A stretch of 64,000 nucleotides of DNA from Pseudomonas asplenii (lineage in GTDB: Bacteria > Pseudomonadota > Gammaproteobacteria > Pseudomonadales > Pseudomonadaceae): assembly GCF_900105475.1 (NCBI RefSeq), contig NZ_LT629777.1:3534001-3598000 (forward strand), in the 5' to 3' direction. The notes below the pieces were generated by a model. That model saw nothing but the letters and a program-made list of their open reading frames with translations. It did no database searches and was not told the DNA's origin. This document shows, piece after piece, positions 1 to 64,000 of the stretch. Numbering within the stretch: the stretch's first letter is position 1; each line of letters begins with the position of its first letter. Position numbers and translations under genes: made by a program.

Positions 1-816
1 GATGATCACCAGTTGCGCATCCGGCTTGGCGGCCTTCAGGGCCTTGGCGTCGTCGACGCTGACCTGGATGTCGTTGCGTCCCTGGACGATCAGGGCCGGC
101 ATTCGCAGGCGGCTGAAGGCCGCCGCCGGGTCCTGGCGGAACAGACTGATCAGGTAGGGTTGGACGCTGGGCCGGAAGATCGGCTCCAGGGGGGGCGGGA
201 TGGCGTTGTCCTGGCGCCCGGCCTTGAGGCTGTCGAGTAGTTCGTTACTGCGCAGCATCAGCGCTGGCGGCAGGCGCTTGGCCAACTGCTGGCGCAGCAC
301 CTGGTCGACCGGGCGACCACTGCCCGACAGGGAGATGACACCCGCAGCCTGCAGTTTCGGGGCGGCGAGGGTGGCGATCAGCGCACCTTCACTGTGCCCG
401 AGCAGGATCAGCGGCCCCAGGCGCGGGTCGGTCTTGAGCTTTTCACCCCAGGCTACGGTGTCGGCCACGTAGGCGTCGACACTCAGGTTGCGCTCGTCGG
501 GCGTTGCCGCCAGGCTGGCCGCCACACCGCGTTTGTCGTAGCGCACGCTGGCGATGCCATGTCGGGCCAGCATCCAGGCCAGGCGCTTGAGGCTGTCATT
601 GCGCCCGCCGTCCGGATTGTTGCCGTCGCGGTCGGTGGGACCTGAGCCGGCCACGATCAGGACCACCGGCACTGGCTGGTCGGCTTTGGGCAGCAACAGC
701 GAGCCGAACAGTTGGCCGTTGCCGGTGTCCAGCTCGATTGGCCGTTGCAGTACGACGCCGGCCTGGGCAAGGCCGCTGAACAGGGTCAAGGTCAGCAGTA
801 GAACACGCAGCATCAT
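1..816 (-). CDS. Secreted alpha/beta hydrolase (C-terminus beyond window)
   Basis: The reading frame runs leftward from tandem ATG codons at 816 and 813 and is still open at base 1, so the C-terminus is missing. The first ~18 residues are a typical signal peptide ending ALA-like in LAQA, so export to the periplasm is likely. A GHSEG nucleophile elbow lies about half way through the visible part, with an oxyanion-type GSGP segment before it, as in serine-aminopeptidase (S33)-like alpha/beta hydrolases. The catalytic Asp and His cannot all be checked because of the truncation. The substrate is unknown. It is divergent from aroC, with 128 bp between the two starts. Confidence 0.85.
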
Positions 817-944
817 CACGCCATCATCGAGTAAGGTGCCGGTTGGACTCGCAACCGTCGATAAGGTTCGAGGATGAACTAGTTGGGCAGCCTGCGTATA
901 CTGGGCCACTCGGTTATCTAGATCTGATTCGCGGAGCACCCTGC

Positions 945-2036
945 ATGTCCGGCAATACCTACGGCAAGCTGTTCACTGTCACCACCGCTGGCGAAAGCCA
1001 TGGGCCGGCGTTGGTCGCCATTGTCGATGGCTGCCCGCCAGGCCTGGAGCTGTCGCTGGATGACCTGCAGCGTGACCTCGACCGGCGTAAGCCCGGCACC
1101 AGCCGGCACACCACCCAGCGTCAGGAACCCGACGAGGTGGAGATCCTTTCGGGGGTCTTCGAAGGCCGCACCACCGGCTGCGCCATCGGCCTGCTGATCC
1201 GCAACACCGACCAGAAGTCCAAGGACTACTCGGCGATCAAGGACCTGTTCCGACCGGCCCATGCCGACTACACCTACCACCACAAGTATGGTGAGCGCGA
1301 CTACCGCGGCGGTGGCCGCAGCTCGGCTCGGGAAACCGCCATGCGCGTGGCTGCGGGCGCCATCGCCAAGAAGTTCCTCGCCAGCCAGGGGATCGTCATC
1401 CGTGGCTACATGAGCCAGTTGGGCCCTATCGAGATTCCGTTCAAGACCTGGGATTCGGTCGAGCAGAACGCCTTCTTCAGCCCCGACCCGGACAAGGTGC
1501 CGGAACTGGAAGCCTACATGGACCAGTTGCGCCGTGATCAGGACTCGGTCGGTGCGAAGATCACCGTCGTCGCCGAAGGCGTGATGCCCGGTCTGGGCGA
1601 GCCGATCTTCGATCGCCTGGATGCCGAACTGGCCCATGCGCTGATGAGCATCAATGCGGTCAAGGGTGTGGAGATCGGCGCTGGTTTCGCCAGTGTGGCC
1701 CAGCGTGGCACCGAGCACCGCGATGAACTGACCCCCGAAGGTTTCCTCAGTAACAACGCTGGCGGCATTCTCGGCGGGATCTCCTCGGGGCAGCCGATCG
1801 TCGCGCACCTGGCGCTCAAGCCGACCTCCAGCATCACCACCCCGGGCCGCTCCATCGATATCCATGGCAACCCGGTGGACGTCATCACCAAGGGCCGCCA
1901 CGATCCGTGCGTCGGTATCCGCGCCACGCCAATTGCCGAAGCGATGATGGCAATCGTGCTGACGGATCACCTGCTGCGTCACCGTGCGCAGAATGCGGAT
2001 GTGCGTGTCGGGACACCGGTGCTGGGCCAGCTGTAA
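945..2036 (+). CDS. aroC: Chorismate synthase
   Basis: Converts 5-enolpyruvylshikimate-3-phosphate to chorismate with reduced FMN, the last common step of aromatic amino acid synthesis. The 363-residue product has the family's usual length and begins [10 protein letters not shown]. The conserved GESHG segment near residue 17 and the GGRSSARET segment near residue 125 are present. The start at 945 is chosen because it gives the standard N-terminus; an in-frame ATG-less extension further upstream is not conserved-looking. The stop overlaps the start of the following MFS gene (TAATG), which suggests translational coupling. Confidence 0.98.
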
Positions 2037-3190
2037 TGTCGGGAGCGCCGCTCCCTTACTGGCGGCTGTCCGGTTTCTACCTGTTCTACTTCGCCCTGCT
2101 CGGCGCCACGGCGCCGTATCTGGCGCTGTACTTCCACCACCTGGGGTTCGCCCCGGCGCGGATTGGCGAACTGGTGGCGATTCCGATGCTGATGCGTTGC
2201 GTGGCGCCGAATATCTGGGGCTGGCTGGGTGATTACACCGGCCGGCGTCTGCTGATCGTTCGGTGCGGCGCCGCCTGTACGCTGCTGGCGTTTTCGCTGA
2301 TCATCTTCGACAAGAGCTATGCCTGGCTGGCGCTGGTCATGGCCTTGCACGCCTTCTTCTGGCATGCCGTGCTGCCGCAGTTCGAAGTCATTACCCTGGC
2401 GCACCTGCAAGGCCAGCCCGGACGCTACAGCCAGATCCGCCTGTGGGGATCGATCGGCTTCATCCTGGCCGTGGTGCTGTTGGGGCGGTTGTTCGAATGG
2501 CTGAGCCTGGACATCTATCCGGTGACGATCGTGGTGATCATGGCCGGTATTGCCCTGAGTACCGCCTGGGTCCCCCCTGCGCAACCCGTGAGCCACGGCA
2601 ATCGCTCGGCGGGAGAGGGCTTTCTCGAACAGTTGCGCAGACCCGGCGTACTGGCTTTTTACGCTTGCGTCGCGTTGATGCAACTGAGCCATGGTCCCTA
2701 CTACACCTTCCTGACCCTGCATCTTGACAGCCTCGGCTACAGTCGCGGCCTGATCGGACTGCTCTGGGCCGTGGGGGTGGTAGCCGAAGTCCTGATGTTC
2801 CTGGCCATGAGCCGGATTCTTGCGCGGTTTTCCGTGCGCCGGGTACTGTTGGTGAGCTTTCTGCTGGCGGCCTTGCGCTGGCTGCTGCTGGGGTCTTTGG
2901 CCGAACACCTGTGGGCGTTGCTGTTCGCCCAACTGCTCCACGCGGCTACCTTTGGCAGTTTTCATGCCTCGGCCATTCATTTCGTCCAACGCAGCTTCGG
3001 TTCACGTCAGCAAGGCCAGGGTCAGGCCCTGTACGCCGCGTTGTCCGGGACCGGTGGCGCCTTGGGGGCCTTGTATGCCGGCTATAGCTGGAATGCCCTG
3101 GGGCCGACCCTGACCTTCAGTATCGCCAGCCTGGCCGCCCTGGCCGCCGCGATGATCATTGCCACACGCATGCAAGAGGACCGGCCCTGA
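2036..3190 (+). CDS. MFS transporter
   Basis: A 384-residue polytopic membrane protein with about 11-12 hydrophobic helices. It starts inside the aroC stop codon. The N-terminal half carries a GWLGDYTGRR loop between helices 2 and 3, the major-facilitator signature. Overall it resembles the MFS_1-like family (HcaT/YcaD type) of small proton-coupled permeases. The same aroC-MFS pairing is found in other Pseudomonas genomes (PA1681-PA1682, from memory). The substrate is unknown. A 25-bp gap with a GAGGAAA ribosome site separates it from the next gene, so all three may form one transcript. Confidence 0.9.
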   Translation: MSGAPLPYWRLSGFYLFYFALLGATAPYLALYFHHLGFAPARIGELVAIPMLMRCVAPNIWGWLGDYTGRRLLIVRCGAACTLLAFSLIIFDKSYAWLALVMALHAFFWHAVLPQFEVITLAHLQGQPGRYSQIRLWGSIGFILAVVLLGRLFEWLSLDIYPVTIVVIMAGIALSTAWVPPAQPVSHGNRSAGEGFLEQLRRPGVLAFYACVALMQLSHGPYYTFLTLHLDSLGYSRGLIGLLWAVGVVAEVLMFLAMSRILARFSVRRVLLVSFLLAALRWLLLGSLAEHLWALLFAQLLHAATFGSFHASAIHFVQRSFGSRQQGQGQALYAALSGTGGALGALYAGYSWNALGPTLTFSIASLAALAAAMIIATRMQEDRP

Positions 3191-3215
3191 GCCCTTCCCG
3201 AGGAAATAGAAGCCC

Positions 3216-3761
3216 ATGAGCATTCTGTTCGTTTACCCTGTCAGCAGCCCGGAACTTCCCAACAAGGTGCTGACCCACATCGATGACATTGCCTCGACGC
3301 TGGCGGAGCAGGGCGTTCGTTTCGAGCGCTTGCCGGTGGCCACGCCGATCCGCCCCGGGACCGACGCAGAGCAGGTGCTCGAGGCCTGTCGGACACAACT
3401 CGAGCCGTTGATGAGCCGGCTCGGTGTTGTGGCGAGCGAGGTCATCAGCCTCGATCCTTCTCACCCGCAGAGAGTCGAGCACTGTGCAGCGTTCTTGCGC
3501 GCGCAGCACCAGAATGCCCATGAAGTACGGTTCTTTCTGGGCGGACGGGGCCTGCTCAGCTTGCACATCGGCGACTATGTTTATGCCGTGTTGTGCGAAC
3601 GCAACGATGTGATCTCGATACCGGCGGGTACCGCGCACTGGTTCGACCTGGGCGAGGAGCCGCGTTGCGTGGCGATTCGTCTGTTCGACAAGGCTGAAGG
3701 GCGGGTGAGCACCTTTGTCGAGGAAGATCTGGCCGGTCGTTTCCCCGGTCTTGACGACTGA
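3216..3761 (+). CDS. Acireductone dioxygenase-like protein with altered metal site
   Basis: The 181-residue product aligns end to end with Pseudomonas MtnD, the cupin dioxygenase of the methionine salvage pathway. It shares the SSPELPNKVLTH start, the DYVYAVL strand, the PAGTAHWFD strand and the AGRFPGLDD-type end. Family members bind Fe or Ni through a HxHxxxE motif plus a later His. Here the motif reads QHQNAHE, so Gln97 and Gln99 replace the two His, while Glu103 and His141 remain. The neighbouring mtnB and mtnC genes usual at this place are absent. It may be inactive, bind metal through the shifted His98/His102, or have another role. The family assignment is secure; the activity is not. 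Confidence 0.85.
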   Translation: MSILFVYPVSSPELPNKVLTHIDDIASTLAEQGVRFERLPVATPIRPGTDAEQVLEACRTQLEPLMSRLGVVASEVISLDPSHPQRVEHCAAFLRAQHQNAHEVRFFLGGRGLLSLHIGDYVYAVLCERNDVISIPAGTAHWFDLGEEPRCVAIRLFDKAEGRVSTFVEEDLAGRFPGLDD

Positions 3762-3850
3762 ATAGGCAGGTTGCCGACATTAAACAAGTGCCCGACGGCA
3801 TGAGTGATTAAAACTTGAGTCGGAAGTGAATGTTTTAAATTGTAGGATGC

Positions 3851-3870
3851 TGCCGAATGAAATGTCGGCA
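3851..3870. repeat. Inverted repeat upstream of LuxR-type gene
   Basis: TGCCGA (3851-3856) and TCGGCA (3865-3870) form a 6-bp hairpin with an 8-base spacer. The right part, ATGTCGGCA at 3862-3870, is also the exact reverse complement of TGCCGACAT at 3772-3780. A third short dyad, GTTGT-N4-ACAAC, lies near 3937-3950. All three sit in the 226-bp AT-rich leader of the LuxR-type gene, so an operator is possible, but nothing identifies the regulator. Confidence 0.35.
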
Positions 3871-3987
3871 ATCCCTGTTTATGTTTGTAGTTGGTTGTTA
3901 ATTCCCGCTTCTGTGCAACTCTCTGTTTTCGACGGTTGTTCAGACAACGACTGTACGAACTGTTGAAAGTCACAGGGAGAAACAGAC

Positions 3988-4338
3988 ATGAGCATTCCCG
4001 ATAGACGGGTGGCCGCTGTCGCGCATGCGGCCCGGCATCGGTCGGTGGATATCAAGGATGAGAGGGAGCCGCTTAAACAGGATGTTGTTCAAGTGGTACT
4101 TCTGCCGGGGTTGAAGAAGAATCGTCGAAACCGTCTTTCCAAGACCCAGACGCTCAGCGAAAAGGAACTGGAAGTGCTCAAGTGGGCGAGGGCGGGCAAG
4201 ACAGTCTGGGAAATCAGCGTGATCCGCAACGTATCCGAAGCCACGGTGAAGTTCCATCTGCGCAACATCTATCACAAGTTGGGTGTGAGCAACCGGGCCC
4301 ACGCCGTGGGTGAGGCCGTCAATCGCGGCCTGGTCTGA
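3988..4338 (+). CDS. Short LuxR-type DNA-binding regulator without sensor domain
   Basis: The product has 116 residues. Residues ~50-112 form a LuxR/GerE helix-turn-helix: LSEKELEVLKWARAGKT, then the recognition-helix segment SEATVKFHLRNIYHKLG. The first 50 residues are too short for an acyl-homoserine-lactone or receiver domain, so it belongs to the sensorless LuxR solos. A CACAGGGAG ribosome site precedes the ATG. It stands alone, with 226 bp of AT-rich sequence upstream and a convergent DUF3509 gene downstream. The target genes cannot be inferred from this window. Confidence 0.85.
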   Translation: MSIPDRRVAAVAHAARHRSVDIKDEREPLKQDVVQVVLLPGLKKNRRNRLSKTQTLSEKELEVLKWARAGKTVWEISVIRNVSEATVKFHLRNIYHKLGVSNRAHAVGEAVNRGLV

Positions 4339-4427
4339 CGCACGGGCGTGGTCCGGTCTGCTGCTGTTCAGTTAGGCACTCATTCAGAAGCTCATTCAGG
4401 AGCTAAGTGAATAACCCAGTGCGTGGC

Positions 4428-4700
4428 TCAGTGATAGGACGGCAGGGCGAAACGGTTCTGGCTTTGCAGCAGGGCAATGGACGGCAGTTCGCTGGGCTGG
4501 CCGGCGAGGTCGCGTCGAATCGCGCTGATCACCCAGGTCAGTTGTTCAGCAGTATGCAACTGGGCGTAGGAGATCGAGCGTTTGAGCTGCTTGCCGTCGC
4601 TGTCACGCAGCGTCAGCAGCACTCCGCCGTCGGGACGTGGCTGAGTGGTGACTTCGTAGTTGGAGAATACAGAAGAGAATTTTTCCTGGATCAGGTCCAT
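4428..4700 (-). CDS. DUF3509 family protein
   Basis: A 90-residue soluble protein of the DUF3509 family, small proteins of unknown function found mainly in Pseudomonas. Family-like features are the PDGGVLLTLRDSDG strand region, the KRSISYAQL segment and the ISAIRRDLAG helix. An in-frame TTG lies at 4709, but the ATG at 4700 has GGAG nine bases upstream and gives the normal N-terminus, so that start is chosen. It is divergent from the acyl-CoA synthetase gene across a 418-bp region rich in inverted repeats. Confidence 0.75.
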   Translation of the reverse strand: MDLIQEKFSSVFSNYEVTTQPRPDGGVLLTLRDSDGKQLKRSISYAQLHTAEQLTWVISAIRRDLAGQPSELPSIALLQSQNRFALPSYH

Positions 4701-4777
4701 GTCTATCAACTCCGTCAGCGCGTGGATGGCTAGGTATGGAGTGATAGTTGCAGTGATTGTGCCAGTATCTGACTTTT

Positions 4778-4871
4778 ATAAAATCCAATAAAATCAATAA
4801 TTTGCTGTTTTTTGGATTTTATGGGGTCGTGCAAAATGCAAGATAGGCTGTCGTGCATCCTGCATTTTGCC
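4778..4871. promoter_or_regulatory. Stacked inverted repeats, putative bidirectional operator
   Basis: Two separate dyads lie in the gap between the DUF3509 gene (minus) and the acyl-CoA synthetase gene (plus). An 11-bp perfect inverted repeat has arms at 4778-4788 and 4812-4822. A second has 14-base arms with one mismatch at 4831-4844 and 4857-4870. Within it the motif TGCA-N3-TGCA occurs exactly at 4830-4840 and 4854-4864, and with one mismatch at 4861-4871. Clustering of short palindromes in a shared promoter region suggests a transcription-factor site. The rest of the gap, 4872-5118, holds nothing I can identify beyond an AT-rich run just before the start at 5119. Confidence 0.5.
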
Positions 4872-5118
4872 GAATGATCGATGCCGCCGCTTCGTTGCCT
4901 CCACCGCCGCGTTTACCGCGGGCTTCGAGGATACAAAACTTTGCAAAACCTTCATGTACAGCTTCGCCAGGCTTGCCGTATTTTTCGAAGCGAGGCGGGC
5001 TCCAGGCGATCATTCGAACCCGGGTGCGACACCCTGGGCCGCAACGACAAGGATGGTTTGCGAGGTTGTCGGCCCGGACGACGTTCGCTCGATAATAATA
5101 AAAGACAGGATGTGACCC

Positions 5119-6957
5119 ATGAACGTTCAAACTGATGACGTGATCACCTGGGGCATGATGCTCCGCAAGCTACCCACCTTGGCCAAGGCGCTGCCGCGTG
5201 TCATCCGCGGGCTCAAGCTGTCCAAGGTGAAGGCGCCCGACCAGCCTTGCGGGCTTGCCTGGAGTTTCGAGCAGGCAGTGGCGCGCAACCCTTCGGGGCC
5301 AGCGCTGTTGTATGGCAATCGCTCCCTGAGCTATCTGCAGGCCAACCAGTGGGCCAACCGGATTGCCCATTACCTGACCGGCCAGGGTCTTGGCAAAGGC
5401 GATGTGGTGGGTGTCCTGGTCGACAACCGGATCGAGTTGCTGATCACGGTGTTGGCGGTGGCCAAGGTCGGCGGCGTCTGCGCGATGCTCAACACATCCC
5501 AGACCCAGGGCGCCCTGGTCCACAGCATTACCCTGGTGTCCCCGGTGGCGATGGTGGTGGGTGCAGAGTTGCTCGACGGGTATTCGGCGGTACGTGAGCA
5601 GGTATCCGTCGACCCGTCCCGGCACTACTTCGTGGCGGACCAGGAGACCGATGTCGACCCGGGTGAGGCGCCAGCGGGCTGGATCAACCTGATGGCAGCG
5701 AGTGTCGGCCAGGACCAGGCCAACCCGGCCAGCAGCCAGCAGATCTTCTGTGATGACCCGTGCTTCTATATCTATACCTCCGGTACCACCGGCCTGCCCA
5801 AGGCCGGGATCTTCCGCCACGGTCGCTGGATGAAGACCTACGCCAGCTTTGGCCTGATCGCCCTCGACATGAGCCCGCAGGACGTCCTTTATTGCACCCT
5901 GCCGCTGTATCACGCCACGGGCCTGTGCGTGTGCTGGGGTTCGGCGATTGCCGGCGCCTCGGGATTCGCCTTCCGGCGCAAGTTCAGCGCCAGCCAGTTC
6001 TGGGACGAGGCGCGGCGTTTCAACGCCACGACCCTGGGTTATGTGGGCGAGCTGTGCCGTTACCTGCTGGACCAGCCGCCCAGTCCCAACGACAGGCACA
6101 ACAAGGTGGTGAAAATGATCGGCAACGGTTTGCGCCCCAGCGTCTGGCGGGAGTTCAAGCAGCGTTTCGACATCGATCACATCAGCGAATTCTATGCGGC
6201 CAGCGATGGCAACATCGGTTTCACCAACGCGCTCAACTTCAACAACACCATCGGTTTTTCCCTGATGTCCTGGGCGCTGGTGGAATATGCCCCGGATTGC
6301 GGTACACCCTTGCGTGATACCGACGGTTTCATGCGCAAGGTGCCCAAGGGCGGCCAGGGGCTGCTGCTGGCCCGGATCGACGACAAGGCGCCGCTCGATG
6401 GCTACACCGAGTCGGCCAAGACCCAGAAGGTGGTGTTGTGTGATGTGTTCGAAAAGGGCGACCGTTATTTCAACACGGGCGACCTGTTGCGCGATATCGG
6501 CTTCGGGCATGCGCAATTCGTCGACCGCCTGGGTGACTCCTACCGCTGGAAGGGCGAGAACGTCTCCACCACCGAAGTGGAGAACATCCTGTTGCAGCAC
6601 CCGCACATTGCCGAAGTGGTGTCCTACGGCGTTGAGATCAGCAACACCAACGGGCGGGCCGGAATGGCGGCGATCACCCCGGCCGAATCGCTGGCGACCC
6701 TGGATTTCGCCGAGTTGCTGAGTTTCGCCCGCCAGCAGATGCCGACCTACGCGATCCCGCTGTTTCTGCGGGTGAAACTGAAGATGGAAACCACCGGGAC
6801 GTTCAAGTATCAGAAGGGGCGGCTCAGGGATGAGGCTTTTGACCCCGGCAAGTCGGGCAATGATCCGATCTATGCCTGGCTGCCGGGTTCCGATACCTAT
6901 GTACAGGTGACGGGGCAGATCCATGAAGACATTCATGCCGGTAAGTTTCGTTATTGA
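5119..6957 (+). CDS. Long-chain acyl-CoA synthetase (FadD/FATP-like)
   Basis: A 612-residue AMP-forming ligase that activates fatty acids to acyl-CoA through an acyl-adenylate. The AMP-binding P-loop YIYTSGTTGLPKAG lies near residue 217. The YFNTGDLLR adenylate-site motif is near residue 450, followed by DRLGDSYRWKGENVSTTEVE, the hinge and C-terminal domain motif. The sequence resembles the very-long-chain/FATP branch more than E. coli FadD. The first ~30 residues are amphipathic and may contact the membrane. It stands alone, with the repeat-rich region upstream and an ankyrin gene 107 bp downstream. The precise chain length is unknown. Confidence 0.9.
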   Translation: MNVQTDDVITWGMMLRKLPTLAKALPRVIRGLKLSKVKAPDQPCGLAWSFEQAVARNPSGPALLYGNRSLSYLQANQWANRIAHYLTGQGLGKGDVVGVLVDNRIELLITVLAVAKVGGVCAMLNTSQTQGALVHSITLVSPVAMVVGAELLDGYSAVREQVSVDPSRHYFVADQETDVDPGEAPAGWINLMAASVGQDQANPASSQQIFCDDPCFYIYTSGTTGLPKAGIFRHGRWMKTYASFGLIALDMSPQDVLYCTLPLYHATGLCVCWGSAIAGASGFAFRRKFSASQFWDEARRFNATTLGYVGELCRYLLDQPPSPNDRHNKVVKMIGNGLRPSVWREFKQRFDIDHISEFYAASDGNIGFTNALNFNNTIGFSLMSWALVEYAPDCGTPLRDTDGFMRKVPKGGQGLLLARIDDKAPLDGYTESAKTQKVVLCDVFEKGDRYFNTGDLLRDIGFGHAQFVDRLGDSYRWKGENVSTTEVENILLQHPHIAEVVSYGVEISNTNGRAGMAAITPAESLATLDFAELLSFARQQMPTYAIPLFLRVKLKMETTGTFKYQKGRLRDEAFDPGKSGNDPIYAWLPGSDTYVQVTGQIHEDIHAGKFRY

Positions 6958-7064
6958 TTCTGGCTATGGAAACACTTGAAAAATAAGGCATGACAGGGAA
7001 ACTCAAGCTCGGGAAACTGGCTCAATAGATGAGCCGTTTCTCGTTTAGCCACAGGGAGTCCGAA

Positions 7065-7583
7065 ATGTCCGATCAACCCCGACAAATGACCGAAGAAGAA
7101 GCCGCCGAATTTGCCGAACAGGTATTCGACGTAGCGCGCAAAGGCGATGCGGCGATGCTCGCGGCCCTGCTGAGCAAGGGGCTGCCGGCCAACCTGCGCA
7201 ATCACAAGGGTGACACGCTGCTGATGCTCGCCAGCTATCACGGCCATGCCGATGCGGTGCGGGTGCTGCTCGAATACAAGGCCGATCCGGAGATTCGCAA
7301 CGCCAATGGCCAGAGCCCGATTGCCGGTGCTGCCTTCAAGGGTGACTTGGCGATGGTCAAGTTGCTGATCGAAGGCGGTGCCCAGGTCGAGGGGGCTTCG
7401 GCGGACGGCCGCACGGCCTTGATGATGGCGGCGATGTTCAACCGCACCGCGATCGTCGAGTATCTGCTCGGTCAGGGCGCCGATCCGCACGCCACGGACG
7501 CCAATGGCGTCACGGCACTGGCGGCGGCCCAGACCATGGGGGCGACGGACACGGCTGCGCAGTTGCAGCAACTCCAGGCCTGA
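7065..7583 (+). CDS. Ankyrin repeat protein
   Basis: A 172-residue soluble protein built of about four ankyrin repeats. Visible cores are GDTLLMLASYHGHADAV (~residue 50), GQSPIAGAAFKGDLAMV (~83), GRTALMMAAMFNRTAIV (~116) and GVTALAAAQTMG (~149). There is no signal peptide, so it is probably cytoplasmic and acts by protein binding. An upstream in-frame start at 7029 exists, but the ATG at 7065 has GGGAG six bases before it and is preferred. A strong hairpin follows the stop codon. The partner is unknown. Confidence 0.9.
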   Translation: MSDQPRQMTEEEAAEFAEQVFDVARKGDAAMLAALLSKGLPANLRNHKGDTLLMLASYHGHADAVRVLLEYKADPEIRNANGQSPIAGAAFKGDLAMVKLLIEGGAQVEGASADGRTALMMAAMFNRTAIVEYLLGQGADPHATDANGVTALAAAQTMGATDTAAQLQQLQA

Positions 7584-7588
7584 TGCCA

Positions 7589-7625
7589 CAGGCGCCGCGC
7601 AGGTCTGGCACCTGCGCGGCGCCTG
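7589..7625 (+). terminator. Perfect 16-bp GC-rich hairpin after the ankyrin gene
   Basis: Positions 7589-7604 and 7610-7625 are exact reverse complements, separated by a 5-base loop. The hairpin begins six bases after the ankyrin stop codon. It is followed only by CATTTG, without a long T-run, so it could terminate, protect the 3' end of the transcript or attenuate the next gene. Confidence 0.6.
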
Positions 7626-7675
7626 CATTTGCGCTATCCTTCTCGCCCCGAACAGCTCCAGGTCGCAGGATCCCC

Positions 7676-8206
7676 ATGAAAACCGCCCTTATCGAACTCA
7701 TCACTAAAATCAGCTCCGGCTGCATGGGCGAGGCCGAGATCCTGCGGATCGCCGACGAGGCGGTTCAGGCCTACGCGGACGAGGCCGGCTTCCTGGCGGC
7801 CAATCCGGATATCAACTACGACGACAGTTTCCCGATTCCCCTTGGGGAATGGGTGGTGGTGGGCAGCCTGCCGGAGACGGTGCTGTTCCAGGCGGACACC
7901 TACATGGACCTGTTTGCCCAGATCGTCGAGTCCTTTGGCAAGGACGTGACGTTCAACATCAAGCCCAGGCAACTGGCCAAGGTCGAGGCGCTGACGGCGC
8001 TGAACCGCATCCAGATCCAGCTTTCCAGCATGAACCCGGAGATGGGCGGCTATGTGCTGCTGAACTTCAGCCAACTGCTGGATGACGAGTTGCAGGTCGT
8101 ACTGGTCTACGGTAACGACCTGCCGCGAGTACTGAAACTGTGTGAGCAGGTCGGTATTGCCGCCGCGCCGTCCCTGGAGGCCTTGCGGGTCGCCTTGCAC
8201 GTCTGA
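7676..8206 (+). CDS. Conserved hypothetical protein
   Basis: I do not recognise a named family. The 176-residue acidic product has no signal peptide or membrane segment. It starts MKTALIELITKISSGCMGE and shows alternating amphipathic helices and strands, for example EWVVVGSLPETVLFQADTY around residue 58 and DDELQVVLVYGNDLPRVLK near residue 140. The ORF could be extended to 7583, but that would run through the strong hairpin, so the ATG at 7676 is chosen. It is followed 73 bp later by a small membrane-protein gene in the same direction. Confidence 0.75.
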   Translation: MKTALIELITKISSGCMGEAEILRIADEAVQAYADEAGFLAANPDINYDDSFPIPLGEWVVVGSLPETVLFQADTYMDLFAQIVESFGKDVTFNIKPRQLAKVEALTALNRIQIQLSSMNPEMGGYVLLNFSQLLDDELQVVLVYGNDLPRVLKLCEQVGIAAAPSLEALRVALHV

Positions 8207-8279
8207 GGTGTGCAATGAAAGGAACCCTGGTCGCGGCCAGCTATCCTAGATAAGGCCAGTCCTCACTCGGAGCAGCACC

Positions 8280-8471
8280 ATGGGTTCAACCTTCAATGGC
8301 CTCGTTGGCCTGATTATTCTGGCCCTGGATATCTGGGCCATTCTCAACGTACTGAAAAGCGGTGCCGAAACCGGGATGAAAATCCTCTGGGTGCTGCTGA
8401 TCGCCCTGTTGCCGGTATTGGGGCTGATCATCTGGGCGATCGCCGGGCCGCGAGGTAACGTGCGGATATAG
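8280..8471 (+). CDS. PLDc_N domain small membrane protein
   Basis: A 63-residue protein with two hydrophobic segments (residues ~8-25 and ~36-55), joined by KSGAETGMKILW and ending WAIAGPRGNVRI. This matches the phospholipase-D/cardiolipin-synthase N-terminal domain (PLDc_N), which occurs as a free-standing inner-membrane peptide in many bacteria. No catalytic HKD domain follows. Its role is unknown. A terminator-like hairpin starts ten bases after the stop. Confidence 0.8.
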   Translation: MGSTFNGLVGLIILALDIWAILNVLKSGAETGMKILWVLLIALLPVLGLIIWAIAGPRGNVRI

Positions 8472-8480
8472 TCGGTGTGG

Positions 8481-8526
8481 CTTGCCGAGGCGTTGCATGG
8501 CGCTTCGGCAAGTGATTCTTTTTTGT
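8481..8526 (+). terminator. Rho-independent terminator after PLDc_N gene
   Basis: Arms at 8481-8492 and 8501-8512 pair over 12 bp with one G-T wobble. They are followed by TGATTCTTTTTT, a T-rich tail. Confidence 0.7.
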
Positions 8527-8798
8527 ATGTCAAAACATGCTCAAAACGAAATTTTCACATTCTCTTTAAGACAATTCTTCCCTGTGATTTGGCCCTTTCC
8601 TGCTGAAAATGGTTGCCCGGCAACGATTTTTTGTCTGGAGGCGGGCGGATTTCCACGGCTAATGGCGATACATGGGGTGGTAAACCATCGATGATCGTGC
8701 AACATTTGCCGGCTTCGCGTCCCCCTCGTGATTCATTTTGAGGGCAGGGCGCTGCCGCACCCGACTTTTCAACTGAATCCAACGAGTCCCCAATCGAC
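8527..8798. other. Non-coding leader of the LTA-synthase-like gene
   Basis: This stretch, after the terminator, holds no convincing gene. It is AT-rich near 8530-8640, as expected for a promoter of the downstream sulfatase-family gene, but I cannot assign -35/-10 boxes with confidence. Confidence 0.4.
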
Positions 8799-10883
8799 AT
8801 GGCAAACCCGGACGCCCTGAGCAAGCAGCGCCCCTCAACGCGCTTGCCGCAACCGACAGTTAAGTCTCACCTGGCCTACACGCTGTTGTGCGCATTGATC
8901 ATGATGGTGATGTTCACCCTGCTGCGGGTGGCGTTGCTGGTCTACAACCGCGAGATGATTCTTGACACACCGGCCTCTACCTTCCTCGAAGCGTTCGGCA
9001 ATGGTCTGCGTTTCGATATCCGCATCGTGGTCTACCTCTGCATTCCGCTGACGCTGGCTTTCCTCAGCGCGCGGGCGATGGCCGCACGTGGCCTGTTCCG
9101 TTTCTGGCTGACGCTGACCTCGAGTCTGGCGCTGTTCTTCGGCCTGATGGAGATGGACTTCTACCGCGAGTTTCACCAGCGCCTCAACGGCCTGGTGTTC
9201 CAGTACGTGAAGGAAGACCCGAAAACCGTCATGAGCATGCTCTGGTACGGTTTCCCGGTGGTCCGCTACCTGCTGGCCTGGGCCGTGGGGACCGTGGTCC
9301 TGAGCCTGTTGTTCCGCGGTGCCGACCGTATCACTCGTCCCCGTAGCGGTTTTGGTGCCAGCGTTGGCGCCCGTGCCGTTGCGCCGTGGTATGCGCGCAC
9401 CGCGCTGTTCGTGGTGCTGTTGCTGATCTGCGTCGTTGCCGCTCGCGGTACCCTGCGCCAAGGGCCACCGCTGCGCTGGGGTGATGCCTATACCACCAGC
9501 TCGAACTTCGCCAACCAGTTGGGTCTCAATGGCTCGTTGACGCTGATCTCGGCGGCCCAGAGTCGTCTGTCCGATGATCGCGGCAACATCTGGAAGGCCA
9601 CCCTCGATCAGCCTCTGGCTCAACAGACCGTTCGCGACATGCTGCTGACCAGCAATGACAAACTGGTCGACAGCGATATCGCCGCGATCCGCCGTGACAC
9701 CACGCCACCGGCGCAGAACACCCTGCCGATCAAGAACGTGGTGGTGATCCTGATGGAGAGCTTCGCCGGTCACTCGGTCGGTGCCCTCGGTCGTCCCGGC
9801 AACATCACCCCGTACTTCGACAAGCTGTCGAAGGAAGGCCTGTTGTTCGAGCGCTTCTTCTCCAACGGCACCCACACCCACCAGGGCATGTTCGCCACCA
9901 TGGCGTGCTTTCCGAACCTGCCTGGTTTCGAGTACCTGATGCAGACGCCGGAGGGCAGCCACAAACTGTCCGGCCTGCCGCAACTGCTCAGTGCCCGCAA
10001 GTATGACGACGTGTATGTCTACAACGGCGATTTTGCCTGGGACAACCAGTCGGGCTTCTTCGGCAGCCAGGGCATGACCACCTTCATTGGCCGCAACGAC
10101 TTCGTCAATCCGGTGTTCTCCGATCCGACCTGGGGTGTGTCCGACCAGGACATGTTCAACCGCAGCCTCGAAGAGCTGAAGGCCCGTGAAGCGAGCGGCA
10201 AGCCGTTCTATGCCTTGCTGCAGACGCTGTCCAACCACACACCGTATGCGTTGCCGACGCCGTTGCCGGTCGAACCTGTCACCGATCGCGGTACGCTCAG
10301 CGAGCACCTCACCGCCATGCGTTATGCCGACTGGGCACTGGGCCAGTTCTTCGAGAAGGCCCGCCAGGAGCCTTACTTCAAGGACACCCTGTTCGTGGTG
10401 GTGGGCGATCATGGCTTCGGCAATGACGAGCAGATCACTGAAATGGATCTGGGTCGTTTCAACGTCCCGCTGCTGCTGATCGGCCCTGGCATTCAGGAGA
10501 AGTTCGGTGCGCGCCGCGATACCGTTGGCACCCAGATCGATATCGTGCCGACCATCATGGGCCGTCTGGGAGGCGAATTCCGCCAGCAGTGCTGGGGACG
10601 TGACCTGCTCAATCTGCCGGAAGGCGACCAGGGCATCGGCATGATCAAACCGTCGGGTAACGAACCGACCGTGGCGATCATCAACGGTGATCACATGCTG
10701 GTTCAACCCAAGGACATGCCGGCCAAGCTCTGGCGCTACCACTTGGGCGCCAACCCGGGCGGCGAGGTGATTACCGAATCGCCGGACGAGGCTGCGTTGA
10801 AGCAGAAGCTGGGTTCGTTCATCCAGACCGCGACCAAGAGCCTGCTCGATAACACGGCGGGTGTCGCACCGGTTCAGAAATAA
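8799..10883 (+). CDS. LTA synthase family sulfatase / phosphoglycerol transferase-like protein
   Basis: A 694-residue inner-membrane protein with about five N-terminal membrane helices (residues ~25-225) and a large periplasmic alkaline-phosphatase-fold domain. Metal and catalytic motifs are visible: VVILMESFAGHS near residue 315, the catalytic Thr region SNGTHTHQGMFATM near residue 355, and VVVGDHGFG near residue 535. Relatives transfer phosphoglycerol or phosphoethanolamine to polymers or glycans (LtaS, OpgB). Gram-negative bacteria lack lipoteichoic acid, so a periplasmic glucan or lipid acceptor is more likely here. It stands as a single transcription unit with a clear terminator. Confidence 0.88.
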   Translation: MANPDALSKQRPSTRLPQPTVKSHLAYTLLCALIMMVMFTLLRVALLVYNREMILDTPASTFLEAFGNGLRFDIRIVVYLCIPLTLAFLSARAMAARGLFRFWLTLTSSLALFFGLMEMDFYREFHQRLNGLVFQYVKEDPKTVMSMLWYGFPVVRYLLAWAVGTVVLSLLFRGADRITRPRSGFGASVGARAVAPWYARTALFVVLLLICVVAARGTLRQGPPLRWGDAYTTSSNFANQLGLNGSLTLISAAQSRLSDDRGNIWKATLDQPLAQQTVRDMLLTSNDKLVDSDIAAIRRDTTPPAQNTLPIKNVVVILMESFAGHSVGALGRPGNITPYFDKLSKEGLLFERFFSNGTHTHQGMFATMACFPNLPGFEYLMQTPEGSHKLSGLPQLLSARKYDDVYVYNGDFAWDNQSGFFGSQGMTTFIGRNDFVNPVFSDPTWGVSDQDMFNRSLEELKAREASGKPFYALLQTLSNHTPYALPTPLPVEPVTDRGTLSEHLTAMRYADWALGQFFEKARQEPYFKDTLFVVVGDHGFGNDEQITEMDLGRFNVPLLLIGPGIQEKFGARRDTVGTQIDIVPTIMGRLGGEFRQQCWGRDLLNLPEGDQGIGMIKPSGNEPTVAIINGDHMLVQPKDMPAKLWRYHLGANPGGEVITESPDEAALKQKLGSFIQTATKSLLDNTAGVAPVQK

Positions 10884-10901
10884 CCGTTACGTCATAGCCT
10901 G

Positions 10902-10933
10902 AAAAAACGCCCCGATCTGTCGGGGCGTTTTTC
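10902..10933 (+). terminator. Rho-independent terminator
   Basis: AAAAACGCCCCGA (10903-10915) pairs perfectly with TCGGGGCGTTTTT (10920-10932) around a 4-base loop and carries its own A- and T-runs. It lies 19 bp after the sulfatase gene and could serve both strands. Confidence 0.9.
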
Positions 10934-10996
10934 ATTATCCGGCCGCACTTTACCAGGCCGTGTCTTTCGATGCAGGCCGACGCAAGCGGCCTGCGG

Positions 10997-11149
10997 TCAT
11001 ATCTTCCCGAGCAACAGCAGAATCAGCAGCACCACCAGGATCGTGCCGAGAATACCCGAAGGGCCATAACCCCAACTTCTGGAGTGTGGAAAGACTGGCA
11101 GGCCGCCAATCAACAACAGGATCAGGATGACAATCAGAATAGTGGTCAT
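10997..11149 (-). CDS. DUF3309 family small membrane protein
   Basis: A 50-residue protein of the DUF3309 family. It has a hydrophobic start (MTTILIVILILLLIGGLP), the central segment HSRSWGYGPSGILG, and a second hydrophobic helix ending LLLLGKI. AAGGA lies seven bases before the ATG at 11149. It was found by direct translation of the minus strand. Family members are very small inner-membrane peptides of unknown function, often near stress genes. Confidence 0.85.
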   Translation of the reverse strand: MTTILIVILILLLIGGLPVFPHSRSWGYGPSGILGTILVVLLILLLLGKI

Positions 11150-11467
11150 GGTGTTTTCCTTATGAGTTATTCCATCGGTAAAGCGTTCGTTTCGTGGGTT
11201 TGATAACGAGCCGCTTTAAATGTCCGACTGGAGCGTCATCGGGAAAATTCAGTTTTTTATCCAGGTATTTTTCCGGGTGTTTATTTCCTTTACCCAATGG
11301 CTGCTGATTCGCTTCTCCAGTGTTATCGGCGGAACTCGCCGGGGTTGCGACAGTCGTTCTCGGGCGCAACTTTGCCTCAACTATTCAGCAATCTGATGGT
11401 GCATGGGCGGGTGATCTTCCTTCGCTACACTGCGGCTCATTCCTCCGAACGCACAAGGCATTCTCCT
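11150..11467. other. Divergent intergenic region
   Basis: This 318-bp AT-rich stretch separates the DUF3309 gene (minus) from the SDR gene (plus). It should contain promoters for both. I see no convincing gene, repeat or terminator in it. Confidence 0.4.
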
Positions 11468-12283
11468 ATGCAAAATCGCATCATGATCACTGGCGCCGGC
11501 TCTGGCCTGGGCCGCGAAATCGCACTGCGTTGGGCGCGTGAGGGCTGGCGACTGGCCTTGTCCGACGTCAGCGAAGCCGGGTTGCAGGAAACTCTCGGGC
11601 TGGTCCGCGAGGCGGGCGGCGATGGTTTCACCCAGCGCTGCGATGTGCGTGACTACAGCCAGTTGACGGCCCTGGCCCAGGCCTGTGAGGACAAGTTCGG
11701 CGGTATCGATGTGATCGTCAACAATGCTGGCGTGGCCTCCGGTGGCTTCTTCAGTGAATTGTCCCTGGAAGATTGGGAGTGGCAGATCGCGATCAACCTG
11801 ATGGGCGTGGTCAAGGGGTGCAAGGCTTTCCTGCCGCTGCTGGAGCAGAGCAAGGGCAAGATCATCAATATCGCCTCCATGGCCGCCCTGATGCAGGGCC
11901 CGGCCATGAGCAACTACAACGTTGCCAAGGCGGGCGTGGTGGCCTTGTCCGAAAGCCTGCTGGCCGAGCTGGCGCAAGAGGAAATCGCTGTGCATGTGGT
12001 TTGCCCATCGTTTTTCCAGACCAACCTGCTGGACTCCTTCCGGGGGCCGACACCGGCCATGAAGGCTCAGGTCGGCAAGTTGCTGGAAAGTTCGCCGATC
12101 ACAGCCAGCGATATCGCCGACTACATCTTCGAGCGTGTCGTACAAGGCGAATTCATGATTCTGCCCCATGAGCAGGGCCGTATGGCCTGGGCGCTGAAAC
12201 AGAAAAATCCGCAGTTGCTCTATGACGAAATGACCGTGATGGCCAACAAGATGCGGGCCAAGGCCAGGCAGTCGGCCCAGTAG
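11468..12283 (+). CDS. SDR family oxidoreductase
   Basis: A 271-residue short-chain dehydrogenase/reductase. It has the nucleotide-binding TGAGSGLGRE at residues ~8-17, NNAGVASGG near residue 88, the catalytic Ser in INIASMAAL near residue 137, and YNVAKAG with Tyr and Lys near residues 153-157. There is no signal peptide; it is cytoplasmic. The substrate is unknown. The ATG at 11468 is the standard start; longer in-frame extension to 11297 would cross the promoter region. Confidence 0.92.
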   Translation: MQNRIMITGAGSGLGREIALRWAREGWRLALSDVSEAGLQETLGLVREAGGDGFTQRCDVRDYSQLTALAQACEDKFGGIDVIVNNAGVASGGFFSELSLEDWEWQIAINLMGVVKGCKAFLPLLEQSKGKIINIASMAALMQGPAMSNYNVAKAGVVALSESLLAELAQEEIAVHVVCPSFFQTNLLDSFRGPTPAMKAQVGKLLESSPITASDIADYIFERVVQGEFMILPHEQGRMAWALKQKNPQLLYDEMTVMANKMRAKARQSAQ

Positions 12284-12468
12284 TGGGCGGCACGTCCCGG
12301 TCAGCTCTGGCGGTAGCGAAAGATCTGACTGGGTAAAGGTATGAAATCTGATTCTGTAGGGCGAATCGGCTGTGTCGGTAAGGGCAGGCTGATTTGCCGC
12401 TACTGCATTGAAGGTACCGACCTGGCCGGGCAGTCTTGGGCACTCATAAACCCTTGAGGATGAGTGCC

Positions 12469-12660
12469 ATGCTTGTATTGAGCCGTGTCGTGGGCGAGAG
12501 GATTTCCATCGGCGACAACATCACCGTGCGGATTCTCGCCGTCAATGGCAACCACGTGCGTTTTGGCGTGGAAGCGCCGAAGAACGTCAATGTCCATCGT
12601 GCCGAAATCTACCGGCGGATCCTGACCCAGGTCGAGCCTGTCCGCGAACCGGTGGCCTGA
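12469..12660 (+). CDS. CsrA/Rsm family translational regulator (divergent paralogue)
   Basis: A 63-residue CsrA-fold RNA-binding protein. Leu4, Arg6 and Arg44 in [10 protein letters not shown], which contact GGA motifs in mRNA leaders, are conserved. It differs from canonical RsmA/RsmE: it begins [15 protein letters not shown] rather than MLILTRRVGE, and has [10 protein letters not shown] in place of the usual RIGVNAPKEV. It is probably an additional paralogue such as an RsmI type. GAGGA lies eight bases before the ATG at 12469; the earlier ATG at 12460 abuts the same site and is less likely. It ends three bases from the convergent yheU gene. Confidence 0.88.
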
Positions 12661-12663
12661 CCT

Positions 12664-12891
12664 TCAATCGAAGAACTCCTTGGGCACCGCATGCTTGGGC
12701 AACAGTTGGCACTGCTGGCTTTCCAGGTCGAAGAAAATCACCGCCTGGCCTTTGCTCAGCGCCTGCCGGACCCTGAGTACGCGGGTTTCCTGGGGGGTAT
12801 CGTCGCCATTGTCGGTACCGTCGCGGCTGACGAAATCCTCGATCAGCCGGGTCAGGGTATCGGGTTCGAGTTGGTCGTAGGGAATCAGCAT
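12664..12891 (-). CDS. YheU family protein (UPF0270)
   Basis: A 75-residue acidic protein of the YheU/UPF0270 family. It shows the family pattern MLIPYDQLEPDTLTRLIEDF at the start and a central RQALSKGQAVIFFD strand. The function is unknown. It lies downstream of the NAGGN genes on the same strand, 114 bp after the peptidase stop, and may be on the same transcript. Confidence 0.85.
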   Translation of the reverse strand: MLIPYDQLEPDTLTRLIEDFVSRDGTDNGDDTPQETRVLRVRQALSKGQAVIFFDLESQQCQLLPKHAVPKEFFD

Positions 12892-13005
12892 GAAAGGCTC
12901 TCTTCGGGAATCGGCGTGATGCTACTGCGCCTGGCCGGTCCCGGCTACCGCTAATCGGCCAATAGTCGGGTAACCGGCCATGGGCCGGCGCTTGCGCGAC
13001 GGGCT

Positions 13006-14199
13006 TCAGTCGAGCGGGCTGCGTTGACCAATCAGGCTGTCGACCGCAGGCACCCGGGTATCGCTTTCCATCTGGGTACCATGCTCCAGTTGCCGGCTGA
13101 AGCGCTCAAGAGAGCCGGTGGCCGGTTGCGCATCGCTGGCGAACACCGGTGGGCTGAGCAGGTAGGCGCTGAGCAGGCGGCTCAACGCCGCGAGGCTGTC
13201 GATATGGGTACGTTCATAACCATGGGTGGCATCGCAGCCGAACGCCAGCAGCGCCATGCGACTGTCGTGTCCGGCGGTGACCGCCGAATGGGCATCGCTG
13301 AAGTAGTAGCGGAACAGGTCGCGGCGTACCGGCAGTTCATTGGCGGCCGCCAGGTTCAGCAGATGGCGTGACAGGTGATAGTCGTAGGGGCCGCCGGAGT
13401 CCTGCATCGCCACGCTGACCGCATGTTCGTTCGAATGCTGGCCGGGCGCGACCGGCGCGATATCGATGCCGACGAACTCGCTGACATCCCAGGGCAGGGC
13501 CGCCGCCGCACCGCTGCCGATTTCCTCGGTAATGGTGAACAGCGGGTGACAGTCGATCAGCGGTTGCACACCGCTTTCGACGATGGCCTTGAGTGCCGCG
13601 AGCAGGGCTGCGACGCCGGCTTTGTCGTCCAGATGACGGGCGCTGATATGGCCGCTCTCGGTGAATTCCGGTAACGGGTCGAAGGCGACGAAGTCACCGA
13701 TGCCGATGCCCAGCGAGTCGCAGTCGGCACGGGTCGCGCAATAGGCGTCCAGGCGCAGTTCGATGTGGTCCCAGCTGACCGGCAGTTCGTCCACGGCAGT
13801 ATTGAAGGCGTGCCCGGACGCCATCAGTGGCAACACGCTGCCACGAATCACCCCGGTATCGGTGAACAGGCTGACCCGGCTGCCTTCGGCAAAACGGCTG
13901 GACCAGCAGCCGACCGGCGCCAGGCTCAAGCGGCCATTGTCCTTGATCGCCCGCACGGCGGCGCCGATGGTATCCAGGTGCGCCGACACGGCGCGGTCGG
14001 GGCTGCTTTGGCGGCCCTTGAGCGTGGCGCGGATGGTCCCGCGGCGGGTCAGTTCGAAGGGAATGCCAAGCTCTTCGAGGCGTTCGGCGACATAACGCAC
14101 GATGGTGTCGGTGAATCCGGTCGGGCTGGGAATGGCGAGCATTTCCAGCAGTACCCGTTGCAGGTAGTCGAGGTCGGGAGTGGGGATTGGGGTGGTCAT
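13006..14199 (-). CDS. NAGGN-system M42-type peptidase
   Basis: A 397-residue protein of the osmoprotectant-NAGGN-system branch of the M42 aminopeptidases (PA3461-like). Metal-site motifs are visible: VSAHLDTIGAAV near residue 72, HLDDKAGVAALL near residue 192, and the acidic pair in ITEEIGSG near residue 225. The presumed role is turnover or processing of the dipeptide osmolyte, but this is inferred from its constant association with asnO and ngg. AGGAG precedes the ATG. A REPIN repeat sits between it and ngg. Confidence 0.88.
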   Translation of the reverse strand: MTTPIPTPDLDYLQRVLLEMLAIPSPTGFTDTIVRYVAERLEELGIPFELTRRGTIRATLKGRQSSPDRAVSAHLDTIGAAVRAIKDNGRLSLAPVGCWSSRFAEGSRVSLFTDTGVIRGSVLPLMASGHAFNTAVDELPVSWDHIELRLDAYCATRADCDSLGIGIGDFVAFDPLPEFTESGHISARHLDDKAGVAALLAALKAIVESGVQPLIDCHPLFTITEEIGSGAAAALPWDVSEFVGIDIAPVAPGQHSNEHAVSVAMQDSGGPYDYHLSRHLLNLAAANELPVRRDLFRYYFSDAHSAVTAGHDSRMALLAFGCDATHGYERTHIDSLAALSRLLSAYLLSPPVFASDAQPATGSLERFSRQLEHGTQMESDTRVPAVDSLIGQRSPLD

Positions 14200-14214
14200 G
14201 GCTACTCCTGTTCC

Positions 14215-14304
14215 TGTGGGCGTCGGCGTGCTGGCGATAGCGCTGGGTCAACCTGCGCAGAGGCCAACTCTCGGGTTGCAATCGCCAGCAAGACGGCTCC
14301 CACA
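14215..14304. repeat. REPIN-like inverted repeat (degenerate)
   Basis: Two REP-type arms face each other. The left, starting TGTGGGCGTCGGCGTGCTGG at 14215, matches imperfectly the reverse complement of the right, which ends ACGGCTCCCACA at 14304. The core GCTGGCGAT / ATCGCCAGC is preserved. It is a worn copy of the family seen intact at 27984-28079. Confidence 0.75.
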
Positions 14305-14335
14305 ATTATTCGAGTTGAGTCAGCGGCCGAGGCGC

Positions 14336-16081
14336 TTATTGCAGGGGCCGGCTATGGGGAAACAGCAGGTCGATGAAACGCTCCGCCGTCGGTTGGGGTT
14401 CGTGGTTGGCCAACCCGCAGCGCTCGTTGGCTTCGATGAACACATACTCCGGCTGGTCGGCCGCCGGGACCATCAGGTCCAGGCCGACCACCGGGATATC
14501 CAGCGCCCGGGCTGCCTGGATGGCCGCTTCGGCCAGTGTCGCATGGAGGATCCCGGTGACGTCCTCAAGTCTGCCTCCGGTGTGCAGATTGGCGGTCCGT
14601 CGCACCGCCAGTTGCTCGCCTTGGGCCAGAATGGTGTTGTAGTCATAACCGGCGGCGTGCAGCGTGCGCTGGGTTTCCCCATCGAGCGGAATCCGGCTCT
14701 CACCGTCGGTGGCGGCCTGGCGTCGGCGGCTCTGGGCTTCGATCAGGGCGCCGATGCTGTGCTGGCCGTCGCCGATCACCTGGGCCGGGTGGCGCAGCGC
14801 GGCAGCCACCACCTGGAAGCCGATCACCACGATGCGCAGATCCAGCCCTTCGTGGAAACTCTCCAGCAGCACCCGCTTGTCGAAGGCGCGGGCGGCATCG
14901 ATGGCTTGCTCGACGTCCTCGGGGGTGCGCAGGTCCACCGCCACGCCTTGTCCCTGCTCGCCATCCAGCGGTTTGACGACAATCCGCTGGTGCGTGCGCA
15001 GAAATGCCCGGTTGTCCTCGGCGGTCGCGGCGAGTTGTTGATGCGGCACGTTCAGGCCCGCGTCCCGGAGCACGCGGTGGGTCAGGCTCTTGTCCTGGCA
15101 CAGGCTCATGCTGATGGCGCTGGTCAGGTCGGTCAGCGATTCGCGGCAACGTACCCGGCGCCCGCCATGGGTCAAGGTGAACATCCCGGCGGCGGCATCG
15201 TCGACCTGCACGTCGATGCCGCGTCGGTGGGCTTCTTCCACCAGGATCCGCGCATAGGGATTGAACTCGGCTTGCGGTCCCGGTCCGAGGAACAGCGGTT
15301 GGTTGATACCGTTCTTGCGCTTGATGGCAAAGGTGCTGAGGGTGCGAAACCCCAGCTTGGCGTACAGGTTCTTGGCCTGCCGGTTGTCATGCAGCACCGA
15401 CAGATCGAGATGGTTCAGGCCTCGGCTCATGAAGTGCTCGATCAGGTGGCGCACCAGTACCTCGCCGACCCCCGGCCGGCTGCACTGTGGATCGACCGCC
15501 AGGCACCAGAGGCTGCAACCGTTTTCCGGGTCATGAAACGCCTTGTGGTGATTGAGCCCCATGACGCTGCCGATCAGCGCGCCGCTGTCTTCGTCTTCCG
15601 CCAGCCAATAGACCGGCCCGCCCTGATGACGTGGGGTCAGCCGCTCGGGGTCGATCGGCAGCATGCCGCGGGCGACATACAACTGGTTGATCGCCAGCCA
15701 GTCCTCGCGGCTCTGCGCCCGGCGAATCCGGAACCCGCGAAACACTCGGGTGGCCGGGCGGTAATCGCTGAACCACAGCCGCAGGGTATCTGACGGGTCG
15801 AGAAACAACTGCTGCGGGGCCTGGGCAAGCACCTGTTGGGGCGCGGCGACATACAGGGCGATGTCGCGCTCGCCGTCCCGTTCGTTGAGCAACTCATCCG
15901 CCAGAGCGGCAGGGTCGGCGAAGGTATGGCCGACCAGCAACCGGCCCCAGCCGCAATGCACGGCCACCGGCTGCGGGGCGGGGTCATTGCCGTCTTCGGC
16001 CAGGCGTGCCTGCAGGCGCTCGTAGGACGGCGGTTGGCCGCGCAGCAGGCGTTGGCTGTAGGTCGTGGCGTGAGCTTTCAT
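14336..16081 (-). CDS. ngg: N-acetylglutaminylglutamine synthetase
   Basis: A 581-residue two-domain enzyme. Residues ~100-260 form a GNAT acetyltransferase domain, including the CoA-binding-type segment VDPQCSRPGVGEVLVRHL. Residues ~300-575 form an ATP-grasp ligase domain, with IVVKPLDGEQGQGVAVDL and a C-terminal VFIEANERCGL metal-binding loop. It makes N-acetylglutaminylglutamine, which AsnO amidates to give the compatible solute NAGGN used under osmotic stress. Only four bases separate it from asnO, so the two are co-transcribed. Confidence 0.93.
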   Translation of the reverse strand: MKAHATTYSQRLLRGQPPSYERLQARLAEDGNDPAPQPVAVHCGWGRLLVGHTFADPAALADELLNERDGERDIALYVAAPQQVLAQAPQQLFLDPSDTLRLWFSDYRPATRVFRGFRIRRAQSREDWLAINQLYVARGMLPIDPERLTPRHQGGPVYWLAEDEDSGALIGSVMGLNHHKAFHDPENGCSLWCLAVDPQCSRPGVGEVLVRHLIEHFMSRGLNHLDLSVLHDNRQAKNLYAKLGFRTLSTFAIKRKNGINQPLFLGPGPQAEFNPYARILVEEAHRRGIDVQVDDAAAGMFTLTHGGRRVRCRESLTDLTSAISMSLCQDKSLTHRVLRDAGLNVPHQQLAATAEDNRAFLRTHQRIVVKPLDGEQGQGVAVDLRTPEDVEQAIDAARAFDKRVLLESFHEGLDLRIVVIGFQVVAAALRHPAQVIGDGQHSIGALIEAQSRRRQAATDGESRIPLDGETQRTLHAAGYDYNTILAQGEQLAVRRTANLHTGGRLEDVTGILHATLAEAAIQAARALDIPVVGLDLMVPAADQPEYVFIEANERCGLANHEPQPTAERFIDLLFPHSRPLQ

Positions 16082-16085
16082 CGGG

Positions 16086-17858
16086 TCAGATTCCTTGTTC
16101 GCTGAGCCACAGGTTCAGGGCTGCCAATTGCCACAGCTTGGAGCCGCGCAGCGGGGTGAGTTGTCCTTGTGGATCGGTCAGCAGGCGGTCGAGCATCGCC
16201 GGGTTGAAGAGACCACGGTCCTGGCTCGGATCGAGCAGCAGGTCGCGTACCCATTCCAGCGTGTCGCCCTGTAGGTGCTTGAGGCCGGGCACCGGGAAGT
16301 AACCCTTCTTGCGGTCGATGACCTCGCTGGGGATCACCAGCCGGGCGGCTTCCTTGAGTACCTGCTTGCCGCCGTCCGGCAGCTTGAACCGCGCGGGTAT
16401 GCGTGCCGAGAGTTCCGCCAGCCGGTAGTCGAGAAAGGGTGTGCGGGCTTCCAGGCCCCAGGCCATGGTCATGTTGTCGACGCGTTTGACCGGGTCGTCC
16501 ACCAGCATCACCGTGCTGTCCAGGCGCAGCGCCTTGTCCACTGCGGCAGAGGCGCCGGGGCGATTGAAGTGTTCGCGCACGAACTCACCGGCGGCATCTT
16601 CCGCGACCCGCCATTGCGGCTGCACGGTGGCGGCGTAGTCGTCGTAGCTGCGGTCGAAGAACGCCTCGCGGTACGCGGCCCAGGGATCGGCGGCACCGTC
16701 GACCTGTGGGTACCAGTGGTAGCCGGCGAACAGCTCGTCGGCACCCTGGCCGCTCTGCACCACCTTGCAGTGCTTGGCCACTTCGCGCGACAGCAGGTAG
16801 AAAGCAATACAGTCGTGGCTGACCATCGGCTCGCTCATGGCGCGGAACGCCGCTGGCAACTGCTCGATGATTTCCCGTTCGTCGATGCGCAACTGGTGAT
16901 GCTGCGTGCCGTAGTGGCGGGCGATCAGATCCGAGTACTGGAACTCATCGCCGCGTTCGCCTCCGGCATCCTGGAAACCGATGGAGAAGGTCGACAGCTG
17001 TTCCACGCCGACCTCGCGCAGCAGCCCGACCAGCAGGCTCGAGTCGACGCCGCCGGACAGCAGCACGCCGACATCCACCGCTGCCCGTTGGCGAATCGCC
17101 ACGGCCTCGCGGGTGCTGGCGAGTACCCGGTCGCGCCAGTCCTCCAGGCTCAGGTCGAGTTCGTCGGCCTGCGGACCGTAGTTCAGTGTCCACCAGGTCT
17201 GCTGTTCGCGCTGGCCATTGGTGTCGATGCGCAGCCAGGTTGCCGGTGGCAGTTTCTCGATGCCGGCCAGCAAGGTACGTGGCGCCGGCACCACGGCATG
17301 GAAGTTCAGGTAGTGATTGAGCGCGACCGGATCCAGCAGCGTGCTGATATCGCCGCCTTGCAGCAACGCCGGCAGGCTCGAAGCGAAGCGCAGGCGCTGG
17401 TCGGTACGCGACAGGTACAGAGGCTTGACCCCGAGGCGGTCGCGGGCGATGAACAGCCGTTGCGCATCGCGCTCCCAGATCGCCAGCGCGAACATGCCGT
17501 TGAGCTTGGGCAGCAGGGCCTCGCCCCAGGCGTGATAGCCCTTGAGCAGCACTTCGGTGTCGCCACCGGAATAGAAGGTATAGCCCAGTTGTTCCAGTTC
17601 CTGGCGCAGTTCCGGGAAGTTGTAGACCGCCCCGTTGAAGGCCAGGGACAGACCCAGATCGGGGTCGATCATCGGCTGCGCCGAGGCATCCGACAGGTCC
17701 ATGATTTTCAGGCGACGATGGCCCAGGGCAAGCGGCCCCTGGCTATAGAAACCCCAGGCATCGGGGCCACGCGGCGCCATGTGATGGGTGATCCGCTCAA
17801 GGGCGGCCATGTCCGCAGGGTGTTGATCGAAACGTAGTTCTCCAGCAATTCCGCACAT
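16086..17858 (-). CDS. asnO: N-acetylglutaminylglutamine amidotransferase
   Basis: A 590-residue class II glutamine amidotransferase of the asparagine-synthetase type. The nucleophile Cys2 follows Met1 (MCGIAGELRF), so the ammonia-releasing site is formed after Met removal. The synthetase domain has the ATP-pyrophosphatase loop LLSGGVDSSLL near residue 265. The order asnO-ngg-peptidase is diagnostic for the NAGGN osmoprotectant pathway and separates it from AsnB. AAGGA lies just before the ATG at 17858. The promoter should lie in the AT-rich 17859-18110 interval. Confidence 0.93.
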   Translation of the reverse strand: MCGIAGELRFDQHPADMAALERITHHMAPRGPDAWGFYSQGPLALGHRRLKIMDLSDASAQPMIDPDLGLSLAFNGAVYNFPELRQELEQLGYTFYSGGDTEVLLKGYHAWGEALLPKLNGMFALAIWERDAQRLFIARDRLGVKPLYLSRTDQRLRFASSLPALLQGGDISTLLDPVALNHYLNFHAVVPAPRTLLAGIEKLPPATWLRIDTNGQREQQTWWTLNYGPQADELDLSLEDWRDRVLASTREAVAIRQRAAVDVGVLLSGGVDSSLLVGLLREVGVEQLSTFSIGFQDAGGERGDEFQYSDLIARHYGTQHHQLRIDEREIIEQLPAAFRAMSEPMVSHDCIAFYLLSREVAKHCKVVQSGQGADELFAGYHWYPQVDGAADPWAAYREAFFDRSYDDYAATVQPQWRVAEDAAGEFVREHFNRPGASAAVDKALRLDSTVMLVDDPVKRVDNMTMAWGLEARTPFLDYRLAELSARIPARFKLPDGGKQVLKEAARLVIPSEVIDRKKGYFPVPGLKHLQGDTLEWVRDLLLDPSQDRGLFNPAMLDRLLTDPQGQLTPLRGSKLWQLAALNLWLSEQGI

Positions 17859-18130
17859 AAGTCCTTACCGGTTATCCGTTGGGGAGGGTGACCCTGAAAC
17901 TGACTCGCTGAGGACGGGGGAGTTTTATATCAATACGTTATAAGGGTTTCGCCGAGCATGGCCGCAGGCGTGGGATCGATGTGGTGGGGGTTGCTGAAAA
18001 AGGGTGCCAGCGGGTTATTCGAAGGACCTGGATTTTTGATTCAACTAACTGATAGGTAACAGATTTTTGAGATTTTCCCGGACGCGTGGGTTGATACCCT
18101 CAAGGCACATGGATGATGAGGATCTTGGAA

Positions 18131-21100
18131 ATGTCAGCAGTGACCCCGCCCGCGCTCGACGAGCACAGCGAAAATGAGGAAGTGATCCGGGCAAACGCCC
18201 CCGACTGGTTGTTGCAGGCACGCACCGAGGACATCGGGCAATTGCGCGAATACCTGCGCAACAGTCAGTTGTTCAAGGAAGAGGTACTGTTCCGGCTCAA
18301 GGCGCTGAAGCCAGTTCGTGCCTTCTGCGAGCCGATGCTCGAACAGGCGCTGCTGAAGCGCTTCGGGCCGGGGCTGGATGTGCACAAGGATGCGTTGTTC
18401 GTGGCTGATCGCTGGCCGCACTTGCCAGCACCGTTCGTCCCTCAGGGGGCCGTTCCGATAACGTATACCCGTCACAGCCTGCTGGAGGCGGCGTTGCAGA
18501 ACTTCGAGGCGGGTGAAGTGCTTGCTCCGCAATCGTATATCCACCTGTCAGGCGAACCGAAACCGACGCTGACTCCGGCTGCGTTGGTCGAGTTGGTACG
18601 CGAGTTGGACCTCGGTGGACTGTATCAACAGCATCTGTGCAACGTCTTCCACCTGCCAATACAGCCTGGGCAGCAGTCGGATGAAGACGGACAGCGAATC
18701 GAGTTCGCCCTGGCGCAGCAACGCAAGGCCGACCTGCTGGTGGATGCCTGCAGCGCCTGTATGAAGAAGGACATCGACACCGACGCCTATCAACAGCTGT
18801 GCGCACTGATCGAATCCAACACCCGTGTTGCCGCCGACGGTTCGCGGATTCAGGTCAACGAGTTGCGCATGCTCGGGATCAAACTCTCGGGCGTCCGCCT
18901 GTTCACGCTGCAGGCCGGGTCGTCGGACGGTGGTGTGGGCGCCGATCGCGGACTGTTGGTGCATGTTCCCAACGATCCGCGCTGTCGTTTCAAACATTAT
19001 CCTTCGCTTGAGGCCTTTCGCGCCGAGTTGTGTCAGCGTCTCTGGGAACCTTCCTATGAGGCGTTTTTCAGCGGACTGGTCGGGCAAGTCGAACTGCCAG
19101 GGTTTTTGTCGGCGTTGCGCAAATGCCTGGCTCGCCCTGTCACCGGTGCCGATGGCAAGCCCAGCAGCGTGTTGGACCCACAGGCCGACCTGCAATTGAA
19201 GTTGTTGGTGACGACTGAAGGGCTGTTCTCCCTGCTTTGTCGGCAGCAGATACAGCGCTTGCAGGACGATGCCCGCCACGTCGCGGTCCCGACCGAGGAC
19301 GTCGATCAGGCGGCCCGTACGGCCCGCTACCAGGCCCGCCTGGGCGTGGGCCTGACCGTGCTCAACCTGGCCGCCTTCGCCAATCCCTGGCTCGGCCTGT
19401 TGATGATGGGCGTGGCGGTCGGCGAACTGCTGGCCGAGGTGTATGAGGGGTATCAGGATTGGCAGGATGGCGAGCACGACGAGGCGATTGCCCACATGAT
19501 GTCCGTCGCCGAGGACATCGCGACGATGCTCGCCCTGGGCGCAGCGCTGCACGTGGGCGGCAAGCTGGTCGGTAACCTGTTTAAGCGGACCTCGGCGTTT
19601 TTCGACGAACTGGTGCCGGTGCGTTCGAGCGATGGACGCTACCGGCTGTGGCAGGCAAGTCTCGAACCCTATGTGCACGACGAGCCGCGTTTCACCCGGC
19701 ATGAGCCGGATCGCCAGGGCTTCTATCGCGGGGATGTCGCCGATGACGGGCATCGTTATCTGGCGATCGCCGGTCGACCGTATCGCGCCTATCGGGATGA
19801 CGCCGCCGGCGGCTGGCGCCTGCGCCATCGCAGCCGTAAGGCAGCCTATGAGCCGTTGTTGGAACACAACGGTGCCGGCGGTTGGAAACTGGTTCATGAA
19901 TGGCCAGGGCAATGGCAGGACCCGCTCTATCTGATGCGTCGACTCGGACCGGAGCTCGGTTTGCTGGAGGACGAGGATATCGAACGGGTCCTGGCGATCC
20001 ATCGGCTCGATGAACCGTTGCTGCGGCGTTTGCACATCGAGCGGCGCGGCATCCCGGCAGCGTTGCTCGATTCGATCCGGCGCTTTCGGTTGGACCGCGA
20101 ATTGAGCTGGCTGGCCGCTCCCGCCGATGCCCCGCCGGCGGCGGCCCGTGCGCTGCTGGACGTGCAGTTGCAGATCCTGCCGGACCTGCCGGGTTGGCCC
20201 CGCAGTGGCACGATCCTGCTGGTGGATGGTTCCGGCGCGTCGATCCACGAGTACGGCGCGGACCTGACCTCGCGACCATTGCCGATGCGGGTTTCGGCCC
20301 CGGCGCTCGAGGCTGACGGGTTGCAGGTGATCATCGATGAGTTAGGGCCTTCCAGGTGCGCGACGCTGCTCGGGACGTCAGTGCCGCCCGGTCAGGAGGT
20401 GGCACACTTGGAGCGTGCGTTGCAGGCGCATGTCGGTACCCATCGCCAGGCGCTGTTCGAGCGGCTCTACCGGCTGCGTTGGCTGATCGACAGCGGGGTA
20501 CCGGAAAGTTTGCGTCAGCGCTTCCCCGAGTTGCCGGATGGAGTGCTGCGAGAGGCCATCGCGCAGTCCGATGTCAGCGTTCGGGACCGTCTGTTGCTCA
20601 GCGCACGGCTGCCCCTGCAACTGGTTGAAGATGTCAGCGGCATCGCCTGCACGCTGCGCGTCGACCGGGCGCTGGAGGGCGGCTTCCTGCGTTCGGCGAG
20701 CAATCCGGATACCGCCAGGTTGCAGTTACCCCGGTTCGCTGACCTGTCGGGTTGGCCCGCCGATCTGCGCCTGGAGGTACGCCAAGGCAGTGTCGCCGGT
20801 CCGTTGCTGGCCGAGATGGGCAAGGTTGAGCTGCCCAGGCGGCGGGTATTGGTCAGGACTCAGCGCGGTTATCAGGCCTTCGACGGGGTAGGCCGGGAGC
20901 TTGGCTCAGCGGTTTCCGGTACCGATGCCCTGAGTGCCGTGGTGCTGAACACGCTGAGCGTGGCTGAACGCATGGCCATGGGGTTCAGGCTGGAAGAGGA
21001 GGACCAGTTGCACAAAACGCTGATCAACCTGGCAATGGCACATCCGCAGGCGGCACAGGAAGAGGCTCTTGGCCTGTCCCCGAGAAAACCAGGTGCTCAG

Positions 21101-22987
21101 CCGGCCTTTTGGCGGCGCGCCGAGCGGGCCGATTGCACGCGCGTCAGGCGCGGAGCGGGCGAGAGTAGCCGGCGCAGGCTACGTCGGGTGACCTGGCTGT
21201 ACCCTGATTTCTGCGAGGCCGAGGCACAGGCTTTCCTGCTGTTGCTGGGCGACGATTCGGCACGGGTCCACAACCGGATCCGCACGCTGGAATTGGAACT
21301 GCGCCAGCTCTGTTCGACCTTGAGCGACTGGCACGGTGGCGCCGTCGACCAACCGGAGCGCTACATCTGGCTCGGCGGCATGCAGGAAAACCGCAGGCAG
21401 GCCGCGCAGATCCTCGAGCGCTGTTGGCGGCGGCAAACGCCCAAGACCTATGACGACAATGGCGTGGTGATCGGTCATGGCCTGAGTCTGGAGGGGCTGC
21501 GGGTCGCGAGCCTGCCGGATCTGCCCGAAGGCATCAGTTTCGAGCATGTCACTGAACTGTCGTTGAAAAGCATGGACCTGCAGAGTCTTCCTGGCGGCTT
21601 CCTCGGGCGCTTTCCCAAGTTGCGCAAGCTCGAGCTGGGCAACAATCGACTGGAGTCGTTGCCGGTGGAGATTGCCGAGATGAGCGAACTACGGGAACTG
21701 CACCTGCAGGATAACCGCATCGTTCTCGACCAGGCCTCGGCCGACCGTATCGCCAATCTGCGCCACCTGGAGGTCCTGAATCTGAACGGCAACCCTGATG
21801 TCGGCCTGCTGGATGTCGGTCGGTTGCCGCATTTGCGTCGTTTGCTGTTGCGCGGGACGGGCATCGATCACCTGCCGACGGGCCTGTTGACGCGTACCAG
21901 CCTGTCCGTGGCGGACCTGCGCGGCAATCTGATCCAGGCCTTGCCCAGTGAACTCTATGAGGCGCCGTGGCCCATCACTCGGCGTATCATCCTGCGTTAC
22001 AACCCACTGGGGCAGGCCAACCAGAGTCCGTTGGCCGCCTACCGCTTGCGCACCGGTATCACCTTCGGCATACCCGAGTCCGAACTGGCACTGGACGAAT
22101 ACAGCTCGCGCCTGCGCTGGCTGGCCGATATCGAAGGTGAGCGACGGACGCGCCTGCAAGCGCTGTGGCAGGACCTGTGGCATGAGCCGGGTAGCCAGGA
22201 ACTGTTCGATCTGCTCGGGCGCCTGAGCGGCAGTGCGGACTACCTCAAGACCCGTGCCGACCTCGTGCGGCGGGTCTGGGAGGTGCTGGAGGCGGCGGCC
22301 GAAGACGGGGCGTTGCGCCGCGAGCTGTTCGAGCTGACGGCCAATCCGATGACCTGTGTCGACAGCGCCGCGCAAAATTTCAGCCATCTGGAAGTCCGCG
22401 TGCTACAGGCCAAGGCCCGGGCGCAGGCGACACAGGAGGAAGAACCGAGCCAGTTGCTCAAGTTGGCGCGGGGCCTGTTTCGGCTGGAGCAGATCGATGA
22501 CATCGCCCGCGAGCATGTGCGGGCGTTGAAGGAACAGCCGGAGGTGCCCACGACCCGTTCGGTCGACGAAGTCGAGGTGCACCTGGCGTACCGGGTAGGC
22601 TTGGGGCGCCTGATGCATTTACCCGGGCAGCCAAAGGACATGCTGTTCAGTTCCCTTGCCTCGGTTTCCGAGGCGCAGCTCCTGGCGGCGCAACAGCGCA
22701 TCCTGGCGGCCGAGCAGACGCCGAGCCTGACGGCGTTCATCGCCGGGCGCGATTTCTGGATCGACTACCTGAAAAAGCAGCACCCGCGTGAGTTTTCCCG
22801 GTTCAACCAGCCGTTCCATGATCAGGAGGAGCTGATGCTGCGCCAGTCTCCCGACATGCTCAGCGAGAAGTATTTCCGGCGGCTGTCGACCCTGATGGAC
22901 ACCCACAAGGTCGAGGAACAGCAGTTTCTGACCCGCTTGACCCGCCTGGAGCTGGACAAGCATCCCACGCCAGCACCTGGCACCTGA
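18131..22987 (+). CDS. Dermonecrotic toxin-like LRR protein with NEL E3 ubiquitin ligase domain
   Basis: A 1618-residue protein. The first ~1000 residues resemble the dermonecrotic-toxin-like DUF6543 region of large Pseudomonas effectors, with a hydrophobic stretch at ~403-440. Leucine-rich repeats occupy ~1115-1275 (LRKLELGNNRLESLP, LRELHLQDNRI, LEVLNLNGNP). The C-terminus is a NEL domain like IpaH/SspH: catalytic Cys1409 in PMTCVDSAAQNFSHLEV, LFRLEQIDDIAREHVRALK near 1449, and DEVEVHLAYRV near 1479. NEL enzymes ubiquitinate eukaryotic proteins. There is no signal peptide. The start at 18131 has GAGGA eight bases upstream; ATG 18113 is possible. No secretion or immunity gene is adjacent. Confidence 0.9.
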   Translation: MSAVTPPALDEHSENEEVIRANAPDWLLQARTEDIGQLREYLRNSQLFKEEVLFRLKALKPVRAFCEPMLEQALLKRFGPGLDVHKDALFVADRWPHLPAPFVPQGAVPITYTRHSLLEAALQNFEAGEVLAPQSYIHLSGEPKPTLTPAALVELVRELDLGGLYQQHLCNVFHLPIQPGQQSDEDGQRIEFALAQQRKADLLVDACSACMKKDIDTDAYQQLCALIESNTRVAADGSRIQVNELRMLGIKLSGVRLFTLQAGSSDGGVGADRGLLVHVPNDPRCRFKHYPSLEAFRAELCQRLWEPSYEAFFSGLVGQVELPGFLSALRKCLARPVTGADGKPSSVLDPQADLQLKLLVTTEGLFSLLCRQQIQRLQDDARHVAVPTEDVDQAARTARYQARLGVGLTVLNLAAFANPWLGLLMMGVAVGELLAEVYEGYQDWQDGEHDEAIAHMMSVAEDIATMLALGAALHVGGKLVGNLFKRTSAFFDELVPVRSSDGRYRLWQASLEPYVHDEPRFTRHEPDRQGFYRGDVADDGHRYLAIAGRPYRAYRDDAAGGWRLRHRSRKAAYEPLLEHNGAGGWKLVHEWPGQWQDPLYLMRRLGPELGLLEDEDIERVLAIHRLDEPLLRRLHIERRGIPAALLDSIRRFRLDRELSWLAAPADAPPAAARALLDVQLQILPDLPGWPRSGTILLVDGSGASIHEYGADLTSRPLPMRVSAPALEADGLQVIIDELGPSRCATLLGTSVPPGQEVAHLERALQAHVGTHRQALFERLYRLRWLIDSGVPESLRQRFPELPDGVLREAIAQSDVSVRDRLLLSARLPLQLVEDVSGIACTLRVDRALEGGFLRSASNPDTARLQLPRFADLSGWPADLRLEVRQGSVAGPLLAEMGKVELPRRRVLVRTQRGYQAFDGVGRELGSAVSGTDALSAVVLNTLSVAERMAMGFRLEEEDQLHKTLINLAMAHPQAAQEEALGLSPRKPGAQPAFWRRAERADCTRVRRGAGESSRRRLRRVTWLYPDFCEAEAQAFLLLLGDDSARVHNRIRTLELELRQLCSTLSDWHGGAVDQPERYIWLGGMQENRRQAAQILERCWRRQTPKTYDDNGVVIGHGLSLEGLRVASLPDLPEGISFEHVTELSLKSMDLQSLPGGFLGRFPKLRKLELGNNRLESLPVEIAEMSELRELHLQDNRIVLDQASADRIANLRHLEVLNLNGNPDVGLLDVGRLPHLRRLLLRGTGIDHLPTGLLTRTSLSVADLRGNLIQALPSELYEAPWPITRRIILRYNPLGQANQSPLAAYRLRTGITFGIPESELALDEYSSRLRWLADIEGERRTRLQALWQDLWHEPGSQELFDLLGRLSGSADYLKTRADLVRRVWEVLEAAAEDGALRRELFELTANPMTCVDSAAQNFSHLEVRVLQAKARAQATQEEEPSQLLKLARGLFRLEQIDDIAREHVRALKEQPEVPTTRSVDEVEVHLAYRVGLGRLMHLPGQPKDMLFSSLASVSEAQLLAAQQRILAAEQTPSLTAFIAGRDFWIDYLKKQHPREFSRFNQPFHDQEELMLRQSPDMLSEKYFRRLSTLMDTHKVEEQQFLTRLTRLELDKHPTPAPGT

Positions 22988-22988
22988 T

Positions 22989-24989
22989 TCAACCGCTGTT
23001 GCCGGGGCGTGCCTTGCCACGGGTGAGGGCGCGCCAGGCGAAACGATTCGGGTGACAGGCTTCGGCGACCGCACGGGGCAGCGGCAACGGCTCGTTTTCC
23101 AGCCAGGCGGCGAGCAGTTCGCCCGACAGCGGCGCGGTGATCAGGCCGCGTGAGCCATGGCCGCTGTTGATGTACAGCCCCTCCAGCCAGGGGCAGGGCA
23201 GTTGTGGTACCTGGCGTGCATCCTTGGCCAGCACCTCGTAGGTGTCGGCGAACTGCGCGGCGTCGGCCAGGGGACCGATGATCGGCAGGTAGTCCGGGCT
23301 GGTGCAACGGTAGGCGGCTCGCCCCTGCAACTGTTGCGGGTCCTGCTCGGCGGCATGCAGACGCCGGGACAGGTCGGCGGAAACTTCTTCCAGCAGCGCC
23401 AGGTTGCCGAGGTGTTCGGCGGTGGTCGGGGTCAGGTCCTCGCTGTTGAAGTCGAAGCTGGCGCCCAGGGTATGTTCGCCGAGACGCGCCGGGGCGACGT
23501 AGCCTTCGGCACAGACCACGGTCCTCAAGGCACGGCTGTCGGCGGTCTGGGCCAGGCGGGTGATCTGCCCGCGAATGCGCTTGAGCGGCAATGACGCTGC
23601 GGCGGCAAAGCGCTTCACCTCGGCGGCGCCGGCCAGAATCGCCACCGGGGCGCTAGCCAGCAGGGTCTCGGCATCCCACGCCTGCCACTGGCCGTCGACT
23701 CGGCGCAGGTCCAGGGCGTCGCTGTGCAGGCGGACATCGATGTGCGGATGCTTGGCCTGCCAGACGCATAGTGCCGGCGGATGCACCCAGCCACCCTCGG
23801 GAAAGAACAGCCCGCCGTGTTCGAGGCCGACGCCGGCTTGTGCCTGGGCTGTCTCGCGATCCAGCAGATGCACCAGGTCGGGGCTGAAGGCCGCGGCCAA
23901 CTGAGCCTGGCGTGCGGCTTCCTTCTCATCGAAGGCCAGTTGCAGGACACCGCAACCGTCCCAGTCGAGGCCCTTGTGCAAGTGTTCGAGCAGGCGTCGG
24001 GTATGACCGAAGCCGCTGAGAATCAGCTGCGACAATGCGGTGCCGTGGGCCGACAGTTTGAGATAGAGCACGCCCTGGGGGTTGCCCGAGGCCTCCTGGG
24101 CCAGGGCATCGCGGCGCTCCAGCAGCGTTACCTGCCAGCCTCGCGCGGCCAGGCTCGCGGCGCTGGCACACCCGGCCAGGCCGCCGCCGATGACCAGGGC
24201 CCGCCGCGTTTCGACAACCTGCCCGGGGTGGGCAAACCAGGGGCGCACCGGCGCGGGCGCCGCCACGTCTTGCGGCCAGCCGATAAACTCGCCCCGCAGG
24301 ATCTCCCACTTGTGGCCGATGCCGGGTGTCCGTTTCATCTTGAAGCCGGCGGCGTTCAGCGAGCGCCGTACCCAGCCGGTGCTGGTAAAGGTGCTGAGAG
24401 TCGAACCGGGGGCCGCCAGTCGTGCCAGTTCGGCGAACAGTTCGGGAGTCCACATCTCGGGGTTCTTCGCCGGGGCGAAACCGTCGAGAAACCAGGCATC
24501 GATCTGCGCGTCCAGCAGGGGCAACTGTTCCAGGGCATCGCCGATCAGCAGGGTCAGGCTGACCCGCCCGTCGTCCAGCAGCAGGCGCTGGAAGCCCGCA
24601 TGGATCGCCACATACTGCTTGAGCAGGGCAGCGGCGAAGGGCGCCAGCTCCGGCCATAGCGCCAGGGCGCGTTGCAGGTCGGCGTGGCTCAGCGGGTACT
24701 TTTCGACGCTGACGAAATGCAGCCGCGTACCCGCCGGCGCATGCTGGTCGAACAGTTGCCAGGCGCAGAGAAAATTCAGACCGGTGCCGAAACCGGTCTC
24801 GCCGATCACCAGCCGGCCACCGGGCGGCAGGGCCTGGAACCGCTCTTTCAGACGATTCTGTTCGATGAAGACATAGCGGGTTTCTTCCAGGCCCGAGCCA
24901 TCGGAAAAATACACATCATCGAACGCCCGGGAACGGGGCCGTCCCTGGTCGTCCCAGTCGATCTGGGCGTGCGGTGGTACGCGGTTCAT
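22989..24989 (-). CDS. mnmC: Bifunctional tRNA 5-methylaminomethyl-2-thiouridine biosynthesis protein
   Basis: A fused enzyme of about 666 residues that finishes the mnm5s2U34 wobble modification. The N-terminal methyltransferase half (~1-245) has the SAM-binding GETGFGTGLNFL and the FAPAKNPEMW motif. The C-terminal FAD-dependent oxidoreductase half (~260-660) has ALVIGGGLAGCA and a C-terminal NSGHGSRGL. The start codon is uncertain: in-frame ATGs at 24989 and 25001 are both possible and neither has a strong ribosome site; 24989 gives MNRVPPHAQIDWDDQ, close to homologues. It is convergent with the NEL gene (one base between stops) and divergent from pap. Confidence 0.93.
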   Translation of the reverse strand: MNRVPPHAQIDWDDQGRPRSRAFDDVYFSDGSGLEETRYVFIEQNRLKERFQALPPGGRLVIGETGFGTGLNFLCAWQLFDQHAPAGTRLHFVSVEKYPLSHADLQRALALWPELAPFAAALLKQYVAIHAGFQRLLLDDGRVSLTLLIGDALEQLPLLDAQIDAWFLDGFAPAKNPEMWTPELFAELARLAAPGSTLSTFTSTGWVRRSLNAAGFKMKRTPGIGHKWEILRGEFIGWPQDVAAPAPVRPWFAHPGQVVETRRALVIGGGLAGCASAASLAARGWQVTLLERRDALAQEASGNPQGVLYLKLSAHGTALSQLILSGFGHTRRLLEHLHKGLDWDGCGVLQLAFDEKEAARQAQLAAAFSPDLVHLLDRETAQAQAGVGLEHGGLFFPEGGWVHPPALCVWQAKHPHIDVRLHSDALDLRRVDGQWQAWDAETLLASAPVAILAGAAEVKRFAAAASLPLKRIRGQITRLAQTADSRALRTVVCAEGYVAPARLGEHTLGASFDFNSEDLTPTTAEHLGNLALLEEVSADLSRRLHAAEQDPQQLQGRAAYRCTSPDYLPIIGPLADAAQFADTYEVLAKDARQVPQLPCPWLEGLYINSGHGSRGLITAPLSGELLAAWLENEPLPLPRAVAEACHPNRFAWRALTRGKARPGNSG

Positions 24990-25128
24990 GGAGCAACTCA
25001 TCGGCAAACAGTCGGCCATTCTAGCCGATTGGCCCGAGTCGGATTGATCCACGACAAATGTCAGGGACTTCGCTGCCCACACTGTGGTCCGATCCGTTAA
25101 CCTTGCTCAATTCTGGAAGGAGCCATCC

Positions 25129-26655
25129 ATGTTCGAATCCGCTGAAATCGGTCACGCCATCGATAAAGACACCTTCGAAGCCGAAGTGCCCGCCCTGCGC
25201 GAGGCCTTGCTCGAAGCCCAGTTCGAATTGCAGCAGCAGAAGCGTTTCCCGGTGATCGTGCTGATCAACGGCATCGAGGGCGCTGGCAAGGGCGAAACCG
25301 TCAAGCTGCTCAATGAATGGATGGACCCGCGCCTGATCGAGGTGCGTACCTTCGACCAGCAGACTGACGAGGAACTGGCTCATCCCCCGGCCTGGCGCTA
25401 CTGGCGCCTGCTGCCGGCCAAGGGCCGGATGGGGGTGTTTTTCGGTAACTGGTACAGCCAGATGCTGCAGGGACGGGTACACGGCCTGTTCAAGGACGCG
25501 GTGCTGGATCAGGCGATTGCCGGTGCCGAGCGGCTGGAGAAGATGCTCTGCGACGAAGGTGCGTTGATCTTCAAGTTCTGGTTCCACCTTTCCAAGAAGC
25601 AGATGAAGGCTCGGCTCAAGGCCCTCAAGGACGATCCGCTGCACAGCTGGCGCATCAGCCCGCTGGATTGGCAGCAGTCGCAGACCTACGACACCTTCGT
25701 GCATTTCGGTGAGCGGGTGCTGCGCCGCACCAGCCGCGACTACGCGCCCTGGCATGTGATCGAGGGCGTCGACCCGCACTACCGCAGCCTGACCGTCGGC
25801 AAGATCCTGCTGGAAGGCTTGCAGGCCGCGTTGAAAAAATCCCGCAACACCTCCGCGCCGAATACCGCGCCGTTGCCATCGGCAGTTGACCAGATGAGCC
25901 TGCTCGACAGCCTGGACATGAGCCTGGCACTGGACAAGGCCTACTATGAGGAACAACTGATCACCGAACAGGCACGACTGTCGGGGCTGATGCGCGACAA
26001 GCGCATGCGCAAGCACGCCCTGGTCGCGGTCTTCGAAGGTAACGACGCGGCTGGCAAGGGCGGGGCGATTCGCCGCCTGGCTGCAGCGCTGGATCCGCGC
26101 CAGTACAGCATTGTACCGATTGCCGCGCCCAGCGAGGACGAGCGGGCCCAGCCTTATCTGTGGCGTTTCTGGCGACAGATCCCGGCGCGTGGCAAGTTCA
26201 CCGTGTTCGATCGCTCCTGGTATGGCCGGGTGCTGGTGGAACGGGTCGAGGGCTTCTGCAGCACCGACGACTGGATGCGCGCCTATGGCGAAATCAACGA
26301 CTTCGAGGAGCAACTGAGCGATGCCGGGGTGATCGTGGTCAAGTTCTGGCTGGCCATCGACAAAGAGACCCAACTGGAGCGCTTCCAGCAGCGCGAGGAC
26401 ATTCCCTTCAAACGCTTCAAGATCACCGAGGACGACTGGCGCAATCGCGACAAGTGGGACCTTTATCGCGCGGCAGTGGGCGACATGGTCGACCGCACCA
26501 GCACCGAGATTTCACCCTGGACGCTGGTGGAAGCCAACGACAAGCGCTGGGCGCGGGTCAAGGTGCTGCGCACGATCAATCAGGCCATCGAGAAGGCCTT
26601 CGCCCAGCACGACAAGCAGGACAAGAAAGGCAAGAAGGCTGGCAAGGTGAAGTAG
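25129..26655 (+). CDS. pap: Polyphosphate:AMP phosphotransferase (class II PPK2)
   Basis: A 508-residue protein with two fused PPK2 domains. Walker A motifs are NGIEGAGKGE near residue 46 and GNDAAGKGGA near residue 306. Each domain also has the lid-type segment, FFGNWYSQML and FDRSWYGRVL. The enzyme converts AMP to ADP with polyphosphate as donor. The C-terminus is Lys-rich. GGAAGGAG precedes the ATG at 25129, which fixes the start. The order mnmC-pap-thiolase matches that of other pseudomonads (PA3456-PA3454, from memory). Confidence 0.93.
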   Translation: MFESAEIGHAIDKDTFEAEVPALREALLEAQFELQQQKRFPVIVLINGIEGAGKGETVKLLNEWMDPRLIEVRTFDQQTDEELAHPPAWRYWRLLPAKGRMGVFFGNWYSQMLQGRVHGLFKDAVLDQAIAGAERLEKMLCDEGALIFKFWFHLSKKQMKARLKALKDDPLHSWRISPLDWQQSQTYDTFVHFGERVLRRTSRDYAPWHVIEGVDPHYRSLTVGKILLEGLQAALKKSRNTSAPNTAPLPSAVDQMSLLDSLDMSLALDKAYYEEQLITEQARLSGLMRDKRMRKHALVAVFEGNDAAGKGGAIRRLAAALDPRQYSIVPIAAPSEDERAQPYLWRFWRQIPARGKFTVFDRSWYGRVLVERVEGFCSTDDWMRAYGEINDFEEQLSDAGVIVVKFWLAIDKETQLERFQQREDIPFKRFKITEDDWRNRDKWDLYRAAVGDMVDRTSTEISPWTLVEANDKRWARVKVLRTINQAIEKAFAQHDKQDKKGKKAGKVK

Positions 26656-26757
26656 GACGATGACCCCGCATACGCCGAGTGAATGATCATCGCGGTCCTG
26701 AATCAGTCGAGCCTATGCTCAGGCTTTCCTGGACCGACAATGACAATGAGGTGTCCC

Positions 26758-27942
26758 ATGCGTGAAGTGGTGATCGTCGATAGCGTACGTACCGGCCTGG
26801 CCAAGTCGTTTCGCGGCAAGTTCAACCAGACCCGGCCCGACGACATGGCCGCCCATTGCGTCAACGCGTTGCTGGTACGCAATGGCATCGATCCGGCCAG
26901 CGTCGAGGATTGCATCGTCGGTGCCGGCTCCAACGAAGGCGCGCAGGGCTACAACATCGGACGTAACGTCGCGGTACTGTCGCAACTGGGAACCGGCACG
27001 GCGGGCATGACCCTCAACCGTTTCTGTTCTTCGGGCCTGCAGGCGATCGCCATTGCCGCCAACCAGATCGCCTCCGGTTGCAGCGACATCATCGTCGCCG
27101 GTGGTGTCGAGTCCATCAGCCTGACGATGAAAAGCGTCAACACCGATAACCTGATCAATCCATTGCTCAAGGAGCAGGTGCCGGGCATCTACTTCCCGAT
27201 GGGGCAGACGGCGGAAATCGTCGCCCGGCGTTATCAGGTCAGTCGCGAGCAGCAGGACCTCTATGCCCTGCAAAGCCAGCAGCGCACCGCCGCAGCCCAG
27301 GCGGCCGGACTGTTCGCCGACGAGATCGTGCCGATGACGGTGACCTATGCGGTCGAGGACAAGGCCAGCGGGCAGGTCCGGCAGTTGCAGGGTGTTGTCG
27401 ACCGGGATGACTGCAACCGCCCGGATACCAGCCTGGAAAGCCTGGCCGGCCTGAAGCCGGTGTTCGCCGAGGACGGTTCGGTGACGGCGGGCAACTCGTC
27501 GCAACTGTCCGATGGCGCTTCGATGACTCTGGTCATGAGCCTGGAGCGGGCGCTGGCGCTGGGGCTCAAGCCCAAGGCGTTTTTCCGGGGTTTCACCGTG
27601 GCCGGCTGCGAACCGGACGAAATGGGCATCGGCCCGGTGTTCTCGGTGCCCAGGCTGCTCAAGGCCAAGGGGCTGACGGTGGCGGATATCGACTTGTGGG
27701 AGCTCAACGAGGCCTTTGCCTCGCAGTGCCTGTACAGCCGTGATCGGCTGGAAATCGACAACGCGAAATACAACGTCAATGGCGGTTCTATTTCCATTGG
27801 CCATCCGTTCGGCATGACCGGTTCACGCCAGGTCGGGCACCTGGTGCGCGAGCTGCAGCGGCGTAACCTGCGCTATGGCATCGTGACCATGTGCGTGGGT
27901 GGCGGGATGGGCGCGACAGGGTTGTTCGAAGCCGTGCGCTGA
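26758..27942 (+). CDS. Acetyl-CoA C-acyltransferase (thiolase family)
   Basis: A 394-residue thiolase. The acyl-accepting Cys90 lies in NRFCSSGLQA, the base His in SIGHPFGMTG, and the second Cys in TMCVGGGMGATG near the C-terminus. It could act in beta-oxidation (thiolytic) or in acetoacetyl-CoA formation; no fadB-like partner is adjacent, so the substrate is open. ATGAGG provides a ribosome site before the ATG at 26758. It follows pap by 102 bp and is followed by a REPIN. Confidence 0.92.
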   Translation: MREVVIVDSVRTGLAKSFRGKFNQTRPDDMAAHCVNALLVRNGIDPASVEDCIVGAGSNEGAQGYNIGRNVAVLSQLGTGTAGMTLNRFCSSGLQAIAIAANQIASGCSDIIVAGGVESISLTMKSVNTDNLINPLLKEQVPGIYFPMGQTAEIVARRYQVSREQQDLYALQSQQRTAAAQAAGLFADEIVPMTVTYAVEDKASGQVRQLQGVVDRDDCNRPDTSLESLAGLKPVFAEDGSVTAGNSSQLSDGASMTLVMSLERALALGLKPKAFFRGFTVAGCEPDEMGIGPVFSVPRLLKAKGLTVADIDLWELNEAFASQCLYSRDRLEIDNAKYNVNGGSISIGHPFGMTGSRQVGHLVRELQRRNLRYGIVTMCVGGGMGATGLFEAVR

Positions 27943-27983
27943 TGGTTCTGTCGTACCTCTAATCGGTATACGACACCGCCCTT

Positions 27984-28079
27984 GTGGGAGCCGGCTTGCT
28001 GGCGATCCGCGAGCGGCGGCCATCCTGCACCTTCTGTGGCGTTAACAACATCGTTATCGCCAGCAAGCCGGCTCCCACC
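27984..28079. repeat. REPIN (intact)
   Basis: Two 22-24-base REP arms in opposite orientation: GTGGGAGCCGGCTTGCTGGC at the left and its reverse complement ending GCCGGCTCCCAC at the right, separated by ~50 bp. This is the classical REP doublet of fluorescent pseudomonads, mobilised in trans by RAYT transposases. Confidence 0.9.
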
Positions 28080-28109
28080 ATAGGTCGATGGTCGATGTGC
28101 GTGCCAAGG

Positions 28110-28313
28110 TCAGAGAAAATTCTGAATATCCTGGGCCAACTGCATGCGTTTGATGTAGAGCTGGCTTCCCTGCTCCGCATCGACCCGGCTGAAAAAGGGT
28201 CCTTCCAGGGTGTTTTCCCGGGTGCAGAAAAAATACTGGCCATTGATTGTACTCACGCGGTCGCTGCGAAAGTGCGTGGCTTCGGTGCTGTCCTGGGCGC
28301 GTTTGCCGAACAT
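28110..28313 (-). CDS. Small protein, DUF6316-like
   Basis: A 67-residue soluble protein. The pattern THFRSDRVSTINGQYFFCTREN, then EGPFFSRVDAEQG and YIKRMQLAQD resembles the DUF6316 family of short Pseudomonas proteins. I rely on memory of that family, so the name is tentative. A GGAG lies nine bases before the ATG at 28313. It is convergent with the thiolase gene and separated from it by the REPIN. Confidence 0.6.
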   Translation of the reverse strand: MFGKRAQDSTEATHFRSDRVSTINGQYFFCTRENTLEGPFFSRVDAEQGSQLYIKRMQLAQDIQNFL

Positions 28314-28525
28314 GGAGAAAAGCTCCAGAGTGGGTGGGATGTCAGATAAACATCATAAATCTTGAGCAGATACGCTGTTCGATTCGTCGACCAGTGGTAT
28401 TGGCCAATTTATTGACGGCGTTCGAACGTTGCTCGATGTCGTTTTTAATAGGCAAGGGCGGCTGTAGGGTGGGCGGTGAGCCGCTTAGAATGGCGCCTTG
28501 AATTCATCGCTCCCCGGGACGTTCC

Positions 28526-29479
28526 ATGCATATTTCATCCGGCCGTTGGGGCTACGGGCTGTTTCTTGCCCTGCTCACCGCTGTGCTCTGGGGCATCCTG
28601 CCGATCAAGCTCAAGCAGGTGTTGCAGGTGATGGACCCGGTCAGCGTGACCTGGTGCCGGTTGATGGTTTCCGGTGGTTTTCTGTTCTTCTACCTGGCCC
28701 TCAGCAAACGACTGCCGAGCTGGCGTGCGTTGGGACCACGGGGTGGCTGGCTGGTGCTGCTGGCGGTGTTCGGGCTGGTGGGCAACTACGTCCTGTACCT
28801 CATGGGCCTCAAACTGCTGAGCCCGGGTACTGCGCAACTGGTGGTGCAGATGGGGCCGATCTTCCTGTTGATCGCCAGCCTGTTCGTATTCAAGGAGCGC
28901 TTCAGCCTGGGCCAGGGGATCGGGCTGGTGGTGCTGCTGTTGGGTTTCGGGCTGTTCTTCAACCAGCGGCTGGAGGAGTTGCTGACCTCCCTGGGCAATT
29001 ACACCGCCGGGGTGCTGCTGGTACTGCTGGCCTCGACGGTCTGGACCTTCTATGCCCTGAGCCAGAAACAGCTGCTGACGGCCTGGAATTCGTTGCAGGT
29101 GATGATGGTGATCTATCTGTTCTGTGCCTTGCTGCTGAGCCCCTGGGCGCATCCGGCGGAAATATTGCAACTGAGCCCGTTGCAGGGTTGGCTGTTGTTG
29201 GGCTGCTGCCTGAACACCCTGGTGGCCTATGGTGCGTTTGCCGAGGCGCTGGCGCACTGGGAGGCTTCGCGGGTCAGTGCGACCCTGGCGATCACGCCGC
29301 TGGTGACCTTCGGTTCGGTCGCCGTGGCCGCCTGGATCTGGCCAGACTACGTGCAGGCCGAAGAGATCAATGGCCTGGGCTATGGCGGGGCGCTGGTGGT
29401 GGTGTTCGGTTCGGCGCTGGTGGCCCTGGGGCCGTCGCTGATCGCCGGGCTCAAGGCCCGGCGCGCACGGTTGGCCTGA
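28526..29479 (+). CDS. EamA family (DMT superfamily) transporter
   Basis: A 317-residue inner-membrane protein with ten hydrophobic helices in two EamA repeats. The first repeat contains WGILPIKLKQVL; the second contains the LAHWEASRVSATLAITPLVT segment typical of EamA helices 8-9. It is probably a metabolite exporter of the RarD/YdcZ-like kind; the substrate is unknown. A longer ORF in another frame (28498-29496) is a shadow. It is convergent with fumC, with a hairpin between. Confidence 0.88.
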   Translation: MHISSGRWGYGLFLALLTAVLWGILPIKLKQVLQVMDPVSVTWCRLMVSGGFLFFYLALSKRLPSWRALGPRGGWLVLLAVFGLVGNYVLYLMGLKLLSPGTAQLVVQMGPIFLLIASLFVFKERFSLGQGIGLVVLLLGFGLFFNQRLEELLTSLGNYTAGVLLVLLASTVWTFYALSQKQLLTAWNSLQVMMVIYLFCALLLSPWAHPAEILQLSPLQGWLLLGCCLNTLVAYGAFAEALAHWEASRVSATLAITPLVTFGSVAVAAWIWPDYVQAEEINGLGYGGALVVVFGSALVALGPSLIAGLKARRARLA

Positions 29480-29541
29480 TCCGTTTGAGTGCTTGAAGTC
29501 CACTCGTCACAAGGTTTGTCTTCAGCCATTTGCCTCTTGCA

Positions 29542-29565
29542 AGGCCTGCTTGTCAGGGCAGGCCT
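29542..29565. terminator. Hairpin between convergent EamA and fumC genes
   Basis: AGGCCTGC (29542-29549) pairs with GCAGGCCT (29558-29565) over an 8-base loop. On the plus strand it is followed by GTGTTTGT. Its position between two convergent stops suggests bidirectional termination. Confidence 0.5.
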
Positions 29566-29576
29566 GTGTTTGTCCC

Positions 29577-30971
<1,395 letters not shown>

Positions 30972-31173
30972 CGGACGCGTTCCTCCTCGAGGTTTAAAGG
31001 GCTGACTCGTGCAGTTTAGGCCCTGATCCACCGGCGAGGTTCCCCTTGCAGTTTTTTGCCGCTGGGGCGAGCCTGAAACTGTCACAATCGGTGTCGGGGT
31101 TGAGTGACACACTTTGTTAGGCGCAGAATGGGCGTTCTTGGGGTTTTACCTCGCCTGCTATAAAGGACATTCG

Positions 31174-31695
31174 ATGACCCGTCTTCGCGCCATCTGTACC
31201 GCGGTTGCTCTGGTATGCGCCAGCGGCCAGGTTTTCGCCGATACCGCCAGCCACAACGCCAGTGCCGAAACTTTCCTGAAGCTGGCCCATGCCGACAAGC
31301 TCGGAACTCCGGTCTACATGCAAGTGCAGCAGATGTTCGCCCAGCGCTTCGAGCAGACCCAGGCGCCTGCGTCGAAAAAACCACTGCTCGATACCTACCA
31401 GGCCAAGGCCAACGCCGCCCTGGACCAGGCCATCGGCTGGGACAAGCTCAAGCCTGACATGGTCAAGCTCTACACCGACAATTTCAGTGAGAGCGAGCTC
31501 AAGGACCTGGTTGCGTTCTACCAGTCGCCGCTGGGCAAGAAAGTCCTGGAGAAAATGCCACAACTGACCCAGCAATCGGCCCAGTTGACCCAGGCCAAGC
31601 TGGAAAGCGCGGTACCGGTGGTCAACAAGCTGCTGGAAGACATGACCAACGAGCTGGCACCGGCCAAGGCCGCTGCCCCGGCGAAGAAGAAGTAA
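31174..31695 (+). CDS. DUF2059 domain periplasmic protein
   Basis: A 173-residue exported protein. The signal peptide spans residues 1-22 with likely cleavage after QVFA. The mature part has the DUF2059 pattern YTDNFSESELKDLVAFYQSPLGKKVLEKMP near residues 95-125. The tail is Ala/Lys-rich. The function is unknown. It is 12 bp upstream of bolA and follows an AAAGGA ribosome site. Confidence 0.9.
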   Translation: MTRLRAICTAVALVCASGQVFADTASHNASAETFLKLAHADKLGTPVYMQVQQMFAQRFEQTQAPASKKPLLDTYQAKANAALDQAIGWDKLKPDMVKLYTDNFSESELKDLVAFYQSPLGKKVLEKMPQLTQQSAQLTQAKLESAVPVVNKLLEDMTNELAPAKAAAPAKKK

Positions 31696-31707
31696 GCGGG
31701 GCGCGAG

Positions 31708-32007
31708 ATGAGCATGCAACAACGTATCGAGACTGCCTTGGGTGCCTTGCAGCCTGAGCACCTGGACGTACTGGATGAAAGCCACATGCACAGCCGTGGG
31801 TTGCAGACCCATTTCAAGGCGGTGCTGGTCAGCGAGCAGTTTGCCGGGCTGAACAGTGTCAAGCGTCACCAGAAAGTCTATGCCACGCTGGGTGACCTGA
31901 TGGGGCAGTTCCATGCGTTGGCCCTGCATACCTACACCCCTGAAGAGTGGGTAAAAATCGGTGCAGCGCCGGCATCGCCGACCTGCGCCGGCGGTAGCAA
32001 GCACTAG
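31708..32007 (+). CDS. BolA family protein
   Basis: A 99-residue protein with the class II KH-like fold of BolA. Recognisable segments are [43 protein letters not shown] and [10 protein letters not shown]. BolA proteins bind DNA and partner with monothiol glutaredoxins in iron-sulfur metabolism and stress responses. The first ATG at 31708 is used. It sits between the DUF2059 gene and a terminator, the same order as in P. aeruginosa from memory. Confidence 0.92.
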
Positions 32008-32038
32008 GCCTGTTGGCTGGCCTTTTGCTAGAATCCGC

Positions 32039-32068
32039 AACGCGCCGCTCAGTCGGCGCGTTTTTTTT
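32039..32068 (+). terminator. Rho-independent terminator after bolA
   Basis: AACGCGCCG (32039-32047) pairs with CGGCGCGTT (32054-32062) and leads directly into a run of eight Ts. Confidence 0.9.
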
Positions 32069-32116
32069 GCATCCGGTTCGCCCTTTGCGAGGGCAGCCAC
32101 CTGGAGAGAAATACCC

Positions 32117-33055
32117 ATGACCCAACCTGTCGTCGTGGCGGCACTGTACAAGTTCGTCACCCTCGAAGATTACGTCGCCCTGCGCGAGCCGCTGCTGCAG
32201 GCGATGCTCGCCAACGGTATCAAGGGCACGCTGCTGATTGCCGAAGAAGGCATCAACGGTACTGTTTCCGGCAGTCGCGAAGGCATCGATGGCCTGCTGG
32301 CCTGGCTGAAGAACGATCCACGCATGGTGGACCTGGACCACAAGGAGTCCTACTGCGACGAGCAGCCGTTCTATCGGACCAAGGTCAAGCTGAAGAAGGA
32401 AATCGTCACCCTCGGTGTCGAAGGCGTGGACCCGAACAAGAAAGTCGGCACCTATGTCGAGCCGCAGGACTGGAACGCCCTGATCGCCGATCCCGAGGTG
32501 TTGCTGATCGATACCCGGAACGACTATGAAGTCTCGATTGGCACCTTCGAAGGCGCCATCGACCCGAAAACCACCAGCTTTCGCGAGTTCCCCGATTACA
32601 TCAAGGCCCACTTCGACCCGACGCGGCACAAGAAGGTCGCCATGTTCTGCACCGGCGGCATTCGTTGCGAGAAGGCGTCGAGCTACATGCTCGGCGAGGG
32701 TTTCGAGGAGGTTTATCACCTCAAGGGCGGCATCCTGAAGTACCTTGAGGAAGTGCCCCAGGAACAAAGCCGGTGGCGTGGCGACTGTTTCGTGTTCGAT
32801 AACCGGGTCACCGTTCGTCATGACCTGACCGAGGGCGACTACGATCAATGCCACGCCTGCCGTACGCCGGTCAGCGTCGAGGATCGTACATCGGAGCACT
32901 ATGTGCCGGGCATCAGTTGCCCGCACTGTTGGGACACGCTGAGCGAGAAGACGCGCCGTAGCGCTATCGACCGGCAGAAACAGATCGAACTGGCCAAGTT
33001 GCGCAACCAACCGCACCCGATCGGCTATAACTACCGTCAAGATTCCGAGGCCTGA
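32117..33055 (+). CDS. trhO: tRNA uridine(34) hydroxylase (rhodanese-like)
   Basis: A 312-residue TrhO/YceA protein that hydroxylates U34 of certain tRNAs to give 5-hydroxyuridine. There is an N-terminal ferredoxin-like domain (~1-100) and a rhodanese domain with the catalytic Cys178 in [12 protein letters not shown]-terminal pair of CxxC motifs (CHAC, CPHC, residues ~255-280) probably binds metal. GGAGAG stands before the ATG. It is three bases upstream of the DsbA-like gene, so the two are co-transcribed. Confidence 0.93.
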
Positions 33056-33058
33056 GCC

Positions 33059-33694
33059 ATGTCCGCGCGCCTGCTCTATGTGATGGATCCGATGTGTTCC
33101 TGGTGCTGGGGCTTTGCGCCGGTGGCCGAGGCGCTGGTCAAGCAGGCGCAGGCCGCGGGTGTCGAACTGCACCTGGTGATGGGCGGCTTGCGCACCGGCA
33201 GCGGTGCTGCGCTGGAGCCCACCACCCGGCGCTACATCCTGGAGCACTGGCAGGCGGTCACCGAGACCACCGGCCAGGCGTTCCGGCTTGAGGGTGCCTT
33301 GCCCGACGGATTTGTCTACGACACGGAGCCTGCGTGTCGGGCGGTGGTCACCGCCCGCAGCCTGGCGCCCGACTGTGCATGGACCCTGGTGGGGCTGATC
33401 CAGCGGGCTTTTTATGTCGAGGGACGCGATGTCACGCAAGCCTCGGTGCTGGTGGAATTGGCGGAAAAAGCCGGTTTGCCGCGCATCGAGTTTGCTGGCG
33501 CCTTCGATACCGCCGAGCAGCATGTGGCAACCGCCGCCGATTTCACCTGGGTTCAGGACCTGGGAATCGCAGGCTTTCCGACCCTGTTGGCCGAGCGTAA
33601 CGGGCAACTGGCACTGCTGACCAATGGCTACCAGCCGCTTTCCGAGTTGTCGCCGTTGCTCGGCCGCTGGCTGGAGCGCGCGGCCTGTGCCTGA
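33059..33694 (+). CDS. DsbA family thioredoxin-fold protein
   Basis: A 211-residue protein with a CSWC redox motif at Cys13-Cys16 and the cis-Pro loop GIAGFPTLL near residue 173. There is no signal peptide, so unlike DsbA itself it is cytoplasmic, similar to FrnE/HCCA isomerase-type members. The substrate is unknown. It overlaps the start of the ABC transporter gene by eight bases. Confidence 0.9.
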   Translation: MSARLLYVMDPMCSWCWGFAPVAEALVKQAQAAGVELHLVMGGLRTGSGAALEPTTRRYILEHWQAVTETTGQAFRLEGALPDGFVYDTEPACRAVVTARSLAPDCAWTLVGLIQRAFYVEGRDVTQASVLVELAEKAGLPRIEFAGAFDTAEQHVATAADFTWVQDLGIAGFPTLLAERNGQLALLTNGYQPLSELSPLLGRWLERAACA

Positions 33695-35486
33695 GGCGGC
33701 CTCCTTGCCGGACCGCCTGAGCTGGGCGGAAATTCGTCGCCTGGCGCTGCAGCATCGCAAAACCCTGTGGGTCGCCAATGCTGTCGCGGTACTGGCAACC
33801 CTGTGCAGCGTCCCCATCCCGTTGCTGCTGCCGCTGTTGGTCGACGAGGTGCTGCTCAAGCACGGCGATGCGGCGCTGCAGGTAATGAACCATCTGTTGC
33901 CTGGCCCCTGGCAGACGGCGCTCGGCTACATTGGCCTGATGTTGCTGGTCACGTTGAGCCTGCGTTGTGGTGCGCTGTTGTTCAACGTCCTGCAGGCGCG
34001 GTTGTTCGCCGGGTTGGCCAAGGACATCGTCTATCGTATTCGTATCCGCCTGATCGAACGCCTGAAGCGGATTTCCCTGGGCGAATATGAAAGCCTGGGC
34101 AGTGGCACGGTGACTACGCACCTGGTCACCGACCTGGACACCCTCGACAAGTTTGTCGGCGAAACCCTCAGCCGGTTTCTGGTGGCCATACTGACGTTGC
34201 TGGGAACTTCCGCCATCCTGGTCTGGATGCACTGGCAGCTGGCGCTGCTGATTCTGCTGTTCAACCCGCTGGTGATCTATTTCACGGTGCAGTTGGGCAA
34301 GCGCGTCAAACACCTGAAGAAGCTGGAGAACGACAGCACCTCGCGATTCACCCAGGCGCTGACGGAAACCCTTGATGCGATCCAGGAGGTCCGTGCCGGC
34401 AATCGCCAGGGCTTTTTCCTCGGTCGTCTCGGTCAGCGGGCGCGGGAGGTGCGTGACTATGCCGTGGCCTCGCAATGGAAAAGCGACGCGTCGGGCCGGG
34501 CCAGCGCGTTGCTGTTCCAGTTCGGTATCGATATTTTCCGGGCGGCGGCGATGCTCACCGTCTTGTTCTCGGACCTGTCGATCGGCCAGATGCTCGCGGT
34601 TTTCAGTTACCTGTGGTTCATGATCGGTCCGGTCGAGCAACTGTTGAACCTGCAGTACGCCTATTACGCTGCGGGTGGTGCGCTGAGGCGCATCAACGAG
34701 TTGTTGGCACGGGCCGATGAGCCCTCGTATCCGGGCGGCATCGATCCGTTTGTCGGGCGTGAAACGGTCGGGATCGAGGTGCGCGGTCTGAGCTTCGCCT
34801 ACGCCGATGAGCCGATACTCGACCAGCTCGACCTGTCTATCGCGCCGGGTGAAAAGGTGGCGATCGTCGGTGCCAGTGGTGGTGGCAAGAGTACCCTGGT
34901 GCAGTTGCTTCTCGGGCTCTATGTGCCGCAAGCCGGCACCATTCGTTTTGGCGGTGCGTCCCAGGCCGAAATCGGCCTGGAAACCGTGCGCGAGCAGGTG
35001 GCCGTGGTGTTGCAACATCCGGCCCTGTTCAATGACACGGTGCGTGCCAACCTGACCATGGGGCGCGAGCGTAGCGATGAAGCCTGCTGGCGGGCGCTGG
35101 AGATCGCCCAGTTGGACAGCACCATCCGCGGCCTGCCACTGGGACTGGACAGCATTGTCGGACGCTCCGGTGTACGTTTGTCCGGTGGGCAGCGCCAGCG
35201 CCTGGCGATCGCACGGATGGTGCTGGCCGAGCCCAAGGTGGTGATCCTCGACGAAGCGACTTCGGCGCTGGACGCGGCGACCGAATACAACCTGCACCAG
35301 GCGCTTGGCCGTTTTCTCAACGGTCGTACCACCTTGATCATTGCGCATCGGCTATCGGCGGTGAAACAGGCCGACCGCGTGCTCGTCTTCGATGGTGGCC
35401 GAATTGCCGAAGATGGCGACCACCAGCAACTGATTGCCGACGGCGGTCTCTATGCCAAGCTGTACGGGCATTTGCAAAAAATTTGA
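33687..35486 (+). CDS. ABC exporter, fused permease and ATPase
   Basis: A 599-residue half-transporter. Membrane helices occupy residues ~30-300. The nucleotide-binding domain starts near 355, with Walker A GASGGGKST (~395), signature LSGGQRQR (~495), Walker B VVILDEAT and the H-loop IIAHR. The best start is GTG at 33687, inside the end of the DsbA-like gene, with GGAG eleven bases upstream; the ORF has no nearby ATG in a sensible place. It probably works as a homodimer exporting a lipid, peptide or drug. It is next to the rbdA-type gene, as in P. aeruginosa PA0860-PA0861 (from memory). Confidence 0.92.
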   Translation: MPEAASLPDRLSWAEIRRLALQHRKTLWVANAVAVLATLCSVPIPLLLPLLVDEVLLKHGDAALQVMNHLLPGPWQTALGYIGLMLLVTLSLRCGALLFNVLQARLFAGLAKDIVYRIRIRLIERLKRISLGEYESLGSGTVTTHLVTDLDTLDKFVGETLSRFLVAILTLLGTSAILVWMHWQLALLILLFNPLVIYFTVQLGKRVKHLKKLENDSTSRFTQALTETLDAIQEVRAGNRQGFFLGRLGQRAREVRDYAVASQWKSDASGRASALLFQFGIDIFRAAAMLTVLFSDLSIGQMLAVFSYLWFMIGPVEQLLNLQYAYYAAGGALRRINELLARADEPSYPGGIDPFVGRETVGIEVRGLSFAYADEPILDQLDLSIAPGEKVAIVGASGGGKSTLVQLLLGLYVPQAGTIRFGGASQAEIGLETVREQVAVVLQHPALFNDTVRANLTMGRERSDEACWRALEIAQLDSTIRGLPLGLDSIVGRSGVRLSGGQRQRLAIARMVLAEPKVVILDEATSALDAATEYNLHQALGRFLNGRTTLIIAHRLSAVKQADRVLVFDGGRIAEDGDHQQLIADGGLYAKLYGHLQKI

Positions 35487-35697
35487 CGCGCTTGGGTTTC
35501 ACTTGATTTTCTGTGCTTGGTCGTTGAATTAATTACAAGTAATGAGTTTTCCCCCGTAGGGACATGCAACGGGCCAAATGCATTGATTTCCCACCGATCA
35601 ACGATCCATCCGAGGTTGTGGAAATTAGCCTAGGCTCTGCTGTCAGGGGCGAAAATCTCTCGGCTGTTCATCTGGCTCTACGGGTGCAAGGGTACTC

Positions 35698-38157
35698 ATG
35701 AAGCGCAAGCAGACTCTCGGAACGCCACGGCTGTTGGGCATCGTCTGGCCGTTTATCGCCGTCGTCCTGTTTCAGGCCTTGCTGGGATGTCTCAGCCTCT
35801 ATGTGCTGTCGGCGGTGCGCGGCTATGTGGCCGGCGAGAGTCTCTGGTCGAAAGCCCAGAAAGACGCGATCTATTACCTCAACCTCTATGCCGACAGCCG
35901 TGACGAGGCGATATTCCTCAAGTACCAGGAGGCCATCGCCGTGCCCCAGGGTGGGCATGAATTGCGCATTGCCCTGGATGCCCCGACGCCGGACCTCGAG
36001 GCGGCGCGCCGGGGCATCCTGCAGGGCGGCAATCATCCTGACGATGTTCCCAGCATCATCTGGCTGTACCTGAATTTCCGTCATTTCAGTTACCTCGAGC
36101 GGGCTATTGAGAAGTGGACGGTGGGTGACAGCTATCTTGTGCAACTGGATGAGGTCGCCCGGCAGATGCATCAGGCGATTTCCATCAACGCAGCCACCGC
36201 TGCCGATATCCAGCGATGGAAAAACCATATCTTTGCCATCAACGACGGTGTGACGCCGGCGGCGAAGGCCTTCAGCGATGCCCTGGGCGAAGGTTCGCGG
36301 GTGATTCTGCGCCTGCTGCTGGCGACCAACGTCACCACGGCGCTGGTGCTGATCGTCCTGGCCTTGTTGCGCACCCATAAGCTGTTGGCCCAGCGCCATG
36401 CCTTTGCCGATGCGTTGCAGGTGGAAAAGGAGCGGGCGCAGATCACCCTGGAGTCCATCGGCGACGGTGTGATCACCACCGATGTGGATGGCGTCATCGT
36501 CTACATGAACCCCGCTGCAGAGCAACTGACTCACTGGAAGGCCGGACAGGCTTATGGCTTGCCGCTGGCGGCGCTGTTCAACTTGCTCGACGAAAATGCG
36601 CTGGAGGAAGGTTTCACGCTGATCGAGCATATTCTGACCGGGCAATTGGGCGGTGGCAGCGAGCATTCCAAGCTGATTCAGCGGCTTGACGGCAGCACGG
36701 TGTCGGTAACCCTGGTCGGGGCGCCGATCCTTAATGCCGGTCAGGTCAGTGGCGCGGTGCTGGTGCTGCATGACATGACCCAGGAGCGCCAGTACATCGC
36801 CAATCTCTCTTGGCAGGCCACCCATGATGCCCTGACCGGGCTGGCCAACCGTCGCGAGTTCGAATATCGACTGGAGCAGGCATTGCACGACCTGGCGCAT
36901 CAGCCCGCGCGGCATGTGCTGATGTTCCTCGATCTGGACCAGTTCAAGCTGGTCAATGACACGTGCGGGCATGCGGCTGGCGACGAGTTGCTGCGTCATA
37001 TTTGCGCGTTGCTGCAGTCCGGTCTGCGTGAGGGCGATACTCTTGCGCGGCTGGGTGGGGATGAATTCGGAATTTTGCTTGAGAATTGTCCGTCGGACGC
37101 GGCTGAGAAAATCGCGGAAGGATTACGCCAGACTGTGCAGAATCTGCACTTTGTCTGGAAGGGCCGGCCTTTCGTCACCACGGTCAGCATCGGCCTGGTG
37201 CACCTGCACCAGATGCCTGCGACCCTCGAAGCCTCCCTGCGTGCGGCCGATATGGCCTGTTACATGGCCAAGGAAAAAGGGCGCAATCGGATTCAGGTGT
37301 ATCACGCTGACGATTCCGAATTGTCCCTGCGGTTTGGTGAAATGGCCTGGGTGCAGCGTTTGCACATGGCCCTGGAAGAGAACCGTTTTTGTCTGTATTC
37401 GCAGGAAATTTCCGCGCTGGGTCAGACCGATCATGCGCAGGGACACGTAGAGATCCTGCTGCGCCTGCATGATGAGGCGGGTCGCATGATTTTGCCCGAC
37501 AGCTTTATTCCGGCCGCCGAACGCTATGGCCTGATGAGCCAGTTGGATCGCTGGGTGGTGCAGAATGTGTTCAAGGTGGTAGCCGAGTGTAGTGCCCAGG
37601 GGCATGAGGCCTCGATGGCCATGTGTGCGATCAATCTGTCAGGCACCACCATTGGCGACGAGGATTTTCTGGGTTTCCTCCACCAACAATTTGCGTTGCA
37701 CGGTATTTCGCCGAGGCTGATCTGTTTCGAAATCACCGAGACCAGCGCTATCTCCAATCTCGGTAGCGCGATTCGTTTTATCAATGAGCTCAAGGGCTTG
37801 GGTTGTCACTTCTCTCTGGATGACTTCTGTGCGGGTATGTCTTCATTCGCTTATCTCAAACATTTGCCTGTAGACTTCCTGAAGATCGATGGAAGTTTTG
37901 TAAAGGATATGCTGGACGACCCGATTAACCGCGCCATGGTCGAAGTGATCAACCACATCGGCCATGTGATGGGGAAAAGAACAATTGCAGAGTTTGTCGA
38001 GACGCCGCAGATCGAGCAGGCATTGCGGGAGATCGGTGTCGACTACGCCCAGGGTTATGTGATCGAACGCCCGCAACTGTTCACGTGCGACAGCCTGCTG
38101 CGTCGCCCTGATCGGCCTCATTCGCTGTTGTTCAAGGCGCCCGGCACGTTCCGCTGA
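35698..38157 (+). CDS. rbdA: Membrane PAS-GGDEF-EAL cyclic-di-GMP enzyme
   Basis: An 819-residue protein. Membrane helices at ~12-38 and ~205-225 flank a periplasmic sensor region. A PAS domain follows (~250-360), then GGDEF (~375-535) with intact GGDEF near 453, then EAL (~555-800). The EAL motif reads EILLR near 584, an accepted variant; other active-site residues are in place (INLSG, FEITET, LDDF, LKIDGSFV, AEFVE). The EAL domain may therefore hydrolyse c-di-GMP. Domain order, length and neighbours match RbdA (PA0861), which promotes biofilm dispersal. The symbol rests on this synteny. Confidence 0.88.
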   Translation: MKRKQTLGTPRLLGIVWPFIAVVLFQALLGCLSLYVLSAVRGYVAGESLWSKAQKDAIYYLNLYADSRDEAIFLKYQEAIAVPQGGHELRIALDAPTPDLEAARRGILQGGNHPDDVPSIIWLYLNFRHFSYLERAIEKWTVGDSYLVQLDEVARQMHQAISINAATAADIQRWKNHIFAINDGVTPAAKAFSDALGEGSRVILRLLLATNVTTALVLIVLALLRTHKLLAQRHAFADALQVEKERAQITLESIGDGVITTDVDGVIVYMNPAAEQLTHWKAGQAYGLPLAALFNLLDENALEEGFTLIEHILTGQLGGGSEHSKLIQRLDGSTVSVTLVGAPILNAGQVSGAVLVLHDMTQERQYIANLSWQATHDALTGLANRREFEYRLEQALHDLAHQPARHVLMFLDLDQFKLVNDTCGHAAGDELLRHICALLQSGLREGDTLARLGGDEFGILLENCPSDAAEKIAEGLRQTVQNLHFVWKGRPFVTTVSIGLVHLHQMPATLEASLRAADMACYMAKEKGRNRIQVYHADDSELSLRFGEMAWVQRLHMALEENRFCLYSQEISALGQTDHAQGHVEILLRLHDEAGRMILPDSFIPAAERYGLMSQLDRWVVQNVFKVVAECSAQGHEASMAMCAINLSGTTIGDEDFLGFLHQQFALHGISPRLICFEITETSAISNLGSAIRFINELKGLGCHFSLDDFCAGMSSFAYLKHLPVDFLKIDGSFVKDMLDDPINRAMVEVINHIGHVMGKRTIAEFVETPQIEQALREIGVDYAQGYVIERPQLFTCDSLLRRPDRPHSLLFKAPGTFR

Positions 38158-38207
38158 AACCCTTCCAGGTCTGCACAATCACCACTCAAAAGGAAAGGAG
38201 CTCAACA

Positions 38208-38996
38208 GTGATCGACACATTCAGCCGAACCGGCCCGCTTATGGAAGCCACCAGCTATCCCGCCTGGGCACAACAGCTCATCCGCGATTGCAGCGAGAGC
38301 AAGCGCCGCGTTGTCGAACACGAACTTTACCAGCGGATGCGCGACAACAAACTGAGCGCGAAAACCATGCGTCAGTACCTGATTGGCGGCTGGCCGGTGG
38401 TAGAGCAGTTTGCGTTGTACATGGCCCAGAACCTCACCAAGACCCGCTTTGCCCGCCACCCTGGCGAAGACATGGCGCGGCGTTGGCTGATGCGCAACAT
38501 TCGCGTGGAACTCAATCATGCTGACTATTGGGTGCACTGGAGCCGTGCCCATGGGGTCACACTGGAAGACCTGCAGGCGCAGCAGGTTCCTCCCGAGCTG
38601 CATGCCTTGAGCCATTGGTGCTGGCATACCAGTTCGGCCGACTCGCTGGTGGTGGCTGTCGCCGCGACCAACTATGCCATCGAAGGTGCCACCGGCGAGT
38701 GGTCGGCACTGGTTTGTTCGAGCGGCGTGTATGCCGCCGCTTTCCCCGAGGAAGAGCGCAAGCGGGCGATGAAGTGGCTGAAGATGCATGCCCAGTATGA
38801 CGACGCTCATCCCTGGGAGGCCCTGGAGATCGTCTGCACCCTGGCTGGGATGAATCCGAGCGAGGCACTGCAGACCGAATTGCGCCAGGCCGTCTGCAAG
38901 AGCTACGACTACATGTTCCTGTTTCTGGAGCGTTGCATGCAGTTGGAGAAGGCACCGGTGGCCCGTGAGCGCCAAGCGGAATTCGCTGAAAGCTGA
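38208..38996 (+). CDS. TenA/PqqC-like helical protein
   Basis: A 262-residue, largely helical protein of the TenA/THI-4/PqqC superfamily, often annotated as TenA family regulator in Pseudomonas. Haem-oxygenase-like fold features include ELNHADYWVHW and TNYAIEGATGEWS. TenA enzymes hydrolyse thiamin degradation products, while other members bind iron; which applies is unclear. The start is GTG at 38208, supported by a strong AGGAAAGGAG seven bases upstream. It follows the rbdA-type gene by 50 bp and is probably co-transcribed. Confidence 0.85.
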   Translation: MIDTFSRTGPLMEATSYPAWAQQLIRDCSESKRRVVEHELYQRMRDNKLSAKTMRQYLIGGWPVVEQFALYMAQNLTKTRFARHPGEDMARRWLMRNIRVELNHADYWVHWSRAHGVTLEDLQAQQVPPELHALSHWCWHTSSADSLVVAVAATNYAIEGATGEWSALVCSSGVYAAAFPEEERKRAMKWLKMHAQYDDAHPWEALEIVCTLAGMNPSEALQTELRQAVCKSYDYMFLFLERCMQLEKAPVARERQAEFAES

Positions 38997-39032
38997 GTCG
39001 GCAAGAACAGGGCGGGAACGGTCCCCCTCGGA

Positions 39033-39959
39033 CTATCCCGCCATTGCCAGTCGGTTGCGACCTTCGCGTTTGGCGACATACAGCGCGCTGTCGGCGCGTC
39101 GCAGCACGCTCTGCAATGACTCCCCGGCCAGCAGCGTGGCGCAGCCCAGGCTCATGGTCAGGGTGACGCTCTGCTCGTTCGCGGCATATTCCCGTGAATG
39201 CGTGGCTTGGCGCAGACGCTCACCGACCAGGGCCGCCGCTTCGCGGCCAGTGTTGGACAAGACGACGAGGAATTCCTCTCCGCCGTAACGAAAGACCATG
39301 TCGATATTGCGCAACTGCTCCTTGATCGCCGCAGCCACGGCCTTGAGTACCTGGTCGCCGGCGCTGTGGCCGTAGCTGTCGTTGATGCGCTTGAAGTGAT
39401 CGATATCCAGCATCAGCAGCGACAGTGGCTGGTTGTGGCGTCTTGCCAGTTCGATTTCCCGTTGCAGGGTCTGCTCCATGGCGATGCGGTTGCCGGTTTC
39501 GGTCAGCGGGTCACGCAGGGCGCTCTGGGTCGCGGCGCGATAGAGCAGGGCATTACGCATCGGATAGAGCAGGCAGGACAGCAGGGATTCCAGATTGCCC
39601 AGCTCCTGTTCGGTAAAGCGCTGGTTACGGCGAAACAGCAGTTCCCCCATGTGTTCGCCTTCATGGCTGAGGCTATAGACCGCCGAATGATGGCCGCGCT
39701 GACCGAACTCCAGGCGCAGGTCGCTGGGTTGATGGCTGTAGCTCAGTGAATGCAGGGGCACCAGCCGTTGAACTTCACGAAAGAACAGGCCGAGGATGCG
39801 CTCCGGCTCCAGGCTGGTCTGCAATTGCAGCACCAACTGCTGGCGCAATTGGGTCAGCGTGGTCGGGCGATGGAACAGGGAGGGGGCTTGACCGAAACCC
39901 AGGCGCTGCAACTTGGCGCTATCGAAATCGATGGTGTTGGTCTGGATCGGTGTCTTCAT
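39033..39959 (-). CDS. GGDEF diguanylate cyclase
   Basis: A 308-residue soluble protein. The N-terminal ~140 residues look like a degenerate GAF-type sensor (QRLVPLHSLSYSHQPSDLRLEFG). The GGDEF domain carries the active GGEEF signature at ~226-230 and ends in REGRNRLAMAG. It should make c-di-GMP from two GTP. There are no membrane helices. The ATG at 39959 is chosen over 39989 because it gives MKTPIQTNTIDFD with a G-rich site upstream. It is convergent with the TenA-like gene and is the second c-di-GMP gene in 4 kb. Confidence 0.9.
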   Translation of the reverse strand: MKTPIQTNTIDFDSAKLQRLGFGQAPSLFHRPTTLTQLRQQLVLQLQTSLEPERILGLFFREVQRLVPLHSLSYSHQPSDLRLEFGQRGHHSAVYSLSHEGEHMGELLFRRNQRFTEQELGNLESLLSCLLYPMRNALLYRAATQSALRDPLTETGNRIAMEQTLQREIELARRHNQPLSLLMLDIDHFKRINDSYGHSAGDQVLKAVAAAIKEQLRNIDMVFRYGGEEFLVVLSNTGREAAALVGERLRQATHSREYAANEQSVTLTMSLGCATLLAGESLQSVLRRADSALYVAKREGRNRLAMAG

Positions 39960-40280
39960 GGTGACGGGCCCCCTGGGCGCAGCATGCAATCTTACAGGCT
40001 GGCGAGAGCGACGTTGGGCTGCGCATCGTACTGGTCCTCAGTCCTGTAGGACCATGGGTTTCAGTCTAGCCGCCTTGGCCAGGCTTTGCTGCCTGGCCGA
40101 TGGAGCGCACATTGCTCTCACACAACGTGTTTGAAAGAAGTTAGAGCGAAAGTCATGCCAATCCGTTCATTTAAATAAAAACCTTTAAAATTCAGTGGCT
40201 TGTTTTTTTGAAGGCGGAAAGAGAACGTAGGGGCGGCAATTGTTTGACTTGCCGTAGTGGCTTTATGAGATTTTTTGCTG
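39960..40280. other. Intergenic region upstream of the GGDEF gene
   Basis: About 320 bp without a credible gene. The part from 40140 to 40220 is markedly AT-rich, with runs of A and T around 40170-40215, and probably holds the promoter of the minus-strand diguanylate cyclase gene. Confidence 0.4.
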
Positions 40281-40303
40281 GCCGTGCCGGTATTCCGGCA
40301 CGG
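40281..40303. terminator. Hairpin downstream of yciK
   Basis: CCGTGCCGG (40282-40290) and CCGGCACGG (40295-40303) pair perfectly around TATT. It lies 17 bp beyond the yciK stop. It lacks a T-run on the minus strand, so termination is possible but not certain. Confidence 0.45.
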
Positions 40304-40319
40304 TGCGAGAGGCGGGAAA

Positions 40320-41060
40320 TTACTGGGCGTTGAAGGCCTGACCGTTGATGCCGCTACTGTCCGGGCCCATCAGGTAGAGGTAGACCGGCATGATCTCCTC
40401 CGGTGTCGGATTGTTCAGCGGGTTCTCCCCGGGGTAGGCCTGGGCACGCATGCTGGTGCGGGTGGCGCCTGGGTTGATGCTGTTGGCGCGTACAGGGGCG
40501 ACGTTGTCCAGTTCATCGGCGAGGGTCTGCATCAGGCCTTCGGTGGCGAACTTCGACACCCCATAGGCGCCCCAGTAGGCGCGGCCTTTGCGGCCAACAC
40601 TACTGGAGGTGAAGATCACGGAGGCATCCTGGGACAGCTTGAGCAGCGGCAGCAGGGTGCTGGTGAGCATGAACATCGCGTTGACGTTGACCTGCATGAC
40701 CCGCATGAAGTTTTCCCCCGAGAGCTGTTCCAGTGGCGTGCGCGGGCCGATGATCGAGGCGTTGTGCAGCAGACCGTCGAGATGGCCGAATTCGTTTTCG
40801 ATCATCGCCGCCAGCTCGTCGTACTGGTGGGGCAGGGCGGTTTCCAGGTTGAACGGAATCACGGCCGGTTGTGGGTGGCCGGCGGCTTCGATCTCGTCGT
40901 AGACCTGGGTCAGGTTGGCTTCGGTCTTGCCCAACAGCAGCACAGTGGCCCCATGGGCGGCATAGCTCTTGGCGGCGGCCGCGCCGATGCCGCGACCGGC
41001 GCCGGTGACCAGAATTACCCGGTCCTTGAGCAGTTCGGGGCGGGCGGAGTAATCAAACAT
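40320..41060 (-). CDS. yciK: YciK family SDR oxidoreductase
   Basis: A 246-residue short-chain dehydrogenase. It has LVTGAGRGIGAAAA at ~18-31, LLHNASIIGP near 97, the catalytic Ser in FTSSSVGRKGRAYWGAYGVSK near 150, and Tyr/Lys in YGVSK. The physiological reaction of YciK is not known. It is downstream of ubiG and mupP on the same strand, separated from mupP by a REPIN, matching PA3173-PA3171 order from memory. Confidence 0.9.
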   Translation of the reverse strand: MFDYSARPELLKDRVILVTGAGRGIGAAAAKSYAAHGATVLLLGKTEANLTQVYDEIEAAGHPQPAVIPFNLETALPHQYDELAAMIENEFGHLDGLLHNASIIGPRTPLEQLSGENFMRVMQVNVNAMFMLTSTLLPLLKLSQDASVIFTSSSVGRKGRAYWGAYGVSKFATEGLMQTLADELDNVAPVRANSINPGATRTSMRAQAYPGENPLNNPTPEEIMPVYLYLMGPDSSGINGQAFNAQ

Positions 41061-41097
41061 GGCTAAACCTCAACAGATTCAATCGGCAGCGCATTCC

Positions 41098-41175
41098 CTG
41101 TAGGAGCCGGGCTTGCCCGCGAAGCTTTTTGGCGTTCTCCAATACGCATCCGCGGGCAAGCCCGGCTCCTACAGG
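41098..41175. repeat. REPIN of a second sequence family
   Basis: Arms CTGTAGGAGCCGGGCTTGCC (starting 41098) and the reverse complement ending GGCTCCTACAG (41175) are near-perfect over 24 bases and enclose a short AT-richer loop. The arm sequence (GTAGGAGC...GCCCGCG) differs from the GTGGGAGC...GCTGGCGAT type at 27984 and 14215. Confidence 0.9.
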
Positions 41176-41201
41176 TTGCTGTGTTGTTAGCGCCGGGTTG
41201 T

Positions 41202-41873
41202 TCAGCAACTGCACAGTGCGTTATCCAGCACCCGGCGCAGTTCCAGCGGATGGTCGACAACCACGTCGGCGCCCCAGTGATCGGGGTTGTCGTCGGGGTG
41301 GATGTAGCCGTAGCGCACGGCGGCGGTGCGGGTTCCGGCATCGCGGCCCGACTCGATATCACGCAGGTCGTCGCCAACGAACAGGACGCTGGCCGGATCC
41401 AGATCCAGCATCTTGCAGGCGAGAATCAGCGGTTCGGGATCCGGCTTGCTTTTGCTGACGTGGTCGGGGCAGATCAGCAGCGCCGAGCGTTCGGCCAGAC
41501 CGAGTTGCTGCATGATCGGTTCGGCGAAGCGCAGCGGCTTGTTGGTGACCACGCCCCAGATCAGTCGCGCCTTCTCGATATCCTCGAGCAGTTCGGCCAT
41601 GCCGTCGAACAGTTTGCTGTGTACCGCGCAGGCCTTGAGGTAGCGTTCGAGGAACTCCTGGCGCAGGGCCTCGAAGCCAGGTGACTCGGGGTCCATCATG
41701 AAGGTCACCGCGACCATCGCCCGGGCACCGCCGGAAATTTCGTCGCGGATCAGCTTGTCGGCAATCGGCGGCAGCCCGCGATCAGCCAGCATGGCCTGGC
41801 AGATGGCGATGAAGTCCGGCGCGGTATCGAGCAGCGTGCCGTCCATGTCGAAAAGAACCGCTCTCAAGCGCAT
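41202..41873 (-). CDS. mupP: N-acetylmuramic acid 6-phosphate phosphatase
   Basis: A 223-residue HAD phosphatase. Motif I is [10 protein letters not shown] near residue 8, motif II is VVTNKP near 109, and motif III/IV are KSKPDP and [12 protein letters not shown] near 167. MupP belongs to the Pseudomonas peptidoglycan recycling route that bypasses de novo UDP-MurNAc synthesis, and so affects fosfomycin susceptibility. The name rests on synteny next to ubiG as well as sequence; phosphoglycolate phosphatase is the alternative label. Confidence 0.88.
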
Positions 41874-41876
41874 GGG

Positions 41877-42575
41877 TTACTCCTCGCGCAGGGTCTGGAT
41901 CATGTAGTTCACGGCCACGTCAGGCGCCAGCTTGTAATGCTTGGTCAACGGGTTGTAGGTGAGGCCGATGATGTCCTTGACCGACAGACCCGCGTCGCGG
42001 CTCCAGGCCCCCAGCTCGGAGGGGCGGATGAACTTCTTGAAGTCATGGGTACCGCGTGGCAGCAGGCCCATGATGTACTCCGCGCCGATGATGGCGAACA
42101 GATAGGCCTTGGGGTTGCGGTTGATGGTGGAGAAGAACACCTGGCCGCCCGGCTTGACCATGCGGAAGCAGGCGCGGATCACCGACGACGGGTCGGGCAC
42201 GTGTTCGAGCATTTCCAGGCAGGTGACCACATCGAACTGCTCGGGCATTTCCTCGGCCAGGGCTTCGGCGGTGATCTGCCGGTACTCGACCTCGACACCC
42301 GATTCCAGTTGGTGCAGCCGGGCTACGGCAAGCGGTGCTTCACCCATGTCGATTCCCGTTACCGTGGCGCCGCGCTGGGCCATGGCTTCGCTGAGGATAC
42401 CGCCGCCGCAGCCGACGTCGAGGACCTTCTTGCCGGCGAGCTTGACCCGCTCGTCGATCCAGTTGACCCGCAGCGGGTTGATGTCGTGCAGCGGCTTGAA
42501 CTCGCTCTCACGGTCCCACCAGCGGTGGGCCAGGGCTTCGAACTTGGCGATTTCGGCGTGGTCGACGTTGCTCAT
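41877..42575 (-). CDS. ubiG: Ubiquinone biosynthesis O-methyltransferase
   Basis: A 232-residue SAM-dependent methyltransferase that carries out both O-methylations in ubiquinone synthesis. The SAM site [14 protein letters not shown] is near residue 50, with [11 protein letters not shown] after it. The N-terminal [20 protein letters not shown] is typical of UbiG. Three bases separate it from mupP, so the genes are co-transcribed. Confidence 0.96.
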
Positions 42576-42640
42576 GGGTGTATCCTCTAAAGCTTGAAAA
42601 TCAGGGGCATCCCGGACGGTTGGCGTCCGGGACGATCAAT

Positions 42641-43972
42641 TCAGTGGGCGTGTCCGCCAATGCGCTGGCCCCAGGCCCGGGCCGTGGCGCTCAGTCGTTG
42701 TTCATCCAGGCGGGTCAGGCGCCGGTCGTCCAGCAGTTGTTTGCCACCGACCCACAGGTGTTGCACGCAGTCGCGTCCGCCGGCGTAGATCAGGCTGGAA
42801 ATCGGATCGTAGACCGGTTGCTGGGCCATGCCGCTCAGGTCGAACGCGACGATGTCCGCGGCCTTGCCCAGTTCCAGTGTGCCGATTTCGCTGTCCAGGC
42901 CCAGGGCCCGGGCACCGTTCAGTGTAGCCATGCGCAGGGCGCGATGGGCATCCAGGGCGCTGGCGGAACCGGCCACGGCCTTGGCCAGCAGGGCGGCGGT
43001 ACGGGTTTCTCCCAACAGGTCGAGATCATTGTTGCTCGCCGCGCCATCGGTACCTATGGCCACATTGACGCCGGCCTGCCACAGACGCTCTACTGGGCAG
43101 AAGCCGCTGGCCAGTTTCAGGTTCGATTCCGGGCAGTGAATCACGCTGGTGTTGCTTTCTACCAGCAAAGCCAGGTCGTCATCGCTGATTTGGGTCATGT
43201 GCACGGCTTGCAGGCGTGGCCCCAACAGGCCAAGCCGGGCCAGGCGGGCCAGTGGGCGTTCGCCGTGCTGCTCGAGCGCCTGTTGGACCTCGAAGGCGGT
43301 TTCATGCACGTGCATGTGGATCGCCGCATCGAGTTCTTCGGCGATGACACGGATTTTTTCCAGGTTTTCGTCACCCACGGTGTACGGAGCATGCGGGCCG
43401 AAGGCTATCTTTATCCGGGGGTGATGCTTGAGGTCGCCGAACAGTTCGATGGCCTGACGCAAGGCTTCGTCGGCGTTGGCGGCTCCGGGGATCGGGAAGT
43501 CGAGGATCGGCATGGCGATCTGTGCGCGGATACCGCTCTCGTGCACGCACTCGCTGGCGATTTTCGGATAGAAGTACATATCCGCAAAACAGCTGATGCC
43601 GCCCTTGAGCTGCTCGGCGATGGCCAGGTCGGTGCCGTCACGGACGAAGTCCTCGTTGACCCATTTGCCTTCGGCCGGCCAGATGTGTTTTTCCAGCCAG
43701 GTCATCAGCGGCAGGTCATCGGCCAGGCCGCGAAACAGGGTCATGGCGGCATGGCCATGGGCGTTGACCAGGCCGGGGGCGAGCAGCGTCCCCGGCAATT
43801 CGCGGACCTCGCCGGCCTTGAGTTTCAAGGCCTCGGTCCGGGGGCCGATAAAGGCGATACGTCCGTCACGAATGCCCAGTCCATGCTCCTTGAAGATCAC
43901 GCCGGCGGGCTCGACAGGCACCAGCCAGGTGGGCAACAACAGCAAGTCGAGCGGGGCGGCGATGTTTGGCAT
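42641..43972 (-). CDS. mtaD: 5-methylthioadenosine/S-adenosylhomocysteine deaminase
   Basis: A 443-residue amidohydrolase (TRZ/ATZ family). Metal ligands are visible in [10 protein letters not shown] near residue 68, [10 protein letters not shown] near 225, [10 protein letters not shown] and [13 protein letters not shown] near 315. In Pseudomonas this enzyme deaminates methylthioadenosine to methylthioinosine, which is then phosphorolysed and feeds MtnA. It is divergent from mtnA, consistent with this role. The start at 43972 gives [14 protein letters not shown]; the long upstream extension would cross the shared promoter. Confidence 0.88.
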
Positions 43973-44043
43973 CGAGGACGGCTTCCAGGCTTCATGCAGA
44001 TAAGACGGTGAAGTATACCCGAGCGTCCAGGCGGGGGGATCGC

Positions 44044-44049
44044 TATAAT
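44044..44049 (+). promoter_or_regulatory. Probable -10 box of mtnA
   Basis: A perfect TATAAT lies 36 bases before the mtnA start, in the 112-bp gap between divergent mtaD and mtnA. I cannot find a convincing -35 hexamer at the right distance. Confidence 0.45.
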
Positions 44050-44084
44050 CGGTGGCTTTTGTTTCCTTGAGTGCGGAGTGAGTC

Positions 44085-45161
44085 ATGCGCAATCGGTTGT
44101 TGGCAGCGGAAAAGGTCAAGGCCATCGATTGGCGCCAGGGGACCTTGTGCCTGCTCGATCAGCGCGTCCTGCCGTTCGAGCAGAGCTGGCTGTCCTGTGA
44201 CAGCGTCGTGGAAGTCGCCGAGGCGATTCGCGCGATGGTCGTGCGCGGTGCGCCGGCCATCGGCATCTGCGCGGCATATGGTGTAGTGCTGGCGGCGCGG
44301 GTGCGGCTTGCCGCAGGCGGTGACTGGGTGACTGCGCTGACTGCGGACTTCGCCCTGTTGGGCGCCTCACGCCCGAGTGCGCCGAGCCTGGCGTGGGCGC
44401 TCGGGCGCATGCGTGAACGACTGGAGCGGGTGCGTGAGGCGGCCGATCCGCTGGCGGCGCTGGAGGCCGAGGCCATCGCCATTCATGAAAGCGATCGCGA
44501 AGCCAACCTGACCATGGCGCAACTGGGCGTCGAACTGATTCGCAAGCACCAGGGCAATGCCCAGGCGATCTTCACCCAATGCGATGCCGGGGTGTTGGCC
44601 TCCGGCGGTTTCGGTACCGCGCTCGGCGTGATTCGTGGTGCTTTTGTCGAGGGCATGGTCGAGCGGGTCTATGTCGACGAGACGCGGCCCTGGCTGCCGG
44701 GGTCGCGCCTGACGGCCTGGGCACTGGCCAGCGAGGGCATTGCGGTGACGGTCAGCGCCGATGCCGCCGCTGCCCAGGTCATGAAGACCAAAGGCGTGAC
44801 CTGGGTCGTCATCGGTGCCGACCGCATTGCCGCCAATGGCGATGTGGCCAGCCGGATCGGCACCTATCAACTGGCTGTCTGCGCCATGCATCACGGGGTG
44901 CGCTTCATGGTGGTGGCGGCGAGTTCGGCCATCGATCTGGATCTGGCCAGTGGCGACGATATCGTGCAGGAAGAGCGTGATGGCGACGAGTTGTTGAATG
45001 CCGGCGGCAAGCGGCTCGATGTCGGGATCGATGCTTTTAATCCGGTTTTCGACGTGACCCCGGCGGATCTGATCGATGTCATCGTGACTGAAAAGGGCAT
45101 TGTCGAACGGCCCGATGCTGCGAAGCTGACGCAATTGATGTGTCGCAAGCGTTTGCACTGA
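44085..45161 (+). CDS. mtnA: S-methyl-5-thioribose-1-phosphate isomerase
   Basis: A 358-residue enzyme that isomerises methylthioribose-1-phosphate to methylthioribulose-1-phosphate in methionine salvage. The catalytic Cys lies in [18 protein letters not shown] near residue 165 and the catalytic Asp in [12 protein letters not shown] near residue 245; VRGAPAIG near residue 50 binds phosphate. The length and order match PA3169, just upstream of gyrA. The later steps (MtnB, MtnC) are not encoded in this window. Confidence 0.96.
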
Positions 45162-45486
45162 TCCGGTTTTTTTCTGGCCAGGTGGGTTTTTTGCGGCGCC
45201 AATGGCGGCATTTTGCTTTTAAGCCCCTCCAGATGCGCTCTCGAAGAGTTTCATTGGTCGCCTGTCAGGTTCCTTGTGTATCCGGGGATAGGTGCGTGGC
45301 GGCGATTGTGATAACATCCGGCGGTTTCCAGCGCGGCCCGAATCGGCTGCCCTTACTGCGCAGATTCATGGCATAACTCGTTGATTTGTCGTAAGTCGCT
45401 GCCAGGCATCAGGTCGGCAGCGACAAGCTTCGTTCGTCCCATATGGATGTGACGAAGTTTCACCAGAAAAAGGAATCAGGCTTCTC
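45162..45486. other. gyrA leader region
   Basis: These 325 bp between mtnA and gyrA contain no convincing gene. An AAGGA ribosome site lies about 12 bases before the gyrA ATG. TGTGATAACAT around 45306-45316 resembles an extended -10 element but has no clear -35. Confidence 0.4.
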
Positions 45487-48285
45487 ATGGGCGAACTGGC
45501 CAAAGAAATCCTCCCGGTCAATATCGAAGACGAGCTGAAACAGTCCTACCTCGACTACGCGATGAGCGTGATCGTCGGGCGGGCACTGCCCGATGCGCGT
45601 GATGGCTTGAAGCCCGTGCACCGGCGTGTCCTGTTCGCCATGAGCGAGCTGGGTAACGACTGGAACAAACCGTACAAGAAATCTGCCCGTGTGGTCGGTG
45701 ACGTGATCGGTAAATATCACCCGCACGGTGACACCGCTGTATACGACACCATCGTTCGGATGGCGCAGCCATTCTCCCTGCGCTACCTGCTGGTCGACGG
45801 CCAAGGCAACTTCGGTTCCGTCGACGGCGACAACGCTGCGGCCATGCGATACACCGAAGTGCGCATGACCAAGCTGGCACACGAGCTGCTGGCCGACCTG
45901 CACAAGGAAACCGTGGACTGGGTGCCGAACTATGACGGCACCGAGCAGATCCCGGCGGTCATGCCGACGCGCATTCCCAACCTGCTGGTCAACGGCTCCA
46001 GCGGTATTGCCGTGGGCATGGCGACCAACATTCCGCCGCACAACCTCGGTGAAGTGATCGACGGTTGCCTGGCGCTGATCGACAACCCCGAGCTGACCGT
46101 CGACGAACTGATGCAGTTCATTCCGGGGCCGGATTTCCCGACCGCAGCGATCATCAACGGCCGCGCCGGGATCATCGAGGCCTATCGCACCGGGCGCGGG
46201 CGCATCTACATGCGTGCCCGCTCGACTGTCGAGGATATCGACAAGGTCGGTGGTCGCCAGCAGATCGTCATCACCGAACTGCCGTACCAGCTGAACAAGG
46301 CTCGCCTGATCGAGAAGATCGCCGAGCTGGTGAAAGAGAAGAAGCTTGAAGGCATCACCGAGCTGCGTGACGAGTCCGACAAGGATGGTATGCGCGTAGT
46401 GATCGAGCTGCGTCGTGGCGAAGTGCCTGAGGTGATCCTCAACAACCTCTATGCACAGACCCAGTTGCAGAGCGTGTTCGGTATCAACATCGTTGCGCTG
46501 ATCGACGGTCGCCCGCGGATCCTGAACCTCAAGGACCTGCTGGAGGCCTTCGTCCGTCACCGTCGCGAAGTCGTGACCCGGCGTACCGTGTTCGAGCTGC
46601 GCAAGGCCCGCGAGCGCGGTCATATCCTCGAAGGCCAGGCTGTTGCCCTGTCGAACATCGACCCGGTGATTGCCCTGATCAAGGCGTCGCCAACCCCGTC
46701 GGAAGCCAAGGAAGCGTTGATCAGCACGCCTTGGGAATCCAGCGCGGTGATGACCATGGTCGAGCGTGCCGGGGCAGACTCCTGCCGTCCGGAAAACCTC
46801 GATCCGCAATACGGCCTGCGTGACGGCAAGTACTTCCTTTCGCCGGAACAGGCACAAGCCATTCTGGAACTGCGCCTGCACCGCCTGACTGGCCTGGAGC
46901 ACGAGAAGCTGCTGGCCGAGTACCAGGAGATTCTCAATCAGATCGGCGAGCTGATCCGTATCCTCAACAGCTCCACGCGTCTGATGGAAGTGATTCGCGA
47001 AGAACTGGAAGTGATCCGCGCCGAGTACGGCGATGCACGTCGTACCGAGATCCTCGATGCGCGCCTCGACCTGACCCTGGGCGACATGATCCCGGAAGAA
47101 GAGCGCGTGGTGACCATTTCCCACAGCGGCTACGCCAAGACCCAGCCGCTCTCGGCTTATCAGGCCCAGCGCCGTGGTGGTAAAGGCAAGTCGGCGACCG
47201 GCGTCAAGGATGAGGACTACATCTCCCACCTGCTGGTTGCCAACAGCCATGCCACGCTCCTGCTGTTCTCCAGCAAGGGCAAGGTCTACTGGCTCAAGAC
47301 CTACGAAATTCCCGAGGCGTCCCGTGCTGCGCGCGGTCGTCCGCTGGTCAACCTGCTGCCGCTGGATGAGGGTGAATACATCACCACCATGCTGCAGATC
47401 GACCTGGAGGCTCTGCAGCAGAGTGCCGGTGCCGATGATGAACTGGACGATGCCGATGATTCGGTGATCGAAGGCGAAGTGATCGAAGCCGATGAGGCTG
47501 TCGACAGCGCCGAAGAGGTCGAGGGTGATACTCCCGAGCTGGTGGCTGAGCCGACCGGTGCCTATATCTTCATGGCTACCGCTTTCGGTACGGTCAAGAA
47601 AACCCCGCTGGCCCAGTTCAGTCGTCCGCGTACCAGTGGCCTGATCGCCCTGAAACTGAAGGAAGGCGACACCCTGATCGCCGCTGCGATCACCGACGGT
47701 GCCAAGGAAGTCATGCTGTTCTCCAATGCCGGCAAGGTGATTCGTTTCGCCGAAAGCGTGGTTCGCGAAATGGGTCGTGGTGCCCGTGGTATCCGCGGCA
47801 TGCGTATCGGCAAGGGGCAGAAGCTGATTTCCATGCTGATCCCTGAATCGGGCGCACAGATTCTCACCGCCTCCGAGCGTGGTTTTGGCAAGCGTACGCC
47901 GCTGAGCAAGTTCCCACGCCGTGGGCGCGGCGGCCAGGGCGTGATCGCCATGGTCACCAAGGACCGCAACGGCCAACTGATCGGTGCGATCCAGGTGCAG
48001 GAAGGCGAGGAAATCATGCTGATTTCCGACCAGGGCACCCTGGTTCGTACCCGTGTCGACGAAGTTTCCAGTCTGGGTCGTAATACCCAGGGCGTGACCC
48101 TGATCAAGCTGGTCACCGACGAGACGCTGGTGGGTCTGGAGCGGGTCCAGGAGCCTTCGGAGGTCGAGGGTGAAGAGTTGGAAGGTGTCGTGGGCGGCGA
48201 GTTCGATGGCGAAATGCCTATCGACGGTGTCGTCGGCGATTCATCGTCGAACGATGCGGCCGATGAAGTTGAACAGCAGGATTAA
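45487..48285 (+). CDS. gyrA: DNA gyrase subunit A
   Basis: A 932-residue type II topoisomerase subunit. The catalytic Tyr lies in [10 protein letters not shown] (~residue 122) and the quinolone region reads GDTAVYDT, with Thr at position 83 and Asp at 87, which is wild type for Pseudomonas. The C-terminal pinwheel carries the GyrA-box QRRGGKG near residue 560. A strongly acidic insert (residues ~645-690, rich in Asp/Glu) and an acidic tail are Pseudomonas-type extensions. It heads the gyrA-serC-pheA-hisC-tyrA-cmk-rpsA series. Confidence 0.98.
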
Positions 48286-48488
48286 TTAAACGCCTGCGCC
48301 TGACGTTGTAGCTACTGTAGGGCGGCCGATCGTTGTACGGTGGGTTGTGATCGAACGTGGAGCGGTCGTTGTCGGGCCGCTTCGTCGTGTCAGGAGTATC
48401 GAGATTCTCCTGTTCTCGGCGATGCGTTCCTGCGGGGTGCCGGGCAGGCCTGGCGGCGTGTATATCTTCAAGCATAGCGAGAGTGGAT

Positions 48489-49574
48489 GTGAGCAAACGA
48501 GCCTATAACTTCTGCGCAGGTCCTGCTGCGCTGCCTGAAGCTGTCCTGTTGCGTGCCCAGTCGGAGTTGCTGGATTGGCACGGCAAGGGACTGTCGGTCA
48601 TGGAAATGAGCCATCGCAGCGATGAATTCGTCTCCATCGCCGAGCAGGCCGAGCAGGATCTGCGCGATCTGCTGGATATCCCCTCCAACTACAAAGTGCT
48701 GTTTCTGCAGGGCGGTGCCAGCCAGCAGTTTGCCCAGGTGGCGTTGAACCTGCTGCCGGAGAGTGGCAAGGCCGACTACATCGAGACCGGTATCTGGTCG
48801 AAGAAAGCCATCGAGGAAGCTTCGCGTTTCGGTAACGTCAATGTCGCCGCCAGCGCCAAGCCCTACGACTATTTCGCCATTCCGGGTCAGAACGAATGGA
48901 AGCTGTCGAAAGACGCGGCTTATGTCCACTATGTCTCGAACGAGACCATCGGTGGTCTGGAGTTCGACTGGATTCCGGAAGCCGGCGACGTACCGCTGGT
49001 GACCGACATGTCCTCGAACATCCTCTCGCGTGCGGTCGACGTTTCCCGGTTCGGCATGATCTACGCCGGTGCGCAAAAGAACATCGGCCCGAGCGGTATC
49101 GTCGTCAACATCATTCGCGAAGACCTGCTGGGTCGTGCCCGCTCGATTTGCCCGACCATGCTCGACTACAAGGTCGCGGCCGATAACGGTTCGATGTACA
49201 ACACCCCGCCGACCCTGGCCTGGTACCTTTCCGGTCTGGTGTTCCAGTGGCTCAAGGAGCAGGGCGGTGTCGAGGCCATCGGCAAGGTCAACGACCTCAA
49301 GCAGCGCACGCTGTATGACTTCATCGATGCCAGCGGCCTGTACAGCAACCCGGTCAACCAGAGCAACCGCTCGTGGATGAACGTGCCGTTCCGCCTGGCT
49401 GATGATCGCCTGGACAAACCGTTCCTGGTGGGCGCCGAGGCGCGTGGCCTGCTGAACCTCAAGGGGCATCGTTCCGTGGGCGGCATGCGTGCCTCCATCT
49501 ATAACGCCGTGGGCCTCGATGCGGTCAACGCGCTGGTGGCCTACATGGCGGAATTCGAGAAGGAGCACGGCTGA
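48489..49574 (+). CDS. serC: Phosphoserine aminotransferase
   Basis: A 361-residue PLP enzyme for serine and pyridoxine synthesis. The PLP Lys is in YAGAQKNIGPSG near residue 197, and the conserved HRSVGGMRASIYNA lies near the C-terminus. The start is GTG at 48489, giving (M)SKRAYNFCAGPAALP; another GTG lies two codons upstream. Upstream ORF extension to 48357 has no homology-like sequence. It is one base from pheA. Confidence 0.97.
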   Translation: MSKRAYNFCAGPAALPEAVLLRAQSELLDWHGKGLSVMEMSHRSDEFVSIAEQAEQDLRDLLDIPSNYKVLFLQGGASQQFAQVALNLLPESGKADYIETGIWSKKAIEEASRFGNVNVAASAKPYDYFAIPGQNEWKLSKDAAYVHYVSNETIGGLEFDWIPEAGDVPLVTDMSSNILSRAVDVSRFGMIYAGAQKNIGPSGIVVNIIREDLLGRARSICPTMLDYKVAADNGSMYNTPPTLAWYLSGLVFQWLKEQGGVEAIGKVNDLKQRTLYDFIDASGLYSNPVNQSNRSWMNVPFRLADDRLDKPFLVGAEARGLLNLKGHRSVGGMRASIYNAVGLDAVNALVAYMAEFEKEHG

Positions 49575-49575
49575 T

Positions 49576-50670
49576 ATGGCTGAACAGGAACTCAAGGCGC
49601 TGCGTCTGCGCATCGACAGTCTCGATGAAAAGATTCTCGAACTGATCAGTGAGCGTGCGCGCTGTGCCCAGGAAGTCGCGCGGGTGAAGATGGCCTCGCT
49701 GGCTGAAGGCGAAGTGCCGGTTTTCTATCGCCCCGAGCGTGAAGCCCAGGTGCTCAAGCGCGTGATGGAGCGTAACCAGGGGCCGTTGGGCAGTGAGGAC
49801 ATGGCGCGCTTGTTCCGCGAAATCATGTCTTCCTGCCTGGCGCTGGAGCAGCCGCTGAAAGTGGCTTATCTGGGGCCTGAGGGTACCTTCACCCAGGCCG
49901 CGGCAATGAAGCACTTCGGTCATGCGGTGATCAGCAAGCCGATGGCAGCCATCGACGAGGTGTTCCGCGAGGTCGCTGCCGGTGCGGTGAACTTCGGCGT
50001 GGTGCCGGTGGAAAACTCGACCGAGGGTGCGGTCAACCACACCCTCGACAGTTTCCTCGAGCACGACATGGTGATCTGTGGCGAAGTCGAGCTGCGTATT
50101 CACCATCATCTGCTGGTGGGCGAGAATACCAAGACCGACAGCATCACCCGCATCTACTCCCATGCCCAGTCCCTGGCCCAGTGCCGCAAGTGGCTGGACG
50201 CTCACTACCCGAATGTCGAGCGCGTGGCGGTGTCCAGCAACGCCGAGGCGGCCAAGCGGGTCAAGGGTGAGTGGAACTCGGCGGCGATTGCCGGTGATAT
50301 GGCGGCAGGCCTTTATGGTCTGGTCCGTCTTGCCGAGAAAATCGAAGATCGCCCGGACAACTCCACGCGCTTCCTGATGATTGGTAGCCAGGAAGTGCCG
50401 CCGACCGGCGACGACAAGACCTCGATCATCGTTTCCATGAGCAACAAGCCGGGGGCGCTGCATGAGCTGTTGGTGCCGTTCCACGATAACGGCATCGACC
50501 TGACACGCATCGAAACCCGACCTTCGCGTAGTGGCAAGTGGACCTATGTCTTCTTCATCGATTTCGTCGGCCACCACCGGGATCCGCTGGTCAAGGGCGT
50601 GTTGGAGAAAATCAGCCAGGAAGCGGTAGCCCTCAAGGTGCTGGGCTCCTACCCGAAAGCGGTTCTCTAA
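49576..50670 (+). CDS. pheA: Bifunctional chorismate mutase/prephenate dehydratase (P-protein)
   Basis: A 364-residue enzyme. The N-terminal AroQ chorismate mutase domain (1-90) has LRLRIDSLDEKILELISERA. The prephenate dehydratase domain (~95-275) has VAYLGPEGTFTQAA and VVPVENSTEGAV with the catalytic Thr region. The ACT domain (~290-364) has NKPGALHELL and the ESRP-like IETRPSRSGKW, for phenylalanine feedback. It lies in the serC-hisC series and starts one base after serC. Confidence 0.97.
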   Translation: MAEQELKALRLRIDSLDEKILELISERARCAQEVARVKMASLAEGEVPVFYRPEREAQVLKRVMERNQGPLGSEDMARLFREIMSSCLALEQPLKVAYLGPEGTFTQAAAMKHFGHAVISKPMAAIDEVFREVAAGAVNFGVVPVENSTEGAVNHTLDSFLEHDMVICGEVELRIHHHLLVGENTKTDSITRIYSHAQSLAQCRKWLDAHYPNVERVAVSSNAEAAKRVKGEWNSAAIAGDMAAGLYGLVRLAEKIEDRPDNSTRFLMIGSQEVPPTGDDKTSIIVSMSNKPGALHELLVPFHDNGIDLTRIETRPSRSGKWTYVFFIDFVGHHRDPLVKGVLEKISQEAVALKVLGSYPKAVL

Positions 50671-50681
50671 GGGCGTTGAGC

Positions 50682-51794
50682 ATGAGTGGTGACTTCCTCG
50701 CCCTGGCGCAGCCGGGCGTGCAAAAACTATCGCCTTACGTTCCGGGCAAGCCCGTGGACGAGTTAGCGCGTGAGCTGGATATCGATCCCGCACATATCAT
50801 CAAGCTGGCCAGTAACGAAAACCCGCTGGGTGCCAGCCCAAAGGCATTGGCGGCGATTGCCGGCGAACTGGCGGAACTGACCCGTTACCCGGATGGCAAT
50901 GGCTTTGAACTGAAACAGCGTCTGTCCGAGCTGTGCGGTGTGCAGGCCAGCCAGGTAACCCTGGGCAATGGTTCCAACGACATTCTTGAGCTGGTCGCCC
51001 GGGCTTACCTGGCACCCGGCCTGAACGCAGTGTTCAGCGAGCATGCCTTTGCGATCTACCCGATTGTGACTCAGGCCGTGGCGGCTGACGCTCGCGTGAC
51101 GCCGGCCAAGGATTTTGGCCACGACCTGCCGGCGATGCTGGCGGCAATCGACGAGAACACGCGTGTGGTGTTCATCGCCAACCCGAACAACCCGACCGGA
51201 ACCTGGTTCGGGCCGCAGGCGCTGGAGGCTTTCCTCGCCGCGGTGCCCGAGCGCGTGCTGGTGGTGTTGGACGAGGCGTACATCGAGTATGCCCAGGGTG
51301 ATGACCTGCCGAATGGCTTGAACTACCTGGTGAGCTACCCGAACCTGCTGGTTTCGCGCACCTTTTCCAAGGCCTATGGCCTGGCGGCGTTGCGGGTCGG
51401 TTACGGGCTGTCGTCGCCGGCGGTGGCGGATATCCTCAATCGCGTACGCCAGCCGTTCAACGTCAACAGCCTGGCCCTGGTGGCGGCCCGTGCCGCTCTG
51501 GATGACGCCGACTATGTGGCTCGCAGTCGCGAACTGAACGAGGCGGGCATGCAGCAGTTGGAGGCCGGTTTCCGTCAGTTGGGCCTGGACTGGATTCCTT
51601 CGCGTGCCAATTTCATTGCCGTCGATGTCGGTCGCGATGCTGCGCCGGTCTATCAGGGGCTATTGCGCGAAGGTGTGATCGTGCGGCCGATTGGTGGCTA
51701 CGGGCTGCCGCGGCATCTGCGGATCAGTATCGGCCTGGCCAGTGAAAACAGCCGGTTGCTCGAGGCTCTGGGCAAGGTTCTGGCTCGTGGTTGA
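50682..51794 (+). CDS. hisC: Histidinol-phosphate/aromatic aminotransferase
   Basis: A 370-residue class I/II PLP aminotransferase. The substrate and PLP contacts are in ASNENPLG near residue 42, NPNNPTGTWF near 168, DEAYIEYA near 197, and the PLP Lys in SRTFSKAYGLAALRVGY near 228. In Pseudomonas this second hisC copy (hisC2/hisHb) lies in the aromatic supraoperon and can act as an aromatic aminotransferase for prephenate, phenylpyruvate and hydroxyphenylpyruvate. It follows pheA by 11 bp. Confidence 0.94.
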   Translation: MSGDFLALAQPGVQKLSPYVPGKPVDELARELDIDPAHIIKLASNENPLGASPKALAAIAGELAELTRYPDGNGFELKQRLSELCGVQASQVTLGNGSNDILELVARAYLAPGLNAVFSEHAFAIYPIVTQAVAADARVTPAKDFGHDLPAMLAAIDENTRVVFIANPNNPTGTWFGPQALEAFLAAVPERVLVVLDEAYIEYAQGDDLPNGLNYLVSYPNLLVSRTFSKAYGLAALRVGYGLSSPAVADILNRVRQPFNVNSLALVAARAALDDADYVARSRELNEAGMQQLEAGFRQLGLDWIPSRANFIAVDVGRDAAPVYQGLLREGVIVRPIGGYGLPRHLRISIGLASENSRLLEALGKVLARG

Positions 51795-51798
51795 TGTC

Positions 51799-52746
51799 AT
51801 GTCGATGCAATCTGTGACGCCTATGATCGGCCGCCTGGTGGTGGTCGGTCTGGGGCTTATTGGTGGTTCCTTTGCCAAGGGCCTGCGTGAAAGCGGGCTG
51901 TGCCGGGAAGTGGTGGGGGTCGATCTCAATCCGCAGTCGCGCCGGTTGGCGGTGGAGTTGGGGGTGGTCGATCGCTGCGAGGAAGACCTGGCCGTTGCGT
52001 GTCAGGGCGCCGACGTGATCCAGCTGGCAGTGCCGATCCTGGCCATGGAAAAGATGCTTGGCCTGTTGGCGGGCATGGATCTCGGTCGGGCTATTCTGAC
52101 GGATGTCGGCAGTGCCAAGGGTAACGTGGTGCGTGCCGCGGGCGAGGCGTTTGGTGCCATGCCGGCGCGGTTCGTGCCCGGGCATCCGATTGCCGGTTCC
52201 GAGCAGAGCGGTGTCGAGGCCTCCAATGCCCGGTTGTTCCGGCGGCACAAGGTGATCCTGACGCCGCTGGCCGGGACCGATGCGGATGCCGTGGCAACGG
52301 TTGATGCGCTTTGGCGTGCGCTGGGGGCGGATGTCGAGCAGATGGACGTCGAACGCCACGACGAAGTGCTGGCGGCTACCAGTCATCTGCCGCACCTGTT
52401 GGCTTTCGGTCTGGTCGATTCGTTGGCCAAGCGCAACGAGAACCTGGAGATTTTCCGTTACGCCGCAGGTGGATTCCGTGATTTCACGCGCATCGCCGGC
52501 AGCGACCCGGTCATGTGGCACGACATCTTCCTGGCCAACCGCGAGGCGGTTCTGCGTGCACTGGATACCTTCCGCAGTGACCTGGATGTCCTGCGTGATG
52601 CCGTCGATGCAGGGGATGGGCATCAACTGCTGGATGTGTTCAAGCGTGCGCAGGCGGCGCGTGAGCATTTCGGCAGGATCTTGGCCCGACGGGCCAGCAA
52701 GGACACAATCAACGCCAACGATGATCATAAAGAGGCTCAGTCGTGA
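51799..52746 (+). CDS. tyrA: Prephenate/arogenate dehydrogenase, stand-alone (no AroA domain)
   Basis: A 315-residue TyrA. The NAD site is [19 protein letters not shown] near residue 10, and the catalytic His is in [14 protein letters not shown] near residue 130. In most Pseudomonas the protein continues after ILARRA...NAND into a ~430-residue EPSP synthase (AroA). Here it ends 16 codons after ILARRA with the residues DDHKEAQS, and the stop overlaps the cmk start (GTGA). All of the dehydrogenase domain is present; the AroA half is cleanly missing. ATGs at 51799, 51805 and 51823 are all possible starts. Confidence 0.93.
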
Positions 52747-53432
52747 ATATTCAAGCTCCCGTCATTGCGATCGACGGACCTAGCGGCTCGGGCAAGGGCA
52801 CCATCGCCGGCTTGCTGGCCAAGCGTCTGGGCTGGTGCCTGCTGGACTCCGGTGCGTTGTACCGGTTGCTGGCCTTCGCTGCGCGCAACCATGGCGTCGA
52901 CCTGACCAACGAGGAATCCCTCAAGCTGCTGGCGGCGCATCTCGACGTGCAGTTCATCGGCGCGACCGATGGTCAGTCGCAGCGCATCATCCTGGAAGGT
53001 GATGACGTCACCCAGGATATCCGTAACGAGTCCATCGGTGCCGGTGCTTCTCAGGTTGCGTCCCTGCCGGCGGTGCGCGATGCGCTGCTGCAGCGCCAGC
53101 GGGCATTTCGCGAAGCGCCGGGACTGGTGGCCGATGGTCGCGACATGGGGACCGTCGTGTTTCCCGATGCGCCATTGAAGATTTTCCTGACCGCCAGCTC
53201 CGAGGAGCGTGCTCGCCGACGCTACTTGCAGTTGAAGGCCAAGGGCGATGATGTTAGTCTGTCGAGTCTGCTGGATGAGATACGTGCGCGTGATGAGCGC
53301 GATACCCAGCGTGCGGTGGCCCCGCTCAAACCGGCGGCCGACGCCATACAGCTGGATTCCACGGAGTTGTCCATCGAGCAGGTGCTGGAACGCATCATGA
53401 GCGAGATCGCCATTCGCGATATCGCCGGGTGA
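52743..53432 (+). CDS. cmk: Cytidylate kinase
   Basis: A 229-residue CMP kinase. The P-loop [12 protein letters not shown] lies at ~9-20, [11 protein letters not shown] near 36, and [15 protein letters not shown] near 130. It phosphorylates CMP and dCMP. The start is GTG at 52743, overlapping the tyrA stop by four bases, with GAGG a few bases before it. It is directly upstream of rpsA, the common gamma-proteobacterial pairing. Confidence 0.97.
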
Positions 53433-53491
53433 CCAAGAGGGGTGCAGGGGACCAGTCATAGTCCTGCACGGCCTCTTTTACATGAACGTAA

Positions 53492-53539
53492 CCCACACCG
53501 TCTGGGGTGTGGCAGATGGGCGTATTCTTCGCCCTCATC
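53492..53539 (+). promoter_or_regulatory. Two-hairpin rpsA leader, possible S1 autoregulatory site
   Basis: CCACACC (53493-53499) pairs with GGTGTGG (53506-53512). Then GGGCG (53518-53522) pairs with CGCCC (53530-53534), extended by GAT/ATC. The AT-rich ACAGGAATTAAAATG follows. In gamma-proteobacteria the rpsA mRNA leader folds into successive hairpins with a weak ribosome site and is repressed by free S1; the arrangement here fits that model. Confidence 0.5.
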
Positions 53540-53552
53540 AACAGGAATTAAA

Positions 53553-55238
53553 ATGAGCGAAAGCTTTGCGGAACTCTTTGAAGAGAGCTTGAAGACCCTG
53601 AATCTTCAAGCTGGTTCGATCATCACCGGCGTTATCGTTGATATCGATTACCAAGCTCGTTGGGTAACTGTCCACGCTGGTCTGAAGTCTGAAGCTCTGA
53701 TCCCGCTGGAACAGTTCTACACCGATGCTGGCGAACTGAACATCAACGTCGGTGACGAAGTTCACGTGGCGCTGGATTCGGTTGAAGATGGCTTTGGTGA
53801 AACCAAGCTGTCCCGTGAAAAAGCCAAGCGCGCTGAATGCTGGATCGTTCTGGAAGCAGCCTTCGCAGCCGAGGAAGTGGTCAAGGGCGTTATCAACGGT
53901 AAGGTTAAGGGCGGCTTCACTGTCGACGTTAACGGCATCCGTGCGTTCCTGCCAGGTTCCCTGGTTGACGTCCGTCCAGTGCGCGACACCACGCACCTGG
54001 AAGGCAAAGAGCTCGAGTTCAAGGTCATCAAGCTCGACCAGAAACGCAACAACGTTGTCGTTTCCCGCCGCAGCGTCCTGGAAGCCGAGAACTCCGCCGA
54101 GCGTGAAGCTCTGCTGGAATCCCTGCAGGAAGGCCAGCAAGTCAAGGGTATCGTCAAGAACCTCACTGACTACGGCGCATTCGTTGATCTGGGCGGCGTC
54201 GATGGCCTGCTGCACATCACCGACATGGCTTGGAAGCGCATCAAGCACCCATCGGAAATCGTCAACGTTGGCGACGAGATCGATGTCAAGGTTCTGAAGT
54301 ACGATCGCGAGCGCAATCGTGTTTCCCTGGGCCTGAAGCAACTGGGCGAAGATCCATGGGTCGCTATCAAGGCTCGTTACCCAGAAAGCACCCGCGTGAC
54401 CGCTCGTGTTACCAACCTGACCGACTACGGCTGCTTCGCTGAGCTGGAAGAAGGCGTTGAAGGTCTGGTACACGTTTCGGAAATGGACTGGACCAACAAG
54501 AACATCCACCCTTCGAAAGTCGTACAAGTCGGCGACGAAGTGGAAGTCATGGTTCTGGACATCGACGAAGAGCGTCGTCGTATCTCCCTGGGCATCAAGC
54601 AGTGCAAGTCGAACCCATGGGAAGACTTCTCTGGTCAGTTCAACAAGGGCGACAAGATCTCCGGCACCATCAAGTCGATCACCGATTTCGGTATCTTCAT
54701 TGGTCTGGACGGCGGCATCGACGGTCTGGTTCACCTGTCGGACATCTCCTGGAACGAAGTCGGCGAAGAAGCCGTACGTCGCTTCAAAAAGGGCGACGAG
54801 CTGGACACCGTCATTCTGTCGGTTGACCCAGAGCGCGAGCGCATCTCCCTGGGTATCAAGCAGCTGGAAAGCGATCCGTTCTCCGAGTACGTCTCGGTCA
54901 ACGACAAAGGCGCCATCGTTAAAGGCACTGTGAAAGAAGTTGACGCCAAAGGCGCCATCATCGTTCTGGCCGACGATATCGAAGCGACTCTGAAAGCCTC
55001 CGAAATCAGCCGTGACCGCGTTGAAGACGCGCGTAACGTCCTGAAAGAAGGCGAAGAAGTAGAAGCCAAGATCATCAGCGTTGATCGCAAGAGCCGCGTA
55101 ATCCAGCTCTCGATCAAGTCGAAAGACGTTGAAGACGAGAAAGAAGCCATCCAGAGCCTGAAAGCCGCTCCGGAAGGTGAAGCAGCTGACACCACCATGG
55201 CTGCTCTGCTGCGTCAAGCAATGGCCAAACAGAACTGA
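53553..55238 (+). CDS. rpsA: 30S ribosomal protein S1
   Basis: A 561-residue protein with six S1 (OB-fold) repeats. Examples are [26 protein letters not shown] (third), [26 protein letters not shown] (fourth) and the fifth, [15 protein letters not shown]. It binds mRNA to the ribosome. Codon use is visibly biased to favoured codons such as GCT, GTT and GAA, unlike neighbours, as expected for a highly expressed gene. The start at 53553 follows ACAGGAATTAAA. A terminator follows. Confidence 0.98.
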
Positions 55239-55254
55239 GTTCTGTCTGACTGTT

Positions 55255-55284
55255 GAAAAAGGGCGACTTCGGTCGCCCTTTTTT
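55255..55284 (+). terminator. Rho-independent terminator after rpsA
   Basis: AAAAAGGGCGAC, a TTCG loop, then GTCGCCCTTTTTT make a 10+ bp stem with a T-run, 17 bp after the rpsA stop. Confidence 0.92.
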
Positions 55285-55410
55285 GTGGATGGAATTCGTC
55301 TGTTTCAGGCGCGAAACAAAATCCGTCTTGCGGTTGTCATATTTAAAAGTGTAAAGATACAGGCGTCTGGCCTAGTCGTTGTTTGCACTTGAGGCCAACT
55401 AAGGACGTAA

Positions 55411-55692
55411 ATGGGCAAGCTCATGGCGGTAATCATCCTGGCACTGCTCGCAGGGTGTACCACGAACACCAAGACCCATGTCACGCATGGGGTCAGTGGC
55501 ATCGAGATAGACTGCTCGGGGCTCGGCTCCGGATGGGATAAGTGCTACAAGCGTGCGGCTCGCGAGTGCAAGGCTCAGGGCTACAGGGTGCTCGCCAAGT
55601 CCAGCGATGCCCGGGACGAGGAAGGCGATTACCTGTTTGGCTGGAACCCTGCAGGGGCTGTCACCCGCACCCTGTTGGTTACCTGTAACTAG
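55411..55692 (+). CDS. Small predicted lipoprotein
   Basis: A 93-residue exported protein with a lipoprotein signal peptide: MGKLMAVIILALLAGCTT, where Cys16 in LAGC is the lipidation site. The residue after it is Thr, so outer-membrane sorting is likely. The mature part contains three more Cys (DCSGLG, KCYKRAARECKA) and ends VTCN, suggesting disulfides. AAGGA lies five bases before the ATG. The function is unknown. It stands between the rpsA terminator and ihfB. Confidence 0.82.
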   Translation: MGKLMAVIILALLAGCTTNTKTHVTHGVSGIEIDCSGLGSGWDKCYKRAARECKAQGYRVLAKSSDARDEEGDYLFGWNPAGAVTRTLLVTCN

Positions 55693-55822
55693 CCAATGGC
55701 TCTCTTCAAACGTTGACGTATCTGGTATGCAGATAGTCAATGGATGGGCTGTTCAAAACTTGCAAGCCGTGCTAAAACCTTCGAAATGCTTTTCCTAGCT
55801 GCTTGAAAAAGAAGGGAAAAAT

Positions 55823-56119
55823 ATGACGAAGTCGGAGTTGATCGAGCGAATTGTCACCCATCAGGGCTTGCTCTCATCAAAGGATGTCGAGCTGGCCATC
55901 AAGACCATGCTTGAGCAGATGTCCCAGTGCCTCGCGACTGGGGATCGGATCGAGATTCGTGGATTCGGTAGCTTTTCCCTGCATTATCGTGCACCGAGGG
56001 TGGGGCGTAACCCGAAGACGGGTCAATCGGTGAGCCTGGATGGCAAATTCGTGCCGCATTTCAAGCCGGGCAAGGAGCTGCGTGATCGCGTGAATGAAGA
56101 GGAGGAAGACGATAGCTGA
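55823..56119 (+). CDS. ihfB: Integration host factor subunit beta
   Basis: A 98-residue HU/IHF-fold DNA-bending protein. It begins [15 protein letters not shown], has the beta-arm region [26 protein letters not shown] with the intercalating Pro region, and ends [11 protein letters not shown]. It pairs with IhfA. The acidic tail EEEEDDS is typical of Pseudomonas. It is the left boundary of the O-antigen locus in this genus. Confidence 0.97.
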
Positions 56120-56765
56120 TCAACTGCCAAAGCAGGCGATCTGTTCATTTGCGTCTTTCCTTTTGCTACGTCTCGTCGTGGTGCTTTCCCTGAAGTGTCT
56201 TCTGGGGGCATTGGCCATATTTCGATCGAAATCAGGTGGCTGATCTTGCAGTAGCGCCTGAGACAGGGCTCCCAGCTTGGTAAGCAATTCGCCTTACTCA
56301 TGTTCTCACGCTGCTGGCGCTCTATTAAGTTTCTATATTGATGGAATTTTCTTTTCTGCCCCGCGGTTATTGATTGGATTGTTTTTCCGGCTTGGCTGGT
56401 GTCTGGTGATAGTTGTATTGCTGGGGCCACAGTGGTTCGGAATGTCCATGCGCATCCCCCGCCGTTCCTTCTTTTATATGCCGCTTTCCCTGTTCGTGAT
56501 GGCAAGCACTGCGTTGTTGCGTAGAATGCACGTTGCTCCGAGTTCGGTCCGTGCGGCTCAGATCTTGAGACTGCGACTGTGGCCAGCACGCGTCTCTACA
56601 GGGCCAACTTCACCCGGCTCCCGCTGCCGGTTGCAGGTGTCAAGGTGGCTGTCTTCTGGGCATGACTTCATTTTTTCCTGGGTTTGCCCAGCGCTCGCCG
56701 GGCTGAGCGGGCTACAAGCTTTTCATGAATATCGTATTTTGAGTGCGGTTGGGATCTTGAGTCTG
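56120..56765. other. Gene-free stretch at O-antigen locus
   Basis: 646 bp with no convincing gene. Base composition is more AT-rich than neighbours and the reading frames lack family-like patterns. An ORF reading into the next gene from 56277 and a minus ORF at 56023-56589 cross it, but neither resembles a known protein. Short ORF fragments (for example a minus-strand open frame near 56110-56285 and a plus-strand one ending near 56667) could be gene remnants. In other pseudomonads lapA, wzz and sugar-synthesis genes occupy this site. Confidence 0.55.
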
Positions 56766-57785
56766 ATGATGATTTTTTTGTGCTGCCTGATCGTTTTGAC
56801 GGTGTCGTTTTTGTTGACAGGTGTTCTTCGGCGTTATGCATTGGCGCGCAGTTTGATGGATGTGCCCAACGAGCGTAGCTCTCATTCTGTTGCGACCCCT
56901 CGTGGTGGTGGTGTAGCCATCGTCATCAGCTTCCTGGCGGTTTTGCCCATTTTGGCAGTAATGAATCTTTTGTCCTGGTCAGCAGTCTGGGGGTTACTGG
57001 GCGCTGGAGGGGCGGTCGCCCTGGTCGGTTTTCTCGATGATCATGGGCATATCGCTGCCCGCTGGCGTTTGCTGGCACATTTTTCTAGCGCAGCCTGGCT
57101 GCTTTTCTGGCTCGGCGGTTTGCCTGCGCTTGATGTGATGGGTATGCAAGTCAGGTTGGGAGTGCCAGGGTCGATTCTGGCAGCGTTCTATCTGGTCTGG
57201 ATGCTCAACCTCTACAACTTCATGGATGGAATAGACGGGATCGCCAGTATCGAGGCGGTCACGGTGTGTCTGGGTGCCTGTCTCGTCTACGGACTCAGCG
57301 GTGACTTGGACCTGGTCTGGCCGTCTCTGCTGTTGGCAATGGCTGTCTGTGGTTTTCTATACTGGAACTTTCCACCTGCGCGCATCTTCATGGGTGACGC
57401 CGGCAGCGGTTTTCTGGGTGTGATACTTGGCGGACTTTCCATTCATGCCGCATCGAGCAAACCCCAACTGCTGTGGGTCTGGCTCATTCTGTTGGGAGTG
57501 TTTGTTGTCGATGCCACGTTCACCCTGACACGACGTCTTTTGCGCGGCGACAAGGTCTATGAGGCCCATCGCAGTCATGCTTATCAGTATGCATCACGGC
57601 AGTTGGGCAGCCATTTGCCCGTGACAGTGGCAGTGGCAGTGATCAATCTTTGCTGGTTGCTGCCAATCGCCTTGTGTGTCGGTCTATCGATATTGGAGGG
57701 TGTGACCGGCCTGCTGCTTGCTTACGTGCCCCTGGTTTTTCTGGGATTAAAATTTCATGCGGGTGAGTTGGAGAAAGCGAGCTGA
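56766..57785 (+). CDS. wbpL: Undecaprenyl-phosphate glycosyl-1-phosphate transferase (WbpL/WecA-like)
   Basis: A 339-residue polytopic enzyme of the MraY/WecA family that starts O-antigen units on undecaprenyl phosphate. Family motifs are MDVPNERSSHSVATPRGGG near residue 32, VGFLDDHGHI near 90, YNFMDGIDGIAS near 150, FMGDAGSGFLG near 207, and the HRSHAYQ motif near 270. The start ATG at 56766 has only a weak ribosome site; a second ATG follows immediately. The open frame extends to 56277 but that part does not look coding. It is 80 bp before wbpM. Confidence 0.88.
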   Translation: MMIFLCCLIVLTVSFLLTGVLRRYALARSLMDVPNERSSHSVATPRGGGVAIVISFLAVLPILAVMNLLSWSAVWGLLGAGGAVALVGFLDDHGHIAARWRLLAHFSSAAWLLFWLGGLPALDVMGMQVRLGVPGSILAAFYLVWMLNLYNFMDGIDGIASIEAVTVCLGACLVYGLSGDLDLVWPSLLLAMAVCGFLYWNFPPARIFMGDAGSGFLGVILGGLSIHAASSKPQLLWVWLILLGVFVVDATFTLTRRLLRGDKVYEAHRSHAYQYASRQLGSHLPVTVAVAVINLCWLLPIALCVGLSILEGVTGLLLAYVPLVFLGLKFHAGELEKAS

Positions 57786-57865
57786 GCCACTGCGTTCCCA
57801 GATTGTGGGCAAATGCATTGATGGCGGTACGTGCAGCTTTTTCGGATATCGGCTTTAGAGGGGTT

Positions 57866-59860
57866 ATGGATAAGATACGAACCTGCTTGTTGGGTCTCCC
57901 GCGTCGGAAAAAACGCATTTTGCAACTGGTCGCCGACACGTTTCTGGTCTGGTTCGCCCTGTGGATGTCGTTTGTCGTCCGCCTGGGGGTCGACGATCTG
58001 ATCAACCCCTTTACCCAGCATCGCTGGTTGTTCGTTTCTGCGCCGATTGTCGCCATTCCTCTGTTCATTCGGTTCGGTCTTTACCGGGCGGTGATGCGTT
58101 ATTTCGGCAACGATGCACTGATAGCGATCATCAAGGCGGTCAGCCTGTCCTCATTGATTCTCGGGGTGGTCGTTTATCTCTACAGCAATCACCAGACGGT
58201 GGTGCCGCGCTCCATCATGTTCAACTACTGGTGGTTGAGCCTGATCATGATCGGTGGCCTGCGCTTGGCCATGCGCCAGTATTTTCTCGGCGATTGGTTC
58301 GGCGCCTCCCAGCACATGCCCTTTGCCAACCGTGACAATGGCCTGACGAAAGTTGCGGTATATGGCGCGGGAGCGGCGGGCAACCAACTGGTCGCCGCGT
58401 TGCGAATGGGCCGAGTCATGCAGCCAGTGGCCTTTATCGACGACGACAGCAGTATCTGCGACCGAAGTATCTCGGGTTTGCAGGTCTACAAGCCCAGGCA
58501 CATCCAGCAGATGATCGACGCCACCGGGGCTCAGGAGATTCTCCTGGCGATTCCGTCCTCTTCGCGCGCCCGGCGGCGTGAGATCCTCGGTCTGCTCGAA
58601 GGCTACCCGCTGCACGTACGAAGCGTACCGGGTTTCATGGACCTGGCCAGCGGACGGGTCAAGGTCGACGACATCCAGGAGGTCGATATCGCCGACCTCC
58701 TGGGACGTGACGCGGTGCCTGCCCAGGCCGAACTGCTCGAGCACTGCATCAAGGGGCGTTCGGTGCTGGTGACGGGGGCGGGGGGCTCGATCGGTTCGGA
58801 GCTCTGCCGACAGATTCTGGCCCAGCGTCCGACGACACTGCTGCTCTTCGAGCACAGCGAATTCAATCTCTACACGATCTTGTCCGAACTTGAGCGGCGT
58901 GTGTCGCGCGAGTCGCTGTCCGTGCGGTTGCTGCCTATCCTGGGCTCGGTGCGCGACCAGGGCAAGTTGCTGTCGGTCATGAAGACCTGGCAAGTCGAGA
59001 CGGTTTATCACGCCGCCGCCTACAAGCATGTACCCATGGTCGAGCACAACATTGCCGAGGGTGTGCTGAACAATGTGATCGGTACGCTCAATACCGCGCA
59101 GGCGGCATTGCAGGCTGGCGTGGCGAATTTCGTGCTTATTTCCACCGACAAGGCCGTGCGCCCGACCAACGTCATGGGCAGTACCAAGCGTCTGGCCGAA
59201 CTGACCTTGCAGGCCCTCAGTCGCGAGCAGGCCCCCGTGCTTTTTGGGGAGCCGGGGAATGTGTCGCGTGTCAACAAGACCCGTTTCACCATGGTTCGTT
59301 TTGGCAACGTGCTGGGCTCGTCGGGTTCGGTCATCCCCTTGTTCCACAAGCAGATCAAGGCGGGTGGGCCGCTTACCGTGACTCACCCGAAGATCACGCG
59401 CTATTTCATGACCATCCCCGAGGCCGCTCAACTGGTCATTCAGGCTGGCTCCATGGGGCAGGGTGGCGATGTGTTTGTCCTGGACATGGGCGAGCCGGTG
59501 AGAATTATCGAGCTGGCGGAGAAGATGATTCACCTTTCCGGCTTGAGCGTTCGTTCTGACAAGAACCCCCATGGCGATATTGCCATTGAGTTTTCCGGCC
59601 TGCGTCCGGGAGAAAAGCTTTACGAGGAGTTGCTGATTGGCGACAACGTAGCGGCAACCCGCCATCCCATGATCATGACTGCCAATGAAGACATGCTGCC
59701 TTGGGATGTGCTCAAGTTGCGCCTGGCCGAATTGCTCAAGGCCGTGGAGAGTGATGATTACGCGCGTGTCCGGCAACTGTTGCGTGAAACGGTGAGTGGT
59801 TATGCGCCAGATGGTGAGATCGTCGACTGGATCTACCAACAGCGCCGCATGGATCCCTGA
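57866..59860 (+). CDS. wbpM: UDP-N-acetylglucosamine C6-dehydratase
   Basis: A 664-residue protein, matching WbpM length. Membrane helices lie at ~20-130. A first Rossmann-like domain has YGAGAAGNQL near 170; the second (catalytic SDR) has VTGAGGSIGSELC near 310 and the HAAAYKHVPMVEHN segment near 395. It converts UDP-GlcNAc to a 4-keto-6-deoxy sugar needed for B-band O-antigen in Pseudomonas. GAGGGG lies just before the ATG at 57866. It is the conserved right-hand gene of the O-antigen locus. Confidence 0.94.
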   Translation: MDKIRTCLLGLPRRKKRILQLVADTFLVWFALWMSFVVRLGVDDLINPFTQHRWLFVSAPIVAIPLFIRFGLYRAVMRYFGNDALIAIIKAVSLSSLILGVVVYLYSNHQTVVPRSIMFNYWWLSLIMIGGLRLAMRQYFLGDWFGASQHMPFANRDNGLTKVAVYGAGAAGNQLVAALRMGRVMQPVAFIDDDSSICDRSISGLQVYKPRHIQQMIDATGAQEILLAIPSSSRARRREILGLLEGYPLHVRSVPGFMDLASGRVKVDDIQEVDIADLLGRDAVPAQAELLEHCIKGRSVLVTGAGGSIGSELCRQILAQRPTTLLLFEHSEFNLYTILSELERRVSRESLSVRLLPILGSVRDQGKLLSVMKTWQVETVYHAAAYKHVPMVEHNIAEGVLNNVIGTLNTAQAALQAGVANFVLISTDKAVRPTNVMGSTKRLAELTLQALSREQAPVLFGEPGNVSRVNKTRFTMVRFGNVLGSSGSVIPLFHKQIKAGGPLTVTHPKITRYFMTIPEAAQLVIQAGSMGQGGDVFVLDMGEPVRIIELAEKMIHLSGLSVRSDKNPHGDIAIEFSGLRPGEKLYEELLIGDNVAATRHPMIMTANEDMLPWDVLKLRLAELLKAVESDDYARVRQLLRETVSGYAPDGEIVDWIYQQRRMDP

Positions 59861-59921
59861 GCTACACACCCGGTAACGGCCACGCTTTTGACAAGGCCCA
59901 GGCATCACCTAGGTTTGAAAG

Positions 59922-59944
59922 GCAGCTTCGGAAAAGCTGCTTTT
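59922..59944 (+). terminator. Terminator after wbpM
   Basis: GCAGCTT (59922-59928) pairs with AAGCTGC (59934-59940), followed by TTTT. It is about 60 bp after the wbpM stop. Confidence 0.7.
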
Positions 59945-59971
59945 CCCCTACGATGTCATGGAGTGTCACTT

Positions 59972-60298
59972 ATGCGTACAGGCGTTCTTCCTTCCTTGTT
60001 GTTCACTTTCCTGCTCGGTGCTGCTGTCGCCGTCAATGCCGCACCAGCCGTGCAGTCGCAAACCTCGGCGCCCAGCCAGGCCATGGCTACGACCAAGGCT
60101 GGCAAGGTCAACCTCAATACCGCCGATGCCCTGACTATCCAGCGTGAGCTGTCCGGCATCGGCGAAGCCAAGGCCCAGGCTATCGTTGCCTATCGCGAAG
60201 CGAACGGACCTTTTTCCTCGGTGGAGGAATTGCTTGAGGTAAAGGGGATCGGCAAGTCGATTCTCGACAAGAACCGTGATCAGTTGGATATCAATTGA
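59972..60298 (+). CDS. ComEA-like helix-hairpin-helix protein
   Basis: A 108-residue exported protein. The signal peptide is residues ~1-24 (ending VNAA). The mature part has [35 protein letters not shown] and [12 protein letters not shown], two helix-hairpin-helix motifs of the ComEA type that bind double-stranded DNA. ComEA acts in DNA uptake in competent bacteria, but no other competence gene is here, so the role is open. GGAG lies eight bases before the ATG. Confidence 0.9.
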
Positions 60299-60356
60299 CG
60301 CGATCTGACTGACCCTCGAGGCCGGTCAAGGGATCGGCCTCCTTTCTCGATGAGCC

Positions 60357-60917
60357 TTACTCGACCTGATCCTTCAGATGCGCCTTGGTCACTTCCAGGA
60401 TCTTCCTCGCCAGTTCCGGATCTTCCGCACTGCGCGACATCACTAGTGCCCCGACCAGGGTCGCCAGCATGACGATGCTTTGCTCTTGCGCATCCGGCCC
60501 CGAGCCCAGCGCCGTTTCCACCTGCTTGAGCCGCGATTCGATCACTCTATCCGTCGTCGGGCTCGGTTCGCCGCGCTGGCCCAGCTCCGAGCACATGGTC
60601 GGAATCGGGCAGCCGTTTTCGGGAGTGGTCTGGTGCCATTCGGAGAGATAGCTGTCGATGAACGACTGCAGGGGCTTGTCCTGGCTGAACAGCATGTCGC
60701 AATGCACATCCAGTTCCGCCGCCGCTTCCTGCAAGGCCTTTTCGACCAGCTCATCCTTGGATTTGAAGTGTGCGTAGAAGCCGCCATGGGTCAGTCCCAG
60801 GGCTTTCATCAAGGGTTGCAGGCCGGTGGCACCGATGCCGTCGCGGCGAAAACGCGCTGCTGCTTCCTTGATGATGCGCTCGTGGGTCTGGGCTTTGTGG
60901 TCGTGCGAATAGCGCAT
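60357..60917 (-). CDS. TetR/AcrR family regulator
   Basis: A 186-residue repressor-type protein. The N-terminal helix-turn-helix spans ~10-55 (RIIKEAAARFRRDGIG, then LGLTHGGFYAHFKSKDELVEKAL). The C-terminal ligand domain contains ENGCPIPTMCSELGQRG, as in the YxaF/LmrA-like group. It stands alone between comEA and DUF2897, so its target is probably elsewhere or its own gene. Confidence 0.9.
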   Translation of the reverse strand: MRYSHDHKAQTHERIIKEAAARFRRDGIGATGLQPLMKALGLTHGGFYAHFKSKDELVEKALQEAAAELDVHCDMLFSQDKPLQSFIDSYLSEWHQTTPENGCPIPTMCSELGQRGEPSPTTDRVIESRLKQVETALGSGPDAQEQSIVMLATLVGALVMSRSAEDPELARKILEVTKAHLKDQVE

Positions 60918-61016
60918 GGCGGGGCCTCCAAATCTGTAGCCAATGATAACTATGACTTGGAGGTGATTAGCCAGATTTTTTTGTGGCGTCGTTCAATTTC
61001 GTTCAAGTGTCGCCAG

Positions 61017-61184
61017 TCAGCGATCCTGAGCGTCCTTGGCATCCGCTTCGGCATTGCGTTGCTGGACGCGTTGACGCTGCTCATCCGTCAGTTCCACCTT
61101 GCTGGCGGTGTCTCGCAGCATCATCAGGCCGCCAACGATGGAGCCGATCGCGACCAGCAGGATCAACCAGGCATACCAGGGCAT
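61017..61184 (-). CDS. DUF2897 family small membrane protein
   Basis: A 55-residue protein with one N-terminal membrane helix (WYAWLILLVAIGSIVGGLMML) and a charged, helical C-terminus (DEQRQRVQQRNAEADAKD), the DUF2897 pattern. GAGGAGA lies before the ATG at 61184; the ORF upstream of it is not conserved-looking. The function is unknown. Confidence 0.82.
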   Translation of the reverse strand: MPWYAWLILLVAIGSIVGGLMMLRDTASKVELTDEQRQRVQQRNAEADAKDAQDR

Positions 61185-61305
61185 AGGGTTCTCCTCGATG
61201 GACCGAGCCCGGGCGAATGATTCGCGCGGGAGGTCGGTCCTTGCCACTTTGAGTGAAGTGCGCTCTCAGTGGTTCAATTGTAAACCGGTTCTGCCCCGAG
61301 GGTGC

Positions 61306-62670
61306 TTACAGCCCGGTCAGCATCGCATCCGCCGGGGCTGCCGCCCGCAGTTGGCCGGTGAGCAGGAAGTAGAGAAAGCCTGCGGCCATGAAGCCGACGA
61401 AGATCAGGCCGATCAGGGCATTGAACCAGGCCATGGCGACGAGGCAGACCACTGCCAGCAACAGCGCGATGGCCGGTACGAAGGGATAGCCCGGCGCGCG
61501 GAAGGTGCGCTCCAGGTTCGGCTCGGTCTTGCGTAGCTTGAACAGGCTGAGCATGCTCATGATGTACATGACGATGGCGCCGAACACCGCCATGGTGATC
61601 ATGGCCGCCGTGAGGGTCATGCCGCTGAGGTTGATCAGGCCGTCGCTGTAGATGGCGGCGATGCCGATCAGGCCGCCGGCGATGATCGCGCGGTGCGGGG
61701 TCTGGAAGCGTGACAGCTTGGCCAGGGATACGGGCAGGTAGCCGGCGCGGGCCAGGGCGAAGAACTGTCGCGAGTAGCCGAGAATGATCCCGTGGAAGCT
61801 CGCCACCAGGCCGAACAGGCCAATCCAGACCAGCATGTGCAGCCAGCCGGAGCTGTCGCCGACCACGGCTTTCATTGCCTGGGGCAGGGGGTCGTTGATA
61901 TTCGACAAGGTTCGCCAGTCACCGACGCCGCCAGCGAAGAACATCACGCCCATGGCCAGCAGTACCAGGGTCAGAATGCCGCTGATATAGGCCTTGGGAA
62001 TGGTCCGTTTCGGATCCTTGGCTTCTTCGGCAGCCATGGCGGCGCCTTCGATAGCGAGGAAGAACCAGATGGCGAACGGAATGGCCGCGAACATGCCGGC
62101 AATCGCCGGTGCGCCGAAGCTGTCGGCACCAGCCCAGCCGTTCAGGGCAAAATGACTGAAACTGAAGGCCGGCGCGACCACGCCCATGAACACCAGCAAC
62201 TCGGCTACCGCGAGGACGCAGACCACCAGTTCGAATGTGGCCGCCAGTTTCACGCCGAGAATATTCAGCCCCATGAACACAATGTAGGCACCCACGGCCG
62301 CGTGCTTGGGATCGAGCGCCGGAAACTGCACGTTCAGGTAGGCACCGATCGCCAGCGCAATGGCTGGCGGGGCGAAGACGAACTCGATCAGGGTCGCCAG
62401 GCCGGCGATCAACCCGCCTTTTTCGCCAAACGCCCGTCGGCTGTAGGCAAACGGACCGCCGGCATGGGGAATGGCGGTGGTCAGTTCGGTGAAGCTGAAG
62501 ATAAAGCAGGTGTACATCGCCGCGACCATCAACGAGGTCACCAGGAACCCGAGGGTACCGGCAACGCCCCAGCCATAGCTCCAGCCGAAATATTCACCGG
62601 AAATCACCAGGCCGACCGCGATGCCCCACAAATGCAATGTGCCCAGCGTGGGCTTGAGTTGAGTGTTCAT
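61306..62670 (-). CDS. eat: Ethanolamine permease (APC superfamily)
   Basis: A 454-residue inner-membrane transporter with 12 predicted helices. The N-terminal HLWGIAVGLVISGEYFGWSYG and the FAYSRRAFGEKGG region are characteristic of Eat-type ethanolamine permeases in Pseudomonas. No ethanolamine ammonia-lyase genes (eutBC) are adjacent, so the substrate is inferred from sequence alone; other amino acids are possible. The start at 62670 follows GGGAGAAAGAC. Confidence 0.85.
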   Translation of the reverse strand: MNTQLKPTLGTLHLWGIAVGLVISGEYFGWSYGWGVAGTLGFLVTSLMVAAMYTCFIFSFTELTTAIPHAGGPFAYSRRAFGEKGGLIAGLATLIEFVFAPPAIALAIGAYLNVQFPALDPKHAAVGAYIVFMGLNILGVKLAATFELVVCVLAVAELLVFMGVVAPAFSFSHFALNGWAGADSFGAPAIAGMFAAIPFAIWFFLAIEGAAMAAEEAKDPKRTIPKAYISGILTLVLLAMGVMFFAGGVGDWRTLSNINDPLPQAMKAVVGDSSGWLHMLVWIGLFGLVASFHGIILGYSRQFFALARAGYLPVSLAKLSRFQTPHRAIIAGGLIGIAAIYSDGLINLSGMTLTAAMITMAVFGAIVMYIMSMLSLFKLRKTEPNLERTFRAPGYPFVPAIALLLAVVCLVAMAWFNALIGLIFVGFMAAGFLYFLLTGQLRAAAPADAMLTGL

Positions 62671-62933
62671 GTCTTTCTCCCTGAACCATTTGAATAACTG
62701 CTCGGTGCAGGCGAGTGCAGCGCGCGTGCCAGAGCGGGAGAGTGTGTCGCAAAGGAGGGAAAGAGGGTCGTATCGAGGACATTTCGCCGAGGTTGCACCG
62801 GATTTCGACTTTAATTGGTGCAAGTACGAGCGTTTATGGCGCGTGCCCGCTACATTTGCCGATCACCGGGTCCCGAACGCTCCCGCGTTCCGCTACAATG
62901 CGCGCCGATTTCGACTTGCCTGAGAGCCCATTC

Positions 62934-63632
62934 ATGTCCGCCTGCCAGACTCCCATCATCGTCGCCCTGGATTACCCTACCCGTGACGCCGCCCTGAAGC
63001 TGGCCGATCAGTTGGACCCGAAACTGTGCCGGGTCAAAGTCGGCAAGGAATTGTTCACCAGCTGCGCTTCGGAAATTGTCGGGACCCTGCGTGACAAGGG
63101 CTTCGAAGTGTTCCTGGACCTCAAGTTCCACGACATTCCCAACACCACCGCGATGGCCGTCAAGGCTGCGGCGGAAATGGGCGTGTGGATGGTCAACGTG
63201 CATTGCTCCGGTGGCCTGCGCATGATGGCGGCCTGCCGCGAAGTGCTTGAGCAGCGCAGCGGACCCAAGCCGCTGTTGATCGGCGTGACCGTCTTGACCA
63301 GCATGGAGCGTGAAGACCTGGCCGGTATCGGCCTGGATGTCGAGCCGCAAGTACAGGTGCTGCGACTGGCTGCCCTGGCCGAGAAGGCCGGGCTGGATGG
63401 CCTGGTGTGCTCGGCACTGGAAGCTTCGGCCCTCAAGAGCGCGCATCCTGGCCTGCAACTGGTAACGCCGGGAATTCGTCCGGCAGGCAGCGCGGTGGAT
63501 GACCAACGCCGTATCCTGACGCCGCGCGAGGCCCTGGACGCCGGTTCCGACTACCTGGTGATCGGCCGGCCGATCAGCAAGGCTACCGATCCGGCGCAGG
63601 CGCTGGCGGCAGTGGTCGCCGAACTGGCCTGA
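62934..63632 (+). CDS. pyrF: Orotidine 5'-phosphate decarboxylase
   Basis: A 232-residue enzyme that makes UMP. The catalytic Lys/Asp array is [13 protein letters not shown] near residue 60, with [12 protein letters not shown] at the start and [11 protein letters not shown] near the end for phosphate binding. The ORF extends upstream to 62715 but the ATG at 62934 gives the normal N-terminus. It is convergent with the CurA-like gene. Confidence 0.97.
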
Positions 63633-63649
63633 TTCTGCAGTCAGATGCG

Positions 63650-63676
63650 AGTAGCGCCGCCCTAGGCGACGCTACT
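63650..63676. terminator. Hairpin between pyrF and CurA-like gene
   Basis: AGTAGCG (63650-63656) and CGCTACT (63670-63676) enclose an inner CGCC/GGCG pair, giving an 11-bp stem with a single mismatch and a CTA loop. It lacks a T-run but sits between convergent stops. Confidence 0.45.
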
Positions 63677-63686
63677 GCGCAGCGTT

Positions 63687-64000
63687 TCAGACCTTCAGCA
63701 CCAGCTTGCCAAAGTTCTCGCCGCTGAACAGCTTCGCCAGCGTCTCGGGGAACGTTTCCAGCCCGTCGACGATATCTTCCTTGCTCTTGAGCTGCCCTTT
63801 GGCCATCCAGCCGGCCATTTCCTGCCCGGCGGCGGCGAATTTCGCGGCGTGGTCCATGACCACAAAACCTTCCATGCGCGCGCGATTGACCAGCAGCGCC
63901 AGGTAGTTCGCCGGGCCCTTGACCGCTTCCTTGTTGTTGTACTGGCTGATTGCGCCGCAGATCACCACGCGGGCCTTGAGGTTCAGGCGGGTCAGTACGG
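63687..64000 (-). CDS. NADP-dependent oxidoreductase (CurA-like), C-terminal fragment
   Basis: Only the last ~104 residues are in the window; the frame runs out of the right edge with no start. It shows RVVICGAISQYNN, a short MDR-family strand, then EGFVVMDHAAKF and the terminal LETFPETLAKLFSGENFGKLVLKV. This matches the C-terminus of the NADPH-dependent curcumin/quinone reductase (CurA) group of medium-chain reductases. Confidence 0.85.
   Translation of the reverse strand, partial: VLTRLNLKARVVICGAISQYNNKEAVKGPANYLALLVNRARMEGFVVMDHAAKFAAAGQEMAGWMAKGQLKSKEDIVDGLETFPETLAKLFSGENFGKLVLKV

Follow-up and report, generated by a model that had tools for sequence, protein, structure and literature searches.

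The tyrA-cmk locus

The window, by which we mean the whole 64,000-nucleotide stretch of Pseudomonas asplenii DNA analyzed here, carries the gene series serC-pheA-hisC-tyrA-cmk-rpsA, and in this series tyrA encodes a prephenate dehydrogenase that ends where an EPSP synthase (AroA) domain would be expected to begin (Table 1). With NF011381, the NCBIfam model of the fused enzyme (733 positions), the window TyrA matches only at positions 2-301 and scores 473.6 bits against a cut-off of 902; the dehydrogenase followed by a whole in-frame EPSP synthase domain (~740 residues) that this model describes is not what the 315-residue protein contains. Its coding sequence spans 51799-52743, with the stop TGA at 52744-52746, exactly 16 codons beyond ILARRA, a tail too short for the C-terminal half of AroA that follows TyrA in the P. 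syringae type. The four nucleotides GTGA at 52743-52746 combine the GTG start of cmk with the tyrA stop codon. An earlier note on this DNA had described each of these features (the missing domain, the 16 codons and the overlapping GTG), and sequence and translation bear it out exactly. The translations also agree with it that the rest of the series is undisturbed: serC, pheA, hisC, cmk, rpsA and an ihfB-like gene are all in place around tyrA, and aroC starts at 945.

The window gene occupies the same operon position as the TyrA-AroF (TyrA-AroA) fusion (NF011381 / PRK14806), and its TyrA domain is 86-89% identical to those of the listed fused relatives; it differs from them in having no AroA domain. 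A fused-type AroA domain used as a query found no match at tyrA of the genome. Elsewhere in the window, a gyrA RNA (RF01740, 83.9 bits) lies at 45389-45475, directly ahead of gyrA, and is the sole Rfam match at gathering score.

Table 1. Coordinates of the tyrA region in the window and of the stand-alone aroA in the same genome
Feature	Position	Strand	Basis
hisC, upstream neighbour of tyrA in serC-pheA-hisC-tyrA-cmk-rpsA	50682..51794	+	start per 370-aa reading
tyrA, prephenate dehydrogenase without C-terminal AroA (EPSP synthase) domain, 315 aa	51799..52746	+	translation; NF011381 score; 10/398 genus genomes alike
Scar, upstream side: SKDTINAND, matched by eye with YVDAMNSND of the fused linker	52696..52722	+	comparison with fused relatives
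Scar, downstream side: AAA GAG GCT CAG TCG TGA, left over from the end of the lost aroA	52729..52746	+	fused proteins end ..QEAQS-stop
cmk, (d)CMP kinase, GTG start, 4-nt overlap with the tyrA stop	52743..53432	+	TIGR00017 271.1 bits, cut-off 135.55
Stand-alone aroA, 418 aa	G000:C1:5318525-5319778		TIGR01356 354.6 bits, cut-off 287.25

Distribution of the loss in the genus and family

TyrA was searched in 398 Pseudomonas genomes drawn from a larger group, and its open frame was read in 390 of them; outside this number are six genomes in which TyrA was matched and the frame not read (G075, G133, G222, G240, G316 and G330) and two with no TyrA match (G284 and G366). The frame is fused (at least 748 residues) in 359 of the 390, lacks the AroA domain in 15, carries half of it in 11 and is broken in five. 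The broken frames (G377, G076, G034, G385 and G080) look like frameshifts and enter neither the fused nor the clean-loss count. With 359 fused genomes, and relatives whose proteins measure 740-743 residues, a TyrA-AroA fusion of ~740 residues is indeed the Pseudomonas norm that the earlier note took it to be.

The genomes that depart from this norm fall into three groups. Group A comprises the window genome and nine relatives (10 of 398) with the same 315-codon TyrA and 4-nt cmk overlap, among them P. agarici LMG 2112, P. gingeri A8002, P. batumici UCM B-321 and Pseudomonas sp. MWU13-2100 and QS1027. Group B consists of five further genomes without the domain (G023, G336, G161, G343 and G146), and in the 11 genomes of group C only the C-terminal half of AroA remains in frame after TyrA, in open frames of 538-551 residues. 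Within group C (loci L179-L189) the length of TyrA plus half AroA is near-constant, at 527-530 codons from the TyrA start.

The earlier note had proposed a comparison of the hisC-cmk interval in close relatives as a check. Error-like broken frames do occur in other genomes, namely the five listed above, and an assembly collapse or sequencing error might in the same way have hidden an aroA that truly lies between tyrA and cmk. However, the ten genomes of group A share one and the same 315-codon TyrA and overlap, five of them were recovered again in a second collection (where the remaining 75 of 80 loci are fused), the window genome is a single 6.53 Mb contig, and none of the ten yielded a class II domain at another site. 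A junction common to the window genome and nine relatives is not an assembly collapse, and the chance that this explanation is correct is vanishingly small.

In a sample of the family, fused frames are present in 18 of 19 genera. The sister genus g6 is mixed, with nine of 12 genomes unfused (G402, G418, G431, G441, G452, G459, G466, G473 and G494) and three fused. The exception in genus g3, G399, has a 322-residue TyrA frame (G399:C110), closely followed on that contig by an EPSP-synthase match, and it gave no close match of the G2 type described below; its arrangement is different from the others and consists of either unfused neighbours or a broken fusion.

The deletion scar and the cmk start signals

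Fused relatives read ILARRA-YVDAMNSND-LIFLAQPGG ... QVGIRVA-QEAQS-stop. The short tail of the group A proteins matches the fused linker (MNxND) and the final codons (EAQS), with small variations among members, so that a trace of the former AroA domain survives at each end. The net in-frame loss is 742 - 315 = 427 codons. The retained downstream DNA, AAAGAGGCTCAGTCGTGA, includes a ribosome-binding-site-like AAAGAGG (52729-52735) just before the cmk GTG, and this element is likely the ribosome-binding site of cmk.

Of 94 genes labelled as fused, a total in which the broken frames G377 and G080 are counted, 85 have the 4-nt overlap of tyrA and cmk. The overlap is also kept in 22 of the 26 genomes that have lost all or half of the domain: 10/10 in group A, 11/11 in group C, and G023. 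In the other four group B genomes the tyrA-cmk gap is 138-318 nt, and a GAGG stretch still precedes the cmk GTG. G023, which lies elsewhere in the tree, has the clean form too; its TyrA ends KEGKS-stop, and the fused proteins of G086 and G287 end EEGKS-stop. The simplest reading, we infer, is that deletions have been tolerated up to the point at which the cmk start signals would go, and these signals would then form the downstream boundary of the deletion in the window lineage.

Phylogeny of the losses

A tyrA-cmk tree was built from 120 of the 398 genomes, with all 26 losers included. Group A is monophyletic (support 1.0) and is joined to 53 fused genomes at 0.985. Group C is likewise monophyletic (0.973), and two relatives with two copies, G370 and G018, stand beside it (0.909). 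Whole or half loss requires five losses without regain (group A, group C, G023, G336 and the G161 branch), or four state changes if regain is allowed, and node supports near G023 are low (0.644). At least one more loss took place in the sister genus g6. The earlier note had taken the conserved operon to have lost the domain cleanly and in a particular lineage: clean and lineage-specific it is, being found in ten genomes of one clade, but it is not unique, given the other losses in the 120-genome tree, to one of which, group C, the P. syringae case corresponds, and at least one more in g6.

It could also be supposed that the stand-alone tyrA is ancestral and that the fusion is younger than this clade, since in other proteobacteria tyrA and aroF are distinct genes that lie side by side (PMC1173090). 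Against this stand the preponderance of fused frames in the genus and their presence across the family, the nesting of the clade among fused lineages, and a tail that retains remnants of the fused linker and C-terminus. An ancestral unfused gene is thus extremely improbable, and the window tyrA descends from a fused gene.

The stand-alone aroA and related genes

The genome of the window has three genes of the EPSP-synthase fold: a murA beside hisG, a stand-alone aroA and a murA-like gene. The stand-alone gene scores above the TIGR01356 cut-off for aroA (Table 1), and its position far from tyrA corresponds to the stand-alone aroA that accompanies the disrupted fusion in P. syringae. Two sets of motifs tell the enzyme classes apart: GSKS and SSQ are motifs of class I EPSP synthases, and GDKS, SAQxK, RxHxE and NxTR are the marks of class II. 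The stand-alone protein has GSKSITN at 24 and SSQ at 170 and none of GDKx, SAQxK, RxHxE and NxTR, a class I-type pattern. The one fused domain tested, that of locus L014, carries GDKS, SAQVK, RDHTE and NPTR; it shares these four motifs with the class II EPSP synthases CP4, A1501 and P818, in contrast to the stand-alone enzyme of the window genome, from which they are absent.

A relocated class II domain was considered and rejected: with a fused-type domain as query, no class II copy was found in any of the ten group A genomes, the matches being to the stand-alone gene (28-36% identity) and to a 427-residue frame in G307 (24%). One intact stand-alone gene of class I type thus bears out the expectation of the earlier note that aroA would lie elsewhere and perhaps be of a different class. 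Within the clade this gene has a dN/dS of 0.091.

The stand-alone aroA is of class I type and, judging from primer sites and published descriptions, belongs to the family of G2-EPSPS (G2-aroA, EF155478) from P. fluorescens G2; catalysis is predicted for it, and it may be glyphosate-tolerant. The published G2-aroA primer pair predicts an 896-bp product in the gene, with mismatches at 5/22 and 1/18 positions, and 896 bp is also the published product size. G2-EPSPS has 445 residues versus 418 here. The site at which G2-EPSPS has been split, F295/T296, would correspond to F269/T270, an offset of 26 against a length difference of 27; as this agreement is close and inexact, we did not use it as proof of family membership. 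At the site of E. coli Pro101, alignment to solved class I enzymes places Phe in all 64 stand-alone sequences examined, that of the window genome included.

The murA-like gene (G000:C1:5628748-5629935; L003:1456-2721) scores 261.1 bits with TIGR01072, below the cut-off of 392.7. It adjoins a HAD-type hydrolase and an oxidoreductase with weak inositol-dehydrogenase-type matches, and may belong to a gene cluster for a natural product or a sugar.

History and site of the stand-alone gene

When the aroA locus of the window genome was compared with 39 other aroA loci, most of which extend just ~5-7 kb on each side, its gene order was found to be common only to G307 and G044. G115, G387 and G037 gave single weak flank matches (27-39% identity). 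The match in G037, which is P. agarici, is 27% identical, and the neighbours of the gene differ even within the clade (L214 versus L215, L216 and L217). Conserved synteny, kept in 2/39 loci, therefore failed as proof of vertical inheritance. In a tree of 64 stand-alone sequences the clade's copy stands beside those of G182, G195 and G152, unlike the clade's place in the tyrA-cmk tree. Because the two trees do not mirror each other, we do not claim simple vertical inheritance across the genus; this discord, together with the differing sites among clade members, means that the stand-alone gene may have moved or been replaced.

Domain loss among carriers of the stand-alone gene

An intact stand-alone aroA is present in 114 of the 398 genomes (113, plus G020, in which the copy is split over both contig ends). 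Among these carriers, 26 have lost the fused domain wholly (15) or by half (11) and 88 keep it; the 88 include G080, whose tyrA frame is broken ahead of an intact AroA part. A further 276 of the genomes read have no intact stand-alone copy (398 - 114 - 8, a number that includes four of the five broken frames as well as G235 and G359), and none of them shows a clean loss. Fisher's test of loss against the stand-alone gene gives p = 1.4e-15, a value that ignores kinship, and the association rests on about five events. The same pattern is seen in genus g6, where the stand-alone gene is present in 9/9 unfused and 0/3 fused genomes. Since 88 of the 114 carriers retain the fused domain, the stand-alone gene by itself does not lead to loss.

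In G235 and G359 the stand-alone aroA itself lies in two pieces (G235:C49:23796-24990 and G359:C1:5208761-5209971) and the fused gene is intact. These cases are either the reverse outcome of redundancy or sequencing errors; if the former, redundancy can resolve either way.

Selective constraint on the fused domain was compared using pairwise Nei-Gojobori dN/dS, with bootstrapping over genomes and no codon model on the tree, in what amounts to a contrast of two neighbouring branches. The ratio of AroA to TyrA dN/dS is 0.67 (bootstrap 0.50-0.92) in 20 fused genomes without a stand-alone gene and 2.32 (2.10-2.57) in 32 fused genomes with one. Two other groups point in the same direction: 20 diverse fused genomes without a stand-alone gene give 0.069/0.089 (a ratio of ~0.8), and eight fused genomes near group C that have one give 0.099/0.058 (~1.7). 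From this single branch contrast and the two further groups, the fused AroA domain looks relaxed where a stand-alone gene coexists with it. The half domain of group C has a dN/dS of 0.17 versus 0.05 for group C TyrA and is relaxed yet still constrained.

A reversed order of events, in which loss of the fused domain came before the stand-alone aroA and the latter arrived as a repair, would suit a gene that moves, as the gene tree and flank differences suggest this one does. Yet a clean loss is seen in none of the 276 genomes that have no intact stand-alone gene; the two-copy state exists in other lineages, where AroA/TyrA dN/dS is raised, and the third gene of the window genome resembles murA (261.1 bits) rather than aroA (54.6 bits). 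Loss before gain is accordingly very unlikely.

Discussion

The separation of EPSP synthase from TyrA has a precedent. According to Song et al. 2005 (PMC1173090), this group of bacteria, P. stutzeri included, carries a TyrA-AroF fusion (aroF being aroA), and P. syringae lacks ~200 N-terminal residues of the AroF domain and has in addition a stand-alone aroF, probably acquired laterally. That text places the truncation at the N-terminus twice and at the C-terminus once, and the 11 group C sequences are without the N-terminal half. As in the window lineage, the EPSP synthase function of the fusion has been discarded in P. syringae and a stand-alone gene lies elsewhere. The two differ in that the P. 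syringae type, to which group C corresponds, keeps half a domain, whereas the window lineage, on another branch of the tree, has lost the whole of it. The same source suggests that the remaining half domain serves some other purpose, and the dN/dS of 0.17 leaves room for this. The portion of PMC1173090 considered makes no mention of a complete deletion in the branch of P. agarici, P. gingeri and P. batumici, and in the open-licence literature we found no paper joining tyrA, aroA and Pseudomonas gingeri. The window lineage thus adds an independent and cleaner instance to a phenomenon whose P. syringae example has been in print since 2005.

The class of the replacement enzyme raises the question of glyphosate, which the earlier note had expected to matter. 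G2-EPSPS comes from a strain of a glyphosate-polluted site, and G2-aroA is reported to confer resistance. In PMC3371024, G2-EPSPS and AM79-EPSPS are assigned to class I and P. stutzeri A1501-EPSPS to class II, the genes are said to have come from highly glyphosate-tolerant strains, and AM79-EPSPS is reported to have Phe at the site equivalent to Pro101. Membership in the G2-EPSPS family and the Phe common to all 64 sequences could therefore be taken to mean that glyphosate selected the swap, a tolerant enzyme replacing a sensitive one. However, the median pairwise dS within the clade is 0.48-0.56, from which the swap would be far older than the herbicide, and A1501-EPSPS, a class II enzyme like the fused domain, is also said, along with AM79-EPSPS, to enhance tolerance (PMC12973396). 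With A1501-EPSPS presumed to stand for the fused domain, as P. stutzeri has the fusion, the lineage appears to have exchanged one tolerant-type EPSP synthase for another. Selection by glyphosate is very improbable as the cause, and the swap alone predicts no clear change in glyphosate response.

The course of events that we favor, and hold to be highly probable, is the deletion of a fused class II-type domain after a second, class I-type EPSP synthase had arrived and made it redundant and relaxed. The ancestor would have had a TyrA-AroA fusion with a class II-type EPSP synthase domain; a stand-alone class I-type gene of the G2-EPSPS family would have entered the lineage, and the two genes would have coexisted for a while. 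The fused domain would then have come under weaker constraint, and the in-frame deletion would have followed. With a few linker codons and the last aroA codons kept, TyrA would still end in frame, and cmk would retain both its likely ribosome-binding site and the GTGA overlap. Chorismate would now be supplied via the stand-alone enzyme, with TyrA working alone; homology, the intactness of the gene and the need for the step all suggest that this enzyme carries the EPSP synthase step in the window strain. We infer the order of these events in the clade from its relatives: no clade member with both genes was seen, and the two-copy state is known from other lineages only.

More broadly, it is probable that the class II domain of this ancient fusion has been displaced again and again by a class I-type EPSP synthase gene that moves between lineages, with constraint dropping after its arrival, some branches excising the domain and the translation of cmk setting the limits. 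If so, the genus would let one follow, as a series in time, how a domain of an essential enzyme is displaced in nature, with the stages all represented: fused only, both genes, half domain and clean deletion, together with a broken newcomer in G235 and G359. An essential enzyme domain within a conserved fused gene can be discarded and the operon left unbroken, with relatives showing every stage. The EPSP synthase class of a pseudomonad is not readable from its tyrA operon alone, and this bears on genome-based prediction of glyphosate sensitivity.
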